Assembly (NCBI GenBank): GCA_027493055.1
Contig: JAPUDO010000119.1
Location: forward strand, 62,001 to 126,000
Direction: 5' to 3'
Source: Niabella sp.
Lineage (GTDB): Bacteria > Bacteroidota > Bacteroidia > Chitinophagales > Chitinophagaceae
DNA: 64,000 nucleotides
The notes beneath the pieces are model-generated. The model was given only the letters and a program-made list of their open reading frames with translations, did not search any database and had not been told where the DNA came from. Both the position numbers and the translations under genes were made by a program. Positions 1-64,000 of the stretch are shown piece by piece (the first letter of the stretch is position 1; the number at the start of each line of letters is the position of its first letter).

Positions 1-2
1 CC

Positions 3-302
3 TGGTACACAGTTATTTCGCCCGAAAATTGCAGCACTATCTTATGGCGCAGCTGGGACTATAAAATGAAAGCCGCCGAGCAGCTCAAGCTCACCTCAAC
101 TAAAATGAAAGAGTTTGGCTTAATTGACGGGATTATTCCAGAACCTGATGGCGGCGCCCATTGGAATTATGAGCAATCTGCTCAGCATTTAAAAAACCAG
201 ATACTGGCCGGGCTTGCTGAAATAAAGGATATGAAACCCGAAAAGCGCGTGGAAGCGCGCATAGAAAAATTCAGCAAAATGGGCTTCTGGGAAGAAGTGT
301 AA
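3..302 (+). CDS. accA: acetyl-CoA carboxylase carboxyltransferase subunit alpha, C-terminal part (partial at window edge)
   Basis: The frame is open from base 3 and reads WYTVISPENCSTILWRSWDY, which matches the conserved YSVISPEGCAAILW region of AccA. This is the last 99 residues or so of a protein normally about 310-320 residues long. AccA pairs with AccD to transfer the carboxyl group from biotin to acetyl-CoA, giving malonyl-CoA, the first committed step of fatty acid synthesis in the cytosol. The stretch AEQLKLTS followed by LIDGIIPEPDGGAH is typical of the family and lies in the CoA-binding half. The true start is upstream of the window; the internal ATG at 66 is only an internal methionine. 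The gene ends in TAA and dapA follows after a repeat-rich gap. Confidence 0.9.
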   Translation, partial: WYTVISPENCSTILWRSWDYKMKAAEQLKLTSTKMKEFGLIDGIIPEPDGGAHWNYEQSAQHLKNQILAGLAEIKDMKPEKRVEARIEKFSKMGFWEEV

Positions 303-538
303 ATTGGAGATGACAGTTCACAGATGACGGTTGACGGGAAGAGGGTTGAAAAGTTTAAAGGTTAAAAAGTTGATAAGGATGACAGCGAGTGTAGTTGAAG
401 ATGGTCAAACTTTGAACATTGAAACTATATCCAGTATCCGGCAACCAGTAACCAAATATAATATACGATGTACGCTCTGCCATCTGTCAGCTATCATCAG
501 TCATCATAAATGTCAAACTTTCAAACATTAAACATACA
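303..538. repeat. intergenic patchwork of degenerate short repeats
   Basis: This 236-base gap between accA and dapA has no convincing gene. It is built from short degenerate words: GTTGAAAAGTTTAAAGGTT (about 348) with its rough complement CAAACTTTGAACATTGAAAC (409) and CAAACTTTCAAACATTAAAC (514); CCAGTATCCGGCAACCAGTA (431), found again near 17643; and ATACGATGTACG (464), related to words near 21610. The left words GATGACAGTTCACAGATGAC and the right words CATCTGTCAGCTATCATC are also roughly complementary, so the whole gap could fold back on itself. The same word families recur in other gaps of this window. The role is unknown. Confidence 0.55.
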
Positions 539-1423
539 ATGTCTTTGCAACAAAAACTTACAGGTACCGGTATCGCTATTGTAACACCGTTCACTTCTAC
601 CGGCGATTTTGACTGGCCTGCATTAGAAAATTTAATCAACTTCTGGATCAATAATAAAGTAGAATATTTAGTAGTAGCCGGAACCACCGGCGAAAGCGCT
701 ACCCTTACAAGAGAAGAAGAGCAGGTGCTTTTCGATTTCGTAAAAGAAAAAACGGCCGGTCGTGCCGGATTGGTGGCTGGTATTGGAGGTAACGATACAA
801 GAGAAGCTGTACAGGCGCTTACTAACATGAAACTGGAGGGGTATGATGCCATTCTTTCAGTATCACCTTATTACAATAAGCCCCGCCAGGAGGGTATTTT
901 CCAGCATTATAAAGCTATTAATGATGCGGCCCCGCTGCCCGTTATCATGTACAATGTACCCGGAAGAACAGGTATGAGCGTAAGCGCAGAAACTACTTTG
1001 CGTATTGCCGAAAACTGCAAAAATATTATTGCCACCAAAGAAGCTTCCGGCAATTTTGACCAGCTGAACCAGATCATGAAAAATAAGCCTGAAGATTTTA
1101 TGCTGATCAGCGGGGATGACGGTATCACTTTACCTATGATAGCCCTGGGGGCAAAAGGGGTTATTTCTGTGGTAGCCAATGCTTATCCCGGCGATTTTTC
1201 AGAAATGGTACGCCTGTGCCTCGCAGGTAAATTCGCAGAAGCATTGCCGCTACATTTAAAATATACAGATGTGATCAATTCTATGTTCAGCGAAGGCAGC
1301 CCCTCCGGCGTAAAAGAATATTTAAAGCAAATGGGATTATGCAGTACCGATTGCAGGCTTCCTGTTGTGCCGGTAAGCGAAAAGCATGCTGCATATATTA
1401 AAACGCTGATGACCGCGTTATAA
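539..1423 (+). CDS. dapA: 4-hydroxy-tetrahydrodipicolinate synthase
   Basis: DapA condenses pyruvate with aspartate semialdehyde to form hydroxy-tetrahydrodipicolinate, the branch point to diaminopimelate and lysine. The 294-residue length is normal for this (beta/alpha)8-barrel enzyme of the cytosol. Visible signatures are GTTGES (48-53), the SPYYNKP segment (109-115) with the catalytic-triad tyrosine, YNVPGRT with the general-acid tyrosine at 138, and ATKEASG with the Schiff-base lysine at 167. The ATG at 539 gives the usual short N-terminus before the TGTGIAIVTPF strand. A strong hairpin terminator follows directly. The gene stands alone between the accA tail and a toxin-antitoxin pair, so the neighbours add nothing about its role. 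Confidence 0.97.
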   Translation: MSLQQKLTGTGIAIVTPFTSTGDFDWPALENLINFWINNKVEYLVVAGTTGESATLTREEEQVLFDFVKEKTAGRAGLVAGIGGNDTREAVQALTNMKLEGYDAILSVSPYYNKPRQEGIFQHYKAINDAAPLPVIMYNVPGRTGMSVSAETTLRIAENCKNIIATKEASGNFDQLNQIMKNKPEDFMLISGDDGITLPMIALGAKGVISVVANAYPGDFSEMVRLCLAGKFAEALPLHLKYTDVINSMFSEGSPSGVKEYLKQMGLCSTDCRLPVVPVSEKHAAYIKTLMTAL

Positions 1424-1451
1424 TCATTAATAACATTTTACTGTACACATT

Positions 1452-1480
1452 AAATGCAACTAAAAAATAGTTGCATTTTT
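1452..1480 (+). terminator. intrinsic terminator of dapA
   Basis: A perfect 11-bp stem, AAATGCAACTA at 1452-1462 pairing with TAGTTGCATTT at 1468-1478, has a five-A loop and runs into a T stretch. It lies about 30 bases after the dapA stop. An apparent ATG start at 1454 for the next reading frame lies inside this hairpin and is not credible as a start codon. Confidence 0.85.
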
Positions 1481-1502
1481 AGTTTAAGATTTTTATTGTT
1501 GT

Positions 1503-1741
1503 ATGAGAATAGAAAAACTGATAGAGCGCTACGTTCACGCCTAAAGGATTTTACATGGGATGAACTAATAAAGATATTGAAGCACTATGGTTTTGAGGAA
1601 ACAGGAAGAGGGAAAACAGGTGGTTCAAGACGGAAATTTGCTAATACACATAGCCAAATTATCAGTTTGCACGAACCGCATCCTCAAAATATTTTGAAAC
1701 AATATCAGTTAAACATAGTCATTGAGCATTTGAACTTATAA
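1503..1741 (+). pseudogene. hicA: HicA-family toxin, frameshifted near the N-terminus
   Basis: HicA toxins are small mRNA interferases held in check by HicB. The ATG at 1503 reads MRIEKLIER, as in Bacteroidota HicA proteins, then runs into a stop at 1542. One base further on, the next frame continues with LRSRLKDFTWDELIKIL, GKTGGSRRKF and LHEPHPQNI, which is the rest of the family pattern. Adding one base after about 1528 would restore a continuous protein of about 80 residues. The long reading frame that starts at 1454 begins inside the dapA terminator and is not the native start. The toxin is therefore probably inactive, while the HicB gene 22 bases downstream is intact. A sequencing error is the other explanation. 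Confidence 0.75.
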
Positions 1742-1763
1742 TAGGTAATAAGCAATTTATTTT

Positions 1764-2120
1764 ATGAAGAACTATTTAGAATACAAAGGGTATATAGGAA
1801 CGATAGCCTTTTCTGCAGAAGACAGGGTATTCTACGGAAAACTCCAGGGAATCAATGACCTGGTTACGTTTGAAGGATCTTCTGTAAAAGAGCTGGAAGC
1901 CGCCTTCAAAGAAGCTGTTACAGATTACCTGGAAACTTGTAAGACTTTGGGGAAATCTCCCGACAAAATTTATAAAGGCACATTTAATGTAAGAGTTCCG
2001 CAGGAGTTGCACCAGCAAACAGCGCTTTTGGCATCCAAAGCAGGAATTAATCTTAATGAGGCTGTAAAAAAGGCTTTGTCCTATATGGTAAAGCACGAAA
2101 ATATTTTAACTGCCCAATAA
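1764..2120 (+). CDS. hicB: HicB-family antitoxin
   Basis: This is a 118-residue protein of the HicB antitoxin type. The N-terminal half (YLEYKGYIGTIAFSAEDRVF, then GKLQGINDLVTFEG) is the partially degraded RNase H-like fold that binds HicA, with the usual alternation of strands and a helix rich in acidic residues (KELEAAFKEAVTDYLETCK). The C-terminal part, GTFNVRVPQELHQQTALLA and NLNEAVKKALSYMV, fits a ribbon-helix-helix DNA-binding domain used for autorepression. It lies 22 bases after the HicA frame on the same strand, the classical toxin-first order. Because the toxin frame is broken, this antitoxin may be an orphan. It faces the DUF4421 gene tail-to-tail. Confidence 0.85.
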   Translation: MKNYLEYKGYIGTIAFSAEDRVFYGKLQGINDLVTFEGSSVKELEAAFKEAVTDYLETCKTLGKSPDKIYKGTFNVRVPQELHQQTALLASKAGINLNEAVKKALSYMVKHENILTAQ

Positions 2121-2157
2121 GGATTTCTTTTGGGGCACATGAAACTTTCTGCCAGGT

Positions 2158-3114
2158 TTATTTATGCAAGCTTTTAAACCTGTAACCTACAGTAAGCGCG
2201 ACATCTGATCTAAGCTGCTTCAGGTTCCGGTTGTCTAAGTTAACGATCAGATCTTCCCAGCTTGAATTTACGTAAGCATAAGCATTGTTCCCGTTATAAC
2301 CTCCTATAATTCTGGCATCTATATTAACAGCATCCCTTAAACGTTTGTTCCTGTTAGTTCCAACATCTTTAATTCCCCCTGCACCAAGCGCCAGGGCCGG
2401 AGATATGCACCATTTTTTTTGACTAAATACAAAATTGTAGTGATATCCCAGGCTGCCGGTTAAAGAAAGCCATTGTTTATCGGGCACCAACAGCTTAGCT
2501 TTTATAGTATCAGTAATCGGAAAAGGACTATCAAGCATACTTATTTTTTGCCATTGCGGATTTAGTTTAAAAAAGACAGCTCCCGCGTTTTTGACCTGTT
2601 TTTCTGAAAAGAAAAAAGCGGCCCGGCTTGAAAAACGTTTCCCGTTGGTATAAAAATAAATATCGCTGCCTAATCTTGAGAACCGGGCATTATAAAGGGG
2701 CTGGTACCTGCTATGCGGCCGTTGAGGAATTAAAAGACCATTATACGAATCAAAATAAGGATGCAGCATTATTTTTTTTAACTTGAACGTAAATTCAAGC
2801 GATCTGTACTTAAACTTTGTACTGTTATCCAGATAAGTATTTGGCAGCGCCCAGGAATAAATGGCCGAAAGCCAGCTATAATTTAAGAAAACGCCATTAT
2901 AAAAATTGCTGTTGGCCACAAGATTAAAACTTTGCCGGTGCTGACCTCTTGAGCTGAAATTCAGGGCCGATGTGTATTTTCCCGCAAAAATTTCAATAGT
3001 GTTTGAATTTTCAAATCTTTGAATATAGGCGGTATCCACCACCTCCTGTCCTGCCACTGCGCACCAGGCAAAAAGGCAGATAATAAACCAGCTATATTTT
3101 ACAGCCTTATTCAC
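2158..3114 (-). CDS. DUF4421-like outer-membrane barrel protein
   Basis: The 318-residue product begins with a Sec signal peptide (hydrophobic stretch about residues 9-22, likely cleaved after CAVAG). The body alternates short hydrophobic and aromatic strands with turns (SALNFSSRG, FFLNYSW-like segments, LTGSLGYHYNF) and ends in VALTVGYRF, the pattern of an outer-membrane beta-barrel with an aromatic terminal strand. The overall layout resembles the DUF4421 family common in Bacteroidota, whose function is not known. The next gene on the same strand starts 23 bases upstream of this one and also codes for an envelope barrel, so the two are likely co-transcribed. Confidence 0.6.
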   Translation of the reverse strand: MNKAVKYSWFIICLFAWCAVAGQEVVDTAYIQRFENSNTIEIFAGKYTSALNFSSRGQHRQSFNLVANSNFYNGVFLNYSWLSAIYSWALPNTYLDNSTKFKYRSLEFTFKLKKIMLHPYFDSYNGLLIPQRPHSRYQPLYNARFSRLGSDIYFYTNGKRFSSRAAFFFSEKQVKNAGAVFFKLNPQWQKISMLDSPFPITDTIKAKLLVPDKQWLSLTGSLGYHYNFVFSQKKWCISPALALGAGGIKDVGTNRNKRLRDAVNIDARIIGGYNGNNAYAYVNSSWEDLIVNLDNRNLKQLRSDVALTVGYRFKSLHK

Positions 3115-3137
3115 TTTGAATGGATCGGAATTATATA

Positions 3138-3701
3138 TTATTTAGACAGCCTGTAGCTGAGCCCAAGGCTCACCGCCACACCATGCGGGTTAATATCAAG
3201 ATCATTAAAAGAAAGTTTATAACTTTTCAATCCTGCATCAACCTTACCCGCAACCCTGTTCTTACTATTTATAACTAACCCAGCACCGGCATAACCGTAA
3301 AACCCGGCCTCTCTTACATGGTAAAAAGATTGACCCGGTGCATCGGCCCGGTTATAATTTAATATTGTGATACCTTCGGACAAATGCAAAAAAAGATATA
3401 CATGCTGCTGCCTCGTAAGTTTCAGGTATTGGCTCAGGTAAGTGGGCATTAATAACAGGCGCTGTATTTCCCAACCATTATCCGGATGAGTAGGCGTATA
3501 TGCAAACCCGGTGGCAATACTCCAATCAATTTTATCAGACAGTATCCGGCTTATTTCAATTGTTGCACCGGGAAAATGATCACTGTGTGTACTATATAAA
3601 TCATCAAAATTCAATGTCAGGGAGTGTTTACCTGTGGTTTGGGCCCAAAGAAAACCACCGGAACAAAGAAACAAAGCTGTTATAAATATTCTTTGCAGCA
3701 T
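3138..3701 (-). CDS. small outer-membrane barrel protein, function unknown
   Basis: A 187-residue exported protein: residues 1-20 (ending LWAQ) are a signal peptide. The mature part has amphipathic strands such as SLTLNFDDLYS, WSIATGFAYTP and YGYAGAGLVINS, and it ends in VSLGLSYRLSK, suggesting an eight-stranded barrel of the OmpA/PorT kind. No catalytic motif is visible. It lies just ahead of the DUF4421-like gene on the same strand with a 23-base gap, which suggests a two-gene envelope operon. I do not recognise a named family with confidence. Confidence 0.6.
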   Translation of the reverse strand: MLQRIFITALFLCSGGFLWAQTTGKHSLTLNFDDLYSTHSDHFPGATIEISRILSDKIDWSIATGFAYTPTHPDNGWEIQRLLLMPTYLSQYLKLTRQQHVYLFLHLSEGITILNYNRADAPGQSFYHVREAGFYGYAGAGLVINSKNRVAGKVDAGLKSYKLSFNDLDINPHGVAVSLGLSYRLSK

Positions 3702-3758
3702 ACAATTAATTACGAAGCAGTTATTCCTGCCAGAACAGGCGCCCCAATGTTGAGGTTA

Positions 3759-4268
3759 TCATTTTTGAAAAAACTCGATCAATTCCTTTGCATCGCCTGG
3801 CTGCATTTTACCTCCCAGTATCAGCCTCACCTGGCGGCGGCGCAGGGCGCCATTATACAGTACTTTATCCTCATCCGTTTCCGGTTCTAAGGGCTGGGCG
3901 GGTGTGGGCCTGCCATTTTCATCTAATGCAACAAAAGTATAATAAGCGGTATTACTCTGATACTTATATTGCTTAACAAGATCCTCGCCCCAAACCTTCA
4001 AAAAGACTTCCATAGATGAGTTAAATGCCCTGGTTACACGTGCTTCAATGTGAACTGCATTTCCCAGTTTAATAGAATTCTCAAAAGAAAGATTATCTAC
4101 CGAAGCGGTAACCACCGCAGCATGAGCATGTTTTTGTGCAGAAAGCGCAGCAGCAATATCCATCCAGTACATTAACCGGCCTCCCATAAGGTTACCATAC
4201 ACATTCGTATCGTTAGGTAACACAAGTTCTGTCATTACTATCAAACTGTCTGCCGGTTTCTTTGCCAT
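3759..4268 (-). CDS. acyl-CoA thioesterase (hotdog fold, YciA/BACH type)
   Basis: These enzymes hydrolyse acyl-CoA to free acid and CoA in the cytosol. Visible features are VLPNDTNVYGNLMGGRLMYWMD, in which N-x-x-G and the following GG-x-x-MYWMD helix form the hotdog active-site helix, followed by ASVDNLSF and HIEARVTRAF. I place the start at the ATG at 4268 (MAKKPADS), giving 169-170 residues. An ATG nine codons upstream at 4295 lies beyond a TACATTTG promoter element at 4281-4288, so it should not be transcribed. The neighbours on both sides are envelope genes and give no further hint of the substrate. Confidence 0.85.
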   Translation of the reverse strand: MAKKPADSLIVMTELVLPNDTNVYGNLMGGRLMYWMDIAAALSAQKHAHAAVVTASVDNLSFENSIKLGNAVHIEARVTRAFNSSMEVFLKVWGEDLVKQYKYQSNTAYYTFVALDENGRPTPAQPLEPETDEDKVLYNGALRRRQVRLILGGKMQPGDAKELIEFFQK

Positions 4269-4280
4269 ATTGTTTTTTTG

Positions 4281-4288
4281 CAAATGTA
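4281..4288 (-). promoter_or_regulatory. Bacteroidota-type -7 promoter element of the thioesterase gene
   Basis: On the minus strand this reads TACATTTG, an exact fit to the TAnnTTTG consensus of the Bacteroidota primary sigma factor. It ends 12 bases before the ATG at 4268, so the transcript would have a very short leader or none. Its position decides between two possible start codons. Confidence 0.6.
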
Positions 4289-4389
4289 GCCGCAATTTGC
4301 AGATTTTTATAAACGGATTGATAATAACAGCTCCTTATGATAAGCAACAGGCGCCAGGTGCGGCCTTTTATATTCAAAAACAAACAATA

Positions 4390-6327
4390 TCATTTTTTTA
4401 TAGTGAGCCGGTTTTCTATTAACCGGTTATTATACTGCTGGATAAAAGCCTTCAGCCTTTGATACAGTGCGGTTGCAGTATCAGCTTCAGGTCCGGTGGC
4501 AATATTATCTTTAAATAAAGGGTCGGCTTTATAATTATACAGCTCCTTTATTTTATCATCATCAGCAAAAAGTGCATAATCGCCCTGGAACCACCTGTAT
4601 CCGCCCGAATACTGAAATGCAAAAGCCTGCTTCGCCTGCGTTGTGTCCAGCACATTATTCCCGTAAGCAAAAAAGGGCTTGTTATAATTAAGGTATCCCA
4701 ACACAGTGGGTAGAATATCTATTTGCTGAATAATGCCCTGGCTGATGCCTTGCATGCTGCTGTCGCCCGGAGCATACAAAATAATAGGGATGGCAATGTC
4801 GCCCCAGGGCGTCTGGTACTCTTTATGATAGGTAACCGTGGCATGATCGGCGCTGATCACAAACAAGGTATTATTAAACCAGGGCGCCGTTTTAGCTTTA
4901 TCAAAAAATTTTCTCAGGGCCATATCTGTATAGCCAATACACTCAAATACCGGTAGTTCCCCTTTCTTAAACCTGTTTTTGTATTGCTCCGGTACTTTAA
5001 ACGGATGGTGCGATGAAACCGAAAAAATAGTGCTGAAGAATGGCTGGGAAAAGCTGCTGAGCTTTTGTTCAAAGAACTGGAAAAACGGTTCATCCCATAT
5101 CCCCCATATCCCGTCATACTCGGCATCGTTATTAAACTCCGTTTTGCCATAGTAATTTTCTATTCCCAGCAACTTTGTAATAGCCGTGAACCCCATGGAG
5201 CCGTTAGGCGCACCATGAAAGAAAGAGGTATGGTATCCTTCATTCTTTAAAATATGAGCCAGGCCACTGATGCTGTCAGATACATAAGGGGTAAGCACAA
5301 AAGGATTAACACCACTTGGTATGCTGGCGATGCAGGAAGGTATGGCATCGATCGATTTACGGCCATTGGCAAAAGAATTCCAATAAATTTTACTATGAGC
5401 GGCCAGTGAATCCATAAATGGCGTATATCCTGTATAGAAACCTCCATCAAGATCTTTATTATAAAATCCCACGGCTTCCTTCCCAAAACTTTCCAGCAAT
5501 ATCAGCACTACATTCTTTTTTTGAAAAATATTATCAGGATCAGGATGATGTACCGGGCTGTAAATGGCGGCTAACTCGTTTTCAGAATAATACGATACTT
5601 TCTTCAATGCCTGCACGCCCATTGTTCTGAGAAAAGTGAACGGCGTATTCAGCACCAAGTAAATCTCGTTAGGATTATCCACGTAATCACCTGCATTGCT
5701 GATAGTAATAGGCCTGGTACTATGTTTAAAATCCCCGCGAATACCCCCTACAGCTAAAAAGCCTGCCAGCAATAAGGTAACAACGGCCGTTATATAATAA
5801 CGGGCTTTTGAATGGCCCTGCACCGCCCGGGCAATAACACGGTTATACAAAAATACCATCAGCCCTGTTAATGCTAAAAAGATCAATGCTACGTACCAGA
5901 AATCTGTAAGAAAATGCCGGGCCAGCTGGCCGCCGTTTTCTTCGCTCCCAAATTCTTTAAACACCATAAACGTGGTTCGGCGAAGCGTAAACCTGTAGTA
6001 AATAAAATCAATGCAGGTAAGCAGCAGGGCTATAATATTACATATAAGAAATGTGATCTTAACCGTTAACCTGTAACGGCTGCCATTACGCCACAAAGCA
6101 GGCAGCGGCAGTAACATCATTACAAGGGGAAGCGCATTATAATAAAACATGGCCGCAATATCAAAACGCAGCCCTCCTTTCAGTATGCGCCCCCACCCTG
6201 CTGCACTTATTTCAGGAAACAAGGAACGGTTTAACCCCCAAAAAATAAACCGGCTGAGAAAAAATAAAAGCAGCACTATCAGCAACCTGTACACAACGGC
6301 CAGGTAATAATTCATGTTCAATTTCAT
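4390..6327 (-). CDS. LtaS-like membrane sulfatase / phosphoglycerol transferase family protein
   Basis: A 645-residue protein with four or five N-terminal membrane helices (about residues 7-200: LLIVLLLFFLSRFIFWGL, MMLLPLPALW, ITFLICNIIALLLT, VALIFLALTGLMVFLY, then TAVVTLLLAGFLAVG) and a large exported domain. That domain has the alkaline-phosphatase/sulfatase layout: VVLILLESFGKEAVG supplies the first metal ligand, FANGRKSIDAIPS the nucleophile position (Ser325, where LtaS has Thr), ISADHATV and VSSHHPFKVP the later metal ligands. Family members move phosphoglycerol or phosphoethanolamine groups onto envelope glycans or lipids. In a Gram-negative Bacteroidota the acceptor cannot be inferred. 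It is transcribed away from secA. Confidence 0.8.
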   Translation of the reverse strand: MKLNMNYYLAVVYRLLIVLLLFFLSRFIFWGLNRSLFPEISAAGWGRILKGGLRFDIAAMFYYNALPLVMMLLPLPALWRNGSRYRLTVKITFLICNIIALLLTCIDFIYYRFTLRRTTFMVFKEFGSEENGGQLARHFLTDFWYVALIFLALTGLMVFLYNRVIARAVQGHSKARYYITAVVTLLLAGFLAVGGIRGDFKHSTRPITISNAGDYVDNPNEIYLVLNTPFTFLRTMGVQALKKVSYYSENELAAIYSPVHHPDPDNIFQKKNVVLILLESFGKEAVGFYNKDLDGGFYTGYTPFMDSLAAHSKIYWNSFANGRKSIDAIPSCIASIPSGVNPFVLTPYVSDSISGLAHILKNEGYHTSFFHGAPNGSMGFTAITKLLGIENYYGKTEFNNDAEYDGIWGIWDEPFFQFFEQKLSSFSQPFFSTIFSVSSHHPFKVPEQYKNRFKKGELPVFECIGYTDMALRKFFDKAKTAPWFNNTLFVISADHATVTYHKEYQTPWGDIAIPIILYAPGDSSMQGISQGIIQQIDILPTVLGYLNYNKPFFAYGNNVLDTTQAKQAFAFQYSGGYRWFQGDYALFADDDKIKELYNYKADPLFKDNIATGPEADTATALYQRLKAFIQQYNNRLIENRLTIKK

Positions 6328-6479
6328 ACAGGAAAAATGAGTAAAAATAATTATTTCTTAACACAATAGTAATATTGCCATAATATGCGTGTATGCAAAA
6401 GAAAATTTTACAGTATCCATAACCGCATCATCATTTGAAACTTACGTCATGATAAAGCCATATACTGCTATGCTTTTCT

Positions 6480-6487
6480 TATCTTTG
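6480..6487 (+). promoter_or_regulatory. probable -7 promoter element of secA
   Basis: TATCTTTG matches TAnnTTTG. It lies 91 bases before the secA ATG, giving an untranslated leader of about 85 bases. No clear TTG element is seen at the expected upstream spacing, so the call rests on one element. Confidence 0.4.
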
Positions 6488-6578
6488 CGGCCCTGTCAAA
6501 TTGTCCGCTATTTAAGATAGCATTGTTTTTGAAGACAGGAAACTTCATAAAAGCAGATTTTAATTTTAATACAATATC

Positions 6579-9500
6579 ATGTTCGGTTTTTTATCAAAAA
6601 TTTTTGGCGGGAGCAAGTCGGAAAAAGACACCAAGAAGCTTCAACCGGTTATTGAAAAAGTAAATGGTTATTTTGCTCAATATCAATCACTAAGCAATGA
6701 TGAACTACGTAATAAAACGCAGGAGTTCAGACAGCGTATCAAAGAACATCTTACTAAAATAGATGAAGAAATAAATGCCCTGAATGAAAAAGCGGATACT
6801 TTATCTCATGATGCGCTGATAGAAAAAGACAATATTTATAAGCAGGTAGATGAGCTGAAAAAGGACAGGGATAAAGAGATTGAAAAAGTACTGGAAGAAA
6901 TCATGCCCGAAGCCTTTGCTGTCATAAAAGAAACAGCGAGAAGGTTTAAAGAAAATGAAAAGATCGCCTCTAAAGCTACGGACCTCGACAGGGAGCTGAG
7001 CATAAAAGCCGAATATATTACCATTGACGGCGATAATGCTATTTATAATAATACATGGACTGCTGCCGGTGGTAAAGTAACCTGGAACATGGTGCATTAC
7101 GATGTACAGTTAATTGGTGGCGCTGTATTACATAGTGGTAAAATTGCCGAAATGGCAACCGGTGAAGGTAAAACCCTGGTATCCACACTGCCCGCCTACC
7201 TTAATGCACTGGCTGGTGAAGGGGTGCATATTGTAACGGTGAACGATTACCTGGCCCGCCGTGACCAGGAATGGAACGGGCCTATATTTGAATGGCTGGG
7301 CCTACGTGTAGATTGTATTGACAAACACCAGCCTAACACCGGAGCAAGAAGAAATGCCTATATGGCGGACATCACTTACGGTACCAACAATGAATTTGGT
7401 TTCGACTACCTGCGGGATAATATGGTGCATACAGCAGACGAAATGGTGCAGCGCAAGCACCACTTCGCAATGGTGGATGAGGTAGATAGCGTATTGATAG
7501 ATGATGCCCGTACCCCCCTTATTATCAGCGGACCGGTAGATAAGGCAGACGACCAGCAATATCATATACACCAGCCCCGTGTGCACCAGCTGTTCCAGGA
7601 ACAGGAAAGAATTGTAAGGCAGGAGCTGAATGAAGCTAAAAAGCTGATCGAAAAAGGTGAAGACGATCCTAAAACAGGGGGGCTTCATTTATTCCGCGCT
7701 TTCCGCGGCCTGCCCAAATACAACCCGCTTATTAAATATTTGAGTGAGCCGGGCATAAAAGTGAAGCTTCAGAAAGCAGAAAATTATTACCTGCAGGACC
7801 AGGAACGTAATATGCACATCATTGATTCCGAGCTGTTGTTCAGGATCGATGAAAAAAACAAATCGGTAGACCTTACTGAAAAAGGACTGGCCACCATCAC
7901 CAAATCAGGTGAAGATCCCGAGTTCTTTGTGCTGCCCGATATCAGCGTAAGCCTTGCGGAAATAGAAAAGAGCGATGCTCCTGCTGAAGAAAAGCTAAAA
8001 CAAAAAGAATATATCCTTAATGATTATTCTCAGAAGGCCGATCGTATCCATTCTGTTCAGCAGTTGCTCAAAGCCTATACATTATTTGAGAAAGATGTAG
8101 AATATGTAGTGATTGATGGCGCTATTAAAATTGTAGATGAGCAAACAGGCCGTATTATGGAAGGCCGTCGTTATAGCGATGGTTTGCACCAGGCGCTGGA
8201 CGCAAAAGAAAAGGTGAAAATCGAGGCTGCCACACAAACCTATGCCACCATCACGCTGCAAAACTTCTTCCGTATGTATCACAAGCTGGGCGGTATGACA
8301 GGTACTGCCGAAACTGAAGCGGGAGAATTGTGGAGCATCTACAAGCTGGATGTGGTTACTATACCAACCAACGTATCGGTTATAAGAGATGATAAACAAG
8401 ACCTGGTTTATAAAACCAAGCGTGAAAAATATAAAGCGGTTATTGATGAAATTGAAGTGCTCAGAAATGCAGGCCGCCCGGTGCTGGTAGGTACTACATC
8501 GGTTGAGATCAGTGAATTACTGAGCCGTATGCTACAGCAAAAGAAAATTCCGCATAATGTATTAAATGCCAAGCAGCACGCACGGGAAGCCAGCGTGGTT
8601 GCTGAAGCAGGGTTAGCGGGAGCGGTTACCATCGCTACCAACATGGCGGGTCGTGGTACTGACATTAAGCTTGGCCCAGACGTTAAGGAAGCCGGCGGAC
8701 TGGCTATTATTGGTACAGAAAGGCATGAAAGCCGCCGTGTAGACAGGCAGTTGCGCGGCCGGGCCGGGCGCCAGGGAGACCCTGGTAGCTCACAGTTTTA
8801 TGTATCTTTAGAAGATGACCTGATGCGAATGTTCGGCAGCGAGCGTATTGCCGGCATGATGGATAAGCTGGGCTATAAAGAAGGCGATGTAATCCAGCAC
8901 AGCATGATCAGCAACTCTATCCAGCGTGCACAGAAAAAAGTAGAAGAGAACAACTTCGGTATCCGTAAGAGATTACTGGAGTATGACGACGTGATGAACA
9001 AACAACGTAATGCCGTTTACGAAAAACGTAATCATGCCTTATTTGGCGAAAGGTTATCTCTTGACATTGACAATGCTTTCTCCATAGTTGCAGAAAGCCT
9101 GGTAAGCTCCTTTAAAGAGCAGGAAGATTTTGAAGGCTTCAAGCTGGCCTGTATTGTGAACTTTGGTATGGATACTTCTATATCAGCAGATGAGTTCAAT
9201 ACCACTTCAGAAAACAAGCTGGCTGATAAATTATACGAAGAAGCCACCCGGCGCTACAATGAGCATGTTGTTGGCATTGCTGAGCAGGCGGTACCTGTAT
9301 TTAAAAACATAAGAGTTACACAGGGTGCTCATATTGAGAACGTGGTAGTTCCGTTCACAGATGGCCGTAAAGCCATTAATGTACTGGCACCTCTGGATAA
9401 AACAATTGAAACCAACGGCAAGGCCCTTACATCCGCTATGGAAAAATCCATCACCCTCGCAGTGATTGATGACGCATGGAAAGAGCATTTACGCGCGATG

Positions 9501-9914
9501 GACGATTTAAAGCAAAGTGTGCAAACAGCTTACTTAGAGCAGAAAGATCCTTTGGTCATTTACAAGGTAGAAGCGTTCCAGTTGTTCAATAATATGACCA
9601 CCAGCCTGAACAAGGATATTATTTCTTTCCTTACACAGGCTAATTTGCCCGATCAGCAGCAAAACAATGCCCAGATCAAAGAAGGCAAACAGGTAAAAAC
9701 AGATCTTAGTAAATTAAGCGCCAATAAAGATGCAATAGACGCGGCGGGCGATGATTACGCAGCCAACGAAAATGATTATTTCGATCCTTCTGCCCCTCCT
9801 GTAAAGCAGGAGCCGGTACGTGTAGGACCTAAAATTGGCAGGAACGATCCATGTCCCTGCGGCAGCGGCAAAAAATACAAACAGTGCCACGGCAAAAACG
9901 CAGATAACTTATAA
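6579..9914 (+). CDS. secA: preprotein translocase ATPase SecA
   Basis: SecA drives export of unfolded proteins through SecYEG using ATP. At 1111 residues it is longer than the roughly 900-residue E. coli protein, as is usual in Bacteroidota; the extra length includes the N-terminal KADTLSHDALIEKDN region and an insertion near residues 320-420. Motifs in order: Walker A MATGEGKT (about 192-199), VTVNDYLARRD, the DEVDSVLIDDARTPLIISG Walker B region, GGMTGTAETE of the second helicase lobe, TNMAGRGTDIKLG, RQLRGRAGRQGDPG, and a C-terminal zinc finger IGRNDPCPCGSGKKYKQCHG for lipid and SecB-type contacts. The gene is monocistronic: an intrinsic terminator follows within 60 bases. Confidence 0.97.
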   Translation: MFGFLSKIFGGSKSEKDTKKLQPVIEKVNGYFAQYQSLSNDELRNKTQEFRQRIKEHLTKIDEEINALNEKADTLSHDALIEKDNIYKQVDELKKDRDKEIEKVLEEIMPEAFAVIKETARRFKENEKIASKATDLDRELSIKAEYITIDGDNAIYNNTWTAAGGKVTWNMVHYDVQLIGGAVLHSGKIAEMATGEGKTLVSTLPAYLNALAGEGVHIVTVNDYLARRDQEWNGPIFEWLGLRVDCIDKHQPNTGARRNAYMADITYGTNNEFGFDYLRDNMVHTADEMVQRKHHFAMVDEVDSVLIDDARTPLIISGPVDKADDQQYHIHQPRVHQLFQEQERIVRQELNEAKKLIEKGEDDPKTGGLHLFRAFRGLPKYNPLIKYLSEPGIKVKLQKAENYYLQDQERNMHIIDSELLFRIDEKNKSVDLTEKGLATITKSGEDPEFFVLPDISVSLAEIEKSDAPAEEKLKQKEYILNDYSQKADRIHSVQQLLKAYTLFEKDVEYVVIDGAIKIVDEQTGRIMEGRRYSDGLHQALDAKEKVKIEAATQTYATITLQNFFRMYHKLGGMTGTAETEAGELWSIYKLDVVTIPTNVSVIRDDKQDLVYKTKREKYKAVIDEIEVLRNAGRPVLVGTTSVEISELLSRMLQQKKIPHNVLNAKQHAREASVVAEAGLAGAVTIATNMAGRGTDIKLGPDVKEAGGLAIIGTERHESRRVDRQLRGRAGRQGDPGSSQFYVSLEDDLMRMFGSERIAGMMDKLGYKEGDVIQHSMISNSIQRAQKKVEENNFGIRKRLLEYDDVMNKQRNAVYEKRNHALFGERLSLDIDNAFSIVAESLVSSFKEQEDFEGFKLACIVNFGMDTSISADEFNTTSENKLADKLYEEATRRYNEHVVGIAEQAVPVFKNIRVTQGAHIENVVVPFTDGRKAINVLAPLDKTIETNGKALTSAMEKSITLAVIDDAWKEHLRAMDDLKQSVQTAYLEQKDPLVIYKVEAFQLFNNMTTSLNKDIISFLTQANLPDQQQNNAQIKEGKQVKTDLSKLSANKDAIDAAGDDYAANENDYFDPSAPPVKQEPVRVGPKIGRNDPCPCGSGKKYKQCHGKNADNL

Positions 9915-9937
9915 CGACCCTAACATTAAAACAATTC

Positions 9938-9967
9938 AATCCCTTCGGTTTCCGGAGGGATTTTTTT
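9938..9967 (+). terminator. intrinsic terminator of secA
   Basis: TCCCTTCGG and CCGGAGGGA pair around a TTT loop (one G-T pair) and are followed by seven T residues. The hairpin starts 24 bases after the secA stop. Confidence 0.8.
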
Positions 9968-9982
9968 ATAGAAATTTGCGCT

Positions 9983-10104
9983 ATGTGTGGCGTCCACGCC
10001 GCACATCTTTATGTTGTCGCCTCCGGGCGACAGTAATGAATGGCCCTTCCTCACGCAGGTTTGTAGCATAGCAATAAGCCGGATTGACCTCCTGCTTTGC
10101 AGGA
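9983..10104. repeat. cluster of three tight hairpins
   Basis: Three inverted repeats follow one another in non-coding DNA after secA: ATGTGTGGCGT / ACGCCGCACAT (9983-9993 and 9996-10006, two-base loop), GTCGCC / GGCGAC (10016-10021 and 10026-10031), and TCCTGC / GCAGGA (10090-10095 and 10099-10104, TTT loop). Such rows of short hairpins look like REP/BIME-type repeats or the folded ends of a small non-autonomous element. I see no open reading frame with coding character here. Confidence 0.55.
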
Positions 10105-10204
10105 CAAGTTGTGTACTATTGTCACTCGTTTTCGTCAAAGTAACGGTAATGCACTGGCCGGGAGGTTACTACTGCTGAAAACCTGAAAATATGTTTTAAT
10201 CAAG

Positions 10205-10375
10205 CCTGAAAGCCCGCCTGCCGGACGGGCAGGGCTAATATTATTATAAAAAAAGCATCTACACCGATTAAAATCCTGAAGGGATGACATAATATCCTTT
10301 GGCACCCCTTCGGGGTTTTCGTCCAAAATCCAAACGATTTTTCTATAATAATAACATCTCTTCGAGATTTTTATA
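10205..10375. repeat. composite inverted-repeat element (MITE- or REP-like)
   Basis: The segment opens with the hairpin AGCCCGCCTGCC / GGCAGGGCT (10211-10236). An AT-rich arm TAATATTATTATAAAAAAAG (about 10234) is then matched in reverse by TTTTTCTATAATAATAACAT (about 10339). Between the arms lie TCCTGAAGGGATGACATAAT and GGCACCCCTTCGGGGTTTTC, the second with its own CCCC-TTC-GGGG stem. An arrangement of terminal inverted arms around internal hairpins with no gene is what a dispersed non-autonomous repeat looks like. I recall similar words in other Bacteroidota gaps, but the family is not named here. With the hairpin cluster and the secA terminator it fills the 568-base gap after secA. Confidence 0.5.
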
Positions 10376-10482
10376 AGGCAGGGAGGCCAGTGCAAGGTGC
10401 TTTTGTGATGAAATTGATTTTACACCTTTTGGAGACAGCTTCTTTTTTATAGAAATTTGCCTTAACCTGCAAATAATTAAAT

Positions 10483-11274
10483 ATGCTGCACGTTCGCTTT
10501 ATTATTTGGATCGCACTTGGTTTCATCCCCTGTTTATTACTGTCCGGGCCGGACAATAATAAAGCTAAAGTGTTGCCATTTTCTGATGACACTCCCCTCC
10601 TCAACCTTTGTACCGAAGCCAAAGCGGCTGCATTAGCTGCAACCACTCTTTCAAAAAGCCTTGCTTACAGCAGTGCTGTTACAGACCTCAAAAATGCAGA
10701 AGCAGCCGACCATAAAGAACATGTTGTATCCTTCGGTAAAGACAGCGCAGGAAGCATTATAAGATCAGTCATAAACACAGGGAATATTAACAGCGGGACC
10801 ATTCCTCTTGTTATGAATCGCTTTGCCGATATACATATCCATACCAATGAAAAACCGCCTTCCAGTGGCGACCTCTATGGTTTTATCAGCCAGACGCTGG
10901 CCGATACGAATTATTTACGTTATATCGTTACGCCAAAAGGTCAGGTCTATGCCTTCGCGCTTATAGATCAACTCGCTGCCCTACGCTTCAATATGCTGTA
11001 TCCCCAAAAGCCCGGCATAAAAGCAACCAATAAAGACGGACTTATAACAACTTATCAGCCTGTTTTCCCGCAGCAACTGGTGGATGAGCTCAATCAGACA
11101 AAAGGATGGGGCGGCGCTACAGATGAAGCCGCGATGGCTTTCATTCTGCTGAAATATAAAACCGGTGTAGCGCTGCTAAAGCAGGATACCGACGGAAAGT
11201 TTAAAAGATTGCATACTAAAGAAACGAAGGACGCCCAGGGAAATAAAGTATATATTTCCGAAAACTGTCCGTAA
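10483..11274 (+). CDS. exported protein of unknown function with an HxH...SSGD motif
   Basis: A 263-residue product with an N-terminal hydrophobic segment (residues 4-21, ending CLLLSG), so it is exported or membrane-anchored. I do not recognise the family firmly. The middle has FADIHIHTNEKPPSSGDLYG (about residues 111-130), which resembles the H-x-H ... S-x-x-D arrangement of JAB/MPN-type metallo-hydrolases and the related C-terminal domains of RHS proteins. Later it has TDEAAMAFILLKYKTGVALL. A JAB-like fold is thus possible, but the spacing is not exact and catalysis should not be assumed. It stands alone between the repeat-rich secA gap and the addA gene on the same strand. Confidence 0.5.
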   Translation: MLHVRFIIWIALGFIPCLLLSGPDNNKAKVLPFSDDTPLLNLCTEAKAAALAATTLSKSLAYSSAVTDLKNAEAADHKEHVVSFGKDSAGSIIRSVINTGNINSGTIPLVMNRFADIHIHTNEKPPSSGDLYGFISQTLADTNYLRYIVTPKGQVYAFALIDQLAALRFNMLYPQKPGIKATNKDGLITTYQPVFPQQLVDELNQTKGWGGATDEAAMAFILLKYKTGVALLKQDTDGKFKRLHTKETKDAQGNKVYISENCP

Positions 11275-11370
11275 GACGGATCTACATAGTCTTTAAAAAC
11301 CTTATAGATCTCTACAGAGCGCCCCTTCAGGTTTTTTCACTAATTTACCTGGCTTAAGCGCGTACACAAA

Positions 11371-14300
11371 ATGCAAAAACCCGTTAAAATATTACAGGCC
11401 TCAGCAGGATCAGGGAAAACCTTTAGCCTGGCCGCCCACTATCTTATTTTACTTTTCAGCGGGCAAAATAAATACCGGGAAATACTGGCTGTAACTTTTA
11501 CTAATAAGGCCACAGAAGAAATGAAAACCCGTATTCTTGAAGTACTGGCAGGACTGGCTAAGAGCAGTGAGGAGGTAGAAAGCTACCGGCAGATCATCCT
11601 TAAAGCGTATCCCCAGTTGGATCATGAAAACCTGCAACAACAGGCCAACACCATCTACCGCAAGATACTGCATGATTACAGCCGCTTTTCAGTAAGCACT
11701 ATCGACGGGTTTGTGCAGAAGGTCATACGCGGCTTTGCTTTTGAGTTAGGCTTAAGCGCCGATTACGCGCTGGAGCTTAACATCGAAAAAGTAAAAGACG
11801 ACCTGCTGGAAAGGCTGGATGCATCACTGTCACACAACAAGCACATTTTAGATTGGGTAATACAGTTAGCCCTCGAAAAGATAAAGGAGAATAAAAGCTG
11901 GAACTACAAGAACGAGCTCCGCAATATCATTAGCGAGATCTTTAAAGAGAGCTTCCAGGTATTTGAAGACAGCCTTGCAAAACTAACGCCGGACGAGCTG
12001 AATGAGCTATTTAAAGAATATGCAAAGATCACCAGACAGCAAATAAAACAGTACGAAGATTCGGTTGAAGAGCAGGTAGCAGCAGCCGTAGCAATATTTG
12101 ATCGCTATCATTTAGACAAATCGCATTTTGTGAATGGTTCCCGGAACTGGCTCTGGAAACTGCAGGCGCTTGCTGATAATGATGATGTTAAAGCCGCTAA
12201 AATATTCGCGCTAATTGACACGCCTGATCTTTGGTTCAAAGAAGGGAAAGAGGATATTTCCTTATACAACGAGCTAAATCCGCTGCTTAAAAAAATAAAA
12301 CACTTCCAGGAAGAACATGCCGGCGATTATAAGCTGGCTATAGCATTTAACCAGAACCTGTATTACCTGCGGCTGATGCAGGAAGTGGCTGTGCTGCTTG
12401 CCCAATACAGGAATGAGAACAGTAACCTGCTCATCAGCGACGCACAAAAATTAGTTACCGGCATTACAGATGACGCAGGCGATAATCCGTCTTTTATCTG
12501 GGAAAAAGTGGGCAATAAATACCGCAACTTTTTGTTCGATGAGTTCCAGGACACTTCCACGCAACAATGGAAAAGCTTCAGGTCTATTTTAGTAAATGCG
12601 CTGGCTTCGGCTACCGGCAGGCAAACCGATCATTTAATTGTGGGAGATGTAAAACAAAGCATTTACAGGTGGCGCTCCGGAGACTGGAACATACTGCACC
12701 GTCAGGCCAGGCAAGACGTACAGGCAGAGCATGTAAAAGAAGAGAGCCTTGAAGAAAATTATCGCAGTACAAAAAACATCATTGCATTCAATAACTTTTT
12801 ATACAGGGAAATTCCCGCATTGCTGCAAAACGAGATCAATAATACCGTAAACGCCCGGTCAGCAGCAACACAACAATGGTGGAAAGAAAAAAACTTTGAT
12901 ACCATCATCAGCGATGTATATTCCGGTTCCTTTCAAAAAAACGCTGCCTCTACCCGGGAAGGAGGAAAAATAAAAGTACAAAAGTTCAGCGACGATGGCC
13001 AGCGATATACAGAAACGCAATTTAAAGAAGATGCGTTAAATGCTGCAACGGCAGAAATAACCGGTCTTTTAATGCATCATAACTATCAGTATAAAGATAT
13101 AGCCATACTGGTAAGGTCAAACTATGAAGCGGGGCTATGTGTTAACAAGCTGATGCAGGAAAATATTCCGGTGCTAAGCGGCGACGCTTTGCTGATAGCC
13201 AATAACCCGGCAATAGACCTTATCATCAATACGCTTAAAGTTTTTACAGGCCTTGACGGGCAGACTGCTTTATACAAAGCCAATTGTATTGCCCTGTATC
13301 ATTCCCTTCACAAACAACCGGACCAGAAACAAGACCTGGCAGACCCGGAATTATACTTTGAACTAAATAACAGATCACTTTCCCGGCTTGGTTATGCATT
13401 ACCAGAAACCTTATGCGCCCACTGGCAAAGCTGGCTGCAATTGCCGCTTGCAGAGCTGATGGAGACTTTATTTGAATGTTACCGGCTTACACGGTTAACG
13501 CAGCATATTCCCTACCTGATGGCTTTCAGGGACCTGGTAAATACGGCTACAAAAACGGGTGAGAAAGGTATTGTTTCATTTTTAGAGTGGTGGGAAGAAG
13601 AAGGATCAGCCAAAGCCTTACCCTCTCCTGAAGGCGCTAATGCCGTTCAGATCATCACTATACATAAATCAAAAGGTTTAGCTTTCAGGGCAGTGCTGGT
13701 GCCCTTCTGCAACTGGGATATAAAAACCAAAGCCAATACCATCTTCTGGGTTCCGGCAGTTGGCTCTCCTTATCAACAGATAGGCAGTATGCCGTTAAAG
13801 TTTAGCGAATCGCTGGCCGCAAGCACTGTTGCCAGAGCCTATTTTGAGGAACTTTTGTATGGCAATATGGACAGCTTAAACATGCTGTATGTAGCTACCA
13901 CCCGCACAAAGGACTTCCTGTACCTTGCTACAATGGGTAAAAAGGATGAAGGAAAAATATCCACCATTGGAGATACTCTAAACGCGGTAATAAAGGAGCT
14001 CGATGAAACATTTGCAGAATCGGGCATATACGAATCCGGAGAGATAGTCCCTTCAAAAGAGCCGGAAGCTGACAGAGCTGTTTTCAGGCTGAGCCAATAT
14101 CCAACATCCGGCAGGCTTTCCAAGTTGTACGAAGCAGAGGAAGAAAAGCATATTGTTCATCTGCTGAACAGGGAAAGATCAGGCAGGAAAGGCTCCCTGG
14201 CCCACGAAATACTGGCTAATGCCTCCGGCGAAGAGGAAGCAGACCGGTATCTGGATAAGCTGCTGCTGGATGGTATGATCAAAAAAGAAGAGCGGCCCGG

Positions 14301-14604
14301 CTTAAAGCAGGTGGTGATGGATGTGCTGAATGATCCACAGATCATCAGCCTGTTTAAAGAAGCAGAACAAAATATTGTTGAAAAAAACATTATAGATACT
14401 CATGGCAAAATACAAAGGCCCGACAGGATCATTATTGCCCGGGACAAAGTGGTATTGCTCGACTATAAGTTTACTTTAGAGCAGGATAATTCTCACCGGG
14501 AACAGGTTCTCAGGTACAAAGACCTGCTGGAGCAAATGGGCCTTAAAAACATAAACGCGTATCTTTTTTATGCCGGCAACAAAGAGCTTAAAATGGTTAG
14601 CTGA
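11371..14604 (+). CDS. addA: AddA/RecB-type UvrD helicase with C-terminal nuclease domain
   Basis: A 1077-residue superfamily 1 helicase-nuclease that should process double-strand ends for recombination. Walker A is ASAGSGKTFSL at residues 10-20; VTFTNKATEEMK (motif Ia), STIDGFVQ, LFDEFQDTS (Walker B), VGDVKQSIYRWRSGD (motif III region), ITIHKSKGLAF and LNMLYVATTRTKD (motif VI) follow in order. Near the C-terminus RPDRIII...VVLLDYKF supplies the D-x-K of a PD-(D/E)XK nuclease at about residues 1031-1033. The partner addB starts 33 bases downstream, so the two form an operon. The sequence fits the Bacteroidota AddAB group better than RecBCD, because both subunits carry nuclease motifs. Confidence 0.88.
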   Translation: MQKPVKILQASAGSGKTFSLAAHYLILLFSGQNKYREILAVTFTNKATEEMKTRILEVLAGLAKSSEEVESYRQIILKAYPQLDHENLQQQANTIYRKILHDYSRFSVSTIDGFVQKVIRGFAFELGLSADYALELNIEKVKDDLLERLDASLSHNKHILDWVIQLALEKIKENKSWNYKNELRNIISEIFKESFQVFEDSLAKLTPDELNELFKEYAKITRQQIKQYEDSVEEQVAAAVAIFDRYHLDKSHFVNGSRNWLWKLQALADNDDVKAAKIFALIDTPDLWFKEGKEDISLYNELNPLLKKIKHFQEEHAGDYKLAIAFNQNLYYLRLMQEVAVLLAQYRNENSNLLISDAQKLVTGITDDAGDNPSFIWEKVGNKYRNFLFDEFQDTSTQQWKSFRSILVNALASATGRQTDHLIVGDVKQSIYRWRSGDWNILHRQARQDVQAEHVKEESLEENYRSTKNIIAFNNFLYREIPALLQNEINNTVNARSAATQQWWKEKNFDTIISDVYSGSFQKNAASTREGGKIKVQKFSDDGQRYTETQFKEDALNAATAEITGLLMHHNYQYKDIAILVRSNYEAGLCVNKLMQENIPVLSGDALLIANNPAIDLIINTLKVFTGLDGQTALYKANCIALYHSLHKQPDQKQDLADPELYFELNNRSLSRLGYALPETLCAHWQSWLQLPLAELMETLFECYRLTRLTQHIPYLMAFRDLVNTATKTGEKGIVSFLEWWEEEGSAKALPSPEGANAVQIITIHKSKGLAFRAVLVPFCNWDIKTKANTIFWVPAVGSPYQQIGSMPLKFSESLAASTVARAYFEELLYGNMDSLNMLYVATTRTKDFLYLATMGKKDEGKISTIGDTLNAVIKELDETFAESGIYESGEIVPSKEPEADRAVFRLSQYPTSGRLSKLYEAEEEKHIVHLLNRERSGRKGSLAHEILANASGEEEADRYLDKLLLDGMIKKEERPGLKQVVMDVLNDPQIISLFKEAEQNIVEKNIIDTHGKIQRPDRIIIARDKVVLLDYKFTLEQDNSHREQVLRYKDLLEQMGLKNINAYLFYAGNKELKMVS

Positions 14605-14637
14605 TTTTTCATCCCGTTACAAGGTACTTTATAAAAC

Positions 14638-17520
14638 ATGACCCCATTTTTAAAAAAAACAGCACAGGATCTATACAACAGGTTCGAAACAGATATCGAG
14701 CATTGCGCCCTTGTATTCAATAACAAACGGCCTGCCGCCTATATGCAAAAATACCTGGCCGATATTTTTGGCAAACCATTCTTTGGACCATCATTTTTCA
14801 CCATACAGGAATTTTTCAGCGATGCAGTGGAAGAAAAAATTGCAGACCACTATATGCAGTTTTTTACGCTGTATAAAATTTACAATGCTTTATTAATGGA
14901 AGAAGGTCTGCCGCCGTTAAAAAGCAGCCAGTTCTATCCGCTGGCAAAGATCATTTTAAGCGATTTCAGCCAGATAGATAATGACCTGGTTGACGCGGAC
15001 AAACTGTATAAAGAGCTGGAAGATATTTCTGTCATCAACCTTGAATTTGATTACCTGACGCCTGAACAATATGAGTTCCTGTCACAGTTCTGGGCTTCTT
15101 ATTCGGAAGGCAAGCATAAAAAACAACAGGAATATTTTATACAGATGTGGCGAAGGATGCCTAAGCTGTACCATGGTTTTCATGCTGCATTGCAGGAAAA
15201 GAATATGACCAACTATGGCGGAGCTTACAGGAAACTGGCCGGCCAGGATATTGCAGAAACAGCCTTTATAAAAAAGTTCGAAAAAGGAAAGATCATATTT
15301 GTGGGTTTTAATGCGCTTACACGGGCAGAAGCGCAATTGTTTACCAGACTTCAGGAAGCGGGAAAAGCCCGTTTCTATTTTGATACAGACGATTATTATT
15401 TTAAAGACACTTTACACGAAGCGGGTCTGTTCCTTAGAAAGAACATGCACCAGCTACAATTAAAAAATGAGCTGGAGGGGCCTTTCCAGGCAATGACCGC
15501 TTCTCCTCATGCGGTGGACGTTTACAAAGTACAGGGACAAAGCGCGCAGGCCAAAGTGCTCAGCGAAATATGTAAACATGATTATGCAACAGGCGACGCA
15601 GGTACTACCGCTATTGTGCTGGCAGATGAGAATCTGCTGATTCCTGCATTACAAACTATTCCTTCCGTTGCAGATGGCAAAGAAGTCAACCTGAATGTAA
15701 CAATGGGCTTTCCCTTTGCAGCTTCTTCAGTATTTGGGTTAGCTAACCTTTGGCTCAATTGTCAGCAGGACATCCATGCCGGTAAAGGCCTGCGTCATCA
15801 TAAACAAAAAACAGGGCATATATCCTGGCAGCGCCTGGAAAGTTTTCTTACGCACCCGCTTATTTATTTAACGCAGGCCAGGAAAGATAAAATAAGAACG
15901 GCCATCCTGAAAGAAAATGTAGTGCTGGTAGAACAGGAACGCATTACACGGCAGGGAGGTATACTGGAAAAATTCTTTGCAGCTGCTGAGCCCGGGCAGA
16001 TAGTACTATCGCTTACAGAAGTTTTACAACACGTGCTTCAAGAGCTTTCATCCAATAAAATATTAAAAGATATAGATGCCCGGCTTTTTGTAAGCGTAAT
16101 AAAAGAGTTGAACAGGCTTCATGACAATGTAGGCGACTATCTTAAAGAAGAAGAGCTGCCTTTTATTATTTCATTAGTTCAAAAAGTATTGCAGGGCATT
16201 AGTGTGCCCCTAAGCGGCGATCCGCTGGAAGGCATACAGTTGATGGGATTGCTGGAAACACGTAACCTCAACTTCGATCATGTTGTTTTATTAGGTTTCA
16301 ATGAAGGCATCATTCCTAAAATTTCTATCGGGAACAGCTTTATACCTGACAGCTTAAGAAGAGTGCATGGCCTGCCTATATTGGAAAACCTTGATGCTAT
16401 ATCCGCATACATCGTGTACAGGCTTTTCCAGGGAGCCGAAAAAATAAGTATCGTGTACAATAGCCTTACAGATGAAACAGCCAGCGGCGAAGCCAGCCGG
16501 TTCTTAAAGCAACTGGAGTACGAAAGCAACTTCCGGTTCAGCTATTATGAGCTGGAATCATCAGTAAAAGCCGAAAGCCGGCAACAGGTAATCATTGACA
16601 AAAAGCATCCGGCAGTAAAAGAACGTCTGCTGCAATTTTTAAATAAAGAGAGAACGCTTTCCCCTACAGCAATCACCACATATATAGCTAACCCCATCGA
16701 TTTCTTCTTTTCTTACATAGCAGGTATAAAAGAGCCTAAAGAAATAAGCGCTACTGTTGAGGCCAACGAAATAGGCAGCATACTTCATGATGCTATGGAC
16801 AGTTTTTACAGCAGTATGAAAGGGAAAGTGGTTACAAAGGAATGGATCACATTAAGCAGAAGCAGCAATGAAGCATTGATCAAAAAGTCTTTCTGCAAGG
16901 TTCGTGAATTAAAGAATACAGACACTTATGAGTTTGCCGGTATGCAGCTGGTAGTACTGGCTATTGTGAGCGCCTATATTGATATTATCCTGGACCAGGA
17001 TGAAGCGTACGCACCTTTTACCATAACAGGGCTGGAGGAAAATGTAAATGCCGAGCTCCCTTTTGAATTAAACGGTACGCAGCAAAGCATCCGGGTGAAA
17101 GGTATTATTGACAGGATAGATGAAAAAAACGGTGTTACCAGAATTGTAGATTATAAAACCGGCAGCGATAAGCTTGAGTTCAACATGGAAATCAGCAAAC
17201 TTTTTGACAGCAATGATAAGCACATCAACAAGGCGCTTATACAAACCATGATCTACACATATATATATGAGCAATCAAGAAGCAAGACCGATGTGCAGCC
17301 CGTACTATATGTTGTGAAAACCATGAAAAAAGAAGGTATTTATTTCAGGAACAGGAACGGCGCCCTTGAGCTTCAATCCCTTGCCGAACTAAAACCCCTG
17401 TTTATGCAGGAGCTGGGGAGCAAGCTGGCCGAGCTTTTTGATGAAAATATACCTTTTCTTTCAAGTGAGCTCCCCGACAACTATACTTACTCTATCTACA
17501 AAACACTTTTTGGAGGGTAG
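14638..17520 (+). CDS. addB: AddB-type subunit, inactivated helicase fold plus PD-(D/E)XK nuclease
   Basis: A 960-residue partner of the preceding helicase. The N-terminal half has helicase-like order (FNNKRPAAYMQKYL, FFTIQEFF) but no Walker A loop can be seen, so it probably acts in end recognition rather than as a motor. LMGLLETRNLNFDHVVLLG and FNEGIIPK correspond to the AddB/RecC region before the nuclease. The nuclease domain has LSPTAITTYIANPIDFFF, ANEIGSILHDAMD, GIIDRIDE and RIVDYKTGS (D838, K840). In many AddB proteins a cysteine precedes the proline in the TxY-x-x-CP segment and binds an Fe-S cluster; here that position is asparagine, so the cluster is probably absent. Confidence 0.82.
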   Translation: MTPFLKKTAQDLYNRFETDIEHCALVFNNKRPAAYMQKYLADIFGKPFFGPSFFTIQEFFSDAVEEKIADHYMQFFTLYKIYNALLMEEGLPPLKSSQFYPLAKIILSDFSQIDNDLVDADKLYKELEDISVINLEFDYLTPEQYEFLSQFWASYSEGKHKKQQEYFIQMWRRMPKLYHGFHAALQEKNMTNYGGAYRKLAGQDIAETAFIKKFEKGKIIFVGFNALTRAEAQLFTRLQEAGKARFYFDTDDYYFKDTLHEAGLFLRKNMHQLQLKNELEGPFQAMTASPHAVDVYKVQGQSAQAKVLSEICKHDYATGDAGTTAIVLADENLLIPALQTIPSVADGKEVNLNVTMGFPFAASSVFGLANLWLNCQQDIHAGKGLRHHKQKTGHISWQRLESFLTHPLIYLTQARKDKIRTAILKENVVLVEQERITRQGGILEKFFAAAEPGQIVLSLTEVLQHVLQELSSNKILKDIDARLFVSVIKELNRLHDNVGDYLKEEELPFIISLVQKVLQGISVPLSGDPLEGIQLMGLLETRNLNFDHVVLLGFNEGIIPKISIGNSFIPDSLRRVHGLPILENLDAISAYIVYRLFQGAEKISIVYNSLTDETASGEASRFLKQLEYESNFRFSYYELESSVKAESRQQVIIDKKHPAVKERLLQFLNKERTLSPTAITTYIANPIDFFFSYIAGIKEPKEISATVEANEIGSILHDAMDSFYSSMKGKVVTKEWITLSRSSNEALIKKSFCKVRELKNTDTYEFAGMQLVVLAIVSAYIDIILDQDEAYAPFTITGLEENVNAELPFELNGTQQSIRVKGIIDRIDEKNGVTRIVDYKTGSDKLEFNMEISKLFDSNDKHINKALIQTMIYTYIYEQSRSKTDVQPVLYVVKTMKKEGIYFRNRNGALELQSLAELKPLFMQELGSKLAELFDENIPFLSSELPDNYTYSIYKTLFGG

Positions 17521-17690
17521 TAAGAAGGTTGAAAAGTTGACAGGGAATGTGATAATTAGGTAATGTAGTAATGTGATAATGGACTGAAAGGTTTAGATGT
17601 TTGTACAGAGTATTTAGACAGAAGGAAGGTTGAATCTGAAACCAGTATCCAGCAACCAGCAACCAGTATAATTTAACAAATACTTCTGCA
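17521..17690. repeat. intergenic degenerate word repeats after addB
   Basis: Starting at the addB stop, the gap holds AAGGTTGAAAAGTTGACAGG, several copies of a GTAATGTGATAAT word, AAGGTTGAATCTGAAA and CCAGTATCCAGCAACCAGCA (17643). The first and last words recur in the accA-dapA gap. No gene is seen. The remaining bases up to 17732 probably hold the promoter of the next gene (TAATTTTAG near 17721 is a near match to TAnnTTTG). Confidence 0.5.
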
Positions 17691-17732
17691 TTGTAAATAT
17701 TTACCAGGCCCATTAATAGTATAATTTTAGCC

Positions 17733-18476
17733 ATGCTTATCAGGGCTCCTATTTTATTGTTTTTATTACTGCTTGTTTCAGCTTCATCTCAGGGTCAAAG
17801 CCGGCTCATAGGAAAGATCAGTAATTATATGTACGACAGCATTGCCCCTTTGCCTTTTGCAACTGTAAGGAATACAACATCAGGTGAAACAACCAGGGCA
17901 GATCAGAACGGGTATTACAGCATAAGGGCCAGGGAGAAGGATCAGGTCATTTTTTCAAATATTAATTTTACCAGCGATACTATAATAGTTGAAGAGCAGC
18001 TGCTTATTTCGGGATATGACGCCGGTCTTATAGAAAAGACTCTTTTTTTAAGCAATGTAACTGTACAATCGCGCTATAGCTTCGACTCTTTGCAAAGGCG
18101 AAATGAGTATCAGCATATTTTTGAGAAACCTGCAGGTATTACAGGTCGTAATACACCCTCTGCGGGGGCAGGGATTGTTCTAAGCCCTGTCAGCTTCTTT
18201 TCCAAAGGCACTAAGCAGGCCAGGCGCCTTAGAAAAAGATTGTTACAGGAGGAAGAAGCGTATTATATTGATCATGTTTTTTCTGCAGGAAGGGTAAGCG
18301 CATTAACAGGCCTTAAAAATGATTCCCTCCAAACCTTTATGTACACTTATCGTCCTTCTTATAAGCTGGCCCGGAAGCTTGATCATACAGGCATGACGGT
18401 TTATATTAATAATAAGTTTCTTGAGTTTAAAAAGAAAGAGAGCAAAAAAGAAGCGCCCTCTCAAACAGGAAAATAG
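17733..18476 (+). CDS. exported carboxypeptidase-regulatory-like domain protein, function unknown
   Basis: A 247-residue protein with a signal peptide (residues 1-21, LLFLLLLVSASSQGQ). The next part, LIGKISNYMYDSIAPLPFAT, RNTTSGETTRADQNGYYSI and DQVIFSNINF, is the beta-sandwich seen in carboxypeptidase-regulatory (CarboxypepD_reg) domains at about residues 24-95. The remainder is basic and helical with no known motif (KQARRLRKRLLQEEEAYY) and has a lysine-rich end. Similar small proteins are common in Bacteroidota envelopes without an assigned role. It is separate from addB (a gap of more than 200 bases) and converges on the proline dehydrogenase gene. Confidence 0.6.
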   Translation: MLIRAPILLFLLLLVSASSQGQSRLIGKISNYMYDSIAPLPFATVRNTTSGETTRADQNGYYSIRAREKDQVIFSNINFTSDTIIVEEQLLISGYDAGLIEKTLFLSNVTVQSRYSFDSLQRRNEYQHIFEKPAGITGRNTPSAGAGIVLSPVSFFSKGTKQARRLRKRLLQEEEAYYIDHVFSAGRVSALTGLKNDSLQTFMYTYRPSYKLARKLDHTGMTVYINNKFLEFKKKESKKEAPSQTGK

Positions 18477-18516
18477 AAAGCCGAAGGCTGAAGGCATAAA
18501 GCTTTAAGCTTCCGGC
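18477..18516. repeat. AAGCTTTAAGC-type word repeat
   Basis: The stretch AAGCCGAAGGCTGAAGGCAT followed by AAAGCTTTAAGCTTCCGGC is partly self-complementary and is a relative of AAAAGCTTTAAGCCTTATGC at 21658-21677. It sits between two converging genes, where it might help end transcription, though no T tract is present. Confidence 0.4.
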
Positions 18517-18527
18517 ATTGAGCCTGA

Positions 18528-19757
18528 TTATTCCTGCCTGCGCCTTCGCAGCTCTTTCCGGATCAATCCAAGCTCTCTGCCTGTTTGTCCTTTTACCGAA
18601 GTATTCTCCTGCGCTCTGCGCATCAGGTAAGGGATCACGTCTTCAATAGGGCCAAAAGGCACGTATTTGCTTACGTTACAACCTGCCCGGGCAAGATTAA
18701 AGGCAATATTATCGCTCATACCATAAAGCTGGCTAAAGCTTACGCGTGGATGATTAAGTGCAATATTCAATTCCTGCATTTTCTTTACAGCCAGCATGTT
18801 GCTCTTTTCATTGTGAGATGCCACCAGCATTCCTACATACTCCAAATTATTGATACATAAATTTACACCCGCATTAAAATCCCTGTCACAGCTGGCCTTG
18901 TCCGGTTGTATAGGTGAGGGATAGTCTTTTGCTTCGGCACGTTTTCTTTCCTTTTCCATATAAGCGCCCCGCACCAGCTTTACTCCCAGGATAAAGCCTC
19001 TTTCCTTTGCCGCATCAATACAATCTTTTAAAAAAGAAAGCCTGCCGTGCCGGTAATGTTGTACCGTGTTGTAAATAACAATGCGCTCTTTATTAAAGGA
19101 ATCCATCATCAGCATTACCAAAGCATCTACAGGATCCTGTATCCAGGTTTCCTCCGCATCTATCAGCATCCCTATTTTTTTCTCAACCGCTTTTTCGCAA
19201 ACCCGCATCACCCTTAATCTTACCTTGTGCCACTCTTCACGTTCGGCAGTGGTCAGCACCTCCAGCGCACCCAAATATCTTTTTATTAATGAGCCCTGTT
19301 TTTTACCCATGAGGTCATCCAGCTTTTCAAGCAAGGAAAAACGTGCAAGACCTGTAACCTTAACACTCATAAAAGGAATATTGGGCTGTGTAGCAGCATA
19401 GTCAATAACCTTAATAAATTCAGTTGCAGCCTGATCATATTCAGCATCGCTGCCGCCTCCGCCTTCCACACCATAATCAAGGATCACATCCACATTATAT
19501 TTACCCAAAACACGTGCTACAGCGGCCGTCTGCTCCAACGTTTCGCCACCGGCAAACTGTCTGAAAATAGTATCACGGATCAGCTCCTTTACAGGCAGCC
19601 CCACTTTGATCATCCAGGGAACAAGGCGTGTTCCCAGCTTTACCATCAAAGCATTGCCCATCAGGGTAAATAGCCTGTGCGCCTCTTTCAGCTCTTTATC
19701 AGATTTATATTGAAAGGCAAATTCTGTATTATCAAAGGAAATTGCAGGTACACTCAT
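18528..19757 (-). CDS. proline dehydrogenase
   Basis: A monofunctional proline dehydrogenase of about 409 residues, an FAD-dependent TIM barrel that oxidises proline to pyrroline-5-carboxylate and passes electrons to the quinone pool at the inner membrane. Visible motifs include VILDYGVEG (FAD region), FMSVKVTGLARF, GMLIDAEETWIQ, IYNTVQHYRHGR, GVKLVRGAYMEKER (substrate-binding arginine) and LYGMSDNIAFNL near the end. I start it at the ATG at 19757 (MSVPAISFDN). An in-frame ATG at 19784 lies upstream of a TATTTTTG promoter element and is unlikely to be used. rocD, about 16 kb away, makes glutamate semialdehyde, the open form of the same intermediate, but the genes are not linked. Confidence 0.9.
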   Translation of the reverse strand: MSVPAISFDNTEFAFQYKSDKELKEAHRLFTLMGNALMVKLGTRLVPWMIKVGLPVKELIRDTIFRQFAGGETLEQTAAVARVLGKYNVDVILDYGVEGGGGSDAEYDQAATEFIKVIDYAATQPNIPFMSVKVTGLARFSLLEKLDDLMGKKQGSLIKRYLGALEVLTTAEREEWHKVRLRVMRVCEKAVEKKIGMLIDAEETWIQDPVDALVMLMMDSFNKERIVIYNTVQHYRHGRLSFLKDCIDAAKERGFILGVKLVRGAYMEKERKRAEAKDYPSPIQPDKASCDRDFNAGVNLCINNLEYVGMLVASHNEKSNMLAVKKMQELNIALNHPRVSFSQLYGMSDNIAFNLARAGCNVSKYVPFGPIEDVIPYLMRRAQENTSVKGQTGRELGLIRKELRRRRQE

Positions 19758-19762
19758 ATAAA

Positions 19763-19770
19763 CAAAAATA
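19763..19770 (-). promoter_or_regulatory. -7 promoter element of proline dehydrogenase gene
   Basis: Minus-strand TATTTTTG matches TAnnTTTG exactly and ends five bases before the ATG at 19757. Transcription would begin at or within a few bases of the start codon, giving an essentially leaderless message. No good upstream TTG element is seen. Confidence 0.5.
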
Positions 19771-19924
19771 ATACGAAGCAGCAATATCTTTATGTAATTT
19801 TATCACACAGGCAATTGACTGATATCATCTTTCCTGGTGGGATGCTTTTCAAAAGAAAGTACCCTGGCAATAATCCGTTTGGAAAGCTTTACGAAAAAGA
19901 TAACATAACGCTAAACTTTAAACA

Positions 19925-20227
19925 ATGTTTTTCATTACACAACTCATCTACATTTTAGACGGACAAGAAAATGCATTCAATCAATTTGAAGACATTGCAA
20001 TTCCTATTATTTCAAAATATAACGGGCGACTTTTGTTACGTGTAAGGCCAACACCAGGTGCTTTCATAGAACACAATATTGATAAACCTTATGAAATTCA
20101 TTTGGTAGTATTTGACAGCGAACAGGATTTTCAGAACTTCACAAAAGATGAAGAACGAAAACAATTTCTACACCTGAAAGAACAATCTATTAAATCAGTT
20201 TTACTTATTAAAGGAACAGAATTATGA
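19925..20227 (+). CDS. DUF1330-family small protein
   Basis: A 100-residue soluble protein that fits the DUF1330 pattern: FFITQLIYILDGQENAFNQF, then YNGRLLLRVRPTPGAFIE, then PYEIHLVVFDSEQDFQNF. The family has a dimeric ferredoxin-like alpha/beta fold related to antibiotic-biosynthesis monooxygenases, but no reaction is established. The ATG at 19925 is preceded by CTAAACTTTAAACA, with no clear ribosome-binding site. It is flanked by two genes on the opposite strand and is probably a single transcript. Confidence 0.7.
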   Translation: MFFITQLIYILDGQENAFNQFEDIAIPIISKYNGRLLLRVRPTPGAFIEHNIDKPYEIHLVVFDSEQDFQNFTKDEERKQFLHLKEQSIKSVLLIKGTEL

Positions 20228-20305
20228 AACAAGTAGGCCCTTCAGCATCAAAAGCACAGAGCCATTAAAAAAGCATCCGGATATTGTATTTCGCCTGATT
20301 TATTT

Positions 20306-21562
20306 TTATATCAGCCCAGCCAGCTCCAGGCTCTTCTTCCTGATCTTTCGCTCTTCCACGCTTTCCAGGATGGCATCAGGCTCAAGAATCAGTGAAGTAC
20401 CATTCTCCTTCCACCAGGTACTGTTTTTCAGTTTCTTTAAAGCAATCACGCCCGACAGGTATTTCCGGTCTTCCTGGGCATGCCACTGCTCTATCCATTC
20501 AAAATCTTCCTTAGAAATATTTTTAATATCCCTGAAGCTGATATACACCCTTAAAAAAATATCTTCATTCAGCTGGTTAGGCTCATGGTGATACAGTTTT
20601 TTGTATTCGTACTTATAGCCATAGCGCAATGCAGATAAATCACTCAATACAGCTGATGCTGTTGGGAAGCTTCCTGCACCTTTACCATAAAAGAACTGCT
20701 GGTCAGCAAATCCGCTTTCAATCACCACACCATTATATTCATTTTTTACAAAAGACAGCGGACTATCAGCAGACACAAACTGGGGTAAAACAAAAGCTGC
20801 TACCCCACCGTCCACTAATTTTTTAGCCTGGGCCACTAACCGTATCTGCTGCCCACGGGCTTTAGCCACTGCTGCATCTGATTGATGGATATTCTGGATA
20901 CCGGTAAATAAGATGTTGTTGGGCTCTGTAACAATACCATAAGCATGACAAAGAAAAATAGTCCATTTATTCAGGGCATCAAATCCTTCCACATCCAGCG
21001 TAGGGTTACTTTCTGCAAAGCCCAGTTGTTGCGCCAGCAATAACGCTTCCCTGAAGTTGAGATTATCATCAAACATCTTTGTCAGGATAAAATTGGTGCT
21101 ACCATTGATAATAGCCCTGATACTATGTAAAAGGTCATTATCGTAGTATTCTTCCAGGTTCCTGATTGCAGGTATGGAAGCGCAGGCGGAAGACTCATAC
21201 AAAAAGGAACGGCCTGTTTCCTGCTGCAGGTCTAACAGTTCCTGTAAATGCTCCGCTATCATTTTTTTGCTGGAGCTTACCACTTCCTTTTTATTTTCCA
21301 GGGCCGTTTTCACAATTTCAAATGCTGCTGCCGAATCATCAATCACTTCAACAATTACATTAATTTCCTTATCCTCCAGCAGCTCATTCTTGTCTGTTGT
21401 AAACAAGGCGGCCGGCGCATTCCTCTTTTTAGCAGGATGTTTAATACACACTTTCCTGATAGTGGCATTTAATGAAGGCGTTTGCTCCAGCACTTTGTAA
21501 AGCCCCTCGCCTACTACACCAAACCCAAACATGCCTATCACTAATTTTCTGTGTTTGCTCAT
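20306..21562 (-). CDS. hom: homoserine dehydrogenase
   Basis: It reduces aspartate semialdehyde to homoserine, the shared precursor of methionine and threonine. The 418-residue protein is the stand-alone form, not fused to aspartate kinase. It starts with the Rossmann motif GMFGFGVVGEGLYKVL (10-25), then VVSSSKKMIAEH, YESSACASIPAIRNLEE and INGSTNFILTKM of the catalytic domain with LDVEGFDALNKWTI. The last 80 residues (EDIFLRVYISFRDIKNISK) look like a degenerate ACT-like regulatory domain. It is on the same strand as metX and metY, 340 bases downstream of metX, so read-through from the SAM riboswitch-controlled promoter is possible but not certain. Confidence 0.92.
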   Translation of the reverse strand: MSKHRKLVIGMFGFGVVGEGLYKVLEQTPSLNATIRKVCIKHPAKKRNAPAALFTTDKNELLEDKEINVIVEVIDDSAAAFEIVKTALENKKEVVSSSKKMIAEHLQELLDLQQETGRSFLYESSACASIPAIRNLEEYYDNDLLHSIRAIINGSTNFILTKMFDDNLNFREALLLAQQLGFAESNPTLDVEGFDALNKWTIFLCHAYGIVTEPNNILFTGIQNIHQSDAAVAKARGQQIRLVAQAKKLVDGGVAAFVLPQFVSADSPLSFVKNEYNGVVIESGFADQQFFYGKGAGSFPTASAVLSDLSALRYGYKYEYKKLYHHEPNQLNEDIFLRVYISFRDIKNISKEDFEWIEQWHAQEDRKYLSGVIALKKLKNSTWWKENGTSLILEPDAILESVEERKIRKKSLELAGLI

Positions 21563-21902
21563 TTATTACGAATTGTTTATTATTAATTTTTAATTCACAA
21601 CTGTCAGCACAATGTACGACATACGGTATACGATGTAAAACAAAAGCTAAAAGCCAAAAGCTTTAAGCCTTATGCTTTCGGCTTATTACCCATTACCACT
21701 GAACATTGATGATCGCGTATTGAATATTCCTGCCCGAATGATGGGCCAGGCGGGGATTATGAACATTCAACAATCCCCGCCTGACCGGACGTCCGCCCGT
21801 GCCGGTACGGACGGGGGCAGGAATACTCAATTTTCAAATAGTCATTGATAACATCAACCGCTTAACAACTATTAATACGCCCTACTTACTATTCCCTACT
21901 CT
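21563..21902. repeat. 340-base repeat-filled gap between metX and hom
   Basis: No gene is seen. The gap contains an ACATACGGTATACGATGT word (21619) related to 464; the AAAAGCTTTAAGCCTTATGC word (21658); a large nested inverted repeat at 21719-21832; and a CTACTTACTATTCCCTACTC-type word (21882) next to the metX stop, related to CTACTCACCATTCACTAC at 33522. Inside the large inverted repeat are a perfect 12-bp stem, CAGGCGGGGATT (21747-21758) with AATCCCCGCCTG (21772-21783), and a GC-rich GTCCGCCCGTGCC/GGTACGGACGGG hairpin, all framed by ATTGAATATTCCTGCC and GGCAGGAATACTCAAT. Such structures could end transcription before hom. Confidence 0.55.
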
Positions 21903-22937
21903 CTATTCACTACTTACCACTCCCTGTTCCAAAAAACTCTTAATGGCATCCGTTAATTGTTCAAATTCCAGTAAAAAGCCATCGTGCCCGTAATCAGACA
22001 GTATCAGCTTAACATGCGCATCAGGGATATTACCAGCAATAAACTCCTGCTCATAAGGCGGGAATAAAATATCGCCTTCCATGCTTAAAGCAAGGGTTTT
22101 AGCCTTAATAGTATTTAATGCCTGAACCACTCCGCCTCTTCCCCTTCCCAGGTTATGCGAATCCATACTTTTGGTAAGGGCATAATAGCTAAACGCATTA
22201 AAACGTGCCGAAAGTTTCGAGCCCTGGTAACGTTGATAGCTTTCGCTTTTAAAGCCTTCAATAAGGTCATCAGTAGCTTCCGACTGGGTTTTATTATAAG
22301 CCATATCCGTTCTGTAAGAAAGCAGCGCGATGCTCCTTGCTACTTCCAGACCTTTGCGTCCTGCATCAACCGTTTTATTGAGCCAGGTAGCATCAGCTTC
22401 AATGGCCAGCCTTTGCGAAGCATTAAAAGCCTTGCCCCAGGGCGAATGCATAGCATTGGTAGCTATCGGGAAAATATATTCAAACAGATCAGGAGCCTGC
22501 ACAGCCCACTCCATTAATTGTTGTCCGCCGGTACTACCACCAATACCTATCCTGATTTTTGATATGCCCAGGCTTGCCTGCAACAAACGATAAGCATGCA
22601 CCATATCCCTTATCGTAAAAAAAGGAAAGTCGTGATAATAAGAATTTCCTGTTTGGGGATTTACATCCAAAGGGCTGATGCTTCCATAACAACTGCCAGG
22701 CATATTTACACAAATAATAAAGTGCCGCTCAGGATCAAATACCTTTCCGGCGCCTATCATTTCGGGCCACCACTCATGCGGGCAACTGTTCGCTGTGAGT
22801 GCATGGAATATCCAAACTACATTATCCCGTGCATTATTCAACGCTCCATACGTAGTATATGCCAGGTGCAGATTATGTAAAACCGCTCCGCTCTCCAAAG
22901 TAAACGGCGCTGTGTACCTAAAAAACTCTTGATTCAT
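21903..22937 (-). CDS. metX: homoserine O-acetyltransferase
   Basis: It transfers an acetyl group from acetyl-CoA to homoserine, activating it for sulfhydrylation by MetY. This is an alpha/beta hydrolase of 344 residues, the usual length. The entrance motif FHALTANSCPHEWWPEMIG (45-62) and GSCYGSISP fit the family; the nucleophile elbow GIGGSTGGQQ carries Ser135; MEGDILFPP carries the acid and DYGHDGFL the histidine. Its start lies five bases after the metY stop, so the two are translated from one message under the SAM riboswitch. The gene ends next to short degenerate repeats. Confidence 0.95.
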   Translation of the reverse strand: MNQEFFRYTAPFTLESGAVLHNLHLAYTTYGALNNARDNVVWIFHALTANSCPHEWWPEMIGAGKVFDPERHFIICVNMPGSCYGSISPLDVNPQTGNSYYHDFPFFTIRDMVHAYRLLQASLGISKIRIGIGGSTGGQQLMEWAVQAPDLFEYIFPIATNAMHSPWGKAFNASQRLAIEADATWLNKTVDAGRKGLEVARSIALLSYRTDMAYNKTQSEATDDLIEGFKSESYQRYQGSKLSARFNAFSYYALTKSMDSHNLGRGRGGVVQALNTIKAKTLALSMEGDILFPPYEQEFIAGNIPDAHVKLILSDYGHDGFLLEFEQLTDAIKSFLEQGVVSSE

Positions 22938-22942
22938 ATTTA

Positions 22943-24265
<1,323 letters not shown>

Positions 24266-24325
24266 TTAACCGTTAAAAAATAAGTGTTCAGGTCTGTTCC
24301 TGCTCCGGTATCCTTATCAGACAGA

Positions 24326-24360
24326 AATAAAAAAAGCCCTCCTGTAAGCAGGAGGGCTTC
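24326..24360 (-). terminator. intrinsic terminator of the SAM-responsive leader
   Basis: AAGCCCTCCTG and CAGGAGGGCTT pair perfectly around TAAG (24334-24359) and, on the minus strand, run into a stretch of U residues. The hairpin lies between the riboswitch and metY, where it can stop transcription when S-adenosylmethionine is bound. The competing antiterminator was not worked out base by base. Confidence 0.88.
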
Positions 24361-24399
24361 GCATTTATTTTAATAAATCTTTTAAATTGAAACTTCCGG

Positions 24400-24511
24400 C
24401 TTATCTTTCTACGTTTATGAACGTAGTAGGAATTGGCACCTTGTTTCCCTAATAAAAGAAACAGGTTGCCAAGGCTTCACAGGGCCCATACCCTCTGCCT
24501 TTCTTGATAAG
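24400..24511 (-). promoter_or_regulatory. SAM-I (S-box) riboswitch
   Basis: Read on the minus strand, the P1 stem CTTATC (24511-24506) pairs with GATAAG (24405-24400). Conserved core blocks follow in the right order: AAGAAAGGCAGAGGGTATGG, CCCTGTGAAGCC, TTGGCAACC, then GGTGCCAATTCC and a short variable hairpin CTACGTT...AACGTAG. These are the hallmark blocks of the S-box aptamer that binds S-adenosylmethionine. An intrinsic terminator and metY-metX follow, which is the expected context, so high SAM should switch the methionine genes off. Confidence 0.93.
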
Positions 24512-24548
24512 TATATAAAAGAGCTGCTGCCTGAACGCAGACAGAGCG

Positions 24549-24556
24549 CAAATATA
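24549..24556 (-). promoter_or_regulatory. -7 promoter element of the metY-metX leader
   Basis: Minus-strand TATATTTG is an exact TAnnTTTG match, about 38 bases before the first P1 base of the riboswitch, so the aptamer would lie near the 5' end of the transcript. It abuts the T-rich tail of the terminator of the next upstream gene. Confidence 0.55.
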
Positions 24557-24573
24557 GAGTAGAAACCTGAAAT

Positions 24574-24603
24574 AAAAAAACCCTGTAAAAAAAATTACAG
24601 GGC
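24574..24603 (-). terminator. intrinsic terminator after the 24626-25234 barrel gene
   Basis: CCCTGTAA and TTACAGGG (24581-24602) form a perfect 8-bp stem around six A residues, followed on the minus strand by seven U residues. It separates the barrel gene from the SAM-controlled leader. Confidence 0.85.
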
Positions 24604-24625
24604 TTCTTACAGGAATTATCTTTTA

Positions 24626-25234
24626 TTAGAATTTATATCCTAAAGTAACACCAAAAGAGGTATTATTAATTTTTGCCGGATTATCATTATCCGGTAATTT
24701 AACCAATCCAAGGTTAGCATTCAGGTTTAAAGATAAGCCATTGCTTAACTGGTAACCTGCCAGCAGCTTTCCACCTGCATCAAGTTTCTTAAACCCGGCT
24801 TCATCCCAATCCCTTTTAAGAGAAGCATCACCTACATCACCTTTTATTTGTCCCACACCCATACCTACATAAGGACCAACACCTAATAATAAGTTACCAT
24901 TTCCCAGTTCAGGCTGGTATTGAAAGGTAATTGGTAGCTGCAGGTAATTCAAATGAACCTTGGAATTTACCAATCCATCATATTTAGCACCGTTCTGTAC
25001 GTAGCTTAAACCTGGCTGGATTACAAAATCATCGGCAATACCAATATCGTAAGTAACGCCCGCCTGAAAACCGGTCTTTAACTTACCGTTGTCCGGAGCA
25101 TCTTTGCCTGTAATATTTGCAAAGTTTACACCCGCATTAACACCAAAACGGCCCGACTGTGCATTAGAATCAACTGCAGAAAAACTGAACGCTGCAAATA
25201 ACAATCCTCCAAATAATAATTGTTTCATTTTCAT
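24626..25234 (-). CDS. PorT-like outer-membrane beta-barrel protein
   Basis: A 202-residue exported protein: signal peptide about 1-25 (LLFGGLLFAAFSFSAVDSNA), then GRFGVNAGVNFANITGKD, the typical opening of the outer_membrane_beta-barrel (PorT/OMP_b-brl_2) family. Amphipathic strands follow (FVIQPGLSYVQNGAKY, LNYLQLPITFQYQPEL, LLLGVGPYVGMGVG), and the protein ends in TSFGVTLGYKF with a C-terminal phenylalanine for barrel insertion. Function beyond membrane insertion is unknown. It has its own terminator and lies in a run of envelope genes on the same strand. Confidence 0.8.
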   Translation of the reverse strand: MKMKQLLFGGLLFAAFSFSAVDSNAQSGRFGVNAGVNFANITGKDAPDNGKLKTGFQAGVTYDIGIADDFVIQPGLSYVQNGAKYDGLVNSKVHLNYLQLPITFQYQPELGNGNLLLGVGPYVGMGVGQIKGDVGDASLKRDWDEAGFKKLDAGGKLLAGYQLSNGLSLNLNANLGLVKLPDNDNPAKINNTSFGVTLGYKF

Positions 25235-25305
25235 AAATATAGATTTAAAAAGTTTATTTAGGGTAGTAAACGTATTTCCGGATCAAATACTTTAGAATTA
25301 AAAGA

Positions 25306-25983
25306 TTATTTTGTACCTGCTTCTTTTTCCGCATCAGCCTTCATCTTTTCATTAGCAGTGATCAGGAACTCAACGCGGCGGTTCTGGGCACGGCCTTCCG
25401 GAGTATCATTAGTGTATTTGGGATTTCTTAAACCATAGCCCATTGTACTTAATCTTTGCAAGCCAATGCCATGATCGCTTAAATAGTTAGATACCACAGA
25501 AGCTCTTCTTTCTGATAAGGCCTGGTTATATTTTTCAGTACCTGTATTGTCAGTATGGCCCTGGATCTCTACGTCTGTATCAGGATATTTATTTAAAATA
25601 GTTATCAGGTCGTTCAGTGTAGACTGTGAAGCGGCTGTTAATGCAGCCTGGTCAAAACCAAATAATACAGCGCTGCTGAACTCTACCACGATACCTTCTT
25701 GCACCCGCTCTACTTTAGCTCCTGGAACTTCCTGCTTGATCTCCTCGGCCTGCTTATCCATTTTTTTACCAATGATAGCGCCTGCTGTTCCGCCTACAGC
25801 AGCACCAATAATAGCCCCAAGTCCTGCGTTACCTGCAGCTTTACCAATAACGGCGCCTACAGCAGCCCCGCCTCCAACACCTATAGCGGCGCCTTTTTGT
25901 GTTCTGGTAGCCGTTTCGCAGCCGGCTAATGTTAATCCCGCAAAAGCAGTAGCAAATAATGCTGTTTTTACAATTTTCATCAT
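25306..25983 (-). CDS. OmpA-family lipoprotein with glycine zipper
   Basis: A 225-residue lipoprotein: lipobox LTLAGC with Cys22, then a glycine-zipper segment GAAIGVGGGAAVGAVIG and GAIIGAAVGGTAGAIIG (about 31-73) that can insert in or span a membrane, then an OmpA C-terminal domain. That domain has VLFGFDQAAL, VEIQGHTDNTGTEKYNQAL, ALSERRASVVSNYL and the peptidoglycan-binding GRAQNRRVEF (Arg and the upstream Asp contact diaminopimelate in the family). It should tether the outer membrane to peptidoglycan, like YiaD-type proteins. Two ATG codons stand side by side at the start; either may be used. Confidence 0.88.
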   Translation of the reverse strand: MMKIVKTALFATAFAGLTLAGCETATRTQKGAAIGVGGGAAVGAVIGKAAGNAGLGAIIGAAVGGTAGAIIGKKMDKQAEEIKQEVPGAKVERVQEGIVVEFSSAVLFGFDQAALTAASQSTLNDLITILNKYPDTDVEIQGHTDNTGTEKYNQALSERRASVVSNYLSDHGIGLQRLSTMGYGLRNPKYTNDTPEGRAQNRRVEFLITANEKMKADAEKEAGTK

Positions 25984-26130
25984 ATGTGTTTTAAATGTTT
26001 AAAAAGATCACTAACTGCAAAAGTAAATTACTATACATTGACATACATTAATTTACTTTAAGTAATCTTATTCCATCAGCCATTTATCAAATTATGTGCC
26101 AATGGATTTTTTCTATAGACTGATATCCAT

Positions 26131-26170
26131 ATAAAAAGGCTGCCTGTATGGCAACCTTTTTATATTTTTT
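26131..26170 (-). terminator. intrinsic terminator after the 26188-26898 gene
   Basis: AAAAAGGCTGCC (26133-26144) pairs with GGCAACCTTTTT (26150-26161) with one mismatch. The AT-rich flanks give U stretches in both directions. It lies 18 bases past the stop of the minus-strand gene. Confidence 0.75.
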
Positions 26171-26187
26171 AACTAAAGAAGGACTAT

Positions 26188-26898
26188 TTATCGTTTAACT
26201 GCCGGGGCTGCTGCCAGGTCCACTACTTTAGCAAGTATGTAATTTGCTCCCTTTTCGGCTATCTTATTTTTCTTGTCTTTTTTATCTGCATGTTTAGCAG
26301 TTGCCATAACTTCAGAGCTATCCGTGGTCATAGCAGCAACTTCTGTATCATCAATCTCTGCTATTTCAGGGAAAACAGCAGCAGGGTCTTCTTCATTAAA
26401 CCTGGCCCCGATATTTACATATAATTTGTTACTGGCAGAATCAAATATCACAGTGCCCTCATTTAATGATTTACCGGAATAACGTGCTTTCGAATGGGCA
26501 GTTTCAACAGCATCTCCCGCTGCAGCATGTTCTTCAGTTACTTCTTCCTTCAATTCGTTTTGCAATGTTTTCTGTACAGGAATTTTGTAAGTGGCAGGTG
26601 ATGCCTTAAGATCAGCCTTAAACTTGCCCTGCGGCATACCATTTATCCATATAACGCCTTTATTTTCATTATCTCTTGTTACTGTTACCTGCACTACTTC
26701 TCCTTCACTATCAGCATATTCATATCTTCCCAGTGCAGGAAAAATCATTTCATCTGTAAGCGCTCCGGGCATAGGAAGCAGTTCTTTTACCTGGGGTTTA
26801 TAATTCCTGGGTACTTCGGGTGAGGAAGCTACCTGTGCAACCGATGCGGTAGTTACTGATACAGAAAACGCGATCATTAATAAGTAATTCTTTTTCAT
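26188..26898 (-). CDS. exported protein of unknown function
   Basis: A 236-residue protein with a signal peptide (MKKNYLLMIAFSVSVTTASV, cleavage near VAQ). The mature part is acidic and alanine-rich. ALGRYEYADSEGEVVQVTVT and GVIWINGMPQGKFKADL suggest a small beta domain, followed by a low-complexity acidic stretch and a lysine-rich tail KHADKKDKKNKIAEKGANY. No catalytic or binding motif is recognisable and I do not know the family. A terminator directly follows, and the OmpA-type gene lies further downstream on the same strand, so it is probably a single-gene transcript. Confidence 0.55.
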   Translation of the reverse strand: MKKNYLLMIAFSVSVTTASVAQVASSPEVPRNYKPQVKELLPMPGALTDEMIFPALGRYEYADSEGEVVQVTVTRDNENKGVIWINGMPQGKFKADLKASPATYKIPVQKTLQNELKEEVTEEHAAAGDAVETAHSKARYSGKSLNEGTVIFDSASNKLYVNIGARFNEEDPAAVFPEIAEIDDTEVAAMTTDSSEVMATAKHADKKDKKNKIAEKGANYILAKVVDLAAAPAVKR

Positions 26899-27141
26899 TG
26901 TTCATTTTTTATGCCCACCCGGATAAACCGGTTGAACGGGGTTTAAATGGTTGGCCTGATATTATATAAGCCGGTAAACAGGATTTGATATAAGGTTCAT
27001 ATTTGAATTCAATCGTGTTGAAAAGAAATTATTATGCCAAAATTTATTTATAGGACATTAAACCTTTATTTTAGATGACAGTTATGAATAGTATCTGTCT
27101 TAAATTTACAGGCTTAAATCCTCAAAAAAGCAGGCAAAAAA

Positions 27142-30072
27142 TTGGAAAAGAAAGACTTACATGCAATAAACGTAACAGGCGCCAGGGTGCACAACCTGAA
27201 AAATATAAATATATCTATTCCTAAAAACCAGCTGGTGGTGATCACAGGCATCAGCGGCAGCGGCAAATCGTCGCTGGCTTTTGATACTATTTATTCCGAG
27301 GGGCAGCGCCGTTACATGGAAACTTTCGGGGCCTATGCACGGCAGTTTATCGGGGATATGGAACGGCCTGATGTGGACCAGATCACCGGCCTTTCACCCG
27401 TTATTTCCATAGAGCAAAAAACCACTAACAAAAACCCCCGCTCAACAGTAGGCACTGTTACCGAAGTGTACGATTTTTTCCGCTTATTATTCGCACGCAT
27501 TGGAGAAGCCTACTCTTACAACACCGGCAAAAAAATGGTAAAATGGAGCGAGGAGGAAATTGTTGAAAATATCTTTCAAAGATTCTACAATAAAAAAATA
27601 AATATACTGGCGCCATTGGTGCGCGGCCGCAAAGGGCATTATCGCGAGCTGTTTGAAGATGCACGCAAAAAAGGTTTCCTGAAAGTGCGTGTGGACGGGG
27701 AAATAAAAGATATTACCGCCAAAATGCAGGTAGATCGTTATAAGATCCACGATATAGAATTAGTGGTAGACCGCCTGCAGGTAACAGAAGACCTGAAAGC
27801 AAGACTGAGCCAAAGCGTACAGCAGGCACTGAAGCTGGGTAAGGACCTGATGTTTGTGGCCCCCCTGGATCCCCCCGAAGGGGGGACTTACAAAGACTCC
27901 GCAATTAAAAAGAACCATTCCAATAGCGACGACTCTATCTCCCTCTCCTTCGGAGGGGGCCGGGAGGAGGCATCTTATTCCAAAATGCTGATGTGTGAAC
28001 ACACAGGCATCAGCTACGAAGAGCCTTCACCTAACTCTTTTTCCTTTAACTCACCTTACGGGGCCTGCCCTTATTGCCGTGGTCTGGGCACCAGCTCGGT
28101 AATTAATATGGATGCGGTTTTGCCCGATGCTTCAAAAAGCATTAAAGAAGGAGGTATAGCACCTTTAGGTGAAGAGCGCAGCGCCAGCGTGTACCAGCAG
28201 GTAGAAGCATTTGCCCGGAAACATAAAATAAGCTTAAGCAAGCCACTAAAAGACTTGTCTCAGAATCAGCTGGACCTGCTGTTGTACGGAGATGGAGGCG
28301 CACAAAAAATATTGCATCTTGATGGAACAGACGAATCCATTCCTGATTATTATACCGGCAGCTATGAAGGTATTATACCCATGCTAAAGCGCTGGTATCT
28401 TTCTACACAAAGCACCGAAGTGCTACGCGATTGGGTGGAGAAATTTATGGAATCCCAGCCCTGCCCTGCCTGTAATGGTGAACGACTGAAAAAAGAAAGC
28501 CTCTGGTTTAAAATTGATGGCAAAAACATTGCTTACCTCAGCAACCTTAATTTAGATAACCTGGCGGCGTGGCTCGATGGGATTGAATTAAGGCTTAGTA
28601 AAAAGCAAAATACCATTGCAAAAGATATTTTAAAGGAAATAAGGGAACGACTGGGATTTTTGCTGGATGTAGGACTTACTTATTTATCCTTAAACCGCCC
28701 CAGCCGCACCTTGAGCGGCGGCGAATCGCAGCGCATCAGGCTGGCTACACAAATAGGCTCACAGCTGCAGGGCATTACTTATATACTGGATGAGCCTTCT
28801 ATTGGTTTACATCAAAGGGATAACCAGCGCCTCATTACTTCTTTGCAAAACCTGCGCGATATTGGTAACAGCATATTGGTAGTAGAGCATGATAAAGATA
28901 TTATGCTGGCAGCTGATTATTTAATTGACATTGGGCCTAAAGCCGGTTATCATGGCGGCCGTATTATGGCCCAGGGCACGCCCAAACAGATCTTAAAATT
29001 AGACACCATCACAGCTGGGTACCTGAACGGGCATTTAAAAATTGATATACCCAAAGAGCGCCGAAAAGGCAATGGAAAGTTTATTGAACTAAAAGGCGTA
29101 ACCGGTAACAACCTGCAGAACGTAAGCGTAAAATTCCCCTTGGGTAAGATGATTGTTGTTACGGGTGTGAGTGGAAGCGGTAAATCCACGCTCATCAACG
29201 AAACCCTGTATCCTGTTTTAAGCAATCATTGTTTCCCCGCAAGTAAAATGCAGGCCATGCCTCACCAATCAGTAAAAGGCCTGGAACATATTGATAAGGT
29301 AGTGGAAATAGATCAGTCCCCTATCGGCCGTACCCCAAGAAGCAACCCTGCCACTTACTGCGGATTCTTTACAGATATCAGGACCTTATTTGCGTCGGTG
29401 CCTGAGGCTAAAATACGGGGCTATAATGCAGGCCGTTTTTCGTTTAATGTTAAAACCGGCCGTTGTGATGTTTGCGAAGGCGGTGGTATGCGGGTGATTG
29501 AAATGAATTTTTTACCGGATGTATATGTGCCCTGCGAAAAGTGCAACGGCAAAAGGTATAACCGCGAAACACTGGAAATCCGTTACAAGGGAAAATCCAT
29601 CTCCGATGTGCTGGACATGACCGTGGACGAAGCAGTAGAATTTTTCCAGGCAGTTCCCAACATCTACAGGAAAATAAAAACCTTGCAGGATGTAGGGTTA
29701 GGCTATATTACCTTAGGACAAAGCGCTGTAACGCTTAGCGGCGGCGAAGCGCAGCGGGTAAAGCTCAGCACCGAGCTTTCAAAAAAGGATACCGGCAAAA
29801 CTTTTTATATCTTAGATGAGCCTACTACCGGCCTTCACTTTGAAGACATCAGGCACCTGCTTCGTGTACTGGACAAATTAACAGACAGGGGCAATACGGT
29901 TTTAGTGATAGAGCATAATATGGACGTGATAAAGGTAGCAGATCATATTATAGACCTGGGTCCTGAAGGTGGCGATGGCGGCGGACAGATCTTATTTGAA
30001 GGCACCCCGGAAGAGCTGGTAAAACATAAAAAAAGCTATACAGGATTCTATTTGAAACAGGAACTAAACTAA
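27142..30072 (+). CDS. uvrA: excinuclease ABC subunit A
   Basis: UvrA is the damage-sensing ATPase of nucleotide excision repair; it loads UvrB on lesions. The 976-residue protein has both ABC halves: Walker A GISGSGKSS (36-44) and VTGVSGSGKSTL, signatures LSGGESQR and LSGGEAQR, and zinc-binding CPYCRGLG, CPACNGE and CDVCEGGG...CEKCNGKRY. The start is TTG at 27142 (MEKKDLHAI); no in-frame ATG is near. Residues about 241-279 are a proline-, glycine- and serine-rich insertion absent from typical UvrA proteins and coded by a palindromic repeat. It lies at the edge of the UvrB-binding domain, before the first zinc finger. A small gene follows after eight bases. Confidence 0.95.
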   Translation: MEKKDLHAINVTGARVHNLKNINISIPKNQLVVITGISGSGKSSLAFDTIYSEGQRRYMETFGAYARQFIGDMERPDVDQITGLSPVISIEQKTTNKNPRSTVGTVTEVYDFFRLLFARIGEAYSYNTGKKMVKWSEEEIVENIFQRFYNKKINILAPLVRGRKGHYRELFEDARKKGFLKVRVDGEIKDITAKMQVDRYKIHDIELVVDRLQVTEDLKARLSQSVQQALKLGKDLMFVAPLDPPEGGTYKDSAIKKNHSNSDDSISLSFGGGREEASYSKMLMCEHTGISYEEPSPNSFSFNSPYGACPYCRGLGTSSVINMDAVLPDASKSIKEGGIAPLGEERSASVYQQVEAFARKHKISLSKPLKDLSQNQLDLLLYGDGGAQKILHLDGTDESIPDYYTGSYEGIIPMLKRWYLSTQSTEVLRDWVEKFMESQPCPACNGERLKKESLWFKIDGKNIAYLSNLNLDNLAAWLDGIELRLSKKQNTIAKDILKEIRERLGFLLDVGLTYLSLNRPSRTLSGGESQRIRLATQIGSQLQGITYILDEPSIGLHQRDNQRLITSLQNLRDIGNSILVVEHDKDIMLAADYLIDIGPKAGYHGGRIMAQGTPKQILKLDTITAGYLNGHLKIDIPKERRKGNGKFIELKGVTGNNLQNVSVKFPLGKMIVVTGVSGSGKSTLINETLYPVLSNHCFPASKMQAMPHQSVKGLEHIDKVVEIDQSPIGRTPRSNPATYCGFFTDIRTLFASVPEAKIRGYNAGRFSFNVKTGRCDVCEGGGMRVIEMNFLPDVYVPCEKCNGKRYNRETLEIRYKGKSISDVLDMTVDEAVEFFQAVPNIYRKIKTLQDVGLGYITLGQSAVTLSGGEAQRVKLSTELSKKDTGKTFYILDEPTTGLHFEDIRHLLRVLDKLTDRGNTVLVIEHNMDVIKVADHIIDLGPEGGDGGGQILFEGTPEELVKHKKSYTGFYLKQELN
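27860..27978 (+). repeat. palindromic repeat block inserted in frame in uvrA
   Basis: The block has a left hairpin TCCCCCC-GAA-GGGGGGA (27870-27886), a spacer of about 60 bases, and a right hairpin built on CCCTCTCC-TTC-GGAGGGGG (about 27950-27968) followed by CCGGGAGGAGG. CCCCC-GAAG-GGGG and CTCCTTCGGAG words of this kind resemble dispersed intergenic repeats of Bacteroidota. Here the block is translated in frame as about 39 residues, from PLDPPEGGTYKDS to GGGREEAS. The reading frame on both sides is normal UvrA. Confidence 0.7.
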
Positions 30073-30080
30073 TACACACG

Positions 30081-30578
30081 ATGCGCATTGATAAACTAAA
30101 CGATTTACCCGATTGGGAAGATGATCCGTTCAGAAGGGAAGATCAAAAAGGCGAAGAATGGAAGCCTAATCCTACAAGAGAAGCCTGCAAAGCGCTCTAT
30201 CAGAAATGGCGGGAGATTGTTACAATGCTAAACGGCGCGCTCGAAAACGATAGCGAGGAGGGCAATGACCCAACCTCATCTTTTGCAGCTTATAATAAAC
30301 AAATGGTGTTAAGCGATGCTTTTGAAGTAGGGGCAAAAATCAAAAGCTCAGAAGCCGGCGGCATTTATGTACTACGTATGGAGAATGCTACCATCATTCG
30401 CAAAAATGCGCAATCTATTGCCAGCTCCATGCTAATATTTGATCCCGAAGATGGCGTTGATGAAAACTATGCAATGCTGATACGCGCGGAGATTGATCAG
30501 TTCAGGGAGCTGTTCAAAATATGGGTCAGCACTTTTGAAAAGGACGAGTACACAGATGACTGGGGGTTGTTTGTGTAA
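30081..30578 (+). CDS. conserved hypothetical protein following uvrA
   Basis: A 165-residue acidic soluble protein that starts eight bases after uvrA and is surely co-transcribed. It has no signal peptide or membrane segment. Visible are DLPDWEDDPFRREDQKGEEW, then a mostly helical body with LYQKWREIVTMLNGALEN, SDAFEVGAKIKSSEAGGIYV and RENATIIRKNAQ-like segments, and an aromatic acidic end DDWGLFV. I do not recognise a family. The tight coupling to uvrA may only reflect operon structure; no repair function is inferred. Confidence 0.65.
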   Translation: MRIDKLNDLPDWEDDPFRREDQKGEEWKPNPTREACKALYQKWREIVTMLNGALENDSEEGNDPTSSFAAYNKQMVLSDAFEVGAKIKSSEAGGIYVLRMENATIIRKNAQSIASSMLIFDPEDGVDENYAMLIRAEIDQFRELFKIWVSTFEKDEYTDDWGLFV

Positions 30579-30714
30579 AAAAACTGGCTTCATTCCCATC
30601 TGTCTGCCTCGGGAATGTCCCGAAGCAATGATTCTTTTTTCATCTTTTTGAACGGTTCCCGCCTCGGCCTGTCCTGCCGGCATCTCTTTGCTGTTTTTCG
30701 TAAAGTTATACATG

Positions 30715-30790
30715 TCCGATGCGCTACGAAATATAGATGCTCCTCGAAACATTTTGTTTCGAAGGACTATGCTGTAGCCTTTGGCTACAT
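30715..30790. repeat. two-hairpin repeat, copy 1
   Basis: CGAAACA-TTT-TGTTTCG (30745-30761) is followed by GGACTATGC and the perfect hairpin TGTAGCC-TTT-GGCTACA (30773-30789). The same order of a CGAAAC hairpin, the word ACTATGCT and an AGCC-TTT-GGCT hairpin recurs at about 31565 and 32952. The 304-base gap 30579-30882 otherwise shows only a TCGGGA-ATG-TCCCGA hairpin (about 30610) and degenerate GCCTGTCCTGCCGGCAT words; no gene is seen. Confidence 0.6.
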
Positions 30791-30882
30791 TTCAAAACCA
30801 GAAGGTTACAACATAAAGCTTCAGGACTACAAATCCCGAAAAAGCAATGGCCCCATGGGACATCTTTTCGATAGCCCGTTAA

Positions 30883-31476
30883 CTATCCCAACACAGAAGC
30901 GGCCGCTGCTCCTGTTATCAGAGAGCTGAATAAAAGGCCCGCTACCACGCTGAATAAAACCATATAGATCACCCAGCTAACCAGCACATACACTACAATG
31001 TAAACCACTTTCTGATCATCAGGTGTTTTCTTTAAAGGGCCTACACCCAGGTAAAACAGGTAAATACTATACACAGCACCGGCTAATGATAACAGGCCGC
31101 CCAATACAGGAATAAAAGAAAGGATACCCGCCACGTACCCCGCAGTACCGGAATAAGCCACCAGTTGCGCCGATTTATTGATATCTTTTTCCGATTTGAA
31201 ATTAGGAGCCAGCGCATCAATAACATAAGCCGCAATAACAAATACCACTATGGTAACAATAATTGCAAATACTGTGTAAGCAAGCGCATAAGCAATTCCG
31301 AATAAAGGAGAGAACACAAAAAACTTTAAAAAAGTAGCGATTGCCGATAACAGTGAAAGCGGTATCACGTAAGAAGTCAGCAGCCCCTTAAGGGTAGCCG
31401 GTTCATTGTTAATGACTTCCCACTCGGCTTTGGGATTGGTTAAAATGTTCTTTACCCGATCAATTAAAGATGTCAT
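30883..31476 (-). CDS. YIP1-family membrane protein
   Basis: A 197-residue inner-membrane protein with five predicted helices: LLTSYVIPLSLLSAIATFL, FGIAYALAYTVFAIIVTIVV with FVIAAYVIDAL, AGYVAGILSFIPVLGGLLSL with AVYSIYLFYLGV, and VVYIVVYVLVSWVIYMVLF. The N-terminus RVKNILTNPKAEWEVINNEP is the hallmark of bacterial Yip1-domain proteins, whose function is unknown. The minus-strand upstream region has CTACATTTAT, a near match to the promoter consensus. The gene stands between two copies of a hairpin repeat. Confidence 0.8.
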   Translation of the reverse strand: MTSLIDRVKNILTNPKAEWEVINNEPATLKGLLTSYVIPLSLLSAIATFLKFFVFSPLFGIAYALAYTVFAIIVTIVVFVIAAYVIDALAPNFKSEKDINKSAQLVAYSGTAGYVAGILSFIPVLGGLLSLAGAVYSIYLFYLGVGPLKKTPDDQKVVYIVVYVLVSWVIYMVLFSVVAGLLFSSLITGAAAASVLG

Positions 31477-31555
31477 GATGAACAGTGTTTAAGTTTAGAG
31501 ACCAATAATGGTATATAAATGTAGCCAGTTTTTTGCATTGGAACTAATAATTCTG

Positions 31556-31645
31556 ATACTCTGCGAAACATTTTGTTTCGCAGAACTATGCTATAGCCTT
31601 TGGCTGTATTAAATCTTTAATGGCACGCCTTTGAATCATCCCTCA
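31556..31645. repeat. two-hairpin repeat, copy 2, joined to a duplicated acetyltransferase gene end
   Basis: CTGCGAAACA-TTT-TGTTTCGCAG is followed by AACTATGCTATAGCC-TTT-GGCTG. Immediately after come TATTAAATCTTTAATGGCAC and GCCTTTGAATCATCC, which match the last bases of the acetyltransferase gene at 33000-33031 with one or two changes. This copy thus carries a detached fragment of that gene's 3' end. Confidence 0.75.
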
Positions 31646-31680
31646 GGATGAACATAAGATGTCCCTGAGTGTCTGAAAAT

Positions 31681-31798
31681 TTTTCTGCAATCTCAAACCT
31701 GCCAATTCCTTAATATTTGTATATTTATGTTTTAAGCTACACCACATGAAATTCTTGATACAACTAATTGCTCACAAACAGGAGATCATACCAATAAA
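31681..31798 (+). repeat. direct repeat left of the DUF3800 gene
   Basis: About 118 bases from TTTTCTGCAA to CCAATAAA are repeated at 32816-32934 at roughly 90 percent identity by hand alignment; the core TTTAAGCTAC, CCACATGAAATTCTTGATA and AACTAATTGCTCA is nearly identical. The two copies flank the DUF3800 gene in the same orientation. This copy contains a short ATG frame that is broken in the other copy, so it is probably not coding. From here to 31946 no credible gene is seen. Confidence 0.8.
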
Positions 31799-31946
31799 AC
31801 CATCAGCATCCTCTTATCGGCGGCCATTTACTGCATTATTGCCAAAGAAGAAGCGGATTATGCACCATTCCTGCACGAAACAGGCTATGTCAAAGGGTTC
31901 AATTGCACCATACCGGTTGTTCTGTTACTGTTAAATAGAATTATCA

Positions 31947-32687
31947 ATGAAGTATTATTATATAGACGAATCTGGAGATGCTGACTTCTATGGGAAAAGG
32001 GGTAAACGACTTTGGGAATTGGAAAACTGGAACAATTCTCTGTTATTAGGGATGCTGGAAACGGAAAATAGAAAGCTGTTAAGAGAAGATATTCTTGCGT
32101 TTCACCGGGTGTTGAGAGATGATAAATATTTTAAAGGAATTGCGTCGTTTGACAAACCTGAGCATTTTTTTCATGCGAAAGATGACCACCCGGAAATCAG
32201 AGCTGAGTTCTTTAAGTTTCTGAGAGGCAGGAATGATTTTAAATGCTATTTTTCTATGGTTGGAAAAGACGCAAAAGTATTTGACGAACAATTTAAGAAC
32301 AACCCCAAACAGTTTTATTTTCATGTTGTAGAGCACTTGCTTAAGCTGAAAGATTATACTGAAGAAGATAAACATTGTTTTTATTTAAGCCGGAGAACCA
32401 AACATACCCATGCCGATTTCGATAAGGTTATTAAAAATGCCGTTGATCATAAGATGGCGGGCACAAATCTGAACTATAAGGCGGACGTTGTAAAAAGCTC
32501 AGAGTTTCCGGAGCTGTCGGTAATAGACTATATGTTATGGGCCGTGCAAAGAGGCAGGCTAAAGGGTGAGTTTAGGTTTCTGGATGCGCTGTCTGATAAA
32601 GTAGATGGCATTGTGTATGCAGATGGTAGTCTGATAAATTGTGGTAACGATAAAATGAGTGTGGAATACTTTATTAAATGGGCATAA
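31947..32687 (+). CDS. DUF3800-domain protein
   Basis: A 246-residue soluble protein starting MKYYYIDESGDADF, the signature DESGD of DUF3800, a family with a predicted RNase H-like fold often found near mobile elements and defence loci. Later acidic residues that may complete the metal site are seen in KADVVKSSEFPELSVIDYML. The C-terminal VIDYMLWAVQRGR is also typical. No biochemical activity is established. The gene is alone on its strand, between direct repeats of about 118 bases and outer copies of a hairpin repeat joined to acetyltransferase sequence, so it looks like an inserted or duplicated cassette. Confidence 0.8.
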   Translation: MKYYYIDESGDADFYGKRGKRLWELENWNNSLLLGMLETENRKLLREDILAFHRVLRDDKYFKGIASFDKPEHFFHAKDDHPEIRAEFFKFLRGRNDFKCYFSMVGKDAKVFDEQFKNNPKQFYFHVVEHLLKLKDYTEEDKHCFYLSRRTKHTHADFDKVIKNAVDHKMAGTNLNYKADVVKSSEFPELSVIDYMLWAVQRGRLKGEFRFLDALSDKVDGIVYADGSLINCGNDKMSVEYFIKWA

Positions 32688-32815
32688 AAAAAATACAAAT
32701 TCTTTCAAAACCGTGCATCAGCAACCCCCGCATGAGGCGAGTTTAAGTGTTTGAAACAACCTGTACTTACTACAAAGGTACGCTTTTAATCAAACAATAA
32801 TAGGATAAATAAAAG

Positions 32816-32934
32816 TTTTCTGCAATCGCTAACCAGCCGAATACTTAATATTTGAATATTTATGTTTTAAGCTACGCCACATGAAATTCTTGATATAACT
32901 AATTGCTCATAAACAGGAAGGTCATTCCAATAAA
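32816..32934 (+). repeat. direct repeat right of the DUF3800 gene
   Basis: This is the second copy of the 118-base repeat described at 31681. It carries TAA and other changes that close the short reading frame seen in the left copy. The stretch 32688-32815 between the DUF3800 stop and this repeat holds no gene. Confidence 0.8.
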
Positions 32935-32940
32935 CTGTCA

Positions 32941-33031
32941 GTATCGATGCGCTGCGAAACAAAATGTTTCACAGGACTATGCTATAGCCTTTGGCTGCAT
33001 TAAATCTTTAATCGCACGCCTTTGAATCATC
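32941..33031. repeat. two-hairpin repeat, copy 3, overlapping the acetyltransferase gene end
   Basis: GCGAAACAAAATGTTTCACAG (the loop is inverted relative to copy 2) is followed by GACTATGCTATAGCC-TTT-GGCTGC and ATTAAATCTTTAATCGCACG. The last part is the 3' end of the acetyltransferase gene (stop at 33008-33010). Copies 2 and 3 share about 60 bases with two differences. Confidence 0.75.
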
Positions 33032-33475
33032 CGCCCCGTACACCATCCCAATATGGTCAATCCCTGCATCATCGTAAATATCGCTGCACTGCACAAAGCC
33101 TAATGATTCATAAAATGCTTTAAGATGATACTGGGCCCCGATCTTTACCGGTTGTTTGCCAAACAGCTCATGGCAACGGTCAAGACTTTGCTCCATTAAT
33201 TCTTTTCCCATGCCTGTACCACGCACAGCAGCACGCAGCACTACCCTGCCAATAGAAGGCTCGGTATAGCTTATACCGGGCGGCAACAATCTTGAATAAG
33301 CAACCAGCAGCCCGTCTTTCAATCCCATAAGATGAAAACTCTTTTGATCCTTATCATCCACGTCCTGGTAATAACAATGCTGCTCCACTACAAAAACTTC
33401 CGAGCGCAGCTGCAGTATAGCATACAACTCATTGAGCAACAGCTCCCCAAACGATTTACATACCCAATTCATCAT
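33008..33475 (-). CDS. ElaA-like GNAT acetyltransferase
   Basis: A GNAT-fold acetyltransferase of about 155 residues resembling ElaA: NWVCKSFGELLLNELYAILQ, LRSEVFVVEQHCYYQDVD and IGRVVLRAAVRGTGMGKELM, the last being the acetyl-CoA pyrophosphate loop (R-G-x-G-x-G-K). The acceptor is unknown. I take MMNWVCKS at 33475 as the start; a longer frame begins at 33532, but its first 19 residues are unlike the family and overlap a degenerate repeat word. The last 20 or so bases are duplicated near 31615. It follows rarA on the same strand, 64 bases downstream. Confidence 0.82.
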   Translation of the reverse strand: MMNWVCKSFGELLLNELYAILQLRSEVFVVEQHCYYQDVDDKDQKSFHLMGLKDGLLVAYSRLLPPGISYTEPSIGRVVLRAAVRGTGMGKELMEQSLDRCHELFGKQPVKIGAQYHLKAFYESLGFVQCSDIYDDAGIDHIGMVYGADDSKACD

Positions 33476-33539
33476 CTTATCCCATTTTATATTGATCAAA
33501 CTATCGTACATAGCCCACTTCCTACTCACCATTCACTAC

Positions 33540-34793
33540 CTAATAACCATACTTCTCCTTCCACAGCTTCTTTAAATAATTACGTAATTCATTTTCCCTC
33601 GGGTTATTGCCGGGCTCATAAAACCTGGTTCCGGCAAGCTTTTCGGGAAGGTATTCCTGCTCACTGAAATTATTATCATAATTATGAGCATATTTATATC
33701 CTTTCCCGTAATCCATATTCTTCATCAGCTTGGTAGGTGCATTTCTTATGTGCAGGGGAACAGGCAAATCGCCCAACCGGCTCACGGCAGCCATAGCATC
33801 AGCAATAGCCACACAGGAAGCATTGCTCTTGGGAGAGGAAGCAAGATAAACAGCACATTGCGACAAAATAATACGTGATTCGGGATAACCGATCTTATTT
33901 ACGGCATCAAACGTAGCATTAGCCAGTAAAAGTGCGTTGGGGTTGGCATTGCCAATATCTTCGCTGGCCAGTATAACCATGCGGCGTGCAATAAATTTTA
34001 CATCCTCCCCTCCTTCTATCATCCTTGCCAGCCAGTACACCGCGGCATTGGGATCGCTGCCCCTTACAGATTTTATAAAGGCTGAAATAATATCATAATG
34101 CTGCTCACCACTTTTGTCATATAACGCTACTTTCTTCTGAGCTACTTCCATTACCAGCGCATTGGTAATTTCGATCTTATCTTTTGCTGTATTACAAACC
34201 AGCTCCAGCAGGTTCAGCAGCTTTCTTGCATCGCCGCCACTCATATTCACCAGCGCTTCGGTTTCTTTAAGAGTGATCTTCTTCTTTTGCAGTACACCAT
34301 CCTCTTCAATGGCTTTATGCAGCAGTTGTATAAGGTCTTTTTCCTCCAGAGCCTTTAATACATATACCTGGCAGCGGCTCAGTAAGGCACTGTTTACTTC
34401 AAAAGAAGGATTTTCGGTGGTAGCGCCAATCAGGGTAATGATCCCTTTTTCAACTGCATGTAATAATGCGTCCTGCTGGCTTTTATTAAAGCGGTGTATC
34501 TCGTCAATGAATAAAATGCTCTGTTGTTCCAGCTTTGCTTTCTCAATAACCTCCCTCACTTCCTTTACCCCTGCATTTACAGCGCTAAGCGCAAAAAAAG
34601 AAACAGAAAGCTCATGTGCTATTATATTAGCCAGCGTGGTTTTCCCGGTGCCGGGCGGTCCCCAAAAAATAACTGAGCCCAGCGACTGGTTCTCGACAGA
34701 TTTACGCAGCACGCTCCCTTTGCCAATAAGGTGCTGTTGCCCTACCACTTCATCCAGTGTGCGGGGCCTGATACGTTCTGCTAATGGAGTCAT
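33540..34793 (-). CDS. rarA: replication-associated recombination protein A (AAA ATPase)
   Basis: RarA (MgsA) is a clamp-loader-like AAA ATPase that acts at stalled replication forks. The 417 residues match the family. MTPLAERIRPRTLDEVVGQ opens the protein, Walker A GPPGTGKTT is at 45-53, Walker B ILFIDEIHRFNKSQQD near 97, sensor 1 LIGATTENPSFEVN, and MSGGDARKLLNLLE sensor 2. The C-terminal tetramerisation region has YDIISAFIKSVRGSDPNAAVYW and LPVPLHIRNAPTKLMK. It starts nine bases after the stop of the esterase gene, so the order of transcription is esterase, rarA, acetyltransferase. Confidence 0.95.
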   Translation of the reverse strand: MTPLAERIRPRTLDEVVGQQHLIGKGSVLRKSVENQSLGSVIFWGPPGTGKTTLANIIAHELSVSFFALSAVNAGVKEVREVIEKAKLEQQSILFIDEIHRFNKSQQDALLHAVEKGIITLIGATTENPSFEVNSALLSRCQVYVLKALEEKDLIQLLHKAIEEDGVLQKKKITLKETEALVNMSGGDARKLLNLLELVCNTAKDKIEITNALVMEVAQKKVALYDKSGEQHYDIISAFIKSVRGSDPNAAVYWLARMIEGGEDVKFIARRMVILASEDIGNANPNALLLANATFDAVNKIGYPESRIILSQCAVYLASSPKSNASCVAIADAMAAVSRLGDLPVPLHIRNAPTKLMKNMDYGKGYKYAHNYDNNFSEQEYLPEKLAGTRFYEPGNNPRENELRNYLKKLWKEKYGY

Positions 34794-34802
34794 ACCGCGA
34801 AA

Positions 34803-35663
34803 TTAGGGCACATTTGTGCTAAGAAAACTTTGAACTTTGTTAAGACAATCATACCAGATGGAAGGATCTGACCATCCATGCGATTGATTAGCGTAAAAAA
34901 CATACTGATGTGTAGTTCCCTGGGCGGCTAATTTGTCGCGCAACGCTTCAGATTGTTCCTTAGGTACTGTATCATCCAGTCCGCCCTGTAAAATAATAGT
35001 GGGAGGAGCAGCGCTCACATAGTTGATAGGGCTGCTATTATGATACATTGTTGAATTGCTTGATGGTGTACCATTTAACAATATGCCTAAACCTATTTTA
35101 GTTGTAGCGTCAGACCAGTTATAAAGTGCTGTCATATCCGTAGGTCCAAAAAAATCTACAACAGCTTTTGGCTTTATGGGTGTGTTATATTTATATGCCT
35201 GTAACAGGGCCAGATGAGCACCGGCGCTGGCACCGGCTAAGACCCATTTATCAGAGATCCCAAAAGTCTGGCGCCTGTCATAAATATATTGAATAGCAGT
35301 TTTAATATCCTCTTCCTGCGCGGGAAACCTGTTGCCAATAGCCGTTACAAGCCTGTAATTAAGATTAAAAATAGCCCAGTCAGGTAATCGTTTCCTGATG
35401 GAATCTACAACCGGCTGAAAGTTCTCATCACTTTTATCACCGTCTGCCCAGGCGCCGCCATGTATTAATATTATCACTTTTGTGGTGGTAGCAGATCTAT
35501 TTGCTGGTAAATAATAATCCAGGGCCTGTAATTGATTGCTGCCATACTTTACATTTTTTTCCTGGTCGGCCTTCATCTTTGGTTCATCCGGTTTGAAATC
35601 ATCATCTTTCGAGCAGGAAAAAAAAGTAGCGGTCAGCAACAGGTATAATAAAACTTGCTTCAT
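34803..35663 (-). CDS. lipoprotein alpha/beta-hydrolase (carboxylesterase type)
   Basis: I start it at the ATG at 35663 (MKQVLLYLLLTATFFSC), which gives a type II signal peptide with the lipid-bearing cysteine at 17 and 286 residues. The longer frame from 35726 adds a basic stretch before the signal peptide and is unlikely. The enzyme part has the oxyanion HGGAW (68-72), the nucleophile elbow GASAGAHLALL (Ser147), and later DDTVP and SHGWSD for the acid and histidine. It resembles Bacteroidota esterases that act on acyl groups of glycans. It heads a likely operon with rarA and is divergent from rocD. Confidence 0.82.
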   Translation of the reverse strand: MKQVLLYLLLTATFFSCSKDDDFKPDEPKMKADQEKNVKYGSNQLQALDYYLPANRSATTTKVIILIHGGAWADGDKSDENFQPVVDSIRKRLPDWAIFNLNYRLVTAIGNRFPAQEEDIKTAIQYIYDRRQTFGISDKWVLAGASAGAHLALLQAYKYNTPIKPKAVVDFFGPTDMTALYNWSDATTKIGLGILLNGTPSSNSTMYHNSSPINYVSAAPPTIILQGGLDDTVPKEQSEALRDKLAAQGTTHQYVFYANQSHGWSDPSIWYDCLNKVQSFLSTNVP

Positions 35664-35890
35664 ACACATGGGTGTTTTAGAATTATTATTTCTACGGGAA
35701 AAGTTTTTCCCTGTAAATATCCGCAAATAAATATTATTTTACTTATTATTGTTACCTTGTGCAAAATCCGCGCATCAAAAACGCTCAAAACATATCATCT
35801 TTTTTGCAGCAGCATTTAGACCTGCTTCATCACTGACGGTTTTCTAACGTCCGGTAATACTTATTTCATTTAACTAAAAAAGATCCTGGT

Positions 35891-37123
35891 ATGTCAGCAG
35901 TTTTACATACAAGAGCAGATTATTTTATTCAATTAGAAGAACAATACGGCGCCCATAATTATCACCCTTTACCGGTGGTTTTAACAAAAGGCAGTGGCGT
36001 ACATGTATGGGATGTGGAGGGAAAAAGATATTACGACTTCCTGAGCGGCTATTCGGCTGTAAACCAGGGACATTGCCACCCCCAGATTGTAGAAGCCTTT
36101 GTAGCACAGGCGCAGCAGCTCACCCTTACCAGCCGCGCTTTTTATAATGATAAACTGGGTGCCTTTGAAAAGTATATCACCCGGCTGTTTGGCTATAACA
36201 AAGTACTGCCCATGAACACCGGTGTAGAAGCCGTTGAAACAGCTATCAAGCTTTGCCGTAAATGGGCTTATAAAGTGAAAGGTATTGCAGAAAATGAAGC
36301 GCAGATCATTGTATGCAATAATAATTTTCATGGCCGTACCACCACGGTTATTTCATTCAGCAGTGACCCTTCTTCTAAAAACAACTTCGGACCTTTTACC
36401 GGCGGATTTATTACTATTCCATACAATGATATTACGACCCTGGAACAGGTATTGCAAACAACCGGCAATATTGCCGGCTTCCTGGTAGAACCTATACAGG
36501 GCGAAGCAGGGGTTTTAGTGCCCGGCGATGGATATCTTGCCCAGGCAAAAACACTATGTGAACAGCATCATATTTTGTTTATAGCGGATGAGATACAAAC
36601 CGGCCTCTGCCGTACCGGTAAAATGCTGGCCTGTGATCATGAAAAGGTGCGGCCTGACATAGTACTGCTGGGAAAAGCCTTAAGCGGTGGCATGATGCCG
36701 GTAAGCGCTGTATTGGCCGATGATGAGATTATGCTTACCATTAAACCCGGGGAACATGGTTCTACTTACGGCGGCAACCCTTTGGCAAGTGCAACAGCTA
36801 TAGCCGCTTTGCAGGTTTTAACAGATGAGCACATGGCAGGCAATGCCGAAAAGCTGGGTATCATTTTCAGGGAGGAATTAAAAAAAATACCCTCTCCCCT
36901 CATTAAAGCCGTAAGAGGTAAAGGTTTATTAAATGCTATAGAAATAAACAGCGATGATGAAAACAGGGCATGGGATATTTGCCTGGCGCTGAAAGAGAAT
37001 GGCATACTGGCAAAACCTACTCATGGCGACAAAATAAGATTTGCACCACCTCTGATTATTACCGAAGAACAACTAAAAGAATGTATTTTTATCATTCAGC
37101 AAACATTAAAAGCTTTTGAATAA
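35891..37123 (+). CDS. rocD: ornithine aminotransferase
   Basis: A class III PLP aminotransferase of 410 residues that moves the delta-amino group of ornithine to 2-oxoglutarate, giving glutamate semialdehyde, for arginine breakdown or proline formation. Motifs: [36 protein letters not shown] (typical of OAT), [57 protein letters not shown] and the PLP lysine in [12 protein letters not shown] (Lys262). A long leader (about 160 bases) separates it from the divergent esterase; TACCTTGT near 35754 could be a -7 element. The last eight bases overlap the next gene. Confidence 0.94.
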
Positions 37124-37724
37124 CGCTAACACATCATATAATTTTTTGCCTGCCTTTATTGTGGGAGCCATTGAGGGTATTATTGTTATACTGGCCCTGT
37201 TTTGTTTTTTACTGGCAAAGGGAGTAGCGGTTCATCTTATATATCTTTATGCAGGTATTGCTGTAGTATTTATAGCCGGGTTGCTGGCCGCAGGCGCTTA
37301 TTATACCCGGAAAGAAGAAATGAAGCACAACAGCGGAGAAAGCAAAATACTTAAAATATACCAGGCCCTGGATATAGAAGATACGCTGAAAAAAGCAATG
37401 ACCGAAGATACCCTGCAGGAAAATAAGGAATGGGAAAAGGAATGGCAGGAAAGCAATAACGCTACCAGCAGTCTTACTGCCCGCAATTATGCGCTTGCTA
37501 TGCTGGGAGGATTTATGAGTGGAGGCATCATCATCCTGGTCAACAATTACTTTTTGCAATTACCTGATTATGCTGCGCTCTTTCTCCCGTTTGTATTGTT
37601 ATCCTTTTTAGGGTTCTGTAAATATAAAATATCCAACCAGAAGCCTATCAACGGTATGCTGCTCATACCCCTGTCGGGCATTGCCGCTGCCGCAGGAGCT
37701 TATTATGCAGGCAGCTTCTTCTAA
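37116..37724 (+). CDS. VIT1/CCC1-like membrane protein
   Basis: A 202-residue protein with about five membrane helices: [73 protein letters not shown] and [20 protein letters not shown]. The layout and the cytosolic segment [18 protein letters not shown] resemble VIT1/CCC1-type metal transporters, but the full set of metal-binding glutamates cannot be checked. The start appears to be TTG at 37116, overlapping the rocD end by eight bases, which implies coupled translation. It converges with the next gene with a four-base overlap. Confidence 0.6.
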
Positions 37725-38125
37725 CCGGGCAAATCTTCATTTTTTATTTGCGGTTCTTTAGGGAAAAAAGTTGTGATCAATAATATTGCAGATGCCGCCA
37801 GCACTATGTAAAGCCCTGGTAATTTTTCAGGACAAATACCTCCTTCACATTGAGGAAGCACACCAAAATTCCTGATAGCCCATGCAAAATTAACTGCCCC
37901 AAAAAGCAGGTTCATTCTTTTAGCCCATATTTTAGGAATAAGCGTACACAACAATATACATGCAGCCCAAATAAAATGGGCATAGCCGGGTTTTCCATAC
38001 CTGGTTCCGGTAGTATCAATCCCGGTTATAGTAATAGCAGGATCTTCAATACGCATCCACGGTAAAAAGCAGGCTATAACCAAAAGAATAATGCCGGTAA
38101 CAGCAACCCATTGAGAGCGGTTCAT
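37721..38125 (-). CDS. small membrane protein of unknown function
   Basis: A 134-residue protein with four predicted helices: WVAVTGIILLVIACFLPWM, YAHFIWAACILLCTLIPKI, a weaker one near NLLFGAVNFAWAI, and GLYIVLAASAILLITTFF. The loop between the third and fourth helices has two cysteines (PQCEGGICPEK). I do not recognise a family. The gene is tail-to-tail with the VIT-like gene and overlaps it by four bases. Upstream lies the remnant of a collagen-like lipoprotein gene on the other strand. Confidence 0.55.
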   Translation of the reverse strand: MNRSQWVAVTGIILLVIACFLPWMRIEDPAITITGIDTTGTRYGKPGYAHFIWAACILLCTLIPKIWAKRMNLLFGAVNFAWAIRNFGVLPQCEGGICPEKLPGLYIVLAASAILLITTFFPKEPQIKNEDLPG

Positions 38126-38244
38126 CTTTAATAAATTAGTTTGCGCGAAAATAATGTAAAAGCACTACATCACCTGAATACGTGATAGGCTGTACGCCTC
38201 TCCAATCATTAACCAGTAGTAAGCTATAATAGCCCGCTGTACTT

Positions 38245-38535
38245 ATTAAAAAGGATACGTATAACAGTGTATTAACTGCGCTGTGTGTTATTTGCTGCAG
38301 AAAGGGTGATACCGGCTCTGCTGGTCCGCAAGGTGCCACAGGCATTAATGGCACATATAAGGAAGGTTCAGTACAAATAAGATTCAGCCGGTCAGATAAT
38401 ACCTTACCCGGTGTACCGGTTATAGGTTTTAAAGTAGTGCTGATACCGGGAACCCTGATGGCTGTAGCCGAAAAAACGGGCGTGGACCTGAAAAATTATG
38501 CTGCTGTTAAAACTTCGTTTGGCTTGAAAGACTAA
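38245..38535 (+). pseudogene. remnant of a collagen-like lipoprotein gene
   Basis: The plus frame that ends in TAA at 38533 has no ATG but reads as a miniature lipoprotein: KKDTYNSVLTALCVICC looks like a signal peptide with a lipobox cysteine, KGDTGSAGPQGATGING is a collagen-like Gly-x-y stretch, and the end VVLIPGTLMAVAEKTG with YAAVKTSFGLKD matches the conserved end of Bacteroidota collagen-like lipoproteins. The central domain of about 130 residues usual in such proteins is reduced to about 25. With the start codon lost and the middle deleted, this is best called a decayed gene. Expression from a rare ATT or CTG start cannot be ruled out. Confidence 0.6.
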
Positions 38536-38594
38536 ATTAGAAAAGGTTGAACAGTTAATTACACCTTAACATTTGCAAAGCGATGCTCAACTAC

Positions 38595-38624
38595 AACGGC
38601 ACAAAGCTATTGCTCTGTGCCGTT
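38595..38624. repeat. 9-bp inverted repeat
   Basis: AACGGCACA at 38595-38603 and TGTGCCGTT at 38616-38624 are perfect complements around a 12-base loop. There is no T tract on either side, so it is at best a weak terminator between the plus-strand remnant and the minus-strand barrel gene. The rest of 38536-38740 shows no gene. Confidence 0.5.
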
Positions 38625-38740
38625 ATTCCGTTGCAGCCCCCTTCGCTTTCTAACTTCAATTTGTTCCTATAAAAGCTCAGGAGATTCTTATTATACTTTA
38701 CATATTTCCATTGCCATCATCTTAATGATATTTACCTTTT

Positions 38741-39451
38741 TTAGAAATAAAACACACCACTTACTCCTACTACACGATGCTGGTTATTTTTATTAGCATT
38801 ATTCTCATTGCTGCTGCCCGGCGCCGTATTGGTTAAACCAATTCCATATTGCGCATGCACGCCAAATTTTCCAAAGTCAACGCCGCCAATAATGTTTGCA
38901 CCAAAATCAAATCTTTTAAACTGGCCGGAACCTATTGTACCATGTCTGTCATCACCGTCCAACGGATCATCATCGCCCCATTCAATATTCCGGGAGGCTG
39001 TGGTTGTTACTCCATTGGTTTCTGTAGTAGTTTTCAGTTTGCCGGCAATACCTACGGCTGCATACGGACCAGCACCAATATAAGCTTTCACACGCTCATT
39101 AAAAGGTAACATTACAGATATATTTACCGGCAATTCCAGGTACATGGGGTTTACTTTATAAGTTGTTTTGACACCCCCGGTAAGCGCTGTAGAAGATTCT
39201 ATCCCCTTCGATTGAAGATCCAGACCCGTTCTTACTTCAAATGTAGAGCCTAAAGGAATAGCGCCTATCACGCCGGCATTAAAGCTGTTTAACCTTTTAC
39301 TATCATCAAGATTGCCTTCTTTTCCGTTGGTAATGTTCGAATTATTCCAACCGCCTTTTATACCTATTTTGGCATCAGCAAATCCCTGGGCTTTTGCAGC
39401 GCCTGTAGCGGCTATTAACGCTATGGCACTAATAATAAATGTACGTCTCAT
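38741..39451 (-). CDS. PorT-like outer-membrane beta-barrel protein
   Basis: A 236-residue exported protein with signal peptide MRRTFIISAIALIAATGAA. The mature protein opens with DAKIGIKGGWNNSNI, typical of the outer-membrane beta-barrel family, and has strands FEVRTGLDLQSKGIE, PMYLELPVNISVMLP, AYIGAGPYAAVGIAGKL, FDFGANIIGGVDFGKFGV and the C-terminal GVSGVFYF ending in phenylalanine. A loop of about 25 residues rich in Asp and Gly (WGDDDPLDGDDRHG) may be surface exposed. Function unknown. Its 260-base upstream region (39452-39712) shows no gene. Confidence 0.8.
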   Translation of the reverse strand: MRRTFIISAIALIAATGAAKAQGFADAKIGIKGGWNNSNITNGKEGNLDDSKRLNSFNAGVIGAIPLGSTFEVRTGLDLQSKGIESSTALTGGVKTTYKVNPMYLELPVNISVMLPFNERVKAYIGAGPYAAVGIAGKLKTTTETNGVTTTASRNIEWGDDDPLDGDDRHGTIGSGQFKRFDFGANIIGGVDFGKFGVHAQYGIGLTNTAPGSSNENNANKNNQHRVVGVSGVFYF

Positions 39452-39712
39452 AGTTTTTGTTTAGAATTTTTACAGGATTTATTTCCTGCCTTTCTATTTA
39501 TAAAATACTATGCCAAAAACATCACCCGGTAACATTTACTGTTAATTCAAACTTGTGAGAGTTAATTTTCAAAGGTTTACAAAAAGCATTTTTTAAACAT
39601 GCGGTGTGAAGTATAAACGTATATTTTTTGGTAAATACATCTGCCAGAAAATAAAGCAAAAAAGGCTGCTCTTCTATGGTGAAAATCAATTATTTTTCTG
39701 AGAAAGCCGGCT

Positions 39713-41707
39713 TTAATTTTTAGCAGGGTTCGCACCTGCCTGATCTGTACCAGATAAAAATCTTAAGGGCCTTTCATCACTCCGGGCAGCATTTTCTTTA
39801 TTATTTTTTAAAGCAGCTAAAGATTGGCTCGCTTTCACCAGCTGTACCAGCTCCGTTTTATACCCCTCCTTATCTTCTTTAACAAGTGGATTTAATATCT
39901 GTAAGGCCATATCATAGCCTCCCGCCCCCTTATATTCAGACCCCCTCAGCATCATACCAAACTTTGCTACCGCAGCCGCAAGCTTTATATTATTGCCGGC
40001 GTTATTAAAGGCTACCGGGCTGCCCGAAATTATTTTTTCCAATAAAAGGCTTTTATCTTCCGCCGGTTTTTTATACCGGAATTTCACTGTCATTACTTCA
40101 TTAGCATTATTGAATATAGGCGCCTTCCCTTGGGGCTTCTGGTATTTCAACTCATCCACTTTTTTCAATTCAGGAGCATGAACACCCAGCGGGATAATTT
40201 CATACAAGGCCGTAACCGTATGGCCGCTGCCCAGCTCACCGGCATCTTTTTTATCATCGTTAAAATCTTCCTTTGCCAGCATCCGGTTCTCATAACCAAT
40301 CAGTCTGTACCCCTGTACTTTAGCCGGGTTAAATTCTACCTGTAATTTCACATCCTTTGCAATAGTGAACATAGTACCTCCAAACTGGCTGATGAGCACT
40401 TTCCTGGCTTCGCTTAAATTATCAATATAAGCATGGTTACCGTTTCCCTTGTTGGCCAGCTTCTGCATCTTGGCATCCTGGTAATTTCCTGTACCAAAGC
40501 CCAGCACCGTTAAATACACCCCCGATTTTCTTTTTTCCTCGATCATTCTTTCCAGCTCATCATCACTGCTCTGACCTACATTAAAGTCCCCATCGGTGCA
40601 AAGCACAATCCTGTTATTGCCATTCCTGATAAAATTGTCCTGTGCTACTTTATAAGCCAGCTTAATGCCGGCTCCACCTGCCGTAGAACCGCCTGCCTGT
40701 AACGCATCAATAGCGTCTTTGATCTTTGTTTTATCATTACCGTCAGTAGAAGGCAGCACCAAACCTGCGCTTCCGGCATATACAACTATAGCTACTTTAT
40801 CCCGCGGACGTAACTGATCTGCCAGTAATTTCATGGAAGATTGTACCAAAGGCAGCTTGTCCTGCGACCACATGCTGCCGCTAACATCTATCAGGAAAAC
40901 AATATTGGCAGCAGGCAGATTTTCTGTAGGTATTTTCTTTCCCTGCAGGCCAATAGCAACCAGGTGATGCTTTTCATTCCACGGACAAACCGTATATTCC
41001 GTATGAATACTAAAAGGCGTATCACCTGTGGGTTGCGGATAGTTATATGTAAAATAATTGATCATTTCCTCAATACGCACTGCGCCATCAGGAGGTAGCT
41101 GACCATTACTGATGAAACGCCTGATATTACTGTACGAAGCGCCATCTACATCTATAGAGAAAGTGGACAATGGGTTATCTGCCGATTTTAAAAAAGGGTT
41201 CTCTTTTATATTATCATAGCCTTCACGGCTGAAATCGTTATTATCGTGCCAGCTTTCATCTGCTACCGGTGAACGGCTGCCGTATAAGGATGAGGTTCCC
41301 CGGACCCTCATAGACGCGTTATAGTTATCCTGAACAGAGGCCACAGCGCCGGTGAATGTTTTCTTTTTCTGCGTACCATAACCTATCACTACCACTTCAT
41401 CCAGGTTATCCGCAATGCTTTTTAGTACAATATTGAGCTTTGTGCTTTTGCCCACTTTTACTTCCTGCTGCCGGAAACCCACTGCGGTAATAATGAGAAC
41501 TGCCTTATCGCTTTCTACTTCTATTGTAAAATTGCCATTAGCATCACTGCTCACTGCATTTTGTGTCCCTTTTTCCTGGATGGTGGCAGAAGATATGGCC
41601 TGATTATTTTCATCTGTAATAGTACCTTTTACCGTTTTTTTGATAATGGTGAAAGCTGCAAGCGTCAGCAACACTAATGCTGCTGCAAAAAATTTCAGGT
41701 AGTTCAT
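39713..41707 (-). CDS. VWA-domain protein with carboxypeptidase-regulatory and plug-like N-terminus (YfbK type)
   Basis: A 664-residue exported or anchored protein: hydrophobic segment 5-20, a CarboxypepD_reg-like beta-sandwich (about 24-97, KGTITDENNQAISSATIQEK), then LDEVVVIGYGTQKKKTFTG (102-120) and RVRGTSSLYGS, which is the linker and first plug strand of SusC-type receptors. A YfbK-like N-terminal domain follows (TFSIDVDGASYSNIRRFI). The VWA domain starts at ANIVFLIDVSGSMWS with the MIDAS residues Asp274, Ser276 and Ser278, and the C-terminal DUF3520-like region runs to the end. Role unknown; VWA proteins of this type bind proteins through a metal ion. It is divergent from an ECF sigma gene. 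Confidence 0.85.
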   Translation of the reverse strand: MNYLKFFAAALVLLTLAAFTIIKKTVKGTITDENNQAISSATIQEKGTQNAVSSDANGNFTIEVESDKAVLIITAVGFRQQEVKVGKSTKLNIVLKSIADNLDEVVVIGYGTQKKKTFTGAVASVQDNYNASMRVRGTSSLYGSRSPVADESWHDNNDFSREGYDNIKENPFLKSADNPLSTFSIDVDGASYSNIRRFISNGQLPPDGAVRIEEMINYFTYNYPQPTGDTPFSIHTEYTVCPWNEKHHLVAIGLQGKKIPTENLPAANIVFLIDVSGSMWSQDKLPLVQSSMKLLADQLRPRDKVAIVVYAGSAGLVLPSTDGNDKTKIKDAIDALQAGGSTAGGAGIKLAYKVAQDNFIRNGNNRIVLCTDGDFNVGQSSDDELERMIEEKRKSGVYLTVLGFGTGNYQDAKMQKLANKGNGNHAYIDNLSEARKVLISQFGGTMFTIAKDVKLQVEFNPAKVQGYRLIGYENRMLAKEDFNDDKKDAGELGSGHTVTALYEIIPLGVHAPELKKVDELKYQKPQGKAPIFNNANEVMTVKFRYKKPAEDKSLLLEKIISGSPVAFNNAGNNIKLAAAVAKFGMMLRGSEYKGAGGYDMALQILNPLVKEDKEGYKTELVQLVKASQSLAALKNNKENAARSDERPLRFLSGTDQAGANPAKN

Positions 41708-41877
41708 GATAATATTTTTTTATAAATTGATAACAGGATTTTAAAAAAGATGTGCCGCGGTGATATTTCACTTCCTTTTGCAGTTAGGATGCAGCGCTTA
41801 AAAAAATTGCATAAAAAAGAAAAAAATTAAATTGCGTGTGTAATAAGCCGGATTCCGGCATCATTTATATATAATAT

Positions 41878-42456
41878 TTGGCACAGGTATTTACTATAAC
41901 ATCTTTAAAGCAGCAAACCGATGAAGATTTGCTGCTTGAGTTTAAACGTTCCGGAGATCAGAACGCTTTGGCTGAGCTATACCTGCGTTACAGCGACCTG
42001 TTATATGGCGTATGCCTGAAATACCTGGAAGATGCAGAAGATGCAAAGGACGCTGTAATGAATATTTACCAGGAGCTGCTCCGCAAAGTACCGCAACATG
42101 AAATTCAGCATTTTAAGAGCTGGGTATATGTACTTGCTAAAAATTACTGCCTGATGCAGCTGCGCAGCGCTAAAAAGAACATTACCGTAAATTTAGAGCA
42201 GCACACTATGCAATCGGACGATTTTTCGCATCTTGATAGTGTAATAGAAAAAGAAGAAGCGTTTAAAAGGCTGGAAAAATGCATTGAAAAGCTACCCGAG
42301 GAACAAAAAAGCAGCATTCAATTGTTTTATTATGATAATAAATGCTACAACGAGATAGCTGAAACAACGGGGATGGACTGGAATAAAGTACGCAGCCTGA
42401 TACAGAACGGACGGCGAAACCTTAAAATTTGTATGGAAAAAAATGCAGGGAAATAG
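41878..42456 (+). CDS. ECF-family RNA polymerase sigma factor
   Basis: A 192-residue sigma factor. Region 2 is LAELYLRYSDLLYGVCLKYL, then DAKDAVMNIYQELLRKVP and FKSWVYVLAKNYCLMQLR for DNA melting and core binding; region 4 is KLPEEQKSSIQLFYYDNKCY and AETTGMDWNKVRSLIQNGRR, a helix-turn-helix for the -35 box. No ATG is available at the front, and the frame starts at TTG 41878, which overlaps an AATATTTGG promoter-like stretch. Either TTG is the start of a leaderless message or the protein is slightly shorter. The next gene overlaps its end by 14 bases, a typical sigma/anti-sigma arrangement. Confidence 0.85.
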   Translation: MAQVFTITSLKQQTDEDLLLEFKRSGDQNALAELYLRYSDLLYGVCLKYLEDAEDAKDAVMNIYQELLRKVPQHEIQHFKSWVYVLAKNYCLMQLRSAKKNITVNLEQHTMQSDDFSHLDSVIEKEEAFKRLEKCIEKLPEEQKSSIQLFYYDNKCYNEIAETTGMDWNKVRSLIQNGRRNLKICMEKNAGK

Positions 42457-43732
42457 CAATACATATCATTTTTATGGGCCGGAGGATATTAAAAGATACC
42501 TTGATGGCGGCATGAACGCGCAGGAAATGCACGATATGGAAAAAGCTGCTCTGAAAGATCCCATGCTGGCCGATGCGATTGACGGTTTCAGAAACGCTGA
42601 TGCTTCCGTTACCCATAAACACCTGAACGATATAAGGGCGGCCATTTTAGGTACTGCGGCAAAGGAAAATATCGTGGTTTCCCTGCCACAAAGAACGCCT
42701 GTAAAATGGTGGCGCTGGGCCGTTGCAGCCTGCACCCTGGGCCTGCTTGCCGGAAGCGCCTGGTGGTTTATCCAAAAACAGAACGATATTGTTCCCTCAA
42801 CTCCCATTGCGAACATTAGCAGGGAAATTGCTCCGGCGGTTACCGCTCAACCAGCTGCAGAAACCGGTAAACCGGCCATCTCTAAGGCTGCACCTGAAAC
42901 CCCGGCCAAAAATGCAACAACAGAAGGAGTAAAAAAACCTGCAGCCATTTTAAAAGAAAATCACACTTCCATAGCAATAACAAAACCGCCAAAGCACGAA
43001 GAAACAGCCTTAAAAACGGCGGCGGCGGAAATCAGCTTAGCCGATGAGGCATCCGGTATCCCAAAAGACGCCACTACCTTGAACATGTCCCAGCAGGAGC
43101 AGTTCGCTTATAAGCATGTTTCGGCTGCGCAACCGGTCAATTACCTGTCAGAGAAAGTAACCGATAAGCAGGAAAATCCCCTGCCATCAGCTGGTGTTGC
43201 TGCTGCCGTTAATAACAACATGCTCACTAAAAGTAATAAAAGCTTTATGCCCACCAGGGACAGCAGCCTGAAAGCGCCGGAAAATATGACCGGGTATAAT
43301 AATGAGGTGGCCACCCTGAGACGCGTGCATAACAATATTGTTTTAAAAGAAGCAAAAGCTGACTCTAATGAAATAGTAGTGATTGGATATGGCCGGAAAA
43401 AACAGAAAGCCCTCACAGGGTCGGTTGGCGACTACCAAAAATTTCAAAAGCAAACAGAAAAAGCCTGGAAAAATGAAATCATTTATCCTGAGGAAGGTTG
43501 GGCTCATTTTTATGAAGAGTTGGGTACAGGACTTGGCGTGGACCAGTCCAAAGCCACCAAAACCCTGCAAATTAAATTTACGGTTGACGATAACGGCGAC
43601 CCGGTGGATTTTGAGATCGTGGAAAGTCCGGATGAGTTGCTGACAAAAAAAGCCATTGAAATGATCAGGAAAACCAAATGGAAAAATTTCAAGCTCGACA
43701 AGAATGCCGTAGTAAAAATAGAGGTCAATTAG
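42443..43732 (+). CDS. anti-sigma-like membrane protein with plug-like motif and TonB C-terminal domain
   Basis: A 429-residue protein. Residues 1-85 (YHFYGPEDIKRYLDGGMNA, MLADAIDGFRNA) look like the cytosolic helical part of Bacteroidota anti-sigma proteins. A membrane helix follows at about 89-110 (WWRWAVAACTLGLLAGSAWW), then an Ala/Pro/Lys-rich periplasmic stretch. Near residue 310, NEIVVIGYGRKKQKALTGSV repeats the SusC-type plug motif found in the divergent VWA protein. The last 85 residues (LQIKFTVDDNGDPVDFEIVE, AIEMIRKTKWK) form a TonB-type C-terminal domain. It overlaps the sigma gene by 14 bases. It may link a cell-surface signal to the sigma factor; that is inference. Confidence 0.75.
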   Translation: MQGNSNTYHFYGPEDIKRYLDGGMNAQEMHDMEKAALKDPMLADAIDGFRNADASVTHKHLNDIRAAILGTAAKENIVVSLPQRTPVKWWRWAVAACTLGLLAGSAWWFIQKQNDIVPSTPIANISREIAPAVTAQPAAETGKPAISKAAPETPAKNATTEGVKKPAAILKENHTSIAITKPPKHEETALKTAAAEISLADEASGIPKDATTLNMSQQEQFAYKHVSAAQPVNYLSEKVTDKQENPLPSAGVAAAVNNNMLTKSNKSFMPTRDSSLKAPENMTGYNNEVATLRRVHNNIVLKEAKADSNEIVVIGYGRKKQKALTGSVGDYQKFQKQTEKAWKNEIIYPEEGWAHFYEELGTGLGVDQSKATKTLQIKFTVDDNGDPVDFEIVESPDELLTKKAIEMIRKTKWKNFKLDKNAVVKIEVN

Positions 43733-44545
43733 CCCCTCCACTCCCTTCCTTTGTAATTTATTCCTTTCTAATACGATCTGACAGAAAGTCAACTTATCTC
43801 TTATAATAATACTTTCCAGGATTATAGCAATCCGGTTTTCTTCATTAAAATTTATGATAATCCTGCCACCCGGTGGGGTAGGGCAGAGGTTATCCAGTCA
43901 AAAAATGGAGAGTGCTAAAGAAGATTTTTATCTAAAATTAAATTTTACATAAAACACTCTTCTCAAATTTTCCTTTTGCTAAAACGGCCTCCTCCGTGGT
44001 CAAAATCACCTAAAACATCGCTTGAGTTAGCGAAAATAAATTAGTATAACAAGAAATATATATTTTATATAAATAAAAAGATAAATTAATTAATATAAAA
44101 TATTATTAAACAATTATTTATATAAATTAATTATACAATTCTTAACAATAGGCCAATTTATAAAAATTATCGCGTTTTAAAAACAATAAAATAATTAATT
44201 TAATGTAATATAAATTTTACAAATAGTTAATTTTCAATAATTAACATTAATTATTAATAACTATTTATTTTAGTACACAGATAATCTTCACTTTATTGCG
44301 AAAAAGCTAAATATTTTAGTAAAAAAATTACTGCGCTCCGAAAAAATAAAAAGTTTAAGTAAAAAAAATCCACCGCAATGAATAAAGCTTATTGCAACAG
44401 CGGGTCCAAAAAAGACAGACAGTTACAGAACTATACCAGCATTCAATAAACAGCCCCGGAAAAGAGGGGCTAACGCTTACCTGCTTCCGGGGCCTGAAAT
44501 ATTAATCGGTATAAAACAATACAAAAATGAAGGGCGATTGGCTTA
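43733..44545. other. 813-base gene-free gap with an AT-rich core
   Basis: No reading frame with coding character is seen between the anti-sigma gene and pyrE. From about 44030 to 44285 roughly nine in ten bases are A or T, with many AATTAAT and ATTATTAA words and hardly any G. The left flank has a CCACC-CGGTGG-type hairpin (43868) and a TTATCCAGT word (43892). Possible readings are a bent or easily melted region, a site bound by a nucleoid protein, or foreign DNA. A lone TTATCCA word is not enough to call a replication origin. Confidence 0.5.
44453..44493 (-). terminator. GC-rich hairpin after pyrE with two alternative pairings
   Basis: GCCCCGGAA (44453-44461) pairs perfectly with TTCCGGGGC (44485-44493); the left half GCCCC can also pair with the nearer GGGGC (44466-44470). 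It lies about 50 bases past the pyrE stop. Only a weak T-containing stretch follows on the minus strand, so terminator function is likely but not certain. Confidence 0.45.
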
Positions 44546-45178
44546 CTACACTCCTGTCCAATTGGCAGGATCCTCTCTCCATTGCAAAAGTAAATCCGCC
44601 TGCTCCTGTTGGATGATCCCTTTTTCAAGAGCCAGCTCCAGCAATACAGGGTAGGTGGTTAGAGGATGATATTTAAGGTTGCGTTTTTCAAAAGCTTCTT
44701 TGGCTACTGTAAAATCATACGTAAAAATGGATACCATTCCCACAATTTCCAGTCCGGCAGCCTCCAAAGCATCTACTGCCTGCAGGCTGCTTTTCCCGGT
44801 ACTTACCAGATCTTCCACTACTACAATTTTTTGTCCGGGCTCAAACCTCCCCTCTATCTGGTTGCCCAGACCATGATCTTTGGGCTTGGGACGCACATAC
44901 AGGAAAGGTAGCTTTAACTGATCGGCGGCCATCGCTCCCCACGCTATACCCGCGGTAGCCACGCCGGCCAAAGCATCGGCTTCGCTAAACTGTTCAAACA
45001 GTACATTACACATTTCGCTCTTAACAAAGTCCCGTATAAAGGGATAGGATAAAATGCTCCTGTTATCGCAATAAATAGGGCTTTTCCATCCGCTGGCCCA
45101 TGTAAACGGATTTTCAGGACTTAATTTTACTGCGCTGGCCTGTAATAATTTTTCAGCCACTACTTTTGCATCGTTCAT
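44546..45178 (-). CDS. pyrE: orotate phosphoribosyltransferase
   Basis: PyrE joins orotate with PRPP to give orotidine monophosphate in pyrimidine synthesis. The 210-residue length is usual. Visible motifs: FTWASGWKSPIYCDNR near the N-terminus (orotate site), GVATAGIAWGA, VRPKPKDHGLGNQIEG (flexible catalytic loop with Lys residues) and the PRPP-binding KIVVVEDLVSTGKSS at about 117-131. The C-terminal end LLLQWREDPANWTG is common in Bacteroidota. It is divergent from the NUDIX gene, whose likely promoter overlaps the pyrE 5' end. Confidence 0.95.
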   Translation of the reverse strand: MNDAKVVAEKLLQASAVKLSPENPFTWASGWKSPIYCDNRSILSYPFIRDFVKSEMCNVLFEQFSEADALAGVATAGIAWGAMAADQLKLPFLYVRPKPKDHGLGNQIEGRFEPGQKIVVVEDLVSTGKSSLQAVDALEAAGLEIVGMVSIFTYDFTVAKEAFEKRNLKYHPLTTYPVLLELALEKGIIQQEQADLLLQWREDPANWTGV

Positions 45179-45188
45179 TTGTACTTTA

Positions 45189-45196
45189 TATTTTTG
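45189..45196 (+). promoter_or_regulatory. -7 promoter element for the NUDIX gene
   Basis: TATTTTTG matches TAnnTTTG, with TTTTG at 45164-45168 about 20 bases upstream, the expected spacing for the -33 element. The upstream element lies within the first codons of pyrE on the other strand. The leader to the ATG at 45324 is about 120 bases and contains the GGACTTC word repeat. Confidence 0.55.
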
Positions 45197-45254
45197 GGTA
45201 CGAAATTAGAGATTAAGCCTGATATGTTTACAAGTTGACAGATTGCAGGAACTT

Positions 45255-45305
45255 CCGGCCCCGGACTTCATACCTCCGACCTCGGACTTCCGGACTTCAG
45301 ACTTA
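45255..45305. repeat. GGACTTC word repeat
   Basis: Four degenerate copies of a CCGGACTTC unit (CCCCGGACTTC, CTCCGACCTC, CGGACTTCCGGACTTC) fill the leader of the NUDIX gene. In reverse they read GAAGTCCGGAAGTCCG, the same unit that stands in tandem inside mutS at 50985-51015. Confidence 0.65.
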
Positions 45306-45323
45306 TATCAAAAAAGACCAGCT

Positions 45324-45953
45324 ATGCACATTACTATTTACATACATAATAAACCTGTTTATCTCTGCGATGAGCTGGACGAAGACCTGGAAAAGCTGCA
45401 CCACCGGCCTGATACCATTTTTATAGATGAGCTGGATACGCATACAGTAAAAGCCATGCTCCGCGAAATAGCCCTGCCCGAAATTAAATACGGTATTTTC
45501 TTACATCAGGACTTGGAAGAGCTGAAAAAGCAGTTCTTTAAAAAATTTGAGCTGCATATAGCAGGCGGCGGCCTGGTCATCAATGAAAAAAAGGAGCTTT
45601 TAATGATATTCCGCCGAGGAAGCTGGGACCTGCCCAAAGGCCATTTAGATAAAGGTGAAACCATAGAGGAGTGTGCCATAAGGGAAGTGCAGGAAGAGAC
45701 CGGCCTGCAGAAAATAAGCCTCTTCTCCCCTCTTACGGTTACTTATCACACTTATGAGCAGGGCACGCACCATATTTTAAAAGAATCGCACTGGTATTTA
45801 ATGAAATTCTCAGGCAATGAAGAGCCGGTTCCCCAGGCAGAAGAAGATATTGAAAAGATTGAATGGGTAAAAAAAGAAGCAATAGCACCATATTTACACA
45901 AAGCCTACCCTTCTATCAGGGAGGTGATCCAATGCTATACTGATCAAAATTAA
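45324..45953 (+). CDS. NUDIX hydrolase
   Basis: A 210-residue NUDIX protein. The start at 45324 (MHITIYIHNKPVYLCDEL) follows the repeat in the leader; a longer in-frame start at 45243 would put that repeat in the protein and is not credible. The NUDIX box is complete, GHLDKGETIEECAIREVQEE with TGL, giving the pattern GX5EX7REUXEEXGU for Mg-dependent pyrophosphate cleavage. An N-terminal domain of about 85 residues precedes it. The substrate cannot be told; Bacteroidota have such proteins near pyrE. A broken DUF1801 gene starts seven bases downstream. Confidence 0.88.
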   Translation: MHITIYIHNKPVYLCDELDEDLEKLHHRPDTIFIDELDTHTVKAMLREIALPEIKYGIFLHQDLEELKKQFFKKFELHIAGGGLVINEKKELLMIFRRGSWDLPKGHLDKGETIEECAIREVQEETGLQKISLFSPLTVTYHTYEQGTHHILKESHWYLMKFSGNEEPVPQAEEDIEKIEWVKKEAIAPYLHKAYPSIREVIQCYTDQN

Positions 45954-45960
45954 AAAAGGC

Positions 45961-46209
45961 ATGGAAAGTGCAGAAGTGTTTTTACGGTCATATCCAGAAA
46001 AAATACAGCAAACAGTATCAGTGCTTCGAGATCTTTTGAAACAAGACCTGCCGGGCATCACGGAACAAACAGATGTGCCAGCCAAAATGATAGCTATAAC
46101 TTGTGGCACACGATATACCGATATGATTTGCTGCTTATTTCCTTCACAGAAATGAGTTAAACTAAGCTTTTATAAAGGCGTAGACCTGCCTGACCCGTAT
46201 CAACTATAA
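45961..46209 (+). pseudogene. DUF1801-family protein, nonsense mutation and truncation
   Basis: The frame reads VFLRSYPEKIQQTVSVLRDL, LPGITEQTDVPAKMIA and RYTDMICCLFPSQK, as in DUF1801 (YdhG-like, iron-chaperone fold) proteins, then meets TGA at 46153. The same frame goes on with VKLSFYKGVDLPDPYQL, which is the family's next segment (normally G-VKL-x-F-YKGVDLPDP), so a Gly codon has become a stop. A TAA at 46207 then ends it about 30 residues short of the family length. It probably was the second gene of the NUDIX operon. A short minus-strand frame at 46204-46317 (KKKRATWTADEVEKIL) may be another gene fragment, unidentified. Confidence 0.75.
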
Positions 46210-46326
46210 GTAATTCCTTACATCTTCATTCTCAACAGCAGACAAAATTTTTTCTACTTCATCGGCCGTCCAGGTTGCCCGCTTCTTTTTTACGGCAAAG
46301 TTAGGCGCCTTTAATCTCTATTTATG

Positions 46327-46334
46327 TAACTTTG
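46327..46334 (+). promoter_or_regulatory. possible -7 promoter element of the toxin-antitoxin remnant
   Basis: TAACTTTG fits TAnnTTTG and lies 98 bases before the antitoxin ATG. Between them is a 22-codon frame at 46346 that ends in TAA and has no recognisable relatives. No upstream element was confirmed. Confidence 0.35.
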
Positions 46335-46431
46335 AGATACTATCTATGCCTGAAAACAAACAGATTAGGGAGTATGGCAGATTAAAATTGATAGATCATA
46401 AATTTTGTATGTAATTAAAGGGAGGGTAGTT

Positions 46432-46651
46432 ATGACAGCAAATATCAGAGAAAAGATGCTTTCATCTGGTTTTAAGGATCGAAAATCCTATTCCCCCGAT
46501 GAAATATGGGCCGCCGGTGGTACAACTGCATTCGGCAAGAAACAAGGTCAAAGCAATGAGAAGATAATTGAAGCCTTAGAGTCAAGCCCTGAAGCGGAAC
46601 CTTTTAGAAGAGTGGAAAGATGCATTGGAGCAATTAGAACAAAACAAATAA
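46432..46651 (+). pseudogene. antitoxin of a PIN-domain toxin pair, frameshifted near its end
   Basis: The ATG at 46432 follows a rare good Shine-Dalgarno sequence (GGGAGGG). The product begins MTANIREKMLSSGF and has a YSPDEIWAAGGTTAFGKK segment, suggesting a small antitoxin of about 72 residues. After PEAEPF the frame runs off into RRVERCIG; one base away the frame reads EEWKDALEQLEQNK and stops at 46651, two bases before the toxin ATG. Adding one T to the TTTT run at 46602-46605 gives EPFLEEWKDALEQ. The antitoxin is therefore likely frameshifted, or the base call is wrong. Confidence 0.7.
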
Positions 46652-46652
46652 T

Positions 46653-47110
46653 ATGCACCTGTTGTTTGACACCAATATTCTTTTAGCTATTGTTCGCTCT
46701 AAAAACTATGCCGGTATCATCAATTTCCTTAACCCCGAAAACAAGTTAGTATATGTTTCTGTTGCTTGCGAGGCTGAAATTAAGTCAATTGCCAGGCGAT
46801 CTAATTGGGGACAAGGTAGAATAGAAAAGCTCGACAACTTTTGGATGCTACAATTACTGTAGAAATCAATCATCATTATATTAACGGATACGTTGAGATT
46901 GATACTTATTCGCAAAGACGTAATCCACTGTTTGGTGAGTATAATTTTCCCACACCCAGAAATATGGGCAAGAACGATCTCTGGATAGCATCTCTTGCCG
47001 GGTTGCTTGATCTACGGCTTGTAACTACCGATGAAGACTTTGATCATTTAAATAATGTGTTTTTTGAAGTCCGAAAAATTGAGCCGAATCAACTGGCCGA
47101 CTTCTTTTAA
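46653..47110 (+). pseudogene. PIN-domain (VapC-like) toxin, frameshifted in the middle
   Basis: PIN toxins are Mg-dependent RNases. The first part, MHLLFDTNILLAIV (Asp6) and SVACEAEIKSIARR (Glu40 or 42), ends after KLDNF in a stop at 46860. The second part in another frame continues LDATITVEINHHYINGY, then NDLWIASLAGLLDL and LVTTDEDFDHL, which supply the remaining acidic residues. Adding one T to the TTTT run at about 46838 rejoins the two halves into a protein of about 150 residues. The gene starts two bases after the antitoxin end, so this was a genuine pair. Both members now carry single-base lesions in T runs. Confidence 0.8.
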
Positions 47111-47133
47111 AAATATATTAATGTGCAATGTGC

Positions 47134-47658
47134 TTACATCCACCTGTATGAAGTACTCCCTAAAGGATCATTTCCTTTCCAATCGCCATTTTTATAGCTG
47201 TTCCACCATTGACGGTATTTGTCGCTGATCATCAGGATCTCAGTAGAGGTAACACCCTTGTATTTTTCAACGCCCTCCTTTGAAGCATCTATAAGATAAG
47301 GATCAAGCGATCCGCCCCCTCTCAGGGCCTCAACAATCCATAACAGGCACTCCCCCAAAATAAAATAATCCCGGCCCTGAGGGCGTGGCGTGCGTGAAGA
47401 TATGGGGTTGGTTGGAAAGGATTTTATATGCGTGGTGTCTTTTGATAACTCTATGAGCGAAGCTATATGCCCCTGCCGGAACCTTGGCATTTTAAGCCAT
47501 AAGCGCTCTCCTTTTTCATTGAGTTCATACGCATCATAAGTTTCGCTTTTCAGCATCTGCACAAACACTCCAACATTGGGACTTTCAATATCAAATTGAT
47601 CTTTTTTACAGCTCACGAAGAGCATCCCTATCATTGTATAAAGAATCCATTTCTTCAT
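47134..47658 (-). CDS. lipoprotein of unknown function (DUF4943-like)
   Basis: A 174-residue lipoprotein: MKKWILYTMIGMLFVSCKKD gives a short signal peptide with Cys17. The mature part has VGVFVQMLKSETYDAY, a KMPRFRQGHIASLIELS segment, FPTNPISS, LGECLLWIVEALRGG and, near the end, YRQWWNSYKNGDW and NDPLGSTSYRW. The order of FVQ...Y, PxNPIS, WxxE and the closing DPL...YRW resembles DUF4943 proteins of Bacteroidota, which have no known role. A second lipoprotein gene lies just upstream on the same strand. Confidence 0.6.
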   Translation of the reverse strand: MKKWILYTMIGMLFVSCKKDQFDIESPNVGVFVQMLKSETYDAYELNEKGERLWLKMPRFRQGHIASLIELSKDTTHIKSFPTNPISSRTPRPQGRDYFILGECLLWIVEALRGGGSLDPYLIDASKEGVEKYKGVTSTEILMISDKYRQWWNSYKNGDWKGNDPLGSTSYRWM

Positions 47659-47697
47659 AATGCTATCAGTTGTATTATGGTTAATAAAATTACTTTA

Positions 47698-48336
47698 TTA
47701 TTCAAGTATAACGCCCCATTCAGCTACATTAAAGCCTTCCCGGGAAACAGGTGTTGTTTTTTCATGGGGTTTTAACTGAACCGGCTTGCTGAGCGCCTTT
47801 ACCACATAAAATAACCTTAACACATTATCTGGCTGCTCAGAAAAATGCAGCTGTATCAGCTTTTCAATTACCGGTTTTTCCTGAGGATATATTGCGTAAG
47901 AGGGTGCATCGTTCAACCGGGGTATCCAGTAATCTATAAAATCTTTAATCTCATGATCCCTGAACTGATACGCTTTCATATCAGTTTCAAAAAAGTGCTC
48001 CAGGCTATCACGTTTCACTACCCAGCCGGTGTTCTTCTGCCATTTATCCGGTTGATCGCTTTCATAGAAAAGGTAATCATATTTATTATCAATCCTGCCG
48101 GAAGGAGCCACATTTACGCTCCATCCATTATTATACTGAGGTATTGACGCCACTACACTGCCACCCAAAGGAAAACCCAGCTCCACATGGAGAGCGGTTT
48201 CCTTTAACGGATAAAGGTATATATTAGGCTTATAAACCCTGATACAATCTTTACAACGGTCGGGTTCAGGATTATCCTTTTTGCAACCAGCCAAAGTTAT
48301 CATAGACAAAATAATCAGCAAGCATATTCTACTCAT
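47698..48336 (-). CDS. lipoprotein with a KPxIYLYP-type domain, function unknown
   Basis: A 212-residue lipoprotein with signal peptide MSRICLLIILSMITLAGCKK (Cys18). The sequence VYKPNIYLYPLKETALHVEL, then IPQYNNGWSVNVAPSGRI and DYLFYESDQPDKW belongs to a widespread family of unknown function that starts with KPVIYLYP and has an NGW-x-V-x-x-x-P-x-G motif. The remainder is mixed alpha/beta. It precedes the 174-residue lipoprotein by 39 bases and the two may be co-transcribed. The mutS promoter lies in the divergent gap. Confidence 0.6.
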   Translation of the reverse strand: MSRICLLIILSMITLAGCKKDNPEPDRCKDCIRVYKPNIYLYPLKETALHVELGFPLGGSVVASIPQYNNGWSVNVAPSGRIDNKYDYLFYESDQPDKWQKNTGWVVKRDSLEHFFETDMKAYQFRDHEIKDFIDYWIPRLNDAPSYAIYPQEKPVIEKLIQLHFSEQPDNVLRLFYVVKALSKPVQLKPHEKTTPVSREGFNVAEWGVILE

Positions 48337-48501
48337 ATAAAACGGCTTTTTATTTAAAACGGGGAAATCAGACGCATCGCAACATACACACTAAAAAAAT
48401 TTTACACCTGTATTTTTTACGAAGACAGTTTAAAGCGTTCGGCACCGGATTTTTATATATGATCTGCGGATGATAATTGAAAAGACAAACTCATTTTCCA
48501 T

Positions 48502-48509
48502 TATTTTTG
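48502..48509 (+). promoter_or_regulatory. -7 promoter element of mutS
   Basis: TATTTTTG matches TAnnTTTG exactly, with TTG at 48477-48479 about 22 bases upstream as the -33 element. The element ends six bases before the ATG at 48516, so the message should be leaderless or nearly so. The TTG that opens the longer reading frame is thus best read as promoter, not start codon. Confidence 0.65.
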
Positions 48510-48515
48510 CCCCCG

Positions 48516-51221
48516 ATGTCTAAAGCTAAGAAAGATATTTCAGAAACACCTATGATGCAGCAGCATAAGGCTATTAAACAAAAATATCCTGATGCCCTGC
48601 TGTTGTTCCGCGTGGGCGACTTTTATGAAACCTTTGGGCAGGATGCCGTAATAGCCTCGCAGGTGCTGGGTATTACGCTTACTAAAAGGAATAACGGCGC
48701 AGCCGCCTCTTTGGACCTGGCCGGCTTCCCGCACCATGCTTTGGACACCTATTTGCACAAGCTGGTTAAAGCCGGTTACCGTGTAGCCATCTGCGACCAG
48801 CTGGAAGACCCCAAACTGGCTAAAGGTATTGTAAAAAGAGGGGTTACGGAAATGGTTACGCCCGGTACGGCCATTAATGATAAACTGCTGGAACATAAAA
48901 GCAATAATTTCCTGGCAGGCCTGCACTTTGCAGATGATAATCATTTCGGGCTGGCATTTCTTGATCTTTCTACCGGTGAGTTTTTTATTGCTGAAGGCGA
49001 CAGGGAATACGCCGATAAGCTATTGCAAAGTTTTTCTCCGTCTGAAGTGGTTTTCCAGCGCCACCAGCAAAAAAAGTTCAAAGAGTTTTTTGGCGGCAAA
49101 ATGTATGTGTACACCCTGGACGAATGGATATTTGATGAAAATTATGCCCGGGATACATTGCTGAAGCATTTCCAGGTACATTCTTTAAAAGGCTTTGGTG
49201 TAGAAGAACAAAAAAAAGGGATGACAGCTGCAGGAGCTATCATCCATTATTTAAAAGATACGGAACACCCGAACCTGCAGCATATTACCTCTTTACAAAG
49301 CATCCACCGTAATGATTTTTTATGGATGGACCGTTTCACTATCCGGAACCTGGAACTGATCTACGGCAGCAATGAAGGCAATCCTACCCTTTTAAAAGTG
49401 CTGGATAACACAGCCTCTGCTATGGGTGCAAGGATGCTTAAAAGATGGATATTATTTCCATTGATAGACATCAGCAAAATAAATGAGCGCCTGGAACTGG
49501 TGGAAACACTGATCATAGAAACCGATCTCAGGAATGAACTGGTTCAGGCTATTAAACACTGTGGCGATATTGAAAGGCTGGTAGCCAGGATTCCCACCAG
49601 GAAGATCAACCCCCGTGAAGTGCTGCAGCTGGCCAAAGGCCTGAAACAGGTACAGGTGGTAAAAGAGCGGTGTGTTACGCATGCCAATCCCTACCTGCAA
49701 CGTATCAGTGATGCGCTCAACTCCTGCCCGCTTATTGCCGAAAAGATCTTTAAGGAAATCATTGAGAGCCCTCCGGCCACAACCATTAAAGGCGGTTTTA
49801 TCAATAATGGCATTAATGATGAATTAGATGAACTGCGCGAAATATCACAAAGTGGCAAAGCCTACCTTGCTAAAATGCAGGCAGCAGAAGCAGAGAAAAC
49901 CGGTATCAGCTCTTTAAAAATAGGCTTTAATAATGTATTTGGTTATTACCTTGAAGTAACCAACAGCCATAAAAGCCGGGTGCCTGAAAGCTGGATCCGC
50001 AAGCAAACACTGGCTAATGCGGAACGTTATATCACCCCCGAATTAAAAGAATACGAAGAAAAGATAACAGGCGCTGAAGAAAAGATCTTACAGCTGGAGG
50101 CCCGGTTATATGACCAGTTGCTGAACGACCTGTCCGACTATCTGCAGCCCTTACAAACCAATGGTAATTTATTAGCTATACTGGATTGCCTTTGCTGCTT
50201 TGCGCATAATGCCATCCATTATCAATACAAAAAACCATTATTGCATGATGGTGATGACTGGCAGTTAAAGGAAGCGCGTCACCCGGTTATAGAACGTCAC
50301 CTGCCCGTTGGTGAAAGCTATATCCATAATGATACGGAGCTGAATAAAACCCACCAGCAGATCATTATCCTTACAGGGCCTAACATGAGCGGTAAATCGG
50401 CTTTGCTGAGACAAACGGCCCTGATCACGCTGATGGCGCATATAGGCAGCTTTGTTCCTGCTACCGAAGCCAGGATCTCTTTAACAGATAAGATATTTAC
50501 ACGCGTTGGTGCATCGGATAACCTGAGTGGAGGCGAAAGTACTTTCATGGTGGAGATGAATGAAACCGCAGCCATCATTAACAATATCACGCCTAAAAGT
50601 CTTATACTGTTAGATGAAATAGGACGCGGTACTTCTACCTACGATGGTATTTCAATAGCCTGGAGCATTGTAGAGCATTTGCATCAATCGCCCCATCAGC
50701 CCAAAACATTATTTGCCACACACTATCACGAGCTGAATGAGCTGGAGGAAAAATTTGACCGGATCAAAAACTACCATATTACCAATAAAGAGGCAGGGAA
50801 TAAGATCATTTTCCTCCGTAAGCTGGCCCGTGGGGGCAGCACACACAGCTTTGGTATTCATGTAGCAAAAATGGCAGGTATGCCAGCGTCTTTAATTAAA
50901 CGCGCTAACGAAATTTTAGAACAGCTGGAAACACAGCATGTGGATGAGGACGGAAGTTGGAGGTCTGAAGACGGAAGTAGAGAAAAGTCCGGAAGTCCGG
51001 AAGTCCGGAAGTCCGAAAGCGAGACGTTCGGAAGATATTTGACAGATCTTTCCGAAAAAGTGAAGGACCTTAATGCTCCGCAGTTCCAGCTCTCTATTTT
51101 TGATGCGCACAGCCAGACCTTTGACGAAATACGCCGGCTGCTTGCTGATATTGATATCAACCGGTTAACGCCTGTTGAAGCGCTGCTGAAACTACAGGAG
51201 ATCAAAGGAATGGTGAAATAG
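48516..51221 (+). CDS. mutS: DNA mismatch repair protein MutS
   Basis: MutS recognises mismatches and, with MutL, starts repair. From the ATG at 48516 the protein has 901 residues. PMMQQHKAIKQKYPDALLLF and RVGDFYETFGQDA hold the mismatch-wedge Phe-x-Glu. Later come FGYYLEVTNSHK, the Walker A loop TGPNMSGKSALLRQ, LSGGESTFMVEM, LILLDEIGRGTSTYDG (Walker B) and FATHYHELNEL. Between the ATPase end (EILEQLE) and the C-terminal LTPVEALLKLQEIKGM there is a stretch of about 28 residues (EDGSWRSEDG to KSESETF) coded by a tandem repeat, followed by APQFQLSIFDA, a likely sliding-clamp motif. The promoter is close to the ATG. Confidence 0.96.
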   Translation: MSKAKKDISETPMMQQHKAIKQKYPDALLLFRVGDFYETFGQDAVIASQVLGITLTKRNNGAAASLDLAGFPHHALDTYLHKLVKAGYRVAICDQLEDPKLAKGIVKRGVTEMVTPGTAINDKLLEHKSNNFLAGLHFADDNHFGLAFLDLSTGEFFIAEGDREYADKLLQSFSPSEVVFQRHQQKKFKEFFGGKMYVYTLDEWIFDENYARDTLLKHFQVHSLKGFGVEEQKKGMTAAGAIIHYLKDTEHPNLQHITSLQSIHRNDFLWMDRFTIRNLELIYGSNEGNPTLLKVLDNTASAMGARMLKRWILFPLIDISKINERLELVETLIIETDLRNELVQAIKHCGDIERLVARIPTRKINPREVLQLAKGLKQVQVVKERCVTHANPYLQRISDALNSCPLIAEKIFKEIIESPPATTIKGGFINNGINDELDELREISQSGKAYLAKMQAAEAEKTGISSLKIGFNNVFGYYLEVTNSHKSRVPESWIRKQTLANAERYITPELKEYEEKITGAEEKILQLEARLYDQLLNDLSDYLQPLQTNGNLLAILDCLCCFAHNAIHYQYKKPLLHDGDDWQLKEARHPVIERHLPVGESYIHNDTELNKTHQQIIILTGPNMSGKSALLRQTALITLMAHIGSFVPATEARISLTDKIFTRVGASDNLSGGESTFMVEMNETAAIINNITPKSLILLDEIGRGTSTYDGISIAWSIVEHLHQSPHQPKTLFATHYHELNELEEKFDRIKNYHITNKEAGNKIIFLRKLARGGSTHSFGIHVAKMAGMPASLIKRANEILEQLETQHVDEDGSWRSEDGSREKSGSPEVRKSESETFGRYLTDLSEKVKDLNAPQFQLSIFDAHSQTFDEIRRLLADIDINRLTPVEALLKLQEIKGMVK
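50985..51015 (+). repeat. tandem octamer repeat inside mutS
   Basis: The unit AAGTCCGG occurs at 50985-50992, 50993-51000 and 51001-51008, with a fourth partial copy at 51009-51015. Degenerate copies (GACGGAAGTTGG, GACGGAAGTAG) precede it from 50949. Eight is not a multiple of three, so the copies are read in three different frames (KSG, SPE, VRKS), and a change of one unit would shift the frame at about residue 824-834. Confidence 0.85.
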
Positions 51222-51281
51222 TTGTTATAATAAAGCTATTGTATCCTTGAGAAAACCGAAGAGAAAAATCACAAGCTGCTC

Positions 51282-53486
51282 TTAATTTACCCCTATCCTG
51301 TCCAAAATAATTGCCCCCTTTGGTTCTTTATCAAATACAAACCTGATCTGCTGTATCTGCTTCGGATCAAAACGGGCATCAGCTTCTTTAAAGACGGAAA
51401 AAGGCAGCTGTACCAACTGCAAAACCCTTTCAACAGGCGTATTCTTTTTCAGCTCTGAGAAATAGTCCCATTTCGCCAGTTCTGTTTTCAGTACAGGAGC
51501 CATTATATAAAAATCACTGAGGCTTTTTGTAACAGTACAGGACCGCGTTTTTATCTGTACCGAAAAATTAACCTGGTTCATTTCATCACTGTTGTTTGCT
51601 ATAAAAAAGAACAGATTCCCTGTAGAATCCGGAGAAAGAGCATGCAAAGCAGTATCTGAAATATTTATAGCATAATAAGGATTGGGATCATTTGTTTTTG
51701 TATGTTCCCACTCAAGAAAAACGCCGGTATTCTCCTGTCCCAATGCTTCACCATTTCTAAGCGGCAAAACTTTTTCCATCCAGTTTTTTAAGCCCGATGC
51801 TTCTGCAGTACAGCCCGCCAAAGTAGCTGTTGAAATATCCTGGTCTTCCTCGAAATCTGCAATGTACCTAAACGTGTTATCCTCGTATTGACTGATATAA
51901 TAATCAGGTGGTAAAATATGGAACCCGTTACGGTAATCTTTTAATAATGGTATATATGCCTTACTTCCTTTTAAAGTAGCTTCTAAAAACGCTGAAATAT
52001 AAATCCTGGCAATACGTCTTTGGTCATCCCCGTTCAGCAAAGATTTCAGGTTCAAGGAAAAATGATCGGGATATTCTCTGTCCACGGCCCCCCATTTAGT
52101 ATTGAACTGCCCATGATTGGCTTTATATATATACAGGAAGCTTTTCAGATAATGCTGCGAAGGCTCGAACTTTAACCTGTTATATGTTTTAATACCTGCA
52201 CAATAATAAATATCCTGATCGTGGCTGCCATGAAGCAGCAGGTAATTAACATCTTTTATATATGGCGGAATCTCTGCACCTCCTGCTCCCTTTCCTGCAG
52301 GAGCTATTTGTATAATACTCCTGATAGAGAAGTTAAAATTAAACCTGATATTCCCGTCAAAAGGATAGCGGTCAAGTTTATTTAAGACAGAAGCTATGGC
52401 AACGGCATCAGCACCCCTGGAATGGCCCGCTAAACAAATGTTATTCATATCCACTTTGCCCGAAAAAGGGTTACCGGCCATGCCGGTCCACTTTTGCCAG
52501 TTTTCAAGATGTTTTAAAATCAGCCACGCCCTCACATTCATTTCGTCAAACCAATAGTCGTCAAGCCAGCTTTCATTTAAGAAATTTTCATCTATTGATG
52601 CTACAATAAACCCTCTGCTTGCCAGTAGTTCGCCCAGGTACTCATACCCATCATCAGAATAATCCGTCATCAGGTGATTGCCATGCACAAATATCACCAG
52701 AGGAAACCTGCCTTCTCCTTCAGGATACCAAACCCGCGCATTTAAAGGCAACGCATTTGTATCAAACCCCCAATATGCTTTTCGCAGATAGTATTTCACA
52801 CCCTTATTAACAGGCATATAGGGCGATCCATCTACCGGATCCGTTTTAAGAGCGATATCCTTGCTGTACTCACTCCGTCTTTTATCAGTTCCACTTCCGT
52901 AAAACAGCCGCTTTACTTTATAAGTCCCTTTTTGAGATGGATCGCTGATGCCGGCCCCATCCGCTATTTTCTGTTCCTGGTACTCTTTGGACACAGGCGT
53001 TGTACGATCCACTCCTTTGCCCAGCAGCAAAACCAATAATGAAACATTAATAACAACTGCCAGCAAAATAGTTGCTACTGCTACTATCCGTGTGCTTTTT
53101 TTATTCAGACCGATACCAATTAAAACACCCGAAACCAGTTCTAAAAATAAAAAAAAACGGTTGACCCTTTCTGCAGGAAAAAAGAACGTCAGCACAAAGA
53201 TTCCAATTACAGCAATAATAATATATGGATTAATTTTTATTAACCCCCTGTATAAATAATATGAAAATGTAAAAACTATTGTAATCAATACCAGTGAGGC
53301 CAGCAATAATATCAGTACATCTAAAAAATGAGGCAATCCTGTTCGCATAGTGCCTCCTAAACAAAACATACAGATTAACGCCGCAACCATACTGCCCGCC
53401 AAAGCGCCAATGGACGACTTATCCAATATCTTTACAAAGTTATTGGCATATAACTTTAACCTCTCCCTGGCTTTGTGTAATAACAT
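51282..53486 (-). CDS. membrane-anchored alpha/beta-hydrolase, function unknown
   Basis: A 734-residue protein with five or six N-terminal membrane helices (about 24-160: IGALAGSMVAALICMFCLGG, VLILLLASLVLITIVFTFSY, YIIIAVIGIFVLTFFF, FFLFLELVSGVLIGIGL, ATILLAVVINVSLLVLLL). The exported part is an alpha/beta-hydrolase: FPLVIFVHGNHLMTDY (oxyanion region 268-271), CLAGHSRGADAVAIA with Ser356, and LLHGSHDQDIYY and ANHGQFN as candidates for the acid and histidine. The last 250 residues form a beta-rich accessory domain. The cutinase/chlorophyllase-like elbow GHSRGA suggests an esterase or lipase; the substrate is unknown. It converges on mutS. Confidence 0.7.
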   Translation of the reverse strand: MLLHKARERLKLYANNFVKILDKSSIGALAGSMVAALICMFCLGGTMRTGLPHFLDVLILLLASLVLITIVFTFSYYLYRGLIKINPYIIIAVIGIFVLTFFFPAERVNRFFLFLELVSGVLIGIGLNKKSTRIVAVATILLAVVINVSLLVLLLGKGVDRTTPVSKEYQEQKIADGAGISDPSQKGTYKVKRLFYGSGTDKRRSEYSKDIALKTDPVDGSPYMPVNKGVKYYLRKAYWGFDTNALPLNARVWYPEGEGRFPLVIFVHGNHLMTDYSDDGYEYLGELLASRGFIVASIDENFLNESWLDDYWFDEMNVRAWLILKHLENWQKWTGMAGNPFSGKVDMNNICLAGHSRGADAVAIASVLNKLDRYPFDGNIRFNFNFSIRSIIQIAPAGKGAGGAEIPPYIKDVNYLLLHGSHDQDIYYCAGIKTYNRLKFEPSQHYLKSFLYIYKANHGQFNTKWGAVDREYPDHFSLNLKSLLNGDDQRRIARIYISAFLEATLKGSKAYIPLLKDYRNGFHILPPDYYISQYEDNTFRYIADFEEDQDISTATLAGCTAEASGLKNWMEKVLPLRNGEALGQENTGVFLEWEHTKTNDPNPYYAINISDTALHALSPDSTGNLFFFIANNSDEMNQVNFSVQIKTRSCTVTKSLSDFYIMAPVLKTELAKWDYFSELKKNTPVERVLQLVQLPFSVFKEADARFDPKQIQQIRFVFDKEPKGAIILDRIGVN

Positions 53487-53675
53487 GAGCGCTGTTTTGG
53501 GGTTATATAATTCCTACATGCAATAGTCATTAACCGTAAAATTAACGGCTCCTACTGATATCTAAAACATTTACGCTCAATATATTTAAAAGAATACGGA
53601 CTGGCACCACTTTTCTCCCGTTTACGATGCTATTAACCACCTTTGTAAAAAGGCAGAACATAACAGTTCTGGATA

Positions 53676-53691
53676 TTACGAAAAATCGTAA
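53676..53691. repeat. short inverted repeat ahead of the 53716 gene
   Basis: TTACGA and TCGTAA are perfect complements around AAAA, 24 bases before the ATG at 53716. It might be an operator or chance; nothing else in the 229-base gap stands out. Confidence 0.35.
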
Positions 53692-53715
53692 ATTCGAATT
53701 AAAATCATTCCTGCC

Positions 53716-54075
53716 ATGAGATTACTACAAATGATCGCTCTGAGAAAGCCCGAAGCCTGGGGTATTTATTTCATGATATTATTGTGTAGCATCAGCTTTT
53801 TAGCTACTTTGTTATACAACGGGTATGTTCAATGGCTGGATACAATACTGTTAATTGCGGTTTGTGTGCCGTTTATTTTCAAAAACAAAACCGTTCATAT
53901 TCTTTTTGGAACGCTTTATGTACTTTGCGGATGTTTAATTGGACTTTCCTGTCTTAAATTCCACATAACTCTTGCTCATAAACAGCCCGCCACAGATTTC
54001 ATTATGGGCTATCTGCTGGCTGCAGGTGTTATATTTAGCGGATTATTAATACTTTATCCTAAAGTAAAAATATAA
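53716..54075 (+). CDS. small membrane protein of unknown function
   Basis: A 119-residue protein with four predicted helices: AWGIYFMILLCSISFLATLL, WLDTILLIAVCVPFIF, VHILFGTLYVLCGCLIGLSC and DFIMGYLLAAGVIFSGLLIL. No charged or catalytic signature is visible inside the helices. A basic end (YPKVKI) suggests the C-terminus is cytosolic. I do not recognise the family. The porin gene follows after about 100 bases on the same strand but is probably separately transcribed. Confidence 0.6.
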   Translation: MRLLQMIALRKPEAWGIYFMILLCSISFLATLLYNGYVQWLDTILLIAVCVPFIFKNKTVHILFGTLYVLCGCLIGLSCLKFHITLAHKQPATDFIMGYLLAAGVIFSGLLILYPKVKI

Positions 54076-54177
54076 AAGGACTGTGGTTTATTGTTTGGAT
54101 GCTAAATTTGCCTCTGCTACATAAAAACATAGCGCTCAAAAGTCTAAAATCTGGCTTTCTTTCATTTCTTTACCACA

Positions 54178-55434
54178 ATGACCCTTTACAAAAAATCAGT
54201 TTTATCCCTTATCCTATTAACGGGCTCGTTTGCTTACGCGCAGGGCCCAACAAAAGAGGATAGTCTTGCTAAAGAAAAAACCACTGTAGCATTTAACGAT
54301 AAAGGCCTGCAATTCAGGAAAGGTGATCATTTCCTGATGACTTTTCGTTTCAGGACCCAGCTGAGAGCGGCCTATTTAAGTAGGCTGGACGACGAGAAAG
54401 CTGTGGGCTTTGAAGCGCAGGTACGGAGAATGAGGCTGCGTTTTGAAGGCTATTTAATTTCTCCGAAACTGGAATATAAGCTGCAGCTGGGCTTTGCCAA
54501 CAGGGATATGGACCTGGAAAGCGGCGCTCCTCAAATTGTAAGAGATGCCGTTTTTTATTACAAGCCAGGCAAACAGTGGTCATTCGGCTTCGGACAAACC
54601 AAGCTACCAGGCAACAGGGAGCGTGTGAACTCGTCTGGCGAATTACAAATGCCTGATCGCTCCATTGCCAACAACCGTTTTACCGTAGACCGCGATTTTG
54701 GGGTTTTTATTGATAAGGATTTTGAGATCAAAAACCATGTTGTACAATTAAGAACCGCCATATCATCAGGTGATGGGCGCGGGCAGCTGGCCACTGTTAA
54801 AGGTCTTGCCTATACGGGCCGTATTGAGTATATGCCTTTGGGATATTTCAAAAATAAGGGCGATTATTTTGAGGGGGATCTTGATTTTGAAGAAACACCG
54901 AAATTATCTTTTGGATTTACCTATAGCAAGAATTTTAAAGCCAACCGTACGGGCGGGCAGTTAGGCAAACCTATGGTAAGCGCTTATGATGATGAGGAAG
55001 AGCTACTGGCTAATATCCGGACTATTATGGCGGATGCCGTTCTGAAATACCAGGGATGGGCTTTTTTAGGTGAATATTACGACCGGAAAGTTGATGCTTT
55101 TTCGGTTGCTGATTTCAGTACACGGCCCGATGACAAGCTAATCTTTCTGAAAATGCCGGCGGGCATTGCTGTTAACCTGCAAGGCAGTAAGCTGGTAACC
55201 AGGAAAGACGAAATCAGCGTAAGGTACACTCATATTACCCCTCATGCAGCACTCCTGCCTTACCAGTATAAACTCAGGACAAAAGCCATTGGTTATTCTC
55301 ATTATTTCAATAAACATAAATTTAAACTGCAGGGATATATAGGCCTCGACGACCGTATGGGAAGGTCGGAAGAGCTGGACGATCCGTTTGAAAACCGCTT
55401 AACCTGCATGTTCCAGGTTGAGATAGGGATTTAG
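54178..55434 (+). CDS. phosphate-selective porin O/P family protein
   Basis: A 418-residue outer-membrane protein with a signal peptide (LSLILLTGSFAYAQ, cleaved near 21). The mature sequence has LQFRKGDHFLMTFRFRTQLR and QVRRMRLRFEGYLISPKLEY, followed by KLQLGFANRDMD and WSFGFGQTKLPGNRERVNSS, the pattern of OprP/OprO-type porins. Later alternating strands end in RLTCMFQVEIGI. In Pseudomonas these form trimeric channels for phosphate or polyphosphate; substrate choice here is not known. No phosphate-transport genes are adjacent. Confidence 0.82.
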   Translation: MTLYKKSVLSLILLTGSFAYAQGPTKEDSLAKEKTTVAFNDKGLQFRKGDHFLMTFRFRTQLRAAYLSRLDDEKAVGFEAQVRRMRLRFEGYLISPKLEYKLQLGFANRDMDLESGAPQIVRDAVFYYKPGKQWSFGFGQTKLPGNRERVNSSGELQMPDRSIANNRFTVDRDFGVFIDKDFEIKNHVVQLRTAISSGDGRGQLATVKGLAYTGRIEYMPLGYFKNKGDYFEGDLDFEETPKLSFGFTYSKNFKANRTGGQLGKPMVSAYDDEEELLANIRTIMADAVLKYQGWAFLGEYYDRKVDAFSVADFSTRPDDKLIFLKMPAGIAVNLQGSKLVTRKDEISVRYTHITPHAALLPYQYKLRTKAIGYSHYFNKHKFKLQGYIGLDDRMGRSEELDDPFENRLTCMFQVEIGI

Positions 55435-55491
55435 TAATATAGCATTCAATGCCAATCAAACTTTTAAACCTGTAAATTGTTTATTTCAAAT

Positions 55492-56229
55492 ATGAAACTC
55501 GACATACTGGCAATAGGCGTTCACCCCGATGATGTGGAATTAGGCTGCGCCGGCACTTTACTAAAGGAAATTCAGAACGGCAAAAAAGCGGGGATCATTG
55601 ATCTCACACAGGGAGAGCTGGGCACCCGCGGCACAGTAGCAACCCGGTATGCCGAAGCCGCCGAAGCCGCCCGGATATTGGGCGTATCCGTACGTGAAAA
55701 CCTGAAAATGAGGGATGGGTTCTTTAAAAATGATGAAGCGCATCAGTTGCTGCTTATCAGGGCTATACGCAAATACCAGCCCGATATTATCCTAGGAAAT
55801 GTGCTTACAGACCGCCATCCTGATCACGGACGTGCCGGCAATCTGATCAATGATGCCTGTTTTCTTTCGGGACTGGCCAAAATAGAAACAAAAGACGACC
55901 AGGGCAATCCCCAGGAAAAATGGCGCCCCCGGTATTTTTTGCAATATATGCAGGATTGGTACCACGAACCGCAATTACTGATAGACGTAAGCGATGTAAC
56001 TGATACTAAAATGAAAGCTATTGAGGCTTATGCCACCCAGTTCCATACCAGTGAAACTGAGGCCGGAGGCCCTCAAACCTATATTTCAACCCCTGAATTT
56101 AAGGAAAGTCTTTTGGCAAGGATGAGGATGATGGGTAAACGTATAGGTGTAAAATACGCCGAAGCTTATCTTACCCAAAAGCATATCGGGCTCAGTAATC
56201 TTGACGCGCTTATTTTACAGGAAACCTGA
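55492..56229 (+). CDS. bshB1: bacillithiol biosynthesis deacetylase BshB1
   Basis: A PIG-L/LmbE-type zinc deacetylase of 245 residues that removes acetyl from GlcNAc-malate in bacillithiol synthesis. The start is MKLDILAIGVHPDDVELGCA at 55492; a TTG frame five codons upstream adds FISN and is less likely. Motifs: HPDDVELGCAGTLL (zinc ligands His, Asp, Asp), DLTQGELGTRGT, LKMRDGFF, and DRHPDHGRAGNLI (third zinc ligand). The closing IGVKYAEAYLTQK is typical of BshB1. The other bsh genes are not in the window. A desaturase gene follows about 90 bases later with its own promoter. Confidence 0.93.
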   Translation: MKLDILAIGVHPDDVELGCAGTLLKEIQNGKKAGIIDLTQGELGTRGTVATRYAEAAEAARILGVSVRENLKMRDGFFKNDEAHQLLLIRAIRKYQPDIILGNVLTDRHPDHGRAGNLINDACFLSGLAKIETKDDQGNPQEKWRPRYFLQYMQDWYHEPQLLIDVSDVTDTKMKAIEAYATQFHTSETEAGGPQTYISTPEFKESLLARMRMMGKRIGVKYAEAYLTQKHIGLSNLDALILQET

Positions 56230-56278
56230 TTACAGGGGATTTTGCATTTTTTTACCTTATAGACAGCCATAAAATAAT

Positions 56279-56286
56279 TACCTTTG
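56279..56286 (+). promoter_or_regulatory. -7 promoter element of the desaturase gene
   Basis: TACCTTTG is an exact TAnnTTTG match ending 35 bases before the ATG at 56322. A TTTTG near 56250 is about 25 bases upstream, somewhat further than the ideal spacing. Confidence 0.5.
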
Positions 56287-56321
56287 CACACTTTATATCA
56301 CTAAGAAACAATTTTTCATTA

Positions 56322-57404
56322 ATGTCAATACCCAAGTTTGCCACACCACCTCCCCCATCCTTCCATACGGTTTTAAAAACGCGTGTCAATGATTATTTCA
56401 GAGAACGGGGTAAACCAAGCACCGGCAATTTAAGGCTATATTCAAAAGCATTGTTCCTGGCGGTAGGTTTTATAGCATTATATGTACATCTTGTTTTCTT
56501 TACGCCACCGGCAGGCTGGGCTATTTTTGAGTGCCTGTTACTAAGCCTGTTTACATCAGCCATTGGCTTTAATATTATGCATGATGGCGCTCATGGCAGC
56601 TTCAGCAGCAAACCCTGGGTAAATACTATAGCAGCTTCGTCTCTTAACTTTTTAGGAGCCAACACTTTTATGTGGAAAATGAAGCACAATGTTATACACC
56701 ATGCTTATACCAATATTGATGGCGTTGATGATGACCTGGATGCCAAACCCTTTTTGAGGCTTTGCGAAACACAGAAATACTATAAATTCCACAGGTACCA
56801 GCATTTCTATTTCTGGATCACTTATTCGCTGCTGTATCTTTTCTGGATTTTCTTTTCTGACTACAAGAAATATTTTACCCGGAAAGTGGGTGATATTCCA
56901 TTAAAGAAAATGACTGTTAAAGATCAGATATCGTTCTGGGGCTTTAAAATCTTACACATCGTACTATTTGTGGTTATCCCTATTATAACAGTTGGCGTTG
57001 GTCCCTGGGCCATTGGGTTTACAGTGTATGCACTGTTTGCCGGCTTTGTGTTGAGCATTGTATTTCAGCTGGCACACACAGTAGAAGATACAGAGTTTCC
57101 TGTGCCTAATGAGCAAACCAATAAAATAGATAATGAATGGGCTATTCACCAGCTAAAAACCACTGCTAATTTTGCTACTAAAAGCAGGCTGGCCTGCTGG
57201 TTTATGGGTGGCCTGAATTTCCAGGTAGAGCATCACCTGTTCCCTAAAATTTCTCATATTCACTACCCCCGTATCAATAAGATCATAAAAGATACCTGTA
57301 AAGAGTTTGGAGTAGGTTATATAGAATATGGCAGGTTGAAAGATGCTGTTGCGTCTCATGTCTCCTACCTGAAACAACTCAGCAATCCTGCTTACAGCCA
57401 TTAA
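56322..57404 (+). CDS. membrane fatty acid desaturase
   Basis: A 360-residue di-iron desaturase of the inner membrane (linoleoyl-CoA or acyl-lipid type) that introduces a double bond into a fatty acyl chain, usually for membrane fluidity. The three histidine boxes are present: MHDGAHGSF, HNVIHHAYTN and FQVEHHLFPKISHIHYP. Four or so hydrophobic helices surround them (ALFLAVGFIALYVHLVFF, YSLLYLFWIFF, ILHIVLFVVIPIITVGVG, AIGFTVYALFAGFVLSIVF). A near relative of delta-6/front-end type enzymes without a cytochrome b5 domain. Electron donors are not seen nearby. Confidence 0.9.
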   Translation: MSIPKFATPPPPSFHTVLKTRVNDYFRERGKPSTGNLRLYSKALFLAVGFIALYVHLVFFTPPAGWAIFECLLLSLFTSAIGFNIMHDGAHGSFSSKPWVNTIAASSLNFLGANTFMWKMKHNVIHHAYTNIDGVDDDLDAKPFLRLCETQKYYKFHRYQHFYFWITYSLLYLFWIFFSDYKKYFTRKVGDIPLKKMTVKDQISFWGFKILHIVLFVVIPIITVGVGPWAIGFTVYALFAGFVLSIVFQLAHTVEDTEFPVPNEQTNKIDNEWAIHQLKTTANFATKSRLACWFMGGLNFQVEHHLFPKISHIHYPRINKIIKDTCKEFGVGYIEYGRLKDAVASHVSYLKQLSNPAYSH

Positions 57405-57439
57405 AAAATCGAACTCAAAATTTATATTAAGAAATTGTA

Positions 57440-57505
57440 TCAAAGCCACGGAGGATAAGAAGACACGAGGTACTGACGCTTTATGCCTTCTTATCCTTGT
57501 AGCCG
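57440..57505. repeat. repeat words downstream of the GxxExxY gene
   Basis: CAAAGCCACGGAGGATAAGA (57441) and TTCTTATCCTTGTAGCCG (57489) frame a 10-bp inverted repeat, GGATAAGAAG (57453-57462) and CTTCTTATCC (57487-57496). On the strand of the gene they read GGCTACAAGGATAAGAAGGC, a relative of the words upstream of the same gene. Confidence 0.55.
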
Positions 57506-57509
57506 TTAT

Positions 57510-57900
57510 TTAATTTCTAAATCTTTTTATTCCATTTTTAATAAGTGACACATTGAAATTAATGAGATAACCCAGGTTCAATCCTGTAAGTTTTAAATGG
57601 CTGATAATTTGGGCGGCCCAAACCGGATTCACTATTTCAACGGCTTTCAGTTCGCAAATAACTTTATCATTTACCAGCAAATCTAATCTCAATCCTTCGT
57701 TGAATTGTATTCCGTCATAAACAATAGCAATATCTATTTGGCGTTTAACGTCAAATCCTGCTTTTCTTAGTTCGTGTGCCATACATATCTCATACACTTT
57801 TTCCAATAAGCCAGGATCAAGCTTTATGAATTTTGCATGCGAAATTTACAACAACGGTTCCTATATACTCTTCTTCGGCGGAAAGTGCTTTATATTCCAT
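57510..57900 (-). pseudogene. GxxExxY protein, frameshifted after 27 codons
   Basis: The minus-strand ATG at 57900 reads MEYKALSAEEEYIGTVVVNF and ACKIHKA, the normal start of GxxExxY proteins, then meets TGA at 57818. The next frame continues DPGLLEKVYEICMAHELRKA, RLDLLVNDKVICELKAVE and LGYLINFNVSLIKNGIKR to the stop at 57510, the rest of the family pattern. Normally KALGPGLLEKVYE is continuous, so about two bases have been lost near 57818-57821. GxxExxY proteins have a PD-(D/E)XK-like fold (the D-x-x-V ... ELK residues are present) and no known function. They are often flanked, as here, by CACTAAG/CACAAAG-type repeats. Confidence 0.8.
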
Positions 57901-57910
57901 AAGTTTTAAT

Positions 57911-57985
57911 TTTGCTACTAAGATTCTAAGATACTAAGTTCTTTTCCTTTGTGGCTTAGTGCCTTCGTAGCAAGTTTTTTTATCC
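57911..57985. repeat. repeat words upstream of the GxxExxY gene
   Basis: On the strand of the gene the stretch reads GCTACGAAGGCACTAAGCCA, CAAAGGAAAAGAACTTAG, then TATCTTAGAATCTTAGTAGC. The CACTAAG and CACAAAGG words are a common companion of GxxExxY genes in several phyla, in my recollection. They lie between the gene and the GH53 gene's 3' end; no other gene is seen to 58053. Confidence 0.55.
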
Positions 57986-58053
57986 CTTTTGACAGCCTGT
58001 TTTTACGTATTGAAAAAGATAACCCGTATCAAAACTCAGGAAGTACGTCCTGC

Positions 58054-59109
58054 TCATTTAGCTAAAAAGGCATCCATAGCTTTTGTAGGCCTTCCGTCGT
58101 CTCTCCATGCGCTTAAAGGATACTGGCTCCAGCTCCTGGCGCCTTGTGGTTCCCAATATATCACACCCAAACCTTTTTTTGCCGGCACGGCTTTTACCTT
58201 TTTCATTACCGCGACCAGCATATCATACGTATTTTGCTCACGGGTATCTTCCCCGCCCACTTCAACCACCATAACTTCTTTGCCATACCTGGCAACCATA
58301 TCATCCAGGTTATTTCCCAGGTCGTTTATTGATAAGGTATAATCTGGCTTGCCTTCCAGCCACCAGGGGTAGTACGACATACCAATCACATCGAACCGCA
58401 CATTATTTTTTACAGCATTATCAAACCACCAGCGAAAACGTGGGTTGTTGTTACCCTGGTCCACATGCAATATTACTTTAGCTGCAGGAGCAACCGCCTT
58501 TACGGCATCATGTCCTGCATTCAGCAATTGCGCCAGTTGCGGCCAGTTATCAGTACTGCCTTCCGGCAAAAGCATTCCTCCCGGAATTTCGTTTCCTACC
58601 TGTACCCATACAGGCACAACATTCACATTTTTTAACTGCGTCATTACATCAAACGTATAGTTATACAGCGCTTTTTTCAGATCCTCAAAATTCAGGTTCA
58701 CCCATGCTGCAGGTTTTTGTTGCTTGCCCGGGTCGGCCCATGTATCACTGTAATGAAAATTGAGCATTACTTTCATTCCGTGCTGTTTTGCACGTATAGC
58801 CATTGCTACTGTTTCAGCCGCGCTGCAATGCCCGTTAATTCTGTGGTCAGACGGGTTGACCCAGGTTCTTAGCCGGATGGTATTAATACCATGATCTTTC
58901 AGGATCTTAAAGCAATCTTCGGCAGCTCCATTATCGTTATAAAACTTATAACCTGTTGCCTCCATTTGGGGCAGCCAGCTGATGTCAGCTCCTTTTACAA
59001 ATTCCGTGTCCGCTCCAGGTAAAGTTGTTGTTATATTTCTTTTGCTGCCACAGCTGGTATTTGTTGCAAAAACAGCTATGAACAGAAAGCTAATCCATAA
59101 TTTCTTCAT
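58054..59109 (-). CDS. GH53 endo-beta-1,4-galactanase lipoprotein
   Basis: A 351-residue glycoside hydrolase family 53 enzyme, which cleaves beta-1,4-galactan side chains of pectin. The signal peptide ends in a lipobox-like NTSC with Cys20, so it is probably a surface or periplasmic lipoprotein. Family motifs: KGADISWLPQMEATGYKF, HGINTIRLRTWVNP, VMLNFHYSDTWADPGKQQ-KPAAW, the acid/base VQVGNEIPGGMLLPEG (Glu174), DVIGMSYYPWW and the nucleophile VMVVEVGGED (Glu283). The C-terminal GVIYWEPQGARSWSQYP is also typical. Neighbours include a broken GxxExxY gene and aquaporin; a SusC/D pair is not in the window. Confidence 0.92.
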   Translation of the reverse strand: MKKLWISFLFIAVFATNTSCGSKRNITTTLPGADTEFVKGADISWLPQMEATGYKFYNDNGAAEDCFKILKDHGINTIRLRTWVNPSDHRINGHCSAAETVAMAIRAKQHGMKVMLNFHYSDTWADPGKQQKPAAWVNLNFEDLKKALYNYTFDVMTQLKNVNVVPVWVQVGNEIPGGMLLPEGSTDNWPQLAQLLNAGHDAVKAVAPAAKVILHVDQGNNNPRFRWWFDNAVKNNVRFDVIGMSYYPWWLEGKPDYTLSINDLGNNLDDMVARYGKEVMVVEVGGEDTREQNTYDMLVAVMKKVKAVPAKKGLGVIYWEPQGARSWSQYPLSAWRDDGRPTKAMDAFLAK

Positions 59110-59177
59110 TACTCAAATATTTAACACAATAAATATCATTTCAACATTTATTATTCCGGTTATGACTGCTATAAAAC

Positions 59178-59216
59178 AAAAGGGACTGCCTGTGCTTTAC
59201 AAGCGGCCCCTTTTTA
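59178..59216 (-). terminator. probable terminator of the aquaporin gene
   Basis: AAAAGGGACTGCC and GGCCCCTTTTT are imperfect complements around a loop of about 12 bases. A and T stretches on both sides give U-rich ends in both directions. It lies about 20 bases past the aquaporin stop. Confidence 0.5.
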
Positions 59217-59236
59217 TATGATAAAAGCTTGTTTTG

Positions 59237-59947
59237 TTAACTTGCTTTATCTGATTTCTCAATCAGGCTGTTCCAGACAACTGCACTTAGTATGGCTCCC
59301 AAAATTGGCGCTACTATAAATAACCAAACCTGCGAAAGGGTTTCTCCGCCAACCAATACAGCAGGCCCTATGCTCCTGGCAGGATTAACAGATACACCTG
59401 TTATGGGGATACCTACAATATGGATCAATACCAGGCTTAATCCAATACTTAACCCTGCAAAGCCCCCGTTAATATTTTTAGTAGATGTTGAGCCAAATAT
59501 CACCAGCAGAAAAATAAATGTGAATACAACCTCTGCAATCAGTCCGCTTGTCAGGCTATATTTCTGAGGGGAAAGCTCGCCATAACCATTTTGTCCCAGG
59601 CCGCCAGCATAGTCGGCCTTTCCCGAAGCTATAAGATATAAAATACCGGCTCCTATAAGACCGCCTATGATCTGTGCTACGATGTAATACGCCGCCTCAC
59701 CAGCCTTCATGCGCCCTGCCAATACCATTCCTATGGATATAGCCGGATTAATATGACATCCTGAAATATGTCCTATGGCATAGGCCATAGCCACAACGCT
59801 AAGTCCAAATGCAAAAGCTATACCTAACAGTCCAACCCCGGTTGTTCCATCGGCGCCGGCAATTACAGCGCTTCCGCAGCCCATAAGTACCAATACCATT
59901 GTGCCAATCATTTCGGCAATAAATTTTGAAGTTGTTGTTGCTTTCAT
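59237..59947 (-). CDS. aqpZ: aquaporin (AqpZ-like)
   Basis: A 236-residue MIP-family channel with six membrane helices and both half-helix motifs, GCHINPAISIGMV and VSVNPARSIGP, so Asn-Pro-Ala is intact in both. I start at the ATG at 59947 (MKATTTSKFIAEMIGTM); the frame from 60001 adds a Cys- and His-containing stretch that does not fit the family and lies across the probable CTACATTTA promoter stretch (about 59971-59979). The second NPA is followed by R, and histidine is not obvious at the selectivity filter, so water versus glycerol preference is left open. A water channel is the simplest reading. Confidence 0.88.
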   Translation of the reverse strand: MKATTTSKFIAEMIGTMVLVLMGCGSAVIAGADGTTGVGLLGIAFAFGLSVVAMAYAIGHISGCHINPAISIGMVLAGRMKAGEAAYYIVAQIIGGLIGAGILYLIASGKADYAGGLGQNGYGELSPQKYSLTSGLIAEVVFTFIFLLVIFGSTSTKNINGGFAGLSIGLSLVLIHIVGIPITGVSVNPARSIGPAVLVGGETLSQVWLFIVAPILGAILSAVVWNSLIEKSDKAS

Positions 59948-60119
59948 TTTTATAGTTTTGTTTATACATCTAAATGTAGCACAAAAAGCTAAATGGCTCA
60001 ATTATAATTATTTCCCCGTTCAGCAATTGGATATAAAAAAACATAAGAGCTATTTATCAGCTGGAAAGGAAAAATACACTTTCTTTGAGCTTACAGATAT
60101 AGAAGATATTTATTGAAAC

Positions 60120-61271
60120 ATGGAATTAAATACTAACGGTGCTGTGTATCCCGACTCAAAGCGCCATTATGAGATATTAGACGGGCTGCGTGGGGTAGCA
60201 GCTGCTGTAGTGGTTATTTTCCATCTCTTAGAGGCTTTTTCAGGAGGGGACCATCATAAACAGATGATCAATCACGGTTACCTGGCGGTGGATTTCTTTT
60301 TCCTTCTTTCGGGTTTTGTAATAGGTTATGCCTATGATGACCGATGGGGGAAAATGACCTTAAAAGCTTTTTTTAAGCGCCGGTTCATCAGGCTTCATCC
60401 CATGATTATAATGGGTATGATTATTGGCGCTATAGGTTTTTACTTTAGCGCATCTCCAATCCTGTTCCCGGGCGTGAGCACCACGCCTGTCTGGAAGCTG
60501 CTTATCATCATGCTAATCGGGTTTACGCTTATTCCCATACCCAAATCAATGGATATCCGCGGCTGGCAGGAGATGCACCCGCTTGATGGACCAGCCTGGT
60601 CTCTCTTCTTTGAATATATTGCCAATATCCTGTATGCATTTTGGTTGCGAAAGCTTTCGAGCAGGGCTTTAGCTATTATTGTTTTGCTGGCTGGCGCCGC
60701 ATTGATTCACCTGGGCGTAACCAGCCCTAAAGGCGATGTGATAGGTGGCTGGTCAATCGATCCCGAGCAATTGCACATCGGCTTTGTTCGCCTGCTATTT
60801 CCTTTTACCGGAGGACTGTTGCTTTCGCGTATAAGCAAACCGGGTAATATTAAAAATGCCTTTTTATGGTGCAGCTTACTGATCATAGGGGTTCTTTCAT
60901 TTCCAAGAATAGGAGGCCACGAGCATTTATGGGCAAACGGGCTATATGATTCGCTGTCCATTATCCTGCTCTTCCCGCTTATTGTTTATATGGGCGCCAG
61001 CGGCAGGATACAGGGTAAAGTACTGTCTTCCGTTTGCAAATTCTTCGGTGACATTTCTTATCCCTTATACATTACGCATTACCCGCTGATTTATATTTTT
61101 ACGGCCTGGGTAGTGGACAATAATATTCCATTGGCTGAAGCCTGGCCTACAGGACTATTAACGTTTTTTGCGTCCATTGCTATAGCCTACGGATCTCTGA
61201 GGCTGTACGACATACCTGTACGCAAATGGCTGACGGCGAGATTTATGCGCAAGTCAGATAGAACTGTTTAA
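60120..61271 (+). CDS. acyltransferase family 3 membrane protein (OafA-like)
   Basis: A 383-residue integral membrane acyltransferase of the Acyl_transf_3 family, which O-acetylates or otherwise acylates surface carbohydrates. The N-terminus has YEILDGLRGVAAAVVVIFHL with the conserved R and H, then HGYLAVDFFFLLSGFVIGY and FFKRRFIRLHPM (R-x-x-R). About ten helices follow, with a WSLFFEYIANILYAFWL segment and the closing GDISYPLYITHYPLIYIFTAW. The glycan it modifies is not known. It is divergent from aquaporin and about 170 bases away, so it has its own promoter. Confidence 0.88.
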   Translation: MELNTNGAVYPDSKRHYEILDGLRGVAAAVVVIFHLLEAFSGGDHHKQMINHGYLAVDFFFLLSGFVIGYAYDDRWGKMTLKAFFKRRFIRLHPMIIMGMIIGAIGFYFSASPILFPGVSTTPVWKLLIIMLIGFTLIPIPKSMDIRGWQEMHPLDGPAWSLFFEYIANILYAFWLRKLSSRALAIIVLLAGAALIHLGVTSPKGDVIGGWSIDPEQLHIGFVRLLFPFTGGLLLSRISKPGNIKNAFLWCSLLIIGVLSFPRIGGHEHLWANGLYDSLSIILLFPLIVYMGASGRIQGKVLSSVCKFFGDISYPLYITHYPLIYIFTAWVVDNNIPLAEAWPTGLLTFFASIAIAYGSLRLYDIPVRKWLTARFMRKSDRTV

Positions 61272-61516
61272 GCCTAAACAATTACATAATATTGGCAGGT
61301 CATAAGACCTGGGCCAAAAACGTAACCGAATTCATCCATTAACGTTTTCGATGTGTATTCTCTCAATTAAAAAAAACATATCCGTACACATTTTTGAGGA
61401 TGCGTACATTAAAGTATGTAGTTGAACATGGGTTTTCCCTTTTTTAAGGGCCTTTACTGTGGAGGATATCGTCCCGATTTTCGGGAGAACCGAGGACCTC
61501 TTGCATGCCATGATTT
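61272..61516. other. gene-free gap between the acyltransferase and a gene remnant
   Basis: A weak GGTCATAAGACC hairpin (61301) and TACATTAAAGTATGTA (61408) are the only visible structures. A frame entering from about 61431 with GPLACHDL before a stop may be part of the following decayed oxidoreductase. I see no intact gene, terminator or promoter. Confidence 0.4.
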
Positions 61517-61635
61517 ATGAATCACTGCAAAGAGCTAAATTTTGAGGTTGTTGCCGTTTCCGATATCTGGAAATTACGCCGAGAAGAGGACGCAGCCAGG
61601 TGGAAAGAAAAAATGAAAAATGATGAGAAGGCTTT
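61517..61635 (+). pseudogene. fragment of a Gfo/Idh/MocA-type oxidoreductase
   Basis: The frame CKELNFEVVAVSDIWKLRRE and AARWKEKM resembles the first Rossmann-fold strands of Gfo/Idh/MocA sugar oxidoreductases (normally about 400 residues). The start of the domain and everything after about residue 35 are missing; the frame then reads random sequence. It abuts a DUF1080 remnant. Identification rests on about 35 residues and is tentative. Confidence 0.45.
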
Positions 61636-61871
61636 CATGCTGCAAATGAATTTATCAAATCCGGGGCTACGCACCCTATTGGGGAATGGAACACCGGCAA
61701 AGTAATTGTTTACCCGAATAACCATGTAGAGCATTCGTTAAACGGGAAAAAGGTACTTGAATATGAATGCAAATCTCCCGGGTTCCGGAACTGGTTAAGA
61801 TCAGCAAGTACAAAGGGCGGCAGAATTTTGGAGAAGCCGATAAAGCAGCTAAAGCATATCTTCATTCCTAA
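61626..61871 (+). pseudogene. C-terminal remnant of a DUF1080 (keto-disaccharide hydrolase) protein, frameshifted
   Basis: One frame reads ANEFIKSGATHPIGEWNTGK and VIVYPNNHVEHSLNGKKVLE, then YECKSPGF, the conserved GEWN...NHVEHxLNG core of the DUF1080 (3-keto-disaccharide hydrolase) domain. After about 61784 the match continues in another frame as ELVKISKYKGRQNFGEADK to a TAA at 61869. Adding one G to the GG at 61787-61788 gives SPGFRELVKISKYK. The N-terminal two-thirds of the gene is missing and two stops lie just upstream. A strong terminator follows at 61882, showing this was once a real gene end. These genes usually go with Gfo/Idh/MocA oxidoreductases in Bacteroidota. Confidence 0.7.
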
Positions 61872-61881
61872 GAAATAATCC

Positions 61882-61915
61882 AACATCCGATGCACATGAG
61901 CATCGGATGTTTTTG
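61882..61915 (+). terminator. strong intrinsic terminator after the DUF1080 remnant
   Basis: CATCCGATGC (61884-61893) and GCATCGGATG (61900-61909) form a perfect 10-bp stem with a six-base loop and are followed by TTTTT. It starts 12 bases past the remnant's stop codon. Confidence 0.88.
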
Positions 61916-62011
61916 TGTTTACTTTTTTCCCGATAATCCGGTTGCATGTTTACAAATTTACTTAGTCCTGTGTCTGATTTACATTCCACCCCGCCCATAT
62001 GACCCGAAGCA

Positions 62012-62025
62012 TGTAAATATTTACA
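62012..62025. promoter_or_regulatory. 14-bp perfect palindrome ahead of the glycosidase gene
   Basis: TGTAAATATTTACA is a perfect palindrome 97 bases before the ATG at 62122, with a partial relative TGTTTACAAATTTAC at 61949. It could be an operator for a dimeric regulator or a promoter-region sequence. The TAGATTTAC at 62089 is a near match to the -7 consensus. Confidence 0.4.
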
Positions 62026-62121
62026 ACGGAAAAATCAAAAAGGATAAAAATAAGCTCCTTTTTTACCACAGACAGTCAACGTACATGCCTAGATTTACAA
62101 ATTAAAACGATACCACTTTTT

Positions 62122-64000
62122 ATGAAAATCAGGCTTGTCATTGCAACGGTTCTAGTTTTTATCCATTCCAGTATTTTTGGTTCCAACACAGACGGGATCA
62201 TTCACAATCCGGTTAACCAAACTATAACTATTACTGCTCAAAACGGCCTTTCCACAATAGTGATCGATTATGCAAAGGGATGCTACATCAGTAAACTGCT
62301 CATTAAAGGAGAGAACAAATTGTCATCTTCCGGAGCCTATACAGGATTTACCACAGGCAAACAAACTTATAGTTCCAGAGCACTTATCCAGCAACCAGTA
62401 ATAAAGGTTGATAAAAACACCGTAAACATCTCCGGGGTCGTATATGGGCAGGGACAGGAGGCCGTTGAAGAAATATGGAATTTTATACTGACCGGGCAAT
62501 CCATTGAATGGAAACTTACACGGCAATACCGGAGCGAATATATATCAGAGGATATGGCCTTTCCCAAGTGGAATTTTTCCGGTCTATCGGTTTGGAAGGG
62601 GGGAATTATTGATAACGGAGGAGTAGTGTGGTGCAAGTATCTTAATACTGTAAATGATACATACGGTGTACATACCGGAGGCACTACCTATTGGAATGAC
62701 AAAACCGGTGATGCCCTGTCCATCCAGGCGAAGGCTGCAGACGGGCAACATATCGCGACAAAATATTCGCACAGCCCGGAAGGAGAATTTACGAGCACAC
62801 AGATTGTTAGTACAGAACCCATGAAACAACGGCATCATCTAAGCCGGTTTGTTCATGCCCGGCATGATATTTTTGCGCCGGCAGCTGTAAAAAAAGAAAC
62901 GGTCAGCGCACATTTTTCCATCAGCTATGTTGACTATTTTAAATCTTACAGCAGAGGCAACTTAAAAAATATAAATGAAACCGCAGTTCGGGAATTGCTG
63001 AATACTACAGCCAGATACGGAGTGGTTGATAATAATATTGTGGGGGGGAATGGCTGGATCACTAACTGGAAATGCCTGCACGAACCGTTCTTTGCGCAAG
63101 TGGCGCTGGCTGTTGCCGACAGCAACTATACCAGTAATCTTTCTTCTACATTGAACCAGGAAAGAGACCTGGCCATGCTTCCTGACGGACGTGTACTATC
63201 CAGGTGGCACAACGCACCCGGGGATGAGATCGCCGGAACCTTTAATGCGGAAACCGGCTATTATGAAGCCATGTGGGGTTATACCATTGACTCACAAACA
63301 GGATATGTTATCAATGTAAGCGATCTGTTTAATATTACCGGAAATATTGAGTGGCTTAAAGGCCATCAAAATAGCTGCCGCAATGCATTAGACTGGCTAA
63401 TCCGTCGTGATAGTAATAACAATGGCATTTTCGAAATGATGAACAATACCATCAGTGAAGCCAGATGCAGCGACTGGATCGATATTGTTTGGGCTTCTTT
63501 TGAGAATGCTTTTGTAAATGCACAAATGTATGATGCGTTAAGAAAATGGGCATATTGTGAGCGGATACTGGGCAACACAAAAGCCGCCTCCAAATATGAG
63601 ATCATAGCCCGGCGTTTGAAAGAAGCTTTCAACAAGCCTGTTGAAGAAGGCGGTTTTTGGTTTGCTGCAAAAAAACAGTTTATTTACTGGAGAGATAAAG
63701 ATGGTTCTATACATGGAGATAATCTGGTAACCCCTGTTCAATTCATGGCTGTTGCATCCGGATTGTGTGATGATCCCCAAAGAATAAAAACTATAATACA
63801 CCAGATAGAAGAACGTACTACAGCAGAACATCTCTTTCACTGGCCTTTATGTTTTGACTCTTTTAAACAGGAGGAAGTATCCGGCGGGAACTGGCCTTTT
63901 CCAAGATATGAGAATGGTGATATCTTTCCTACCTGGGGCTATCTGGGTATAAAATCGTATATCCATTATGATAAGCAGCTAGCCTTAAAATATATCAACA
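62122..64000 (+). CDS. six-hairpin glycosidase superfamily protein, partial at window edge
   Basis: The frame opens at ATG 62122 with a signal peptide (LVIATVLVFIHSSIFGS) and stays open for 626 codons to the window end, so the C-terminus is missing. The first 300 residues are a beta-sandwich (ITITAQNGLSTIVIDYAKGC, VEEIWNFILTGQSIEWKL). From about residue 300 the sequence is a row of helices with conserved aromatics, as in (alpha/alpha)6 glycosidases: GWITNWKCLHEPFFAQVALA, YYEAMWGYTIDSQTGYV, CRNALDWLIRRDSNNNG, ARCSDWIDIVWASFENAF, GDNLVTPVQFMAVA. Asp and Glu in the SDWID and HEP segments are candidate catalytic residues. The family number and substrate are not clear; plant or algal glycans are likely given the GH53 gene nearby. 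Confidence 0.75.
   Translation, partial: MKIRLVIATVLVFIHSSIFGSNTDGIIHNPVNQTITITAQNGLSTIVIDYAKGCYISKLLIKGENKLSSSGAYTGFTTGKQTYSSRALIQQPVIKVDKNTVNISGVVYGQGQEAVEEIWNFILTGQSIEWKLTRQYRSEYISEDMAFPKWNFSGLSVWKGGIIDNGGVVWCKYLNTVNDTYGVHTGGTTYWNDKTGDALSIQAKAADGQHIATKYSHSPEGEFTSTQIVSTEPMKQRHHLSRFVHARHDIFAPAAVKKETVSAHFSISYVDYFKSYSRGNLKNINETAVRELLNTTARYGVVDNNIVGGNGWITNWKCLHEPFFAQVALAVADSNYTSNLSSTLNQERDLAMLPDGRVLSRWHNAPGDEIAGTFNAETGYYEAMWGYTIDSQTGYVINVSDLFNITGNIEWLKGHQNSCRNALDWLIRRDSNNNGIFEMMNNTISEARCSDWIDIVWASFENAFVNAQMYDALRKWAYCERILGNTKAASKYEIIARRLKEAFNKPVEEGGFWFAAKKQFIYWRDKDGSIHGDNLVTPVQFMAVASGLCDDPQRIKTIIHQIEERTTAEHLFHWPLCFDSFKQEEVSGGNWPFPRYENGDIFPTWGYLGIKSYIHYDKQLALKYIN

Follow-up and report, generated by a model that had tools for sequence, protein, structure and literature searches.

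Rickettsia palindromic elements are small dispersed repeats inserted in frame in conserved proteins. A tandem repeat in a mismatch-repair gene has been described in Salmonella mutL, where three copies of a 6-bp unit lie in the lid over the ATP pocket and slippage between them has been proposed to act as a switch (PMC2955026). Repeat switches in mutL or mutS have been proposed for over 100 species, from a screen limited to units of 1-6 nt (PMC2955026). The 23S rRNA IVS of Coxiella and Leptospira carries a four-helix-bundle ORF, S23p, in the loop of a stem formed by its inverted ends, and the Coxiella IVS, 428 nt long, has been called a selfish element of unclear origin (PMC4990558). Finally, heptameric repeats are described in cyanobacteria, Xanthomonas, Beggiatoaceae and some Bacteroidetes as mostly intergenic 7-bp tandem arrays that are patchily distributed and at times form inverted pairs, a few of them lying inside genes (PMC4679880, PMC4692102).

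In the window, by which we mean the whole 64,000-nt stretch of Niabella sp. DNA analysed, a tandem octamer lies within mutS, in a region with the following features.

48516..51221, + strand: mutS, 901 aa, with MutS domains I-V at residues 11-805 (ORF list and Pfam).
50985..51019, + strand: octamer array, (AAGTCCGG)x4.4, 96% match, in frame in mutS (TRF and sequence).
50950..51042, + strand: wider degenerate stretch of the same octamer family, perhaps the whole inserted array (sequence and alignment with six relatives; edges set by eye, the model match within it being 50984-51034).
51081..51101, + strand: QFQLSIF, a putative beta-clamp motif, residues 856-862 (by analogy with motifs named in PMC8034640).
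51102..51218, + strand: C-terminal region of MutS, conserved in the relatives shown.

An alternative TTG start at 48477 would give a product of 914 aa. The first-pass annotation had described an octamer tandem repeat running in frame from codon 824 of mutS and followed by QFQLSIF and the conserved C-terminus, and both the repeat (period 8 and 4.4 copies by TRF; sequence AAGTCCGGAAGTCCGGAAGTCCGGAAGTCCGAAAG) and its position relative to these downstream features were confirmed. Since Pfam ends domain V at residue 805, the array lies in the C-terminal linker, upstream of QFQLSIF. The array is far beyond chance: when mutS was shuffled among synonymous codons and runs with any period from 4 to 12 and at most 1 mismatch were allowed, none of 2000 shuffles reached the observed 27-nt period-8 run (≤1 mismatch), the shuffle maximum being 15. 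The octamer is open in all frames on both strands, encoding KSGSPEVR on one strand and GLPDFRTS on the other. The mutS copy has one arm and is not palindromic, scoring 49.2 bits with the model on one strand and 6.4 bits on the other, and its fold was not clearly better than that of shuffled sequences (z -1.24). The octamer arrays differ from the Rickettsia elements in sequence and build, the mutS copy being one-armed; they differ from the mutL repeat in that the mutS unit is 8 bp long, lies in a variable linker and belongs to a genome-wide family, and the mutS array is known here from one genome.

As in a phase-variable contingency locus, the unit of 8, which is not a multiple of three, lies inside an ORF. 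The expectation that one unit more or less would cut off the clamp motif and the C-terminus was borne out in silico: loss of one or two units gave products of 849 and 836 aa, gain of one or two units gave products of 844 and 857 aa, and each of these predicted products stopped after domain V without the clamp motif. Loss or gain of three units (893 and 909 aa) would keep the frame. Of the 54 arrays found in the part of the genome that was sampled, this one ranks second in period-8 purity (see below), which makes slippage plausible. Repair may survive the loss of the clamp motif, to judge by analogy with Caulobacter MutS, in which changing the motif to alanines took the protein off the replisome and gave mutation rates similar to those of the intact protein, both being overexpressed (PMC8034640). 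The motif does have some effect, since the same study reports trouble in stably combining this mutant with a defect in proofreading; it also cites the corresponding B. subtilis MutS mutant as no longer co-localising with the replisome.

The octamer repeat is not special to mutS. The 16-mer AAGTCCGGAAGTCCGG had 8 matches in the genome, two of them within the mutS array, and none in a reversed-pattern control, and CGGAAGTCCGGAAGTC with ≤2 mismatches had 41 matches (some overlapping within one array) compared with 6 in the control. A Markov model trained on 24 intergenic copies, with copies inside ORFs left out, was used to scan 1.71 Mb of the genome and found 54 array segments at 18 bits against 12 in the reversed control, and 50 against 3 at 20 bits; at ≤14 bits the control exceeded the matches, so that the scan is clean at high cut-offs only. 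A further array of this family lies in the window.

45251..45309, - strand: second array of the octamer family, intergenic (repeat search and model scan).

By ORF calls, 48 of the 54 segments were intergenic and 6 overlapped ORFs, one of the six lying at a doubtful N-terminus and being counted as intergenic (giving 49); the intergenic share is not an independent result because the training copies were intergenic and, coming mostly from the scanned contigs, mostly among the 54. The five in-gene segments fall in three genes: one in mutS, two inverted arms in ispG (Pfam GcpE) and two inverted arms in an AAA_28 ATPase gene that we take to be NadR-like. The same octamer repeat is thus found in frame in several unrelated conserved genes, in the manner of Rickettsia palindromic elements. 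The ispG and NadR-like copies carry both arms, unlike the mutS copy; their folds were likewise not clearly better than those of shuffles (z -1.44 for ispG and -0.54 for NadR-like). When the 54 segments were ranked by period-8 purity, NadR-like came 1, mutS 2, an intergenic segment 3 and ispG 4, and the other two in-gene segments were not pure (period-8 runs of 13 and 9). Overall, period-8 purity was higher in the in-gene arrays than in the intergenic arrays (5 vs 49, p=0.0015), as would be expected if selection for frame purges 1-bp indels; it also means that the arrays may slip. An ORF, L190:1299-2384 (- strand), presumably agmatine-deiminase-like, has a predicted N-terminus, RTSGLPDIPTSGL, that is read from an octamer array; its start codon is uncertain, as is its standing as a fourth in-gene case.

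These arrays lie against a strong 7-bp background. Intergenic DNA of this genome showed excess identity at lag 7 (z=17.6), lag 14 (z=11.2) and lag 21 (z 6.7), and heptamer words are many (e.g. GTACGAT, CTGTCAT, ACCAGTA, TGAAAGC). At lag 7, four of the five relatives sampled (G003, G008, G012 and G002) had z of at most 0 and the sister species G001 had 1.5. At lag 21, G001 and G012 had z of 4.3 and 4.2; their assemblies have broken genes, and coding DNA leaks into the intergenic set. Within the window, intergenic degenerate arrays of 7-8 and 14 bp (AACCAGC, CCCTACTTACTATT, AAAAGCT) at 17546-17666 and 21562-21925 are part of this heptamer background.

Of 58 relatives searched, one, the sister species G001, clearly shares the octamer family as judged by matches to CGGAAGTCCGGAAGTC with ≤2 mismatches (15, control 1); the other 57 were near control level. 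The MutS linkers of relatives vary in length and sequence, and the repeat is not kept at the same mutS site, as it might be in a contingency locus. In a survey of 111 loci, 76 of which gave readable MutS linkers (some genomes being counted twice), the longest run of period 7 or 8 was that of the window (28). Runs of 13-18, built from other words or a related octamer, were seen in the linkers of L156, L083, L031, L077 and L026; the weaker of these are only suggestive because, by the same measure, the 2.2 kb upstream of the linker reaches runs of 8-13 in the 14 mutS genes listed. When relatives' linkers were scored with the model, G003 reached 18.0 bits and G001 10.3, with G012, G002, G008 and G013 at 3.7-7.6, and it is possible from this resemblance that the G003 and G001 mutS linkers are decayed copies of the array. 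No empty site with near-identical flanks was found for mutS among the nearest relatives, because their linkers are too diverged for the ends of an insertion to be placed.

The two other in-gene inserts could be compared among relatives. G001 and G002 carry the NadR-like insert and G012 lacks it (no simple match was obtained in nine other genomes), and the ispG insert was present in G001 and absent in the 11 other genomes compared. Arrays thus seem to enter protein linkers repeatedly, and mutS is not singled out. The ispG frame of G001 is broken, which we did not count as evidence for switching because the assemblies of G001, G002 and G012 break several genes. By eye, the ispG linker (L279; orthologues L280-L291) carries other repeats in G004, G007 and G012, and it may be an insertion hot spot.

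Inverted arrays of the mutS octamer also flank a gene of the four-helix-bundle family PF05635 (23S_rRNA_IVP) at C42:5906-6223 of this genome, and another, with an internal stop, at C1:1707002-1707244 of G001. The 20 PF05635 matches of this genome fall in 18 genes, of which two (on C119 and C31) are below the Pfam cut-off. Inverted flanks reached the 95th percentile of 93 control ORFs, each bordered by ≥120 bp of non-coding DNA on either side, in 17 of the 17 PF05635 genes with full flanks (MWU p=6e-11); an earlier control of 274 ORFs had included three of the genome's own PF05635 genes, which were taken out for the 93-ORF comparison. The best period among those tested (5-10) was 7 or 8 in both arms at 18/18 PF05635 genes compared with 17/89 controls. 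The arms lie ≤153 bp from the Pfam match, and their repeat words vary from copy to copy. Five of the eight PF05635 genes taken from G003 and G007 also passed the control's 95th percentile for inverted flanks. Across 29 arms from this genome, its relatives and plasmids (see below), the 5' arm had more G than C on the gene's strand in 25, less in 1 and equal amounts in 3, a count that includes L320 and L321, both below the control cut-off, and omits 11 genes (five from this genome, L314 with its short flank, L326, and the plasmid loci L335, L338, L339 and L344). By eye, two PF13366 (PDDEXK_3) genes of this genome (C46:125674-126084 and C119:18530-18919), presumably of the GxxExxY type, also lie between short inverted repeats that look array-like; among PF13366 genes found with phmmer, inverted flanks were above control in 2/3, too few to claim a second cargo.

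When 72,556 plasmids were searched with tblastn, 25 records proved to carry a PF05635-like gene. Of these, 14, each with at least 88% query coverage, were taken (13 cyanobacterial and 1 gemmatimonad); the remainder, one near duplicate (H2) and ten partial matches, were set aside. Inverted flanks exceeded the maximum of 200 shuffles in 10 of the 14 elements and not in the other 4, and in all ten the best period of the arm was 7 or 8 and the arms lay ≤178 bp from the gene. The median inverted-flank score of the 14 elements was 40, compared with 15-23 for 18 control genes from two of the plasmids (p = 4e-4). All 13 annotated elements of the 14 adjoin protein genes and are not in 23S rRNA, and the fold of a Nostoc element has a 34-pair stem with the gene in its loop (z -6.9). 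Four-helix-bundle elements lie amid CRISPR genes on three of the cyanobacterial plasmids (L333, L340 and L341), at cas6/cas4 twice and at cas10/cmr3 once.

Five pairs of plasmid sites with and without the element were found: Anabaena 90 vs Dolichospermum (cas6/cas4), Nostoc edaphicum vs Calothrix (ribonucleotide reductase genes), Nostoc C052 vs C057, Calothrix brevissima vs Nostoc carneum, and Picosynechococcus 7003 vs 7002. In four of these the extra block was array-gene-array, 442-518 bp long, whose arrays either reach its ends or stop no more than about 20 nt short of them, so that arrays and gene are present or absent together as one block. The corresponding empty sites carry 11-42 bp of other sequence in its place, and for this reason the insertion cannot be called clean, nor does it show a target duplication; in the fifth pair (Anabaena 90), the empty site carries an unrelated repeat instead. 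Flanking arrays do not prove that the PF05635 gene moves them.

Like the 23S rRNA IVS, these elements have a four-helix-bundle ORF between inverted ends, but they lie between protein-coding genes, their stems are made of 7-8 bp tandem repeats whose word varies by copy, and some arrays stand alone. The mutS copy sits in mutS rather than 23S rRNA and has a single arm and no four-helix-bundle ORF, whereas the C42 element with the same octamer has an ORF between inverted ends. The accounts of heptameric repeats consulted in PMC4679880 and PMC4692102 make no link to four-helix-bundle genes, whereas the arrays here are the ends of such elements, and an open-access literature search found no paper joining the two.

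We favour, with a probability of about two in three, the explanation that the mutS array is a solo, gene-less copy of the terminal repeats of a PF05635 element that entered a variable linker in an ancestor and later slipped and mutated. The first-pass annotation had instead read the array as an on/off switch of mismatch repair. In its evolved form, octamer slippage would toggle repair through the clamp-binding C-terminus, and the array would be kept since occasional mutators are useful. The frame effects of unit changes and the plausibility of slippage stand, the array is second in period-8 purity, array-like runs occur in a few other MutS linkers, and repeats in mutL and mutS have been proposed as switches before (PMC2955026). 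However, the array belongs to a genome-wide family whose members in genes unrelated to mutability are of like purity (NadR-like at rank 1, ispG at rank 4), it is not conserved among relatives, whose linkers differ in length and sequence, and in Caulobacter, with MutS expressed as in that study, repair did not depend on the clamp motif (PMC8034640). A tolerated insertion is more likely than a purpose-built mutation switch, which we regard as improbable; the switch idea survives as an accident rather than an evolved device.

Slippage alone could have made the mutS array, with similar words elsewhere arising independently in a genome prone to 7-8 bp slippage where DNA is under weak constraint. 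The strong intergenic periodicity of this genome at lags 7 and 14, which the five relatives sampled lack or show weakly, agrees with such a local origin, and published work cited in PMC4679880 proposes slippage at heptamers; since the mutS copy is one-armed and lacks an inverted partner, it could also have grown locally from an AAGTC seed. Set against this, one and the same octamer word turns up in dozens of arrays, in sister-species orthologues and at the ends of PF05635 genes, and plasmid arrays come and go with the gene, which makes local origin unlikely, if less so than an evolved switch. A RAYT (Y1 transposase) might instead have moved the array as a REP-type element, given that the genome has 6 PF01797 matches, one of which, at C76:56314, has high-scoring inverted flanks (37). 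These flanks are by eye of another kind than a 7-8 bp array, and inverted arrays of 7-8 bp were absent at 4/4 other RAYT genes examined, the sixth match being weak and outside the sample, so that a RAYT origin seems very improbable.

Under the favoured explanation, in which the mutS array is a gene-less copy of element ends, a complete element consists of a degenerate 7-8 bp tandem array, a four-helix-bundle gene (PF05635, S23/IVP family) and an inverted array. We infer that an array entered the MutS linker by insertion rather than by local growth, probably in an ancestor common to this species and G003 or G001, although the way in which such arrays may move is also a matter of inference. The array, whose octamer is open in all frames (KSGSPEVR, GLPDFRTS), would then have changed through slippage and point mutations while selection maintained the reading frame. 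The mutS copy would be nearly neutral, and the unit changes that truncate MutS would be an accidental, not an evolved, source of variation.

More broadly, the evidence leaves us evenly divided on whether S23/IVP four-helix-bundle genes are the core of widespread small mobile elements outside rRNA, of which heptamer repeats would be the footprints. Such elements would end in inverted 7-8 bp arrays with their own word per copy and a G-rich arm 5' of the gene; many unexplained heptamers of Bacteroidetes and cyanobacteria would be accounted for, and gene-less arrays would repeatedly invade linkers in frame, including that of mutS. If this is right, a gene-specific story of a mutability switch gives way to a general origin of bacterial heptamer repeats, with a bearing on the nature of orphan S23/four-helix-bundle genes and on the frame-preserving entry of repeats into conserved proteins; in-gene octamer arrays, that of mutS included, may then slip and could yield accidental mutators.

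Rfam was also considered as a source of identity for the arrays, and in six sources no family matched them at gathering score, the sole match being a SAM riboswitch. In the window, SAM riboswitch RF00162 lies at 24398-24513 (- strand), with a score of 88 bits, above the gathering score.
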